NCBI GenBank assembly: GCA_012515395.1
Contig: JAAYYL010000005.1
Span: 1 to 35,850 of the forward strand
DNA: 35,850 bases
Source: Bacteroidales bacterium
GTDB lineage: Bacteria > Bacteroidota > Bacteroidia > Bacteroidales > UBA932
Direction of reading: 5' to 3'
Shown here: positions 1-35,850 of the stretch, piece after piece
How positions within the stretch are numbered: the first letter of the stretch is position 1
How the letters are laid out: every line of letters starts with the position of its first letter
Notes under the pieces: model-generated
Database searches by the model: none
Seen by the model: only the letters and a program-made list of their open reading frames with translations
What the model was told of the DNA's origin: nothing
Program-made: the position numbers and the translations under genes

Positions 1-875
1 GTTGATTTGTTCTTCCGGTAATGGGCCCTGAATAATTTGGGCGTCATGTTTCTTTTTTTCTTGAAGATCCGGTTGAAGTTGGAAAGGTTGTTGAAGCCGC
101 ACTCAAAACAGATCTCAGAGATTGTCTTGTTGGAATCTACTAGCATCCGGGAAGCATAGCCTAACCGGATGTCTATTATGTAGTCCGAGAGCGTCTTGCC
201 TGTACGCAGTTTGAAGAAACGGCTGAATGCCACCGGAGACATGCCAACCATCTGGGATAAATCTTTCAAACTAAGTTCCCTGGTATAATTTTGATTAATA
301 TGATCTTTTACTTTACAAACCCTCCGGCTTTCCGTATTTCTTTCAGCATGGGCGAAAGAACTACTGGCCAGACTAATGCTGTTTTCAGCAACAGATAACT
401 CGTGCAACAGTTTCAAAAGTCTTAAGAACTGCTCAAATCCTTTTTCTTCTTTTGCAATGGTATCAATCAACGTGTATACACGCATGATGGTATCGAGCTG
501 AAAAGAAACACCGTGTTCTGCTTTAACCAGCATTTTGCGTATGGTATTAAACTGGTTTTTTTCCAACAGACAATCGGGCAATAAATCCGGGGAAAACTGA
601 ATGGTAATCTCACGTATTAACGGAGATTTGCACTCTCCCTGCTCCCATACGTGTTCCAGTCGTTCCCCCGAGATCAGGATCAGATCGTAATCCCCCGTAT
701 ACTGAATGTTGTCCCCTACTGTCCTTTTTAATCCTTTCCCGTGCTCTATGAAGTTGATCTCGTACTCCCTGTGTTGGTGCAACGGATAGGTAAATTCCGT
801 TTTGTAACGTTCCACAACGTGAAAACAATCTTTGTCGGACAGAGGGGGGATCTCGTTCAGAATATTGAGGTTCAT
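1..875 (-). CDS. AraC-family transcriptional regulator (3' end runs off the window)
   Basis: Reverse-strand reading from ATG at 875: MNLNILNEIPPLSDKDCFHVVERYKTEFTYPLHQHREYEINFIEHG...; C-terminal HTH ...LSLKDLSQMVGMSPVAFSRFFKLRTGKTLSDYIIDIRLGYASRMLVDSNKTISEICFECGFNNLSNFNRIFKKK. Frame is open to base 1. Absent from the ORF track, probably because it is truncated. Confidence 0.92.
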   Translation of the reverse strand, partial: MNLNILNEIPPLSDKDCFHVVERYKTEFTYPLHQHREYEINFIEHGKGLKRTVGDNIQYTGDYDLILISGERLEHVWEQGECKSPLIREITIQFSPDLLPDCLLEKNQFNTIRKMLVKAEHGVSFQLDTIMRVYTLIDTIAKEEKGFEQFLRLLKLLHELSVAENSISLASSSFAHAERNTESRRVCKVKDHINQNYTRELSLKDLSQMVGMSPVAFSRFFKLRTGKTLSDYIIDIRLGYASRMLVDSNKTISEICFECGFNNLSNFNRIFKKKRNMTPKLFRAHYRKNKS

Positions 876-880
876 ACTCA

Positions 881-888
881 CAAAACTA
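881..888 (-). promoter_or_regulatory. TAnnTTTG -7 box (TAGTTTTG), 5 nt before ATG of AraC-family gene
   Basis: Reverse strand TAGTTTTG-TGAGT-ATG. Confidence 0.6.
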
Positions 889-895
889 ATAAAAA

Positions 896-1669
896 TCAGG
901 CAATCAGCAAACTAACAGCCATCACTGCCATACCGGCAATAAAACCCAGAATGGATAAATGGTGCCTGCCAAAACGTTCGGCACCGGGGAGCAATTCGTC
1001 TATTGAAATGTATACCATTATACCAGAAACACTCGCCAAAACCACACCTTCCAGCATAGGATTCCAGAACGGCAACAGGATAAGAAACGCTACAAGTGCT
1101 CCCACAGGTTCGGCCAATCCCGACAGGAATGAATACCAGAATGCTTTCCTTCTGCTCCCGGTAGAATGATAAATGGGAACAGAAACAGCAATGCCTTCGG
1201 GGATGTTGTGTATGGCAATGGCCAGTGCAATGGGAATGCCCACATCCAGGCTGTTCATACCGGACATGAAGGCAGCCACTCCTTCAGGAAAATTGTGTAT
1301 GGCAATACTCAAAGCAATCATGATCCCCATTCTTTTCAAGCGAACATTCTTTTCCATGTCTTCGGCAAGATGGATCTCGTGCGGGTTTTCATCCTCGGGG
1401 ATTAAAAAGTCAATAATAGCGATCAATCCTATACCTCCGAAAAAAGACAGCACCAATTGCAGGTCATTCAAAACTTTACCGGCTTCCGGCACCAGTTCCA
1501 TAAAAGAAATATAGACCATTACTCCGGCAGAAAAACCCAGAGAGAAGGAAAGAAACTTCGTATTTGTCCTTTTAGCCACAAAAGCCACCAATGATCCTAT
1601 TCCCGTTGCAAGGCCTGCAAAAAGAGTCAGGGCAAAAGCCAATAGTACCTGAGATGTTTCAAATTGCAT
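896..1669 (-). CDS. zupT: ZIP-family metal (zinc) transporter
   Basis: 257 aa, multi-TM, with the paired ZIP motifs HNFPEGVAAF and HNIPEGIAVSVP. Confidence 0.9.
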   Translation of the reverse strand: MQFETSQVLLAFALTLFAGLATGIGSLVAFVAKRTNTKFLSFSLGFSAGVMVYISFMELVPEAGKVLNDLQLVLSFFGGIGLIAIIDFLIPEDENPHEIHLAEDMEKNVRLKRMGIMIALSIAIHNFPEGVAAFMSGMNSLDVGIPIALAIAIHNIPEGIAVSVPIYHSTGSRRKAFWYSFLSGLAEPVGALVAFLILLPFWNPMLEGVVLASVSGIMVYISIDELLPGAERFGRHHLSILGFIAGMAVMAVSLLIA

Positions 1670-2780
1670 GATCTGAATTTTTAACAGTTAAACGCTGTAC
1701 TATTTTAAACCGGGAAAGAAATTCGCTGGCAAAAACACGCAGAACGGTGTAGGCGGGAATAGCCACCAACATGCCAACAGCACCTCCCAAAAAACCGGAG
1801 ATCAAGATGACCAGGAAGATCTCCAGGGGATGTGCTTTCACGCTACTGGAATAGATCAAAGGTTGAAAGAGGTATGTATCCAGCATATTAACGCCTACGT
1901 ATACGGCGACCATAGCTGCAACAAACAACAACAACCCGGGATAACCCGAGGCCCCGTAAGATGTCGCCACCCCCAGTATCACTCCCAGTGTACCTGCCAG
2001 TAGCGGTCCTACATACGGGACGATATTGAATATCCCGAACACAAGTCCCAGGACAAGAGCCATCTGATATTCTATCCTGACTATGAAATGCAATCCGGTA
2101 GATATCAAAACAGTCATCACTACCACTTGGATCAAAATTCCTACAAAATATCTGAACAACAATTCATTGGAAGCTTTTAGCGCGTGAGATACCTTTTCTT
2201 CGTACTTCACGGGGACGATGGCCCGCAGCATATCCCCGAACATGTTTTCTTCCTTAAGGAAAAAGAAAGTAATGAAAATTACCGAAAACAAACCTACTCC
2301 AAAGTTTATCAGAAACGAGGCTACTGACCCAAAAAAACGGGTAAGTAGTTCTGGATGAAGAATCTTATCTATTTCAGTCCAAAGCAAAGCTTCAATGGTG
2401 ACAGATGGATCGATACGGGGGAAATACCTGTGCATGATTTCATTGACCTGACTGAGAGGTTGTGAGATCATGGCCGAGATATCCTGCAATTTCAGGGACT
2501 CCAGACGCGACACGATACCGCTTACCAAAGGAGTCATAAAATAAAAAACAAGGACCACTACACCCAGCATCAACAACAAAACCAGTATGGCTGAGAGGGC
2601 CTTGGGCATTTTCCATTTTTTGATTCTCAGGCGGGACATCTGTGTGACCAAAGGACTTCCTATCAATGATAACAATGCAGCTATCAGGATATAGGATATG
2701 ATACTCCTGAAATACCATAACAGGAAAACGATAATGGCCAGAACGGCTGTTGCAATGATGTATTTTGCCAGTTTATTCAT
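1659..2780 (-). CDS. AI-2E family transporter / PerM-like membrane protein
   Basis: 373 aa with the PerM-family pattern ...GLVFGIFNIVPYVGPLLAGTLGVI...; 3' end overlaps the ZIP gene. Confidence 0.85.
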   Translation of the reverse strand: MNKLAKYIIATAVLAIIVFLLWYFRSIISYILIAALLSLIGSPLVTQMSRLRIKKWKMPKALSAILVLLLMLGVVVLVFYFMTPLVSGIVSRLESLKLQDISAMISQPLSQVNEIMHRYFPRIDPSVTIEALLWTEIDKILHPELLTRFFGSVASFLINFGVGLFSVIFITFFFLKEENMFGDMLRAIVPVKYEEKVSHALKASNELLFRYFVGILIQVVVMTVLISTGLHFIVRIEYQMALVLGLVFGIFNIVPYVGPLLAGTLGVILGVATSYGASGYPGLLLFVAAMVAVYVGVNMLDTYLFQPLIYSSSVKAHPLEIFLVILISGFLGGAVGMLVAIPAYTVLRVFASEFLSRFKIVQRLTVKNSDHAI

Positions 2781-2787
2781 CAGGTCT

Positions 2788-2795
2788 CAAAAATA
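2788..2795 (-). promoter_or_regulatory. TAnnTTTG -7 box (TATTTTTG), 7 nt before ATG of AI-2E transporter
   Basis: Reverse strand TATTTTTG-AGACCTG-ATG. Confidence 0.6.
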
Positions 2796-2822
2796 CTCAT
2801 TTTTTATGTTTTATAAGGATTC

Positions 2823-4247
2823 TTAATACAATTCAACATTATTGACCAGGGGAGGCGCACCGGCTTCCAGGATACTGACCCGGATCGTGGATGAAGTCAC
2901 GGGAGAAAATGTCAAAATTCTTTTATACCCGATAGTAGTACCTTCTGCTACGGTTTGCCACAAGCCGTCAGAAGAATTTAAGCTTTCCACCATGAAACGG
3001 GCTACGCGCTGACCTAAAGGAATATATTCCTGTAAAAGGATCATGCTTAATGTCTCTTCCCGACCCAGGGTAATGGTAAAAGAAGCGGCTGACGTTCCCG
3101 CTTCGGGTGTCCAGTAAGTGTCGTAAGAACCATCAAGAATGTTTCCGGGCCCGAAACGGCGAAAATTGCCGGCTCTTACAGAAGACGCCTTCGCCCGGGC
3201 AGATCTCGCCACATTGCGGGAAAACAACTCCGTACGTTTTCTTTTGAACTCCACAAGTCTGAGTGAATCTTCTTCGCAAATGCGGCCGGAGCGATCGGGA
3301 GGTACATTAAGCAACAGGTTGGCATTCCGGCCAACCGATCCCATGTATATCTCCATCAATTCATCTACGGTCTTCAGGCTGCTGTCCGTCGAAGGACTGT
3401 AAAACCATCCCGGCCGGAGAGAAACATCGGCCTCGGCAGGTATCCAGTATTTCCCGTTACGGACTCCCGAATTGAGTATTTCCACCGGAGGTGCATTTTT
3501 GCCGGGGGTGTATCCGGCGGTATCCATCCGTGACCAGTTGGTTTCTCCGGCAATTCCCCGCTCATTGCCCACCCAGCGGCATCCGGGCCCCACATCGCTG
3601 AAAATAACGGCATCGGGTTGGTGTTTACGCACCGTATGGTGAAAAAGCATCCAATCGTACGGAGCATCCATATCATCTCCGCAAGCCCCGTCAAACCATT
3701 GTTCAAACACAGGACCGTAAGAGGAAAGCACCTCGGCAAGGGTACCGGCAAATACCTCATTGTAGCGTGCAGTTCCGTAATCAGGATGGTTCCTGTCCCA
3801 AGGCGAAACATAAACGCCAAATTTAAGACCGTATTCACGGCAAGCCAGCGAAAGTTCTTCAAGCACATCTCCCTTTCCTTCTTTCCACGGACTTTCCCGG
3901 ACTGTATGGGAGCTGAATTGACTGGGCCAGAGACAAAAGCCATCGTGATGCTTTGCCGTAATTATGATCGCTTTCATCCCTGCTTCACGGGCAGTAGAAG
4001 CCCATTGCCTGCAATCCAGGGCAGTGGGATTAAAAACTCCGGGATCTTCCTCACCTGTGCCCCATTCCCTGTCAGTAAAGGTGTTAGGACCAAAGTGAAC
4101 GAACATATAAAACTCCATCTTCTGCCACTCCAATTGTGCGGACGAAGGTACAGGACCGTAAGGTTCGGGACTTTTTTGCGTTCTGCAGCCTGTCAGGAAA
4201 ATCATTAAAAAACAAAAAAATATGTGTGTGACTATTTTATTTTCCAT
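2823..4247 (-). CDS. GH29 alpha-L-fucosidase, lipoprotein, with C-terminal discoidin-like region
   Basis: Lipobox FLTGC; GH29 patterns WQKMEFYMFVHFGPNTFTDREWG, GMKAIIITAKHHDGFCLWPS, FEQWFDGACG; C-terminal F5/8-like region. Confidence 0.9.
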   Translation of the reverse strand: MENKIVTHIFFCFLMIFLTGCRTQKSPEPYGPVPSSAQLEWQKMEFYMFVHFGPNTFTDREWGTGEEDPGVFNPTALDCRQWASTAREAGMKAIIITAKHHDGFCLWPSQFSSHTVRESPWKEGKGDVLEELSLACREYGLKFGVYVSPWDRNHPDYGTARYNEVFAGTLAEVLSSYGPVFEQWFDGACGDDMDAPYDWMLFHHTVRKHQPDAVIFSDVGPGCRWVGNERGIAGETNWSRMDTAGYTPGKNAPPVEILNSGVRNGKYWIPAEADVSLRPGWFYSPSTDSSLKTVDELMEIYMGSVGRNANLLLNVPPDRSGRICEEDSLRLVEFKRKRTELFSRNVARSARAKASSVRAGNFRRFGPGNILDGSYDTYWTPEAGTSAASFTITLGREETLSMILLQEYIPLGQRVARFMVESLNSSDGLWQTVAEGTTIGYKRILTFSPVTSSTIRVSILEAGAPPLVNNVELY

Positions 4248-4316
4248 AGGAAATAATTACCTTTGTCAAATATCAACCGTAAAAATTATTTATCTTTATA
4301 AAAATACAAAAAAACG

Positions 4317-6818
4317 ATGAAACATCTAATAATCGGCGGCGTGGCAGGAGGAGCCACTACTGCAGCAAGGATCAGAAGAAACGATGAAAAGGCGGAAATC
4401 ATCATGTTCGAAAAAGGTTCGTATATATCCTATGCGAATTGCGGTCTGCCTTATTATATCGGAGACGTTATCAAAGACAGGGACAAGCTTTTTGTCCAAA
4501 CGCCCGAAACGTTCGGTACACGTTTCAATATGGATATCAGGATCAATTCGGAAGTGATTGGCATAGATCCAGAAAAACACCAGGTCACAGTTAAAAACGA
4601 TAAAGGAGAAGAATACAGCGAAAGTTACGACAAATTGTTGCTGTCTCCCGGCGCTTACCCCGTTAAGCCACCCCTTCCCGGAATCGATTCTGAAGGCATC
4701 TTTACCATGAGAAACGTGGACGATACGGATCAGATCAAGCATTACGTTCAATCCCATCCCATCCGCAGGGCCGTGGTTGTGGGAGCCGGATTCATCGGTC
4801 TGGAGATGGCAGAGAACCTGCATGCTTCTGGCGCTCAGGTAGCTATTGTTGAAATGGCCGAGCAGGTAATGGCCCCCATTGATTTTTCAATGGCCGGCTT
4901 AGTCCACCAGCACCTTTATCAAAAAAACGTTGCTTTGCATTTGAATCAGGCAGTCAAAAGTTTCGTTCCCCTTAAAGGGCCCGATCCCGCTATTCGTGTA
5001 GAGCTTGCTGACGGCAGCCACATAGAAGCAGACATAGTGATCCTCTCCATAGGAGTACGTCCGGAAACAGCACTGGCCAAAAAAGCCGGTCTGAAGATAG
5101 GTAAAGCCGGAGGCATATTCGTAAACGAATTCCTGGAAACTTCCGCAATTGACATTTATGCCGTGGGAGATGCCATTGAATACCCGCATCCCGTATCCGG
5201 GGAACCCTGGCTGAATTACCTGGCCGGTCCTGCCAACAGACAGGGAAGGATAGTCGCAGACAATATGGTTTTCGGCAATAAGATCAAATACGAAGGATCC
5301 ATTGGAACTTCCATAGCCAAAGTCTTTGATATGACTGTTGCTTCCACCGGTCTTCCGGGCAAAAAACTGAAACAGCTCAACTTCCCTTACCTTACGGCAA
5401 CAACACATTCAAATTCTCATGCCGGCTATTATCCCAATGCCTTGCAAATGAGTACAAAGATCACATTCGATCCCGAAAGCGGCCGTTTGTTCGGCGGTCA
5501 GATAGTGGGTTACGAAGGTGTTGACAAACGCATAGATCTTCTGGCTCAGATAGTAAAAAAGAACGGAACCGTCTACGACCTTATCACCCTGGAACACGCC
5601 TATGCTCCGCCCTATTCCTCGGCAAAAGATCCCGTAGCTATTGCTGGATATGTGGCTTCCAACATTCTGAGTGGTAAAATGAAACCTCTGTACTGGAGAA
5701 AAATGCAAAAAGCCGATTCCTCTCAGGTTTTCAAACTGGATGTCAGAACCCGGGAAGAAAACGCACTTGGGACCATAGAAGAAGCAGTTAATATTCCGGT
5801 AGATGAATTGAGAAACCGGCTGGATGAAGTTCCGCGGGACAAACCCGTTTACATTTTTTGTGCGGTAGGTCTTCGCGGATACCTGGCTTCCAACATATTG
5901 ATCCAAAACGGATTCAAGGAAGTATACAACCTCTGCGGCGGCTACAAAACATACGAAGCAGCCGCGGAATCCGAACACAAGTCCGTCCCCATCACACCTG
6001 CTTTTTCCTCTCAATATTCAGACTCGGGAGATCTTTCTCCCCTCAATAAGAAAGTCACGCCCGGATCAAGTGCTTCTTCCGTTGGATCAAACACAATCAG
6101 AATTGATGCCACGGGATTGCAATGCCCCGGCCCTATCATGAAGATCAAGCATAGCATTGATGCTATGGAACCCGGACAGCAAATGGAAATTCAGGCCACC
6201 GACCCGGGATTTGCCAGGGATGTGGAAGCCTGGTGCCAGACAACCGGAAACATTCTGGTGGAGCAATCATCGGGCAAGGGAATATTCCGCGCCGTAGTGG
6301 AAAAAAAGCAGAAGCAGGACACATCCGCAGCCACAATCCCATCAGCAGGAAGAGGAAAGACACTTATCATGTTCAGTGACGATCTGGACAAGGCTCTTGC
6401 TACTTTTGTGCTGGCTAACGGAGCAGCCGCTACCGGTGAAAAAGTGAGCATCTTCTTCACTTTCTGGGGTCTGAACGTCATCAAAAAAGTGAAAAAGCCA
6501 AAAACGAAGAAAGATATTTTCGGAAAAATGTTCGGAATGATGTTGCCATCGCATTCAGGCTCGCTAAAACTCTCCAAAATGAATATGTTCGGAATGGGCC
6601 GCCGTATGATGCGTCATATCATGAAGCTAAGGGGTATTGACTCTCTGGAAGACCTGCGTGCACAAGCCATCGATAACGGGGTGGAATTCATTGCCTGCCA
6701 GATGTCCATGGACGTTATGGGGGTGAAAAAAGAGGAACTTATTGATCATGCAACCATCGGTGGTGTGGCTTCCTATATGAACCGTGCCGTACAGGCAGAC
6801 GTCAATCTGTTTATTTAA
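4317..6818 (+). CDS. FAD-dependent CoA-disulfide-reductase-like oxidoreductase fused to rhodanese, TusA and DsrE-like domains
   Basis: GGVAGGATTAARIRR dinucleotide fold, SYANCGLPYYIGD redox Cys, rhodanese IFCAVGLRGY, TusA LQCPGPIMKIK, DsrE-like C-terminus. Confidence 0.9.
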   Translation: MKHLIIGGVAGGATTAARIRRNDEKAEIIMFEKGSYISYANCGLPYYIGDVIKDRDKLFVQTPETFGTRFNMDIRINSEVIGIDPEKHQVTVKNDKGEEYSESYDKLLLSPGAYPVKPPLPGIDSEGIFTMRNVDDTDQIKHYVQSHPIRRAVVVGAGFIGLEMAENLHASGAQVAIVEMAEQVMAPIDFSMAGLVHQHLYQKNVALHLNQAVKSFVPLKGPDPAIRVELADGSHIEADIVILSIGVRPETALAKKAGLKIGKAGGIFVNEFLETSAIDIYAVGDAIEYPHPVSGEPWLNYLAGPANRQGRIVADNMVFGNKIKYEGSIGTSIAKVFDMTVASTGLPGKKLKQLNFPYLTATTHSNSHAGYYPNALQMSTKITFDPESGRLFGGQIVGYEGVDKRIDLLAQIVKKNGTVYDLITLEHAYAPPYSSAKDPVAIAGYVASNILSGKMKPLYWRKMQKADSSQVFKLDVRTREENALGTIEEAVNIPVDELRNRLDEVPRDKPVYIFCAVGLRGYLASNILIQNGFKEVYNLCGGYKTYEAAAESEHKSVPITPAFSSQYSDSGDLSPLNKKVTPGSSASSVGSNTIRIDATGLQCPGPIMKIKHSIDAMEPGQQMEIQATDPGFARDVEAWCQTTGNILVEQSSGKGIFRAVVEKKQKQDTSAATIPSAGRGKTLIMFSDDLDKALATFVLANGAAATGEKVSIFFTFWGLNVIKKVKKPKTKKDIFGKMFGMMLPSHSGSLKLSKMNMFGMGRRMMRHIMKLRGIDSLEDLRAQAIDNGVEFIACQMSMDVMGVKKEELIDHATIGGVASYMNRAVQADVNLFI

Positions 6819-6825
6819 TCCGGAT

Positions 6826-7191
6826 ATGGAAAATTCCCTGTGTTTGATGAAAGATGTGCTTAAGGCTTTTTACGAATTCGAAAAAAGCCTGGTACAATTC
6901 CATTCCCTAACCATTAACGAAGCAATCCTGCTTTGTATTCTGGGAGAGAAGAAAAATGACTGCAAAGTACATCTTTCAGCTTCAGACATTGCTCAGATCA
7001 CCGGTTTTTCACCTTCCCATACCTCCAAAGTGTTACGATCTGCCGAATCGAAACAATGGATCAACCGTACCGTATGTGACCGCGACAAACGAAAAATGTA
7101 TTTTTCGCTATCTGAAGAAGGTTTTAAAAAACACAGCCAATTAAAGAAATTGCCTGTGCAAATCCCGGATTTACTGAAAAGATTGCTTTAA
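6826..7191 (+). CDS. MarR-like winged-helix transcriptional regulator
   Basis: Start chosen at MENSLCLMKDVLKAFYEFEKSL; ...LSASDIAQITGFSPSHTSKVLRSAESKQWINRTVCDRDKRKMYFSLSEEG is a MarR winged helix. Confidence 0.78.
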   Translation: MENSLCLMKDVLKAFYEFEKSLVQFHSLTINEAILLCILGEKKNDCKVHLSASDIAQITGFSPSHTSKVLRSAESKQWINRTVCDRDKRKMYFSLSEEGFKKHSQLKKLPVQIPDLLKRLL

Positions 7192-9029
7192 AAACCCGTG
7201 CTATCCATATATTCCACGAAAGCCCTGTTGACAAGTTTAACACCTCCGGGGGTAGGGTAATTCCCCGAAAAATACCAGTCCCCCTTATGACCGGGACACG
7301 CTTTATGAAGTCCCTCCAGGCTCTGGTACACGATCTGAACCTGTGCACCTGTCCCTGCGGGAGTAAGCATTTGGGATATCTTTGCCGAGATGTCCCCGGC
7401 CGTGAAAGGTGCGTAGATCTCATGTACGTGGTTTACCACTGAGTTACCCGCTTCTTTTACGGCCTTATTGTAAACATTTTGTACCAGTTCATCCAGGCCC
7501 CTGTCCCGGAGCAGTTCCATAGCTGCCCTGAAGGCAATGAATTGACCCAACCCCGACATATCTATGCCGTAAAAATCCGGATAACGTATCTGCGGAGAAG
7601 AAGATACAACAACAATCTTTTTCGGATGCAACCGGTCCAGTATTTTCAATATACTCTGTTTTAACGTCGTTCCCCTGACAATGCTGTCATCCAAGACCAC
7701 CAGGTTGTCTTGTTCCGGTACAATCGTTCCGTAAGTAACGTCGTAAACGTGTGCAGCCAGATCATCACGTGTATTTCCTTCGGCAATGAATGTGCGCAAT
7801 TTGATATCCTTGACGGCCACCTTTTCATTTCTTACTTTCAAAGACAGGATATTTCCCAGTTGTTCCCTGTCATTGCAAATCCTGTCAGACAAAATCGCTT
7901 CTTTCTTGATCCCGTTCAAGTGCTCTTCCAAGCCTTGCAACAGCCCGTAATAGGCTGCTTCTGCCGTGTTGGGAATGTAAGAAAAAACCGTATTCCTGAA
8001 GTCATGGTCGACGGCTTCCAGAACAGGATTTACAAGGTTGTTGCCCAAAGCCTTACGTTCACGATAAATATCCGCGTCACTGCCCCTGGAAAAATAAATT
8101 CTTTCGAAAGAACAGGGTTTTACATTGCGGGGTGCCAGTATTTGGGGACATGAAACGTCCCCGTCCCTTGAAATACGCAGGGCCTGTCCCGGCAACAATT
8201 CCTGAATGTCCTCCACATCTACGTTCATGACCGTCTGGATGACGGGACGCTCAGATGCAACCACGGCTATTTCAGTGTCCTGGTAATAAAATGCAGTACG
8301 GATACCCCAGGGGTCCCTGACGCAGAACGTTTCACCGGATCCGGTCATACCGGCCACTACGTATCCTCCGTCCCACAATGAAGTACATTTTTTTAACAAC
8401 TCCGTCGCATTGAAGTTTTCTTCAATCTTTTTGGTCAGTTCTGTTCCCCGGTATCCCTGAGCGTGAAAATCCCTGTACAGGTATTCAATTTCCATATCCA
8501 GACGATGCCCTGCCTGCTCCAGCAAAATGTGGGTATCTGCCATGGATCTCGGGTGTTGCCCTTCAGAAGTAAGCGATTCACAAATTTCGGGAATATTGGT
8601 CATATTGAAATTTCCGCACAAAACCAATGTCTTGGCTGCCCAGTTACTGCGTCTCAAATGCGGATGAATGTAAGAAAGCCCGCTTTTTCCGGTGGTACTG
8701 TAACGAAGGTGTCCCATATACATATCCCCCATGAAAGGAGCATTTTCGGAACGGTTTCCGTTTATCATGCCGTATACGGAATCAAAAACTTCATTGATGG
8801 CATTATTGCCTGTTTTTCGGTCCCGGAATATGTATTCCTCCCCCGGCACTGCTTTTGTATTAATACAAGCCAACCCCGCTCCCTCCTGTCCCCTGTTGTG
8901 CTGTTTCTCCATCAAAAGGAACAGTTTCTGCAGCCCGTACGTCCGGCTGCCGTATTTATTCTGATAATATCCGGCAGGCTTTTTCAGACGTATGATGGCA
9001 ATGCCGCATTCATGCTTCAACGTTTCCAT
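7188..9029 (-). CDS. purF: Amidophosphoribosyltransferase-like class II glutamine amidotransferase
   Basis: Cys8 after a short propeptide (METLKHE|CGIAIIRL), NRGQEGAGLA, PRPP-binding VVLDDSIVRGTTL. May be a PurF paralogue; gene symbol is tentative. Confidence 0.82.
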   Translation of the reverse strand: METLKHECGIAIIRLKKPAGYYQNKYGSRTYGLQKLFLLMEKQHNRGQEGAGLACINTKAVPGEEYIFRDRKTGNNAINEVFDSVYGMINGNRSENAPFMGDMYMGHLRYSTTGKSGLSYIHPHLRRSNWAAKTLVLCGNFNMTNIPEICESLTSEGQHPRSMADTHILLEQAGHRLDMEIEYLYRDFHAQGYRGTELTKKIEENFNATELLKKCTSLWDGGYVVAGMTGSGETFCVRDPWGIRTAFYYQDTEIAVVASERPVIQTVMNVDVEDIQELLPGQALRISRDGDVSCPQILAPRNVKPCSFERIYFSRGSDADIYRERKALGNNLVNPVLEAVDHDFRNTVFSYIPNTAEAAYYGLLQGLEEHLNGIKKEAILSDRICNDREQLGNILSLKVRNEKVAVKDIKLRTFIAEGNTRDDLAAHVYDVTYGTIVPEQDNLVVLDDSIVRGTTLKQSILKILDRLHPKKIVVVSSSPQIRYPDFYGIDMSGLGQFIAFRAAMELLRDRGLDELVQNVYNKAVKEAGNSVVNHVHEIYAPFTAGDISAKISQMLTPAGTGAQVQIVYQSLEGLHKACPGHKGDWYFSGNYPTPGGVKLVNRAFVEYMDSTGF

Positions 9030-9034
9030 GGCTG

Positions 9035-9042
9035 CAAAAATA
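9035..9042 (-). promoter_or_regulatory. TAnnTTTG -7 box (TATTTTTG), 5 nt before ATG of purF-like gene
   Basis: Reverse strand TATTTTTG-CAGCC-ATG. Confidence 0.62.
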
Positions 9043-9048
9043 AAATAT

Positions 9049-9056
9049 TATATTTG
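9049..9056 (+). promoter_or_regulatory. TAnnTTTG -7 box (TATATTTG) of alpha/beta hydrolase gene
   Basis: TATATTTG 36 nt upstream of ATG 9093, back to back with the purF box. Confidence 0.55.
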
Positions 9057-9092
9057 TTCCTGTCATTTTCCTGAAAAAATGATCCCGATCTT

Positions 9093-10304
9093 ATGAAATT
9101 TTTTAAGTTTTGCAGCCGGTGGATCCTTTGTTTTATGCTGATCCTCTTTTCCTGCCGGGGCCCCATGGACAGTCCCGTCGCTGAAACCGGACATTTCCGC
9201 GAAGTTTTGGGAGAAGGAATCTTTTCTTTTAATGATCTGAAATCTTCCCTGCTCAGTGTTTACCCGACCATGGATATCACCAGTCTGGACAATATCATAC
9301 GCTTGGTTGATATTTTGGATACTACGCTAAAAGTACAGAGTACGGCCATATCTTATACCACTAAAGATCCCAACGGGTCTGAAATACTGGCTTCCGGACT
9401 CATCATGCGTCCTGCAGACAGGAAATCAAAAGGAGTGTTGCATTTCTTCCCTTCGGCAAAAATTGACAAGGGCAAAGCAGGAAGTGAGATATTGCTGACT
9501 TTTGAAGGTCTTTTGAGTTTTTTCGGTTATACCGTCATCGTTTCTGATCTTGTAGGTTACGGAGTCAGCAGTTACGCAGAGTACCCTTTTCTTTTTTCAG
9601 AAAATACAGGACTTGTTGCCTACGATATGCATCTTGCCGCAGCCGAGTACTTCCGGTCGGAAGGGATCTCTTTTTCCAATAAAGTTACCATTGGCGGCTA
9701 CTCCATGGGAGGAATGGGCGTTGTTTCACTGCACCGGCACATTGAACAATACGACACGGCAGGCCTAATTGTAGAAAGTTCCTATCCCGGAGGAGGGGTT
9801 TACGATCTGGGAATGGCCCTTGATATCCTTACAAAAACAAGGTACTGCACGTTTCCATTTATTCCCTATATGTATGTTGCCATGGAATATTGGTACGGAC
9901 TGGATTTGAATTATTCACAAGTCTTTATTGATCCCCTGCTGTCCAACATGGATGATTGGCTTTCAAGAAAATACCTGGCTCACGAAATGCGCGAATTTAT
10001 TGGACCGGATCTTACAACCTATATGCATCCGGATCTGTTTACCGATCAGAAAAACGAGTCCCTCAGTAAAGTGGATTCCTGCCTGAGACTGCATTCGGTA
10101 CTTGACGGATGGGTTCCCCGGGCGCCCATGACTATCATCCATACGGAAGACGACACCATGGCCCCTTTCCAGACAGCGGAACGAATGTACGAAACGTTTA
10201 AGGGCAAAGGCGGCAACGTTACCCTCATCCGGGGAAAAGGTGACCATTTCAATTACGGGTTCGAGTATTACATTACCATGCTCCTGTACCTGCTCCTGAA
10301 ATAA
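9093..10304 (+). CDS. Alpha/beta-hydrolase (secretory-lipase-like) lipoprotein
   Basis: Lipobox LILFSC; nucleophile elbow GGYSMGGMG; late Asp/His region TIIHTEDDTMAPFQTAERMYETFKGKGGNVTLIRGKGDHFNYG. Confidence 0.8.
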   Translation: MKFFKFCSRWILCFMLILFSCRGPMDSPVAETGHFREVLGEGIFSFNDLKSSLLSVYPTMDITSLDNIIRLVDILDTTLKVQSTAISYTTKDPNGSEILASGLIMRPADRKSKGVLHFFPSAKIDKGKAGSEILLTFEGLLSFFGYTVIVSDLVGYGVSSYAEYPFLFSENTGLVAYDMHLAAAEYFRSEGISFSNKVTIGGYSMGGMGVVSLHRHIEQYDTAGLIVESSYPGGGVYDLGMALDILTKTRYCTFPFIPYMYVAMEYWYGLDLNYSQVFIDPLLSNMDDWLSRKYLAHEMREFIGPDLTTYMHPDLFTDQKNESLSKVDSCLRLHSVLDGWVPRAPMTIIHTEDDTMAPFQTAERMYETFKGKGGNVTLIRGKGDHFNYGFEYYITMLLYLLLK

Positions 10305-10315
10305 TTACGAGGCAT

Positions 10316-10348
10316 AAAAAAAGCCACCCCCGCGGGGGTGGCTTTTTC
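10316..10348. terminator. Bidirectional intrinsic terminator between convergent genes
   Basis: Perfect 24-nt palindrome AAGCCACCCCCGCGGGGGTGGCTT (10321-10344) flanked by an A-run and a T-run. Confidence 0.93.
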
Positions 10349-10362
10349 TTCATCGCTTATTC

Positions 10363-10797
10363 CTATTTGATATCTATCTGGTATTCCCTGGGAGCAGCAG
10401 GAGATTCCATATCCTTAGGAATCGTAATGCTGAGGACACCGTTTTCCATGGCAGCCTGGATCTTGTCCTTCAGGATGTCATCGGGAAGCAGGAATGCCTG
10501 CTCGTAATGTGAATAGGAAAATTCACGTCTGAGGTATATGCCGTTTTTATCTTCTTTGGAATTTTCTTCTTTCTTTTCCAGTCGTATGATCAGGCGGTTT
10601 TCCTGATCCAGCCGGATGCAGAAATCCTCTTTTGTCATTCCGGGAGCGGCTACCTCAACTTTGTAATCACTTTCGTTTTCGATTACGTTGATGGCGGGAG
10701 AAGTCGTTCCGACCATTCTTCCAAATCCGTCATTGTCAAAAAATTCATTAAACAACGAGGGCCACCAGTTCTGTGTTCTTCTTAATGTAGGTAACAT
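10363..10797 (-). CDS. Hsp20/alpha-crystallin small heat-shock protein
   Basis: 144 aa; ...INVIENESDYKVEVAAPGMTKEDFCIRLDQENRLIIR... ENGVLSITIPK. Confidence 0.93.
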   Translation of the reverse strand: MLPTLRRTQNWWPSLFNEFFDNDGFGRMVGTTSPAINVIENESDYKVEVAAPGMTKEDFCIRLDQENRLIIRLEKKEENSKEDKNGIYLRREFSYSHYEQAFLLPDDILKDKIQAAMENGVLSITIPKDMESPAAPREYQIDIK

Positions 10798-10805
10798 AGC
10801 TATAT

Positions 10806-10810
10806 CCTCC
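10806..10810 (-). promoter_or_regulatory. Canonical Shine-Dalgarno (GGAGG, 8 nt before ATG) of the hsp20 gene
   Basis: Reverse strand reads AAAAAAAGGAGGATATAGCTATG. Confidence 0.7.
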
Positions 10811-10881
10811 TTTTTTTATAATGTTTTCAACCATCAATTATACAAAAGGTGTACCTACAGAAAAAAAGGGTCCAAAAGCGG

Positions 10882-11286
10882 TCAGATTGACAGATTATCA
10901 GTCATTTTGGCAATTACTTCCAACTCGGCAAAAGCCCCTTTTTTAGGGAGGGCAGAAACTTCAAACACGGAGCGGGCCGGGAACGGAGCATCAAAATACC
11001 TGGAATAAACCATGTTAAATAACGGAAAGTCGTTCATATCAGTCAGAAAGCCGGTGCACTTGACAACATTGTCAAAACTGCATCCTGCCTCTTCCAGTAT
11101 GTATCCCACATTCCTGAATATTTGTTGTATCTGTTCTTCTTTTGAAGTTTCAACCAAAGCTCCGGCAGCGGCATCAATACCCAGTTGTCCGGAAATATAG
11201 AGAAACCCGCCGGCAATGACCGCCTGGGAATACGGGCCCAGTGCCGGAGGCGCTTTTGGAGATTGTACAGTGATTCTTTTATTCAT
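10882..11286 (-). CDS. ridA: RidA family (YjgF/YER057c/UK114) reactive intermediate deaminase
   Basis: Start chosen at MNKRITVQSPKAPPALGPYSQAVIAGGFLYISGQLGID; family-typical ARSVFEVSALPKKGAFAELEVIA. Confidence 0.92.
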   Translation of the reverse strand: MNKRITVQSPKAPPALGPYSQAVIAGGFLYISGQLGIDAAAGALVETSKEEQIQQIFRNVGYILEEAGCSFDNVVKCTGFLTDMNDFPLFNMVYSRYFDAPFPARSVFEVSALPKKGAFAELEVIAKMTDNLSI

Positions 11287-11296
11287 AATATTGATT

Positions 11297-12673
11297 TTAA
11301 AACATATAATCCCAAACGGGCAACAGGACAGGTTCCTGGTCAAGAGCCCGGATTGCTTTCTGACTCAGGTATTTCCGGTGTATTACAAAACGAAACATAT
11401 ACTGGTCAAACCACTCATCGGTGAAGGTCAGATACCCTTTGTTTCCGGCGGCAGGACCCCAACTGTTTTCAAACTCCCATTTCACGGGAACATCGTTCTC
11501 ATCCGTATCGCAGGCAATCAGCAGCATGGCGTGGGATGATCCGCTTTGCCGGGTTAAAATGCGTGCTTTTTTATCCATCTTCATGTCTATTCCCAGCAAA
11601 GATGCATAATCGTAATTTTCCGGATGAAGTATCCCGTTTTCCCTGTCCAGTTGTTTTCCCACATCACAGGACGTATACATAGGCTCATTGTCCTTAATGG
11701 AAGCCAAAGCTGCGGGTTTGATATCTTCGTTGGGAAGGTTCAGGTACGTCCAGTTGATCCCCTCAATGGTGTTCCTGTAATTCTTAATTTCGTAAACCTT
11801 GTAATATTCGCGCGTAGGATCATTCATTACCATAATGTAATTCTCCGGAGAATAATCACTTTTAATAATGCTTTTATAAAATTCCGGAGGTGTTGTTTCC
11901 ATGGAAACGATATCCCCTGCTACGTTTTTATATCTGAAAGTAAATGTTGCGGGAGGTTCTCCAAGACAAAGTGCAAGAACCCGGTAAACATCTTTCAGAA
12001 TCTCCTTTTTCTCACTTCTTAACCGGTCTTCCCCGAAACCCCGGGCAGCCATCTCCCTGATGGTGTAACCGCCTGCACGCAATCTTTCATTCAACAGGGA
12101 AACCATTTGCCTGGTATTTTCCGAATGCCGGCTTTCAGGCATGGCTTGTTTGGGAACAACCCCGTATTTTTCAGCTATGTTGTAAAACAAATTCCAGACA
12201 CCTCCGTCGTTGACAGGCGAAGAAAAAAAATGCGTCACCTCCCTGTCATCCATGTCTTTGTCTGCCGTAAGGATCATATTTTCAAGAAACAGGTTGGATT
12301 TTTCCAGCATGTCCCAGAAATAAACATAATTATGTGAAAAATCAAAGGCATCGGTTCCCAGCAATTCCCGCACATCCGGACGCAGGGCATTCATAGAGGT
12401 AAACATCCAACACCTTCCGGAACTTTGTTGATCGGTTATTCCTTTGACATCCACCCTGTATTTGAAGTAATGGTCAACTTTTCCCTGGATCTGCCTGTTT
12501 CTGGCATTTTGGGAAATGTTGGCATCACCGGTTAGAATGTTCTGCAAAGCAACGGTACCGGGAGTTTTTTCAAAGCTGTCACGGATTTCTTTCAAGACAG
12601 TTTCATCTAGTGTTTGTGCTTGTGAAAACACAAAAGGGAAAATCAGTACAAAAAGCAGGATCGGTTTTTTCAT
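11297..12673 (-). CDS. pepC: Aminopeptidase C / bleomycin hydrolase-like C1 peptidase, secreted
   Basis: Signal peptide; catalytic Cys QSSGRCWMFTSMNALRP, His SSHAMLLIAC, Asn WEFENSWG. Confidence 0.92.
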   Translation of the reverse strand: MKKPILLFVLIFPFVFSQAQTLDETVLKEIRDSFEKTPGTVALQNILTGDANISQNARNRQIQGKVDHYFKYRVDVKGITDQQSSGRCWMFTSMNALRPDVRELLGTDAFDFSHNYVYFWDMLEKSNLFLENMILTADKDMDDREVTHFFSSPVNDGGVWNLFYNIAEKYGVVPKQAMPESRHSENTRQMVSLLNERLRAGGYTIREMAARGFGEDRLRSEKKEILKDVYRVLALCLGEPPATFTFRYKNVAGDIVSMETTPPEFYKSIIKSDYSPENYIMVMNDPTREYYKVYEIKNYRNTIEGINWTYLNLPNEDIKPAALASIKDNEPMYTSCDVGKQLDRENGILHPENYDYASLLGIDMKMDKKARILTRQSGSSHAMLLIACDTDENDVPVKWEFENSWGPAAGNKGYLTFTDEWFDQYMFRFVIHRKYLSQKAIRALDQEPVLLPVWDYMF

Positions 12674-12683
12674 TTTTTTCTGT

Positions 12684-13385
12684 TTAGTCTTTCAGGTAAT
12701 AATTGATTGTGGTCACTACTCGAATTTTTTTGATATACGGCGTGTTCTCGTCTCTGTCGGTGATCGAAAATTGCCCCTGATACGCATTTTTGATCTTGCC
12801 GAGTTTGCTGTCGGAGTCCTGGGCAAACTTGACGGCAGCGGTCCGTGCGTTGCGCGTAGCTTCTTCTATCATCCGGGGTTTGATATCGTTCAGCCCGGTG
12901 TATGAATAAACGGTGTTGTAACGGTATTCACCTCCGGTAATGGCAATGCCCTGTTTGAGCAATTCTCCCTGGTCGCTTATAAGCTCCCTGACCAAATCCA
13001 CTTTTCCCGAACTAACTGTGATCACGGAAGTGACATTGTAACGGTAGGGCGGCGGTGACGTACTGTAACGCTCGGCACTCATATCAATGATCTCAGGTGC
13101 GTTTACACTGATCTCTTCATCGGTAATCCCGTTTTCTTTCAAAAAAGAAATCACCGTCAGGTTGTTCCGGTTGATCCGGACATAGAGATCCTGCAAATCA
13201 TTGCCCAGTTCCTTGAAAACAAGGGGCCAGGTGACCTTATCCGCAGGGACTTCCATTTCAGAAAGGCCTTTTACGTTGACAGTCCTTTCCCTTCCGGAAA
13301 ATCCATCCAGGCCTTTTTTCAATAACAATCCCATGATAACCAAGGCCACGGCCAGAATCAGGGCTTCATAACGGTAAGTTTTCAT
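12684..13385 (-). CDS. SIMPL-domain (DUF541) periplasmic/membrane-anchored protein
   Basis: N-terminal TM then VNVKGLSEMEVPADKVTWPLVFKELGNDL...; ITGGEYRYNTVYSYTGLNDIKPRMIEEATRNARTAAVKFAQDS. Confidence 0.82.
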   Translation of the reverse strand: MKTYRYEALILAVALVIMGLLLKKGLDGFSGRERTVNVKGLSEMEVPADKVTWPLVFKELGNDLQDLYVRINRNNLTVISFLKENGITDEEISVNAPEIIDMSAERYSTSPPPYRYNVTSVITVSSGKVDLVRELISDQGELLKQGIAITGGEYRYNTVYSYTGLNDIKPRMIEEATRNARTAAVKFAQDSDSKLGKIKNAYQGQFSITDRDENTPYIKKIRVVTTINYYLKD

Positions 13386-13413
13386 AATGCAGCTAAATTA
13401 CGAAATTTTATTA

Positions 13414-13421
13414 TAGTTTTG
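13414..13421 (+). promoter_or_regulatory. TAnnTTTG -7 box (TAGTTTTG) of rpiB (and probably the sigma/FecR genes)
   Basis: TAGTTTTG 18 nt before ATG 13440. Confidence 0.6.
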
Positions 13422-13439
13422 TAAGATAAACCGGTTACT

Positions 13440-13901
13440 ATGGAAGTTATTGCCATCGGAAGCGATCATGCTGCATTTGAACTCAAAGAAAACATCAGGG
13501 AATTTCTCATTGAATCCGGGTACAATGTCAAAGACTTGGGTACTGACAGTTCCCGGAGTGTTGACTATCCCGATTTTGGCATAGCAGTGGGAGAATGCGT
13601 TGCAAAAGGGAAATGCGACAGGGGCATCGTCATTTGCGGTACCGGAATAGGCATTTCAATAAGTGCCAACAAGGTAAAAGGGATACGCGCCGCTTCCTGC
13701 AGTGATCCTTATTCTGCCCGTCTTGCACGGGAACATAACAACGCCAACGTACTGGCACTGGGGGCCCGGATCGTAGCGCCGGAATATGCCAGGATTATCG
13801 TAAAAGCATGGCTTGATGCCCAATTTCTGGAAGGCAGACATCAAAAAAGAATACAGAAAATTGCACGATATGAATCGGGCGACCCCAATTGGAAACAGTG
13901 A
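13440..13901 (+). CDS. rpiB: Ribose 5-phosphate isomerase B
   Basis: IAIGSDHAAFELKENIREFL, DRGIVICGTGIGISISANKVKGIRAA, HNNANVLALGARI. Confidence 0.95.
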   Translation: MEVIAIGSDHAAFELKENIREFLIESGYNVKDLGTDSSRSVDYPDFGIAVGECVAKGKCDRGIVICGTGIGISISANKVKGIRAASCSDPYSARLAREHNNANVLALGARIVAPEYARIIVKAWLDAQFLEGRHQKRIQKIARYESGDPNWKQ

Positions 13902-14409
13902 ACCGAAACTTACCCGGGAACGTTTTGACGGTATTTACATAGCTTATTTCCGGCCTTTGTGCCGGTTTGCGGCAGCGTATGTTCTTTCCATGCAAACGGC
14001 CGAAAACATTGTCCAGAATGTTTTTGTTTTTCTTTGGGAAAAACACAACACATTACAAATTCACACGAATATATCCTCCTACCTCTATACCCTTGTAAAA
14101 AACAAATGTATAGATTACCTGCGTCATCAGAAGACAGCACGAGAATACCGGGCGGAACAAGCCTTAAAACTTGCTGCCCTTGAACAGCTGGATACCGGAT
14201 TGGTATCAGGAGAAGATATTGAAAAAACCGTGCAACAGGCTATTGATAAATTGCCGCCAAAATGCCGGGAAATTTTTATCTTAAACAGGGTTGAAGGAAA
14301 AAAATACCGGGAGATTGCCGATATTCTGGAAATTTCCGTCAACACCGTAGAAAACCAGATGGGCATAGCTCTCAAGAAGTTACGAAAAGACCTGGAACAT
14401 CTTCTCTGA
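13870..14409 (+). CDS. ECF RNA polymerase sigma-70 factor
   Basis: Region 2 YIAYFRPLCRFAAAYVLSMQTAENIVQNVFVFLWEK; region 4 LPPKCREIFILNRVEGKKYREIADILEISVNTVENQMGIALKKLRKDL. Start chosen at MNRATPIG, overlapping rpiB. Confidence 0.92.
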   Translation: MNRATPIGNSEPKLTRERFDGIYIAYFRPLCRFAAAYVLSMQTAENIVQNVFVFLWEKHNTLQIHTNISSYLYTLVKNKCIDYLRHQKTAREYRAEQALKLAALEQLDTGLVSGEDIEKTVQQAIDKLPPKCREIFILNRVEGKKYREIADILEISVNTVENQMGIALKKLRKDLEHLL

Positions 14410-14478
14410 TTTTTTTAATCCCCGTTTGGTGGTTTTTTGATTTTCAAACGTTCTATTAACAGAAAAGGAAACAACGCA

Positions 14479-15441
14479 ATGGAAGAAATGCTTCAACGTT
14501 ATTTTGCCGGAGAGCTCACCCCTTCTGAAAAAGAAGCATTGGTAGATGCCGTGGAAAAGGATGAAGAGCTCAGGAAAGAATTCTGCAGAATGCAGAATCT
14601 TAAGGCAATTACTTCCCTTTTCCCGGCATCCGGTGATGCTGAGAGGTCCACATCCCGGTTGCTGCAATGGAGAAAGAGCAACCTGCGGATGAGCTACCGG
14701 AGCTTTGCCGGTTATGCCGCAGCTGTTCTCGTTTTCGGGTTCGTCCTGTGGGGGTTGTTGCAACCCCTGACCCGTAGTGTTCCTGAAGAACCTGCAACCT
14801 ATATGATGGAAGTATCCACGACATCCCACAGACACAAAACGTTCAAACTCAGTGACGGTACCATCGTATGTCTGAATGCCAGTTCTGTATTGCGATATCC
14901 CAATAAATTTTCCGGAGACGAAAGAAGGGTCATGCTTACCGGGGAAGCTTTTTTTGAGGTGGCTCCGGATGAAACCATGCCATTCATAGTCGCAACTGAA
15001 CAATACGACATACGTGTTCTGGGTACAAAATTTAATGTTTTTGCCTATAAGGACCATGATGTGATAACATCACTTGTGGAAGGCTCTCTGGAAGTAGTCA
15101 AACCGGCTGCTGAATTTCCAACGGTACGCATAAGGCCTTATGAAAGCATTGCCTGGGAAGGCGACGGCTGGCAACGCAGCACATTCAGTGAACCTGATTT
15201 TATTATGTGGCGGGAAGGGATTTACGTTTTTGATAACACGCCGTTCAAAGAGATCACAGATAAACTGGAACTTTATTACGCGACCAATATTGTAATCGCT
15301 AATGAAGAACTGGCCCAATACCGCTTCAGTGCCAAGTTCAGGCAGGACGACGGATTGGAAAGCATCCTTAAGACCATGAAAAAGATATATGGCTTTGAAA
15401 TGGATAAAAACAGGCAAACAAACACCATAACAATTGAATAA
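14479..15441 (+). CDS. FecR-family anti-sigma factor
   Basis: Start at MEEMLQRYFAGELTPSEKEAL; TM AAAVLVFGFVLWGLL; FecR core HKTFKLSDGTIVCLNASSVLRYP...EAFFEVAPDETMPFIV; C-terminal domain. Confidence 0.92.
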   Translation: MEEMLQRYFAGELTPSEKEALVDAVEKDEELRKEFCRMQNLKAITSLFPASGDAERSTSRLLQWRKSNLRMSYRSFAGYAAAVLVFGFVLWGLLQPLTRSVPEEPATYMMEVSTTSHRHKTFKLSDGTIVCLNASSVLRYPNKFSGDERRVMLTGEAFFEVAPDETMPFIVATEQYDIRVLGTKFNVFAYKDHDVITSLVEGSLEVVKPAAEFPTVRIRPYESIAWEGDGWQRSTFSEPDFIMWREGIYVFDNTPFKEITDKLELYYATNIVIANEELAQYRFSAKFRQDDGLESILKTMKKIYGFEMDKNRQTNTITIE

Positions 15442-15445
15442 AAAA

Positions 15446-15473
15446 GCCGGCAGATGCTGCAACATCCACCGGC
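15446..15473. other. Inverted repeat / hairpin between anti-sigma and STN genes
   Basis: GCCGG-CA-GATG-CTGCAA-CATC-CA-CCGGC. Confidence 0.6.
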
Positions 15474-15521
15474 AGAACCGCTAACACAAACTATTGTATT
15501 AACTACTAATTCTACAAAGTT

Positions 15522-17036
15522 ATGAAAAATTTAATTTTTTCGCTAATTCTGTGTTCCGTAAGTGTTTTTTCTCTTGCGGCCGCAGACCCCGATTTGTCGG
15601 TTCCTCAGGATGCCGTCATCACCATATCGGGAAATCGTATTACTCTGGGATCGTTCATAGAACAAGTTGAAAAACAAACCGACTACCTTTTTGTATACAG
15701 CAAAGAGAATGTGAACGTGAATGCTATTGTTCCCGTAAGGGAAGGCAGAAAATCCGTTGCCGGCTTTTTGGACGAAGCTTTCGGCAACAGCAATCTGAAT
15801 TACGTATTTGAGAACAAATACATAGTGCTTACTTACAAAAAGCCTGAATTTCTGAGTGTCTCGGGTACGGTTATCGATGCACAAACACGGAATCCACTGG
15901 TTTTTGCTTCTGTTTACATTGTCAACAAAGGCATTAGCAACGTAACAAACGGAGAAGGGTATTTTTCCCTGAAATTTCCGGCTTCTTTTGCAGCGGACTC
16001 TGTCCGGATATCTTTCCTGGGTTACCATCCCCGGACTTTTTGCCTGAAAGACCTGAAGGATCTGAATAAAGACGTGGAAATACCGCTTAATTTTGTTCCC
16101 ACCACCCTTCCTTCTATCATGGTTACCCCTACGGATGCGGCCGATCTGGTTGCCCTGGCCATGGAAAAGATCCCGGCCAATTACCCCGATCATCCCATGC
16201 AAATGACTGGTTTTTACCGGGAAATGATCCGTAAAGGCAACAATTATGTAACCTTGACGGAAGCCGTGCTGGATATCAATAAAAATTCCTACGACCGGCT
16301 TTACGGACTGGATCAGGTTGGTGTTTTCAAAGGTCGCGGAAGTGTGGACTGGGCACGTATAGACACGGTATTTGTAAAATTCCGCGGGGGGATCAGCTCG
16401 GCTCTTGAAATTGACGTTGCCAAATACCCGTTCCTGGGCACCTCTATTGCCGAACTCAACGAAATTTACGAATTTCAGATGGAAGAACCGGTCCAGGTAG
16501 ACGGAAAAGTCAACCATGTAGTGAGCTTTAATCAAAGAGAAGGCGTTGCAGAAATTCATTTCCGCGGGAAATTGTACATTGATATGAAATCGCACGCCAT
16601 CAGCCGGGTGGAATTCAATATGAACGTAGAAGACAGGGCCGATGCCACAAGCATTTTCATATCACGCCGGCCTATGGGCTTCAGGGCAAACGTGCTATAT
16701 GCCGCATACCTTGTTCAATACAAGGAAATTAACGGTAAATGGACTTTTGACTATTCACGTACCGAAATCAAATTTGATTCAAAATGGGACAGGAAACTGT
16801 TTAAAAACACGTATACCATCATGTCCGAGATGGCCATTACGGAACGCAGCGACCGGACCATGAAAATTCCTGCTGAACAACGGGTACGTTCAAGGGATAT
16901 AACACTGGACAAAGTAACCGATTTCCAGGATGAAGGTTTCTGGGAAGATTACAATGTCATTGAACCCGAATCCGCCATTGAACAGGTCATAGCCAGGATT
17001 ACCAGGCAGTTGAAACGAAGAGCACGCGAAGAATAA
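15522..17036 (+). CDS. STN domain + carboxypeptidase-regulatory-like domain protein (no TonB-receptor plug or barrel apparent)
   Basis: Signal peptide; STN VITISGNRITLGSFIEQVEKQTDYLFVYSKENVNVNAIVPV; VSGTVIDAQTRNPLVFASVYIVNKGISNVTNGEGYFSLKFP; remaining ~300 aa uncharacterised by eye. Confidence 0.82.
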   Translation: MKNLIFSLILCSVSVFSLAAADPDLSVPQDAVITISGNRITLGSFIEQVEKQTDYLFVYSKENVNVNAIVPVREGRKSVAGFLDEAFGNSNLNYVFENKYIVLTYKKPEFLSVSGTVIDAQTRNPLVFASVYIVNKGISNVTNGEGYFSLKFPASFAADSVRISFLGYHPRTFCLKDLKDLNKDVEIPLNFVPTTLPSIMVTPTDAADLVALAMEKIPANYPDHPMQMTGFYREMIRKGNNYVTLTEAVLDINKNSYDRLYGLDQVGVFKGRGSVDWARIDTVFVKFRGGISSALEIDVAKYPFLGTSIAELNEIYEFQMEEPVQVDGKVNHVVSFNQREGVAEIHFRGKLYIDMKSHAISRVEFNMNVEDRADATSIFISRRPMGFRANVLYAAYLVQYKEINGKWTFDYSRTEIKFDSKWDRKLFKNTYTIMSEMAITERSDRTMKIPAEQRVRSRDITLDKVTDFQDEGFWEDYNVIEPESAIEQVIARITRQLKRRAREE

Positions 17037-17044
17037 GATCTTAT

Positions 17045-17090
17045 GAAAATGGGCAGGCAGGCATCAGAACCTTTCTGCCCATTTTTTTTC
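17045..17090 (+). terminator. Intrinsic terminator after the STN gene
   Basis: AAAATGGGCAG (17046-17056) pairs with CTGCCCATTTT (17075-17085), followed by T-run. Confidence 0.85.
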
Positions 17091-17180
17091 ATTGAAACCT
17101 ATCAGCACATCTTTTTCAAGAACCAGAACGGGACGCTTGACAAGCATTCCGTTTTTGAGCTTTTTTGCATGTACCGCATT
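17064..17180 (-). pseudogene. C-terminal remnant of an ArsC/Spx-family (arsenate reductase-like) gene
   Basis: Reverse-strand NAVHAKKLKNGMLVKRPVLVLEKDVLIGFNEKKWAERF*, matching the family C-terminus (..mLvKRPvLv...vLvGF.e.eW). The thioredoxin-fold CxxS/CxxC N-terminus is absent. Confidence 0.7.
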
Positions 17181-17207
17181 TGGGATAACAGATAAAAAAA
17201 ATAGCCA

Positions 17208-17215
17208 TATATTTG
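17208..17215 (+). promoter_or_regulatory. TAnnTTTG -7 box (TATATTTG), 3 nt before ATG of acyl-ACP thioesterase
   Basis: Exact match to Bacteroidetes -7 consensus. Confidence 0.65.
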
Positions 17216-17218
17216 CAT

Positions 17219-17956
17219 ATGATAAAAGACATACGTTCCATAACCTGCTACGAAACCGATTCTGCAAAAGACCTCAAACCATTTGCTTTTATGAACATAG
17301 CCCAGGAGCTTGCCAACCGGGATGCAGTCCGCCTGGGGTTCGGGTACGACCGGCTGATGGATCTAAACACAATATGGGTATTATCCCGTATGGAAGTAAA
17401 GTTCTTGCGCGCTCCGGTATGGAGGGAAACCGTTGAGATAGATACCTGGCACAAAGGAGAAGACGGAATTTTTTCTCTGAGAGATTTCCTGATCAGGAAC
17501 GAAAACGGCACTGAAGACCTGGTCACTGCCACCAGTTCCTGGTTGATCATCAACCTGAAAACACGGCGTATCCAAAGGCCCCAACTGCTTTTTGACGATA
17601 CCACTCTTTCAGAAAAAACGGAACGACATGCCATTAAAACGCCCTGTGCCAAGATTGAGGTTCCTGACCGGGATTTGCTCAGGCCTGCGAGACAAAAAAC
17701 GGTGAATTATTCAGATATCGATTTCAACGGACACGTTAACAACGCCAAATACATTGAATGGGCTTTGGATTACCTGGACCCGTCACTGGTTTCTTCACGC
17801 AAAGTGGACTGTTTCCGTATCAATTTCAACAATGAGGGTCTCCTGTCAGACCGGATAGACATGATAACGGCCGTTACAAACTCCCTGACATATTACGTGG
17901 AAGGTGTCAACAAAGGAAAAAATATTTTCAGGGCAGAAATTTCATTCAAACCCTGA
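17219..17956 (+). CDS. Acyl-ACP thioesterase (FatA/FatB-like hotdog)
   Basis: MNIAQELANRDAVRLGFGYDRLMDLNTIWVLSRMEVKF; second hotdog VNYSDIDFNGHVNNAKYIEWALD. Confidence 0.9.
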   Translation: MIKDIRSITCYETDSAKDLKPFAFMNIAQELANRDAVRLGFGYDRLMDLNTIWVLSRMEVKFLRAPVWRETVEIDTWHKGEDGIFSLRDFLIRNENGTEDLVTATSSWLIINLKTRRIQRPQLLFDDTTLSEKTERHAIKTPCAKIEVPDRDLLRPARQKTVNYSDIDFNGHVNNAKYIEWALDYLDPSLVSSRKVDCFRINFNNEGLLSDRIDMITAVTNSLTYYVEGVNKGKNIFRAEISFKP

Positions 17957-17970
17957 GAGCAGAATACAAA

Positions 17971-19578
17971 TTACTTGTTTTTTCTTTTTAGAATATCTGT
18001 GTAGAGATACCTTTTAATCTTCAGAGTAGGTGTCTTTTCAAACTCGTTTTCATGTTCATGGATACCCGAGATACGAGACATTTTTCCTACTTTGCTGTTC
18101 ACATAGTTCATAATGTCGTTATACACTTCGGATATCTGCTCACGCAGATCATCTTTCAGGTCCTGCAAGTACACAAGGGCTACCAATTTGCCCTCTTTCT
18201 GCAAAACCAGCGACTCAGTTACCAGTTCGTGCTGATTCAGGATACTTTCAATATCTTCCGGATAAATATTCTCTCCCGTGGATCCAACGATCATATTACT
18301 CAAACGTCCCTTTATGAAAATACGCCCCGTTTTGTCCATCTTGCCCAGGTCGCGGGTGCGAAACCATCCGTCATCGGTAAAAGCCTCTTTGTCAGCCTCC
18401 GGATTCATATAATACCCGTCCATGACACAAGGCGTTTTCACCTGGATTTCCCCCACTCCGGTTTTCGGGTCCATGTCTTGCAAACGGATCTCTATGCCTT
18501 TCATTACCCTTCCGGTAGACTGAAGGTACGTATCGGGATGAACGGCTCCCGCAATAAGCGGGGCTGTCTCCGTCAAACCGTACCCTATAGAATATGGGAA
18601 ACGTGCATCCCGTAAAAATTTCTCGGTGGCCCTGTTCAGTTTTGATCCGCCTATTCCAAAGAACCTCATTCTGCCGCCAAAGGTGTGGTACAGCCGTTTA
18701 CCGGCAATCCGGTGTAGCATTCGTCTTATAAACCGGACCTTATAAAGGATCTTCATGACCTTATTTGATGTAAACCGGGCAAAGATCTGCCTGGTATAGA
18801 TCTTTTCCATGATAAGCGGAACAGTAAGCATAAAAGTCGGCTGAACACTTTTCAGGGCCGGCAGCATGCTGGTAGGAGTAGGCGGAACTCCCAGATAAAC
18901 TACAGATGCCCCCTCCATAAAGGGATACAACATACCCAATGAACACTCATAGGTATGGGATAACGGCAATATGGAAAGAAAAACATCTTCCGGGAATACT
19001 TCAATGAGCGTTTGTACCATATGCAATTGATTGCACAAGGCTTTGTGACTCAACATAACACCCTTGGGAGAAGATGTAGTTCCGGAAGTATAGATAATGG
19101 CAGCCAAATCATTCGGTTCAGGAACAGATCTCTCTGCCGGAACACCTTCTGCGTGCATTTTTTTCCCGCCAATTACCGTCAGGCTGACCGTCCTGATAAC
19201 CAATTCCATCTTTTCCCTTGCCTCGTGCGGGATTTTGGCATAAAGTTTATCAGATACACACAATGCCTTAGAACCGGAATGCTCCAGGATGGATGATATG
19301 GCTTCCCCTGAAAAATCGGGAAGAATGGGAACTATGACCATTCCCAGGGAGACCGCTGCAAAATAGCAAACGTTCCAGTTTGGCATATTGGTACTGAGCA
19401 AAGCAACCTTGTCACCTTTTTGAAGTCCGGCCGAAAGGAGGAAAGATTGTACACTTTCCACTCTTTGGGCAAAAATTCCATAGGTTACTGTTTCCCCTTC
19501 GTATAAAGAAAAGGCAGGCCTGTCAGAATATGTATCTATACTGTTGGAATATACGTGAAATAAAGTAGGATAAATCAT
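17971..19578 (-). CDS. AMP-binding long-chain acyl-CoA synthetase / fatty-acid ligase
   Basis: IIYTSGTTSSPKGVMLSHKAL, GYGLTETAPLI, GWFRTRDLGKMDKTGRIFIKGR. Confidence 0.93.
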   Translation of the reverse strand: MIYPTLFHVYSNSIDTYSDRPAFSLYEGETVTYGIFAQRVESVQSFLLSAGLQKGDKVALLSTNMPNWNVCYFAAVSLGMVIVPILPDFSGEAISSILEHSGSKALCVSDKLYAKIPHEAREKMELVIRTVSLTVIGGKKMHAEGVPAERSVPEPNDLAAIIYTSGTTSSPKGVMLSHKALCNQLHMVQTLIEVFPEDVFLSILPLSHTYECSLGMLYPFMEGASVVYLGVPPTPTSMLPALKSVQPTFMLTVPLIMEKIYTRQIFARFTSNKVMKILYKVRFIRRMLHRIAGKRLYHTFGGRMRFFGIGGSKLNRATEKFLRDARFPYSIGYGLTETAPLIAGAVHPDTYLQSTGRVMKGIEIRLQDMDPKTGVGEIQVKTPCVMDGYYMNPEADKEAFTDDGWFRTRDLGKMDKTGRIFIKGRLSNMIVGSTGENIYPEDIESILNQHELVTESLVLQKEGKLVALVYLQDLKDDLREQISEVYNDIMNYVNSKVGKMSRISGIHEHENEFEKTPTLKIKRYLYTDILKRKNK

Positions 19579-19720
19579 TGTTTATTATATAAGTTAGTAT
19601 ATACGTACAATAATAATGCCGACAAAGGTATATATTTTTAATTTTACTATAGAATTCCTTTGAGTCTGTTTTTTATTTGAGACACATTTTTTGGAATAGT
19701 ATCAGTTTATCAGAAATCAT

Positions 19721-19728
19721 TATATTTG
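19721..19728 (+). promoter_or_regulatory. TAnnTTTG -7 box (TATATTTG), 5 nt before ATG
   Basis: TATATTTG-AAATT-ATG. Confidence 0.65.
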
Positions 19729-19733
19729 AAATT

Positions 19734-20450
19734 ATGAAAAAATATGCATTATTCGCCATTATAGCCTGTATAATGCCTCTGTCGCCGGTCTGGGCACAGG
19801 ACAATAACATACAGCAGGATACTCTTCGCAATTTAAGCGTTAAGATCGTAGACAGAAAAGACAAGCCCTTGCCGAACCTGGTAGTGACAACCGTTCAAAG
19901 GGATCAATCTTTTCTTACGGACAAGAACGGATCCGTAGTGCTGGAAGGCATCTGTGACAAGGATTCCCTGGTGGTATTCCTGCCCAATATTGGAGAAACC
20001 CACATACCCTGCCAGGGACTGGATTCCCTATTGATCACAGTTAGATCAAAAAAACGTTACCGGGTTGATGATCTTAAAGAACTGACCAACAGGAGAACCA
20101 CTCCGACCAATTCCATTGAGAACGTGCCGGAGTTGCTGAAGACAAGACCTGCCAGGGATCTTGCCGAACTTTTAATGGGACAAATACCGGGTCTGCGTAT
20201 TACCAGCGGTCCCAACGGCATAACAGCCAATATAAGGGGAATAAATACCATTACAGGAAACACGGAACCTCTTATTGTTGTGGATGGTATGACATATGAT
20301 ACATTTGCCGTGGTAAACAGCTTTTTGGACGTACACAGCATCCAGTCCATCCAGGTTCAGAAAGATGGGGGGATGTACGGTATGCGGGGTGCAAACGGGG
20401 TGATTATCATCACCACAAAAGGGTCTTCCGCCAATCCTCTTTCTTACTGA
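19734..20450 (+). CDS. TonB-dependent receptor plug-domain protein lacking a beta-barrel
   Basis: Start at MKKYALFAIIACIMPLSPVWAQ (signal peptide); plug-like LLMGQIPGLRITSGPNGITANIRGINTITGNTEPLIVVDGM...IQVQKDGGMYGMRGANGVIIITTKG; stops right after the plug. Confidence 0.85.
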   Translation: MKKYALFAIIACIMPLSPVWAQDNNIQQDTLRNLSVKIVDRKDKPLPNLVVTTVQRDQSFLTDKNGSVVLEGICDKDSLVVFLPNIGETHIPCQGLDSLLITVRSKKRYRVDDLKELTNRRTTPTNSIENVPELLKTRPARDLAELLMGQIPGLRITSGPNGITANIRGINTITGNTEPLIVVDGMTYDTFAVVNSFLDVHSIQSIQVQKDGGMYGMRGANGVIIITTKGSSANPLSY

Positions 20451-21700
20451 CAGACAAGGCTTCTGTGACCTTCAGGTCCTACTGCACAGACACCGAAAAA
20501 ATAATTATCCTTGCTGTACGGAATCTTCGTGTGGTTTTCCGTAACAAAGATTTCTTTTTCCCAGGCAGGTTGATCCGTCTGACGCAACAGGACATAGTAC
20601 CCTGCAATTGAAGCACTGTCCGTTGAATGATCCCAGGTAAGTTCTGTATAATTACTCAGCTCGCGGGTGTTAAGTCTCACGTTGGCAGGTGCTTGGGGTG
20701 CTTTAGCCAGGTTCATCACTGCCGCCAGATTGAGAGCTGTATTTTTTCTTACATATTCAAAATCAACTCCTGACGGCAGATCCCCGTATGAAATCCCGTT
20801 TTCATTGCGTACCAACTGGTGGGTTCTGTCGTAATTTTCATAATACTCGGAAATCCTTACGGCAGGATATCCGGCTTTCAGAAAAGGCGTATGATCCCCT
20901 CCCCTGCCAAAGCGGTCGTTCCTGAAGATCATTTTCACGGTTAGGTTGTCTACATACATTGCCGCTGTTTCCATTATGTAGCGTGCCAAGTGCCGAGCAG
21001 GTCCATCTTCCGAAAAAACCCGTGTAAGTGTGTTGTCTTTCTGTCCTGTATCACTTGCCTGTGTGTTTCCTATCATGTCATAGTTAATGACTGCACGGAT
21101 GTTCCACCCTTCCGACCCGGCTATTCCGGACATGGCCGCAGCACCCAGCAAACCGTGCTCTTCACCCGAAAGGAATAAAAACCGAACGGTTGCAGGCAAA
21201 GGTTCTTCTTGGGACAATATTCGTAAACTTTCCATCAGGCAGGCAATCCCGCTACCATTATCGTTGGCCCCCGGAGCAAAGGACGTAGAATCGTTGTTAT
21301 CATTTACCCGGCTGTCGTAATGTGCCAGCAAAACAATCTCGTGGGATCCTGTACCGCGGAGCACAGCCATAATGTTGGTCAGAGAGACTTCTCTTTCCAG
21401 TCTGGTGCCCGGGCCTCCTGCTTTATATTGAACTTTTTTTACGGTAAGCCGTCCCTCTGAGTCAGGTATGTAAGAAGAAGCTTTCGTGTAAAGCCATTCA
21501 CAGGCAGCCCCGATTCCCTTATTGGGATCCTGACGGGTACTAAGGTTGTGACGTGTTTCAAAACCTACCAGTTTCATAACAGTTGATTCAATACTGTCGG
21601 CAGAAATTTCAGAAATACTCTCAACAATAACAGGGTCCGGCTGAGCGAAAGCGGGCAGGAAGAAGCCTGTTGCCAGCAAAATAATTATAAATCTTTTCAT
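20444..21700 (-). CDS. Secreted M28-family zinc metallopeptidase (with C-terminal FN3-like region)
   Basis: Start at MKRFIIILLATGFFLPAFAQ; VLLAHYDSRVNDNNDSTSFAPGANDNGSGIACLMESLR, FLFLSGEEHGLLGA, INYDMIGN. Confidence 0.9.
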   Translation of the reverse strand: MKRFIIILLATGFFLPAFAQPDPVIVESISEISADSIESTVMKLVGFETRHNLSTRQDPNKGIGAACEWLYTKASSYIPDSEGRLTVKKVQYKAGGPGTRLEREVSLTNIMAVLRGTGSHEIVLLAHYDSRVNDNNDSTSFAPGANDNGSGIACLMESLRILSQEEPLPATVRFLFLSGEEHGLLGAAAMSGIAGSEGWNIRAVINYDMIGNTQASDTGQKDNTLTRVFSEDGPARHLARYIMETAAMYVDNLTVKMIFRNDRFGRGGDHTPFLKAGYPAVRISEYYENYDRTHQLVRNENGISYGDLPSGVDFEYVRKNTALNLAAVMNLAKAPQAPANVRLNTRELSNYTELTWDHSTDSASIAGYYVLLRQTDQPAWEKEIFVTENHTKIPYSKDNYFFGVCAVGPEGHRSLVCQ

Positions 21701-21705
21701 GATTT

Positions 21706-21713
21706 CAAATATA
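21706..21713 (-). promoter_or_regulatory. TAnnTTTG -7 box (TATATTTG), 5 nt before ATG of M28 peptidase
   Basis: Reverse strand TATATTTG-AAATC-ATG. Confidence 0.65.
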
Positions 21714-21728
21714 TAAAAATAATCTTTG

Positions 21729-21736
21729 TATTTTTG
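21729..21736 (+). promoter_or_regulatory. TAnnTTTG -7 box (TATTTTTG), 5 nt before ATG of DUF1295 gene
   Basis: TATTTTTG-AAACC-ATG. Confidence 0.65.
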
Positions 21737-21741
21737 AAACC

Positions 21742-22659
21742 ATGGAAAAAACAAGATCCCGATCGTTTCTGATCATCCTGCTGACATATATTCTGGCCCT
21801 TATTACAGGAATTTTTGTCTATAACCTGACCGGCTCCCTATGGGAGATCAAAGGAATCATTCCAAAAATCTTTATTGCAGATACCGTTGCTACAATACTC
21901 GTATGGCTTGTGGGTGTTTACTACAAGAATTCTTCCGTGTACGATCCCTACTGGAGTGTTGCTCCCCCTGTCATCATGATCCTGCTTGCTTTCCATTTGA
22001 ATCTCTTAGATCCCGGAACCATACCGGCATCTCTTGTGCTGCTTTTGGCCGCGGTCTGGTTCTGGGGCATACGCCTGACAGCAAATTGGGCCTATACCTT
22101 CCGGGATCTGGGTGTTCAGGACTGGCGGTACACCAAGTTCAGAAATGATTTCCCGGGAATCTGGCAATTGATCAATTTTTTTGGCATTCACTACATGCCA
22201 ACATTAATCGTATTCTTTGCCATGTTACCTGCCCTGGTAGTGATGGAGAATCTGCACACGTCCCCTGACAATGTAGGTCCCGCCAACCTGCTGACTTTCG
22301 CAGGTTTCACAATCAGTGCAGGTGCTGCTTTGATACAACTTCTTGCCGACAGACAATTGCACAGTTTCCGGCGTACACATGCAGGAAGTGTGTGTGAGAC
22401 AGGGTTGTGGAAATACGCCCGTCATCCCAATTATTCAGGAGAGATCCTGATGTGGTGGGGCGTATACTTAATGAGTATTTCCGTACTTCCTTTCCATTAC
22501 TGGTGGACCGGTATCGGAGCCCTGCTAAATACCATGATGTTCCTTTTCATAAGCATACCTCTGATGGAAAACCGGCAATTGGCCAACAAGCCGGAATACG
22601 CTTCCTACAGGAATCGTGTAAGTGCACTGACTTTTGTCAGAAAAAGTACGAAAACGTAA
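21742..22659 (+). CDS. DUF1295 (steroid 5-alpha-reductase-like) membrane protein
   Basis: DPYWSVAPPVI, WGIRLTANWAY, RRTHAGSVCETGLWKYARHPNYSGEILMWWGVYL. Confidence 0.9.
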   Translation: MEKTRSRSFLIILLTYILALITGIFVYNLTGSLWEIKGIIPKIFIADTVATILVWLVGVYYKNSSVYDPYWSVAPPVIMILLAFHLNLLDPGTIPASLVLLLAAVWFWGIRLTANWAYTFRDLGVQDWRYTKFRNDFPGIWQLINFFGIHYMPTLIVFFAMLPALVVMENLHTSPDNVGPANLLTFAGFTISAGAALIQLLADRQLHSFRRTHAGSVCETGLWKYARHPNYSGEILMWWGVYLMSISVLPFHYWWTGIGALLNTMMFLFISIPLMENRQLANKPEYASYRNRVSALTFVRKSTKT

Positions 22660-24166
22660 TTGACTGCATACTATTCCTCACATTGTAACCTTCAATGAAA
22701 CCCGGTCTGAAACGGTCAGTCAGGCCCAGTCTGAGTTCGTATCCAATTTGAAAAACAGAAGCACGCAACCCCAATCCTACGCCTATTCCCCATTCATGAC
22801 GTCTGAAAACATCGGAAAATTCAAAAGCCGGATTGCTGATCTGTCCGGCCAGGTAGTACCTGTAATAAGTTGAGAAGGAAGCATAACATCCTATGGGAAA
22901 ATTGTTGAAGTGCGGAAAATAAACCCGTACCGATAAAGGGATCCCCAAGGCAAACATATGAATTCTGTTCATATAAGACACCCCCGGTGTCTCTGCATGA
23001 CGTGCTCCTATGTACTCTAACTGCACAGACGGATTCAATTCCAAAAATCCTTTCCAGAGAAACCTTGCATCGGCTCCCATGGCAGCGTAAAAACCCGGTC
23101 TGCCTTCCAGAACTCCCCTGGTATGCATAAAGCGATTGGTTCCAAAGGCAGCGGAAGGGCCCCAGAAAAAAGCGTATTCGGGTACATGATGAATTACGGC
23201 ATACTTACCCGACGGGGCCAGATGCGAATATGCTGCCAACATTGAAACCAACCTGCCCACATAGGAAGTCACTCCAACCAGTCCTTCGTAATCGATCCCT
23301 TCTGCTTGATCCTCCACTTTGTGATAAGGAGATTCACTCCCGGTAGTAATAAACAGAGTGGGTATTTGTGATTTTGCAAAACTCCTGGTATCAGTGGCTC
23401 CTAACAGAGAGTTTTCAAAAGATATGAAACGAACTTTCAAAACATCCGAAGGAGTCAGCCATTGCCGGGAATCTTCCAATGTCCCGGTACCGATTACCTT
23501 CAACACACCCGAGGTTCTGTAATACCCAACCATATCCAGGCTGATCATCGTTTTGATCTGACTGACCGGATACAAAGAATCTTTCAGAAAATGCTCCGAG
23601 CCCCACAAGCCCTGTTCCTCTCCGTCAAAAGCAACAAAAACAACTGTTCTGGGCAAACCTCCTTTTTCCTTTAAATACCTGGCCGTTTCTATCAGGACAG
23701 CCGTTCCCGATGCATTGTCATCTGCCCCGTTATAAACAGAATCGATGACACCCGGGTTTCCGTGCAAGGTTCCCAGGTGGTCGTAATGGGCTCCAACTAT
23801 AATATATTCGTTTTTAAGCTTTGGATGCGTTCCGGGCAAAACCCCAATTACGTTACAACCCTCCAGAACTACCAGGGGGATCTCACCAATAGCGGAAGGT
23901 ATTTCTACATCAAAGTAATGAAAATAACTGGTGCCGTTGTACTCATCCAGTCCGATGTCCGCAAAACGATCTGCTATGTATTCCCCGGCAATAAGATTCC
24001 CTTCAGTACCAGTAAGACGTCCTTCCAATGAATCCGAAGCCAGAAATGAAACGTGTTCCCTTAAAGCAATCCTTGACAGAGTATGGGGATCGTGAACCTG
24101 AGCCTGTATATATCCCGATGCACAAAAGAAAAACCCAAGAATAGGCAGGAAAAATACTTTTTTCAT
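22637..24166 (-). CDS. M28-family peptidase with C-terminal outer-membrane beta-barrel-like domain
   Basis: Signal peptide; IIVGAHYDHLGTLHGNPGVIDSVYNGADDNASGTAVLIETARYL, FVAFDGEEQGLWGS; C-terminal ~180 aa with alternating beta-strand pattern ending in ...ITFSYFF*. Confidence 0.87.
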   Translation of the reverse strand: MKKVFFLPILGFFFCASGYIQAQVHDPHTLSRIALREHVSFLASDSLEGRLTGTEGNLIAGEYIADRFADIGLDEYNGTSYFHYFDVEIPSAIGEIPLVVLEGCNVIGVLPGTHPKLKNEYIIVGAHYDHLGTLHGNPGVIDSVYNGADDNASGTAVLIETARYLKEKGGLPRTVVFVAFDGEEQGLWGSEHFLKDSLYPVSQIKTMISLDMVGYYRTSGVLKVIGTGTLEDSRQWLTPSDVLKVRFISFENSLLGATDTRSFAKSQIPTLFITTGSESPYHKVEDQAEGIDYEGLVGVTSYVGRLVSMLAAYSHLAPSGKYAVIHHVPEYAFFWGPSAAFGTNRFMHTRGVLEGRPGFYAAMGADARFLWKGFLELNPSVQLEYIGARHAETPGVSYMNRIHMFALGIPLSVRVYFPHFNNFPIGCYASFSTYYRYYLAGQISNPAFEFSDVFRRHEWGIGVGLGLRASVFQIGYELRLGLTDRFRPGFIEGYNVRNSMQSITFSYFF

Positions 24167-24184
24167 AATACCGTGTATATATTA

Positions 24185-24192
24185 CAAATATA
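24185..24192 (-). promoter_or_regulatory. TAnnTTTG -7 box (TATATTTG), 18 nt before ATG of M28/OMP gene
   Basis: Reverse strand CTTATATTTGTAATATATACACGGTATTATG. Confidence 0.55.
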
Positions 24193-24334
24193 AGCAATTG
24201 AAGGTATATTCCGCAGCCTTAACAAACTATAAGCCGGCAGAACAAAAACAAATGTTATTTGTAATTTTTTTAACATGAATAGAAAGAATCAGTAAGTAAA
24301 TAAAATTATATTGTCGTTTGTTCGCATAAGTTTT

Positions 24335-24342
24335 TACTTTTG
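24335..24342 (+). promoter_or_regulatory. Promoter -7 box (TACTTTTG) of the arginine operon leader
   Basis: Exact TAnnTTTG; TTG at 24311-24313 gives a 21-nt spacer, and TTTG at 24317-24320 a shorter alternative. Confidence 0.7.
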
Positions 24343-24349
24343 TCCTGGA

Positions 24350-24394
24350 ATGAATACATCTTTACAGATTCTACGTGTCCGAGTAAGGGCTTAG
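24350..24394 (+). CDS. Putative arginine leader peptide MNTSLQILRVRVRA*
   Basis: ATG AAT ACA TCT TTA CAG ATT CTA CGT GTC CGA GTA AGG GCT TAG; three Arg codons in the last six sense codons; immediately upstream of hairpin and arginine operon. Confidence 0.75.
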   Translation: MNTSLQILRVRVRA

Positions 24395-24444
24395 GGTGCA
24401 GCGACAGCTCCTGCATCCTGTATGCCCATCTTTCCGTCTTTTTT
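24387..24444 (+). promoter_or_regulatory. Putative attenuator hairpin and T-rich tract upstream of the arg operon
   Basis: AGGGTGCAG (24393-24401) pairs with CTGCATCCT (24411-24419), one G-T wobble; outer GGGC (24387-24390)/GCCC (24424-24427); then ATCTTTCCGTCTTTTTT. Confidence 0.62.
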
Positions 24445-24478
24445 CTCAACATCCCATAACCTTAATATTTTTTTGACA

Positions 24479-25066
24479 ATGAATGTGCGCATTCTTGTTG
24501 CCAATGCCTCTCATACAGGCTATGCAGAACGTATTTGTGAATTGATGTATATATCCGCCCTGGAACGTGGAACAGGTATTGCCCGCCGTTCTCCGGAATA
24601 CATCAAAGAAAAAATGATCAGCCAAAAAGCCGTAATAGCACTCGATAGCAAACAACTTGTAGGCTTTTCATACATAGAAACCTGGAGCAATAAATCTTTC
24701 GTGGCAAATTCAGGTCTTATAGTGGACCACGCCTACCGTCACCTGGGAATCGCTTCCAGAATCAAAAGAAAGATCTTCCATTTGTCCAGGGAATTGTACC
24801 CGGATGCAAAGATCTTCGGCATTACAACGGGATCAGCCGTTATGAAAATCAATTCAAAACTGGGTTACAGGCCTGTTCCGTTTTCGGAACTGACCCGGGA
24901 TGAAGCATTCTGGGACGGTTGCAAAGGGTGTCGTAATTACGACATCCTCATCCGGAATGAAAAACGCATGTGCCTTTGTACCGGCATGCTTTACGATCCG
25001 GCTGAACATCCCGCCAGAAAACAACAGAAAGAACAACAACAGACAATAAAAAACAACACCCCATGA
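24479..25066 (+). CDS. GNAT-family N-acyltransferase, probable first enzyme of arginine synthesis (N-acetyl-/N-succinylglutamate synthase role)
   Basis: GNAT core VVGFSYIETW/GLIVDHAYRHLGIASRIKRKIFHLS; first gene of the arg operon; C-terminal Cys motifs CKGC and MCLC. Confidence 0.8.
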   Translation: MNVRILVANASHTGYAERICELMYISALERGTGIARRSPEYIKEKMISQKAVIALDSKQLVGFSYIETWSNKSFVANSGLIVDHAYRHLGIASRIKRKIFHLSRELYPDAKIFGITTGSAVMKINSKLGYRPVPFSELTRDEAFWDGCKGCRNYDILIRNEKRMCLCTGMLYDPAEHPARKQQKEQQQTIKNNTP

Positions 25067-26253
25067 AAACAAAAGTAATATTGGCTTACAGCGGAGGTCT
25101 GGACACCTCTTTTTGCATCCCTTACCTGACGCGGGAAAAAAACATGGAAGTGCATACCCTCCTGGTAAATACGGGAGGATTTTCCGAAGAAGAAGTTTCG
25201 ACCCTGCAGGAAAAAGCCCTGAAACTGGGAGCCGTAACCCATAAAACCATAGATATCAGGGAAACGTATTATTCCCGTTGCCTGAAGTACCTTATTTTCG
25301 GGAATGTGCTGAAAAACAACACATACCCGTTATCGGTAAGTTCGGAACGCGCTTTTCAGGCTATGACGGTAGTCAATTATGCAAAGGAAACGGGCGCCGG
25401 CGCCATTGCTCACGGAAGCACCGGAGCAGGTAACGACCAGGTTCGTTTTGATTATTTCATCCACGTACTGGCACCGGAAATGCAATTGCTGGCACCCGTA
25501 AGAGAATTAAAAATCAGCAGAAAGGAAGAAATCGCCTTTTTGCAAAAAATTGGATTTGACTACCCATGGGAAAAATCCAAATATTCCATTAACCAGGGCA
25601 TCTGGGGAACGAGCATAGGTGGTGCAGAAACACTTCATTCACTGGGCGAACTTCCGGAAGAAGCATATCCTGTGAAACGCACCCGAACGGGTACCGAAAC
25701 CGTTGTCATAGATTATGCAAAAGGAGAACCTGCAGCCCTGAACGGAATATCCATGAACCCGCTTCAGATCATTGAAACACTTCATAAAATTGCCGCTCCA
25801 TACGGTATCGGCCGGGATATCCATATTGGAGATACCATTGTGGGACTCAAAGGACGGGTAGGTTTTGAAGCTGCCGCCCCATTAATCCTGATAAAAGCAC
25901 ATCACCTGCTTGAAAAACACGTTTTGGGAAAATGGCAACTCTACTGGAAAGAACAATTGGCGAACTGGTACGGCATGATGCTGCACGAGGCGCAATACGC
26001 AGACCCGGTCATGAGAAATATTGAAACCTTCCTGGAAAACACCCAGGATCGTGTCACCGGAAAAGTATGGGTCCGCCTGGTTCCCGATACCTTCTTCCTG
26101 AAAGGATGTGAAAGCCCTTACGATCTGATGAACGGCAAATTCGGCGATTACGGGGAAGGGACTACCGCTTTTTCCGGAACGGACGTGGAAGGATTCACCC
26201 GAATCATGTCATTACCCGTAAAAATTTACAATTCACTCGGCAATGAAGAATAA
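25063..26253 (+). CDS. argG: Argininosuccinate synthase
   Basis: VILAYSGGLDTSFCIPYL; GAGAIAHGSTGAGNDQVRFD; SINQGIWGTSIGGAE. Confidence 0.96.
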   Translation: MKTKVILAYSGGLDTSFCIPYLTREKNMEVHTLLVNTGGFSEEEVSTLQEKALKLGAVTHKTIDIRETYYSRCLKYLIFGNVLKNNTYPLSVSSERAFQAMTVVNYAKETGAGAIAHGSTGAGNDQVRFDYFIHVLAPEMQLLAPVRELKISRKEEIAFLQKIGFDYPWEKSKYSINQGIWGTSIGGAETLHSLGELPEEAYPVKRTRTGTETVVIDYAKGEPAALNGISMNPLQIIETLHKIAAPYGIGRDIHIGDTIVGLKGRVGFEAAAPLILIKAHHLLEKHVLGKWQLYWKEQLANWYGMMLHEAQYADPVMRNIETFLENTQDRVTGKVWVRLVPDTFFLKGCESPYDLMNGKFGDYGEGTTAFSGTDVEGFTRIMSLPVKIYNSLGNEE

Positions 26254-27250
26254 AATACGTGCAGCCGTTGCCGGGGGAGCCGGGTATACGGGCGGAGAAC
26301 TCATTCGACTGCTTCTGAATCACCCCAATATAGAGATTGCCGGTATCACAAGCCAGTCGCGGGCCGGCATGGCTGTTGCTTCGGTCCACAGGGACCTGGC
26401 CGGGGACACGGAACTGGTATTTGAAAAGACACTGCCCCTGACAAGCATTGACGTGCTGTTTCTCTGCCTGGGACACGAACGGTCACGCCAATTCATTCGG
26501 GAAAACGACCTGGAAAAGGTTGGTCACATCATAGACCTGAGCCGTGATTTCAGGTCACTGAACGCAAACCCGGAAGGGAAACGCCGGTTTATTTACGGAT
26601 TGCCCGAATCGTATCCCGACCCTGCAACATACGCGAAAGAGGCCAAAGCGTTAGGGAACATTGCCAACCCGGGATGCTTTGCCTCGGCCATTGAACTGGC
26701 ACTGATCCCTCTTGCCCGGGCAAAATGGTTGCAGGACGACATTCATGTCCATGCCATCACGGGAGCTACAGGAGCAGGTGCCAGGCTTTCGGAAACATCC
26801 CATTTTCCTTACCGGGACAACAACTTGTCCGTATACAAGGCTTTCCGGCACCAACATACCGGGGAAATCCGGGAAACACTGTCCATAGCCATGGAAGCGG
26901 AGATTCCACAACTGCATTTTGTACCCATAAGGGGAGATTTTTCCCGTGGTATCCTGACCAGCATATACACATCCTGCAACCGGGACCAGGCAGAGGCCAT
27001 TGAGCTCTACCGCAACTATTACGCTGCCCATCCCTTTGTACACATATCTGACAATGAACTTAGTATGAAAGACGTTGTAAATACCAACAAATGCCTGATA
27101 CATATTGAAAAACACGGGAACATGCTGCATATAACTTCCGTACTGGACAACCTGTTGAAAGGAGCATCCGGGACAGCTCTGCAGAACATGAACCTGATCA
27201 CCGGACTGCCACAAACCACCGGTTTACAATTAAAATCCATCGTTTATTAA
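26243..27250 (+). CDS. argC: N-acyl-gamma-glutamyl-phosphate reductase
   Basis: AAVAGGAGYTGGELIRLLLNHP; NIANPGCFASAIELALIPL; ITGATGAGARLSETSHFPYR. Confidence 0.96.
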   Translation: MKNKIRAAVAGGAGYTGGELIRLLLNHPNIEIAGITSQSRAGMAVASVHRDLAGDTELVFEKTLPLTSIDVLFLCLGHERSRQFIRENDLEKVGHIIDLSRDFRSLNANPEGKRRFIYGLPESYPDPATYAKEAKALGNIANPGCFASAIELALIPLARAKWLQDDIHVHAITGATGAGARLSETSHFPYRDNNLSVYKAFRHQHTGEIRETLSIAMEAEIPQLHFVPIRGDFSRGILTSIYTSCNRDQAEAIELYRNYYAAHPFVHISDNELSMKDVVNTNKCLIHIEKHGNMLHITSVLDNLLKGASGTALQNMNLITGLPQTTGLQLKSIVY

Positions 27251-27261
27251 TCCAAAACATT

Positions 27262-28407
27262 ATGCCGCTATTTCCTGTATACAAAACGTGGAACATCAAC
27301 GCCGTTAAGGCCCGGGGTTGTACCATAACCGACGATAAAGGCCGGGAGTACCTGGATCTTTACGGAGGGCATGCCGTGATTTCCATCGGCCACTCCCACC
27401 CGGTTTACGTGAAAACCCTCTCCGAACAATTGCAGCGCATCGGATTTTATTCCAATGCCATTGTCAACCCCCTCCAGGAAAGACTTGCCGAGGCGCTTAC
27501 GCGCATCTCGGAGTACCCCGGGTACGCTCTTTTCCTGTGCAATTCGGGAGCCGAGGCAAACGAGAACGCGCTGAAACTGGCTTCCTTCCGCAATGGAAGA
27601 AACCGTGTGCTGGCTTTCAAAAGGTCTTTCCACGGAAGGACTTCCGGAGCAGTCGCCCTGACCGACAATCCATCTATCTGCTCCCCCTTCAATGCAAATC
27701 ACCACGTTGATTTTATTGATCTGGACGATTTTGCAGCCCTGGAACAGGCCTTCACACAAAACCAATATGCGGCCGTCATAGTGGAAGGCATCCAGGGAGT
27801 GGGCGGAATAAGAGAACCTTCAGCCGCCTTTTTGCAAAAGATCAGGGCTCTTTGCACCGTTCACGACACGGTATTGATCCTGGACGAGATCCAGTCCGGA
27901 TACGGGCGTACCGGGAAATTCTTTGCCCACCGGCACGCGGGAATCCGTGCCGATATCGTAACCATGGCCAAAGGTATGGGAAACGGATTCCCTGTGGGAG
28001 GGCTTCTTATAGCTCCGGAATTCAAAGCCGTTCAGGGGCAGCTGGGTACTACCTTCGGGGGAAATTACCTGGCCTGTACCGCTGCTCTGGCCGTTTTGCA
28101 GGTTATAGAGGAAGAAGACCTTATGAGCAACGCGGCACGAATGGGCTCCCTGATCAAAAATGAGATAGGCCATTTTTCGGAAGGGATCAGCGAGTACAGA
28201 GGACGCGGCCTTATGATAGGCCTTGAACTCAGGCCGGAGCATCCCGCAAGCGCTACACTCAGGGAGGACCTGCTCATGAAAGGACAGATTTTCACCGGTG
28301 CCGCCGGTACACATATTATCAGGCTCTTGCCGCCTCTGTGCCTGACGGAACAAGAGGCAGAAACGTTTATCAAATTTTTTAAACAATGTTACATTTCACA
28401 TCGGTAA
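27262..28407 (+). CDS. argD: Acylornithine aminotransferase (class III PLP)
   Basis: LFLCNSGAEANENALKLAS; LILDEIQSGYGRTGKFFAH; TMAKGMGNGFPVGGLLI. Confidence 0.95.
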   Translation: MPLFPVYKTWNINAVKARGCTITDDKGREYLDLYGGHAVISIGHSHPVYVKTLSEQLQRIGFYSNAIVNPLQERLAEALTRISEYPGYALFLCNSGAEANENALKLASFRNGRNRVLAFKRSFHGRTSGAVALTDNPSICSPFNANHHVDFIDLDDFAALEQAFTQNQYAAVIVEGIQGVGGIREPSAAFLQKIRALCTVHDTVLILDEIQSGYGRTGKFFAHRHAGIRADIVTMAKGMGNGFPVGGLLIAPEFKAVQGQLGTTFGGNYLACTAALAVLQVIEEEDLMSNAARMGSLIKNEIGHFSEGISEYRGRGLMIGLELRPEHPASATLREDLLMKGQIFTGAAGTHIIRLLPPLCLTEQEAETFIKFFKQCYISHR

Positions 28408-29351
28408 AAGACATCGGGTCCCTTGACTCGGCAATGGCAAAGGCCATGGAAATAAAGAAAGATCCATTTGCGAACTGCAACCTGGGGAAACACAGGACTG
28501 CCTTGTTGCTGTTTTTCAATTCCAGCCTGAGGACGCGACTGAGCACCCAGAAAGCTGCCGAAAATCTGGGCATGAACGTGATTGTGCTGGATGTACAACA
28601 GGGCGCCTGGAACCTGGAAACACGCAAGGGAGTGGTAATGGATTCGGACAAACCGGAACACCTGTTGGAAGCCATTCCGGTAATGGGCTGTTACGCAGAC
28701 ATCATAGGGGTTCGTTCTTTTGCACGCTTTGAGTCAAAAGAAGCCGATTACAACGAAGAAATACTGAATAAGTTCATTAGGTATTCTGGAAAACCCGTTA
28801 TCAGCCTTGAATCGGCCACACGACATCCGTTGCAGAGTTTTGCAGATCACATAACCATTGAAGAATTCAAAAAGAAACCGAAACCCAAAGTCGTACTTAC
28901 CTGGGCTCCCCATCCCCGGGCTCTTCCGCAGGCAGTAGCCAACTCATTTTCCGAATGGATGGTCGCGGCAGGTTACGATCTGACCATAACACACCCCCAG
29001 GGGTACGAATTGGACGAACGTTTTACACACGGAGCAAAAATCGTTTACGATCAGTCAGAAGCCTTCCGGGGTGCCGATTTTATTTATGCAAAGAATTGGG
29101 CCGCATACAGGGATCCTGTCTACGGCAAGATCCTGAGCAAGGATATGTCATGGATGGTAGACAGCCGGAAAATGGAGCTGACCGACAACGCGTACTTCAT
29201 GCATTGCCTTCCTGTACGCAGAAACATGATCGTCAGTGACCGGGTGCTGGACAGTCCGGCATCGCTGGTCATTCCGCAGGCAGCCAATCGGGAAACCGCC
29301 GCCCAGGCAGTCATACAAAGCATTCTGGAAACACTTTTAAAACAGCACTGA
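28386..29351 (+). CDS. argF': N-succinylornithine carbamoyltransferase
   Basis: NSSLRTRLSTQKAAENLGMNV; MDSDKPEHLLEAIPVMGCYADIIGVRSFARFE with Pro at residue 90; HCLPVRRNMIVSD. Confidence 0.92.
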   Translation: MLHFTSVKDIGSLDSAMAKAMEIKKDPFANCNLGKHRTALLLFFNSSLRTRLSTQKAAENLGMNVIVLDVQQGAWNLETRKGVVMDSDKPEHLLEAIPVMGCYADIIGVRSFARFESKEADYNEEILNKFIRYSGKPVISLESATRHPLQSFADHITIEEFKKKPKPKVVLTWAPHPRALPQAVANSFSEWMVAAGYDLTITHPQGYELDERFTHGAKIVYDQSEAFRGADFIYAKNWAAYRDPVYGKILSKDMSWMVDSRKMELTDNAYFMHCLPVRRNMIVSDRVLDSPASLVIPQAANRETAAQAVIQSILETLLKQH

Positions 29352-29353
29352 CC

Positions 29354-30094
29354 ATGTATCTGGATATTTTTAAGATTGGCGGCAACGTTATTGATGATCC
29401 CGCAACACTGGAAAGTTTTCTGGACACTTTTTGTCAATGTCCGGAACGAAAGATACTGGTCCACGGAGGCGGTGTCATGGCTACCGATCTTGCCCGTCGC
29501 CTGGCCATTCCGGTGCGGATGCACGAAGGAAGGAGGATTACGGATCAGGAAACACTTCGTATTGCTGTTATGGTGTATGCCGGATGGATTAACAAAACAC
29601 TGGTAGCTGCCCTGACGGCCCGGAACTGCAGGGCGCTGGGACTGACCGGAGCTGACGGAAAGTGTATCATAAGCCGGAAACGGGATCCCCGCCCTGTTGA
29701 TTACGGACTGGCCGGTGATTTGATGCCCGGTAGCATAAACGCCCTTTTCATTGACAGCCTTTTGAATGAACAAATCATACCGGTTTTCTCTCCCGTTACC
29801 TGTAGCAGCGAAGGACAATTATTGAATACAAATGCAGATACGATAGCCTCAGCTGTAGCTTTATCCTTATCCGTGAAATACAAAGTTCGCCTGCGCTATG
29901 TATTCGACCGGGAAGGGATCATTTGCCCGGGTTCAGAGAAACCCCTGGCCTTGCTCAGCCGCCTGCAATACCTGGAACTGCGCAAAAAAGGCATCATTTA
30001 CGGGGGAATGATACCGAAAGTTGAAAATGCGCTGGAAGCGCTGGAATCCGGAATTGAAGAAGTTTATGTTGGAAAAACATCCGTGCAACTATGA
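29354..30094 (+). CDS. argB: N-acylglutamate kinase
   Basis: IFKIGGNVID; KILVHGGGVMATDLARRL; LLNTNADTIASAVA; GGMIPKVENALEALESGIEEVYV. Confidence 0.94.
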   Translation: MYLDIFKIGGNVIDDPATLESFLDTFCQCPERKILVHGGGVMATDLARRLAIPVRMHEGRRITDQETLRIAVMVYAGWINKTLVAALTARNCRALGLTGADGKCIISRKRDPRPVDYGLAGDLMPGSINALFIDSLLNEQIIPVFSPVTCSSEGQLLNTNADTIASAVALSLSVKYKVRLRYVFDREGIICPGSEKPLALLSRLQYLELRKKGIIYGGMIPKVENALEALESGIEEVYVGKTSVQL

Positions 30095-31146
30095 AAGACA
30101 TGACCGAATTGCTGTGTCGCCTGATAAAAACCCCGTCGGTTTCGGGAAAGGAAGACAAGACTGCCGCGATACTGGCAGATCACTTGTTTGAAAAAACGGG
30201 TATGCAGCCAAAACGTATAGGAAACAATGTTATAGCATGCAAAGAACCTCACCGGAAAGGCCGACCAACCGTTCTGCTTTGTTCACATCACGATACGGTC
30301 ATGCCGGCTTCCGGTTATTCACGTGATCCCTACGATCCGGTTATTCAGGAAGATGACCATGGAGCACCCCGTCTTTACGGTCTGGGAAGCAATGATGCCG
30401 GAGCGTCCGTAGTTTCTATGACAGAGGCTTTCTGCTCCCTCAACGACTTGCCTTACAACCTGGTTTTGATCCTTGCCGCAGGAGAGGAAAACTCGGATCC
30501 GGCCGGGATTGCGTCTGTTTTGCCCCGTTATCCGGATATCGCATGCGCTATTGTAGGTGAGCCTACGGGCTTGCAGGCTGCCACGGGTGAAAAAGGACTG
30601 TTGGTGTTGGACGGCTACGTCCGTGGACGTCAGGGACATGCCGCGCGAAACGATGGCATCAACGCCCTTTACAAAGCAATGGACGACATTGCCGCACTCC
30701 GGAATTTTTCGTTCGCGGAAAACTCGGCAATCATGGGAAAGATACATCTGCAGGTAACGCAGATACAGGCCGGCACGCAGCACAACGTCATCCCGGGAGA
30801 ATGCCGTTACGTGGTGGACATTCGTACCACGGACGCCTGCGGCAATGCGGAGATCGTGGAAAGGCTCAGCAGCGTGGTCTCGGGTCAGCTGATCCCAAGA
30901 AATATGGCCAATAAAGCCTCGGTAACCCCGGAAGGTCATCCGTTGCGGGATGCAGTAAAAAAAGCGGGGATTCCAACGTTCGTTTCCCCGACCACATCGG
31001 ACTGGATGCGCCTGCCTTGCCCGGCTATAAAACTCGGCCCGGGAGATTCAGCCCGGTCACATACACCGGATGAATTCATATACTTGTCTGAATTGCAGCA
31101 GGGAGTTGATGTTTATAAAAAAGTACTTACTCACCTTACCTTATAA
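30091..31146 (+). CDS. argE: M20-family N-acylornithine deacylase
   Basis: LLCSHHDTVMPASGYSRDPYDP; GAGEENSDP-like AAGEENSDPAGI; AIKLGPGDSARSHTPDEFI. Confidence 0.9.
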   Translation: MKDMTELLCRLIKTPSVSGKEDKTAAILADHLFEKTGMQPKRIGNNVIACKEPHRKGRPTVLLCSHHDTVMPASGYSRDPYDPVIQEDDHGAPRLYGLGSNDAGASVVSMTEAFCSLNDLPYNLVLILAAGEENSDPAGIASVLPRYPDIACAIVGEPTGLQAATGEKGLLVLDGYVRGRQGHAARNDGINALYKAMDDIAALRNFSFAENSAIMGKIHLQVTQIQAGTQHNVIPGECRYVVDIRTTDACGNAEIVERLSSVVSGQLIPRNMANKASVTPEGHPLRDAVKKAGIPTFVSPTTSDWMRLPCPAIKLGPGDSARSHTPDEFIYLSELQQGVDVYKKVLTHLTL

Positions 31147-32465
31147 TGATCATGAAAACACTTTGGGAAAAAGGGATTGAAACACCGGAAGAAGTCAGCC
31201 GCTTTACAATCGGCAACGATGCCGGGTGGGATATGAGGCTGGCCCCGTACGATATTACAGGATCCATAGCCCATGTAAAAATGCTGGGAAAGACCGGATT
31301 GTTGACCAGGAAGGAAACAGATACGCTTACAACAGCCCTGGATGCATTGCGTCAAAAGATCCTTAACCGGGAAGTGGAAATCGGTCCGGAAGCGGAAGAC
31401 ATTCATTCATTTGTGGAAATGTTCCTTTCGCGTGAACTGGGCGATCTGGGCAAAAAAATCCATGCCGGAAGGTCCCGCAATGACCAGGTAATGACAGATA
31501 TCCATCTATACCTGAAAGACGTGTGCCGGAATATTGCACGGGAAGTCCGCAGCCTTTTTGACCTGATGCAGGAAAAGGGGCGCCTGTACAAAGACGTGCT
31601 GATGCCCGGTTACACGCATGAAAGACCGGCCATGCCTTCTTCTTTCGGTCTTTGGATGGGAGCTTATGCCGAGACACTCGTTGATGACATTCATCAGTTA
31701 ACGGCCGCGTGGATGCATAGCGACCAGAATCCCTTGGGTTCAGCCGCGGGTTACGGAAATTCTTTCCCTCTGGACCGTGAGGAAACAACACGTCTTTTGG
31801 CATTCGGGACAATGAAGTACAACAGCATTGCCGCACAAATGAGCCGTGGAAGAACCGAACGCTCCCTGGCATTTGCCATGGCATCGCTGGCCGGTACGCT
31901 CAACAAGCTGGCCGCAGATTGTTGCCTTTATTCGGGACCTGACTTCGGGTTTTTTGATTTTCCGGATTCGCTGACTACCGGCAGCAGCATTATGCCCCAT
32001 AAAAAAAATCCGGATGTATGGGAACTTGTACGTGCCCGGTGCAATGTCATTCAGGGAGTTCCCTGCCAGATCACCCTTTTGTGCACCAACCTTACCCACG
32101 GGTACCACAGGGATTATCAACTGTTGAAGGACTTGCTCTTTCCCGCTATAGATTCGCTTTTTGAATGCCTGAATATAAGCAGGCTTATGATCTCGCAAAT
32201 GCAAGTCAACGACAAAATCTTTACCCATGAACGTTACGACCTGCTTTTTACCGTGGAATCGGTCAACCGCCTGGTCCTGGAAGGAATCCCATTCAGGGAC
32301 GCATACCGCCAGGTGGCCGACAGTCTTGGAAATGGCTCATACAAGGCGCAAAAAAATATTGTTCATACCCATACGGGCAGCATTGGGAATCCGGCTTTTG
32401 ATCAGGTTTTGCAAAAAATGGAACAAGCTCTTACCCCCATCCTGAAAGAGGTTGTGCAGGAATAA
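31146..32465 (+). CDS. argH: Argininosuccinate lyase
   Basis: DIHSFVEMFLSRELGDLGKKIHAGRSRNDQV; signature GSSIMPHKKNPD; TAATG overlap with argE. Confidence 0.96.
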   Translation: MIMKTLWEKGIETPEEVSRFTIGNDAGWDMRLAPYDITGSIAHVKMLGKTGLLTRKETDTLTTALDALRQKILNREVEIGPEAEDIHSFVEMFLSRELGDLGKKIHAGRSRNDQVMTDIHLYLKDVCRNIAREVRSLFDLMQEKGRLYKDVLMPGYTHERPAMPSSFGLWMGAYAETLVDDIHQLTAAWMHSDQNPLGSAAGYGNSFPLDREETTRLLAFGTMKYNSIAAQMSRGRTERSLAFAMASLAGTLNKLAADCCLYSGPDFGFFDFPDSLTTGSSIMPHKKNPDVWELVRARCNVIQGVPCQITLLCTNLTHGYHRDYQLLKDLLFPAIDSLFECLNISRLMISQMQVNDKIFTHERYDLLFTVESVNRLVLEGIPFRDAYRQVADSLGNGSYKAQKNIVHTHTGSIGNPAFDQVLQKMEQALTPILKEVVQE

Positions 32466-32476
32466 TGCTTTTTTTC

Positions 32477-32484
32477 TACCTTTG
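32477..32484 (+). promoter_or_regulatory. TAnnTTTG -7 box (TACCTTTG), 5 nt before ATG of acyltransferase
   Basis: TACCTTTG-TTCCA-ATG. Confidence 0.65.
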
Positions 32485-32489
32485 TTCCA

Positions 32490-33047
32490 ATGATCAAACA
32501 AAAAATCTGTGCCTTCATTGCCACGCGCATCATGGGATGGAAACTCATAGGCAAGCCGATTCCCGTTCCCAAATGCATTATTTTGGGTGTTCCCCATACT
32601 TCCATGTGGGATTTTGTCATTTCCTACCTGTTCTATAACGGAATAGGAGGAAAAGCCAACGTGCTGGTAAAGAGCGATGTTTTCGTATGGCCGCTCAGAG
32701 GATTATTGAGATGGGCCGGAGCCATTCCGGTAGACCGGGGCAAAGGGGCTTCTTTTGCCAGACATATGATTGATGCAGTCCGTAAGGAAGATTACATGCA
32801 TCTGGCCATTGCTCCCGAAGGAACCCGTCAACCCACAAAAAACTGGAAAGCGGGGTTTCACACCATATCAAGGGCTCTGGACATTCCCGTATATTACGGG
32901 TATTTTGACTGGGGACGTAAGGAGATAGGCGTAGCGGAACAGGTACTCATTACAGATGATGTACAAGCAGACATGAAGCGCATCAAACAATGGTATATTG
33001 ACAAAGGCGTTAAGGGCAAGCACCCGGAACGATTTGATCCTTTCTAG
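32490..33047 (+). CDS. 1-acyl-sn-glycerol-3-phosphate acyltransferase-like (PlsC family)
   Basis: VPHTSMWDFVISYLFYN (HxxxxD), IAPEGTRQPTKNWKAGFHTISRALDIPV. Confidence 0.9.
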   Translation: MIKQKICAFIATRIMGWKLIGKPIPVPKCIILGVPHTSMWDFVISYLFYNGIGGKANVLVKSDVFVWPLRGLLRWAGAIPVDRGKGASFARHMIDAVRKEDYMHLAIAPEGTRQPTKNWKAGFHTISRALDIPVYYGYFDWGRKEIGVAEQVLITDDVQADMKRIKQWYIDKGVKGKHPERFDPF

Positions 33048-35626
33048 GAATCCCTCAGATCCAGTGCATTGCCGTCACTGTCAACCGTAATCTTCCCTTT
33101 CACATCCAATGTGCCGTCCAGTATCCTTCGGGCCAGCTCATTGACCAGTTCCCTTTGCAACAAACGTTTTAAAGGCCTGGCACCGTAGGAAGGTTCGTAT
33201 CCTTTTTCCTGCAGGTAGTCCAGTGCTTTTTCCGTTAGTTCCATACTTATACCTTTCTCCAAAAGCATTTTGTTGATACCGGCAATCTGCAGTTTCAGAA
33301 TGTCCCGGACGTTTTCCCGTGTCAGGGCATGGAACATAATGATTTCGTCTATGCGGTTCAGGAATTCAGGCCGCAACGTTCTGCGAAGCAATTCCATTAC
33401 CTGTCTTTTTGTTGCTTCAAACCGAACAGGATCTTCCGTGCCTTCCTGCATGTTTTCCTGTATCAGGTGAGAACCCGTATTGGAAGTCATGATCAGTATG
33501 GTGTTTTTGAAATCGGCCACCCTTCCCTTGTTGTCGGTCAAACGCCCGTCATCAAGAACCTGTAACAAAATATTGAATACGTCCGGATGCGCTTTTTCTA
33601 TCTCGTCAAGAAGAATGACTGAATAGGGTTTTCTTCTGACGGCCTCTGTCAATTGTCCTCCTTCGTCGTAGCCCACATATCCCGGAGGCGCACCTACCAG
33701 GCGGCTCACCGAATGACGTTCCTGGTACTCACTCATGTCAATCCGGGTAATCAGGTTCTCGTCGTCAAAAAGAAACTCGGCAAGTGCTTTGGCCAATTCG
33801 GTCTTCCCCACTCCGGTGGTTCCCAGGAAAAGAAAGGACCCTATGGGCTTACGCGGATCCTGCAAACCGGCACGGCTGCGCCGTACCGCATCGGCTACCG
33901 CCCCTATGGCCTCGTCCTGCCCGATGACCCGCTTGTGAAGCTCCTCTTCCAGTTTTAAAAGTTTTTCCCTCTCTGCTGTCAGCATGCGTTGCACAGGGAT
34001 ACCGGTCCATTTGGATACCACCTCGGCAATGTCTTCTTCGTTGACGGATTCATTGATCATGGAGCGGGTGAATGATTCTTTCCGTTTGTTCAGCAATTCA
34101 ATCGCTTTTTCAATTTCCACGATCTTCCCGTAACGGATCTCGGCCACTTTTCCGTAATCTCCCCGCCGTTCGGCTTCGGCGGCTGCATAGCGCAAATCTT
34201 CAACTTCTTTTTTCTTTTGCTGGATACTTTCCAAAACCGATTTCTCCTCCTGCCATTTGGCACGTTGAATATCACATTGAGCGGACAACTCTTCAATTTC
34301 TTTTCCCAAAACGGCCAGCTTTTCCTTGTCCTTTTCTCTTTTTATGGCCTCCCTCTCGATTTCCAGCTGACGGATACGACGTTCCAGCTCATCAATACAT
34401 TCGGGAACAGAATTCATTTCCAACCTGAGTTTTGCCGCAGCTTCATCTACCAGGTCAATGGCTTTGTCCGGCAAAAAACGGGAAGTAATGTAACGGTGTG
34501 ACAATTCCACGGCCGCTATCAGGGCGTTGTCCTTGATCTGTACCTTGTGATGTTGTTCGTAACGGTCTTTCAGGCCCCTGAGTATGGAAATGGCTTCGGC
34601 CGGAGAAGGTTCGTCCACCATAACCATCTGGAAACGTCTTTCCAGGGCTTTATCCTGTTCAAAATATTTCTGGTATTCTCCCAGTGTCGTGGATCCTATT
34701 GCCCTGAGTTCTCCACGTGCCAAAGCCGGTTTCAGGATGTTGGCTGCATCCATGGCCCCTTCCCCTTTTCCGGCTCCCACCAGGGTATGGATTTCATCAA
34801 TGAAAAGGATGATCTCCCCCTGGCTTGATATAACTTCCCTTACAACGCCTTTGAGTCGTTCTTCAAATTCACCTTTGTATTTGGCACCGGCTATCAGGGC
34901 TCCCATATCCAGGGAATAGAGCTGCTTGCTTTTCAGGGTATCGGGAACGTCTCCTGTAACAATCCGCTGGGCAATGCCTTCGGCAATGGCCGTTTTTCCC
35001 ACACCCGGCTCACCAACAAGAATGGGATTGTTCTTGGTACGCCTGCTGAGTATCTGAAGGACCCTTCTTATCTCATCATCGCGTCCTATTACTGGGTCCA
35101 CTTTTCCGGCTGCGGAAAGCTCATTCAGATTTACGGCGTACTTGTTCAGGGCATCAAAAGTCTGCTCTGCCGTCTGGGAATCCACTTTCCGACCCTGACG
35201 TATCTGTTCTATGGCTTTTTTCAGGTGGTCTTCGTTCAACCCGCGGGAACGCATCATTTTAGCAACGTCGTCCTTTCCTCCGGCCAATCCGGCCAGAATG
35301 TGTTCAACGGTAACAAACTGGTCTCCCATTTTAGTGGCAATGACCCTGGCTTTCTGCAGCACGTCCTGGGAATCACGCGATAAATAAGTATCAGCCGTTC
35401 CCTGTTGTTTGGGGTATTTATCCAGCAATCCGGCCAGTTCTTTCTCCAGTATATCGGTATTCACTCCGGCTTTCTGCAAGAGATACACGCCCACTCCTTC
35501 CCGGTCGGCTAAAATGGCTTTCAGTATATGACCGGTCTCGATCATTTGATTGGATCCGGCCTGCGCCGTGAGAACTGCCGCTTGCAGCAATTCCTGCGCC
35601 TGTATGGTATATTTTTGCTCGTTCAT
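33044..35626 (-). CDS. clpB: ATP-dependent disaggregase ClpB
   Basis: Two AAA+ modules: [18 protein letters not shown] and [23 protein letters not shown]; ClpB middle coiled coil; 860 aa. Confidence 0.97.
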
Positions 35627-35692
35627 AACGCCCTTTCAACTTCAAACCTTGTTCCAAAGCGATTTTTCTGACAATTTGTCACAATTATTCTT

Positions 35693-35700
35693 TACATTTG
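35693..35700 (+). promoter_or_regulatory. TAnnTTTG -7 box (TACATTTG), 4 nt before ATG of queE
   Basis: TACATTTG-TACA-ATG. Confidence 0.65.
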
Positions 35701-35704
35701 TACA

Positions 35705-35850
35705 ATGAACTCGCTATTGGATGAAGGCCGTCTGCTTCCTCTTGTTGAAGATTTTTATACCCTCCAGGGAGAAGGATATCATACCGGACGGGCCGCTTAT
35801 TTCATCAGGCTGGGAGGCTGCGACATAGGTTGTTCATGGTGTGATTCCAA
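35705..35850 (+). CDS. queE: 7-carboxy-7-deazaguanine synthase, radical SAM (5' part only)
   Basis: [48 protein letters not shown] with CxxxCxxC; runs off the window. Confidence 0.9.

Follow-up and report, generated by a model that had tools for sequence, protein, structure and literature searches.

The window analysed here, a stretch of 35,850 nucleotides from a Bacteroidales genome, holds an arginine operon that is preceded by a promoter box, a short open reading frame (ORF) and an RNA hairpin. The features are as follows.

24335..24342, + strand: Bacteroidota sigma-A -7 box TAnnTTTG (TACTTTTG), from the sequence, the box-ATG spacing in relatives and the box position in PMC9723704; predicted transcription start site (TSS) ~24347
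24350..24394, + strand: near-leaderless leader peptide ORF MNTSLQILRVRVRA, stop codon TAG at 24392-24394; equivalent ORF at 103/158 GNAT loci
24377..24382, + strand: conserved putative sensor codons GTC CGA (rare Arg codon, inosine wobble), from the in-frame TCCGA, the CGA bias and the tRNA-Arg set of a closed relative (G023)
24387..24427, + strand: hairpin abutting or overlapping the stop codon, outer stem GGGC/GCCC 24387-24390/24424-24427, inner stem 24392-24401/24411-24420, from fold z -2.77 and the genus alignment
24428..24445, + strand: pyrimidine-rich, G-poor stretch with T6 (24439-24444), a weak U-tract not conserved in the genus, from the sequence and relatives
24479..25066, + strand: GNAT-like acyltransferase, first gene of the arg operon; Pfam Acetyltransf_7/10 only below cut-off, no NCBIfam model matched, weak PA4794 match
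25063..32465, + strand: argG, argC, argD, argF' (acylornithine carbamoyltransferase), argB, argE-like M20 hydrolase and argH, from Pfam/NCBIfam

The box, the ATG at 24350, the ORF to 24394 and the T6 run are all present where the original prediction had placed them, and the next gene does open the arg operon, with the GNAT ATG at 24479 followed by argG onward (Pfam/NCBIfam calls). The ORF reads ATG AAT ACA TCT TTA CAG ATT CTA CGT GTC CGA GTA AGG GCT TAG, its Arg codons being crowded into the tail of the peptide, just ahead of the hairpin. According to a Flavobacterium study (PMC9723704), the sigma-A box lies at -12 to -5, which puts the predicted TSS near 24347 and gives a 5′ UTR of ~3 nt in the window. 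Relatives have 12-18 nt (mode 16) from box start to ATG, so that with the same box position their 5′ UTRs would measure ~0-6 nt. This tight spacing is noteworthy because leaderless mRNAs are a minority (5.5%) in F. psychrophilum (PMC9723704).

Three observations concern the GNAT gene itself. Its product is a candidate for the acylation that opens arginine synthesis, a step otherwise missing. In the window (24474-24500) and in relatives L002-L010, which covers most species of genus g1, a 10-bp hairpin, AACAA.GAATG/CATTCTTGTT, encloses the GNAT start codon; since the stem is nearly invariant, selection for structure is inseparable from coding. At the GNAT loci of genera g5 and g16, many contigs of metagenome-assembled genomes (MAGs) stop 400-750 nt upstream of the gene, which suggests that a repeat, such as an rRNA operon or an insertion sequence, lies close by on that side.

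Distribution of the leader among relatives

Searches for the GNAT protein covered 100 relatives and 300 genomes belonging to the window's family, and the DNA upstream was compared at 158 loci. Under a strict rule (the box, an ATG 13-18 nt on and two or more Arg among the nine C-terminal residues), a leader was found at 87 of 141 loci of the family and at 0 of 17 loci from other families, while the controls gave 51 of 2820 shuffles (1.8%) and 1 of 158 reverse complements. A wider rule identified an equivalent leader in the same place at 103 of 158 GNAT-argG loci, all in the window's family; this rule used CGA as a criterion, for which reason codon usage was counted again in a set picked without CGA. 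Extra leaders were recognised by eye at L007, L178, L209, L212 and L022, loci with a truncated contig or a more distant box. The leader is present across many genera and in over 100 species, with tails of ILR(V/I)RxRA or near in the window's genus and HVRRCA, RRVRR, FRFRVRR, VRRRR and similar in other genera. A search of 10 genomes with the leader pattern found the arg locus alone convincing, other matches being no more numerous than those of a reversed-pattern control. Sequence comparison thus confirms the leader ORF and hairpin as real, beyond chance, although the conservation expected across Bacteroidales is confined to one ArgR-less family.

A second, group-specific conserved hairpin lies between leader and GNAT at L024, L032, L155, L137 and their kin (GGGACAGCAGAATCCC, GACAATCCAGGTTTGTC, GGAGGGATGTCCCTCC and GCAGG..CCTGC).

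Codon choice and CGA decoding

Arg makes up 19% of leader residues vs 5.5% in coding sequences (CDS). CGA accounts for 153 of 311 Arg codons (49%) in 82 distinct ORFs picked by Arg residues alone and for 193 of 370 (52%) in the wider leader set; the window CDS use it for 18 of 490 (3.7%). The motif TCCGA is always framed NTC-CGA (83/83 in the Arg-selected set, 110/110 in the wider set), with its distance to the ATG ranging from 9 to 27 codons. Ahead of CGA, 93 motif leaders have GTC in 82 cases and ATC in 10; in CDS, GTC makes up 18% of the Val codons. Among the tRNA genes of the closed relative G023 (2,657,245 bases), which bears the leader, those for Arg carry the anticodons ACG, CCG, TCT and CCT, and tRNA-Arg-TCG is absent. 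Where a TCG tRNA is missing, CGA is decoded by inosine (I-A) wobble, so it should be readable in this way only. In assays of the Salmonella his leader, CGA and CGA-containing pairs ranked with the Arg codons that stall ribosomes strongly (PMC4046918).

It had been proposed that three different Arg codons together form the sensor. The comparison shows a single codon instead, CGA after NTC, and because this is held almost everywhere we place the sensor of the window at 24377-24382. The AGG at 24386-24388 would mainly serve the GGGC of the stem, since relative L009 carries the non-Arg codon TGG there.

Hairpin and termination signals

The predicted hairpin at the stop codon was recovered, the outer GGGC/GCCC unchanged and the inner stem now read as 24392-24401/24411-24420. 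Folding of 24380-24450 (71 nt from CGA) gives -24 kcal/mol (z -2.77; matched by 3 of 200 shuffles). In an alignment of the window's genus (A1, 10 sequences) 93% of cells are paired vs 36-50% with a slid partner, with two double changes; in genus g16 (A2) the paired share is 99%, 8 cells show double changes and none of 500 shuffles scores as high. The hairpin sequence varies between genera, and most hairpins start at or beside the stop codon. In 96 of 97 leaders the first helix starts no farther than 15 nt from CGA, against 84% of shuffles, a moderate difference. A ribosome's footprint extends ~12 nt downstream of its A-site codon, so the 5′ arm is reachable by a ribosome at CGA. This conserved geometry upholds the idea that a stalled ribosome would cover the 5′ arm; a ribosome sitting at the leader stop codon would likewise mask it, which counts against the attenuation reading. 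In agreement with a reservation of the original prediction, the folds and consensus structures examined contained no antiterminator, and by eye the genus offers only an unconvincing TCC/GGG pairing of 3-4 bp. The Rfam search proposed at the outset returned no leader or riboswitch match, T-box included, at curated or permissive thresholds.

As an attenuator, the prediction holds in part: a conserved Arg-codon leader does precede the arg operon, but the U-tract is not conserved. A hairpin with a T-run occurs before GNAT in 23 of 97 leaders vs 13 of 194 shuffles (7%), and T is not enriched after the helix (0.357 vs background 0.330), in keeping with the earlier caution that the weak U-tract of the window makes no textbook terminator. 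Good terminators are nevertheless found at the hairpin site in L006, L034, L024 and L169, and because they occur at this same place, termination remains the first guess for the output. His operons of the window's family served as positive control: of their ten leaders with runs of at least four His codons, 10 of 10 had a strong hairpin and T-run behind them; the Arg leaders are therefore unlike the local textbook attenuator.

These His-run leaders (e.g. MSKRTNINALHHHHHHHRHHKWQVAFSV) stand at the hisG loci L264-L279, with textbook terminators 36-56 nt on, before the his operon, and L277 is one within the window's own genus (MHIQHLHHHHHHPCSQAR). No trpE leaders were seen among 7 loci.

Relation to ArgR

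The ArgR C-domain is encoded in 21 of 158 genomes with a GNAT locus and never together with the leader (Fisher 1e-11, with genomes counted as independent and relatedness ignored). In 17 of these 21 relatives argR adjoins the GNAT gene, 14 times just upstream on the same strand and 3 times divergently. Neither ArgR domain was found in the closed G023, nor in G010 and G000; No ArgR was found for the window's own genome, which is 79% complete, and its relatives with near-complete or closed genomes give the same result. On the tree of GNAT proteins, the leader spans a clade with support 100/99, within which it is lost here and there and ArgR appears in a single row; the remaining ArgR rows fall outside. 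Sampling for ArgR was by genome and included many MAGs, and some lineages carry neither leader nor ArgR. Our reading is that the leader replaced ArgR once, close to the family's base, and that on a few later occasions this change was reversed or the leader lost. That the leader would have taken ArgR's place is strongly supported by this distribution.

Among Flavobacteriaceae, the GNAT-argG loci L080, L081, L082, L084, L086, L088 and L131 have two short Arg-rich ORFs in tandem, one ~300 nt and the other 117-180 nt upstream, whose Arg codons are mostly CGC/CGT, not CGA. The second ORF ends RRPLGR/RRPLRA or similar and has a GCCC-GGGC hairpin. ArgR was not found in five Flavobacteriaceae genomes with these ORFs. 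These ORFs look like a separate arrangement.

Discussion

In this study, we examined the segment ahead of an arginine operon, and we consider it probable that it acts as a ribosome-mediated arginine sensor in cis, standing in for a lost ArgR. Clustered cognate codons just ahead of a terminator hairpin are the hallmark of ribosome-mediated attenuation, as in the his, trp, leu and thr leaders. Comparison between genomes documents the conserved ORF, its codon choice and frame, the hairpin, the geometry and the exclusion of ArgR. The signal is very likely the charging of Arg-tRNA, and arginine sensing by codon stalling, as first proposed, accords with the Arg enrichment, CGA bias and constant frame in relatives. 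For the output, we lean slightly towards premature transcription termination at a weak intrinsic or factor-assisted terminator, in preference to Rho or to control of the mRNA or its translation.

In the proposed mechanism, transcription would begin ~3 nt ahead of the leader ATG, so that a ribosome could load once the RNA emerges and would soon reach GTC-CGA, a slow Arg codon type. With Arg-tRNA charged, it would pass CGA, terminate at the adjacent stop codon and leave; the hairpin, which begins 7 nt downstream of the C of CGA, would then fold and operon expression would be lowered. With Arg-tRNA scarce, the ribosome would wait with its A site at CGA, or at the following Arg codon, and cover the 5′ arm, preventing the hairpin and letting RNA polymerase continue into GNAT-argG-argH.

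It is possible, if rather unlikely, that the Arg stall is sensed but the hairpin is no terminator, with stalling setting Rho loading on the C/U-rich, G-poor stretch or the access of an RNase. The missing U-tract enrichment after the hairpin, the G-poor stretch that follows it (window 24428-24478; 13% G in relatives) and the precedent of speF, where Arg codons are combined with Rho and RNase G (PMC6386406), would all suit such a route, against which stand the good terminators exactly there in L006, L034, L024 and L169. Translational control, in which stalling in the leader refolds the RNA and frees or hides the GNAT start codon, seems improbable to us: it would give a role to the 10-bp hairpin around that ATG in most species of genus g1, but the g1 stem is nearly invariant coding sequence, is not seen in other genera, and structure around the start codons does not exceed that of shuffles (unpaired 0.50 vs 0.46).

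We hold two further readings to be very doubtful. One has the nascent chain sensing free arginine or ornithine, like SpeFL with its HIRR motif or the fungal arginine attenuator peptide, and a large group of leaders does have HVRR near the C-terminus, like the HIRR of orf34 (PMC6386406). Yet the leaders gave no Pfam match to SpeFL, the two motifs share V/I-R alone, tails past HVRR vary freely, the motif is mostly next to the stop codon rather than deep in the tunnel, and constraint extends to the third bases of the GTC and CGA codons, unnecessary for sensing by a peptide. The other, scarcely credible, takes GTCCGACG as an operator, in DNA or RNA, that a protein would bind, with the ORF incidental; TCCGA is indeed conserved at the nucleotide level, and some genera have a partial dyad CGTC-C-GACG, but the motif keeps the same frame (83/83) despite an ATG distance of 9-27 codons, and the dyad is absent from the window's genus. 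A chance ORF and hairpin, to which we attach practically no probability, is refuted by the conservation of the leader, together with its codon bias and constant frame.

The preferred reading, a ribosome-based arginine sensor in place of ArgR, has several implications. The loss of ArgR tied to the leader would be a clear case of a protein regulator swapped for a ribosome-based sensor, and related species holding either leader or ArgR allow the two regulators to be compared. The preference for CGA, a codon read only by I-A wobble, offers a testable point on codon choice in attenuators. The contrast with canonical His terminators in the same family raises the question of how a leader hairpin that lacks a U-tract could control an operon. 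More tentatively, and with less confidence than doubt, we suggest a compact attenuator specific to Bacteroidota, in which a near-leaderless ORF brings a ribosome to an inosine-read CGA and the waiting ribosome masks the hairpin without antiterminator or U-tract, with one ArgR replacement near the family base and separate, similar tandem Arg leaders in ArgR-less Flavobacteriaceae.

To our knowledge, no bacterial arginine-biosynthesis attenuator has been described; literature searches gave none, and those on ArgR or arginine attenuation in the phylum Bacteroidota found nothing direct. A 2010 survey of premature terminators mentions neither Bacteroidetes nor arginine (PMC2965389). In the same phylum, the main text on F. 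psychrophilum reports 'strong clues' of leader-peptide attenuation before amino-acid operons and conserved 5′ elements at pheA and hisG, and does not name the arginine operon (PMC9723704). The ArgR repressor controls the same operon, but is a protein, and is absent wherever the leader is present. As in the orf34/SpeFL leader of Salmonella and E. coli speF, Arg codons of a leader peptide would sense arginine availability (PMC6386406), but that system controls ornithine decarboxylase (polyamine synthesis) through a leader peptide of 34 codons that has a Shine-Dalgarno sequence and lies within a long 5′ leader; the SpeFL/orf34 profile (PF10940) had no match among relatives' leaders of at least 20 aa, the peptide of the window being below scannable length. 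With the his, trp, leu, thr and phe attenuators, the segment shares a short ORF of cognate codons before the cognate operon, followed by a hairpin, and His versions exist in the window's own family. It differs from them in its arginine signal, in the single rare codon type that is held constant, in being nearly leaderless, in a hairpin that adjoins the stop codon, in a U-tract that is scant or absent, and in showing no antiterminator.
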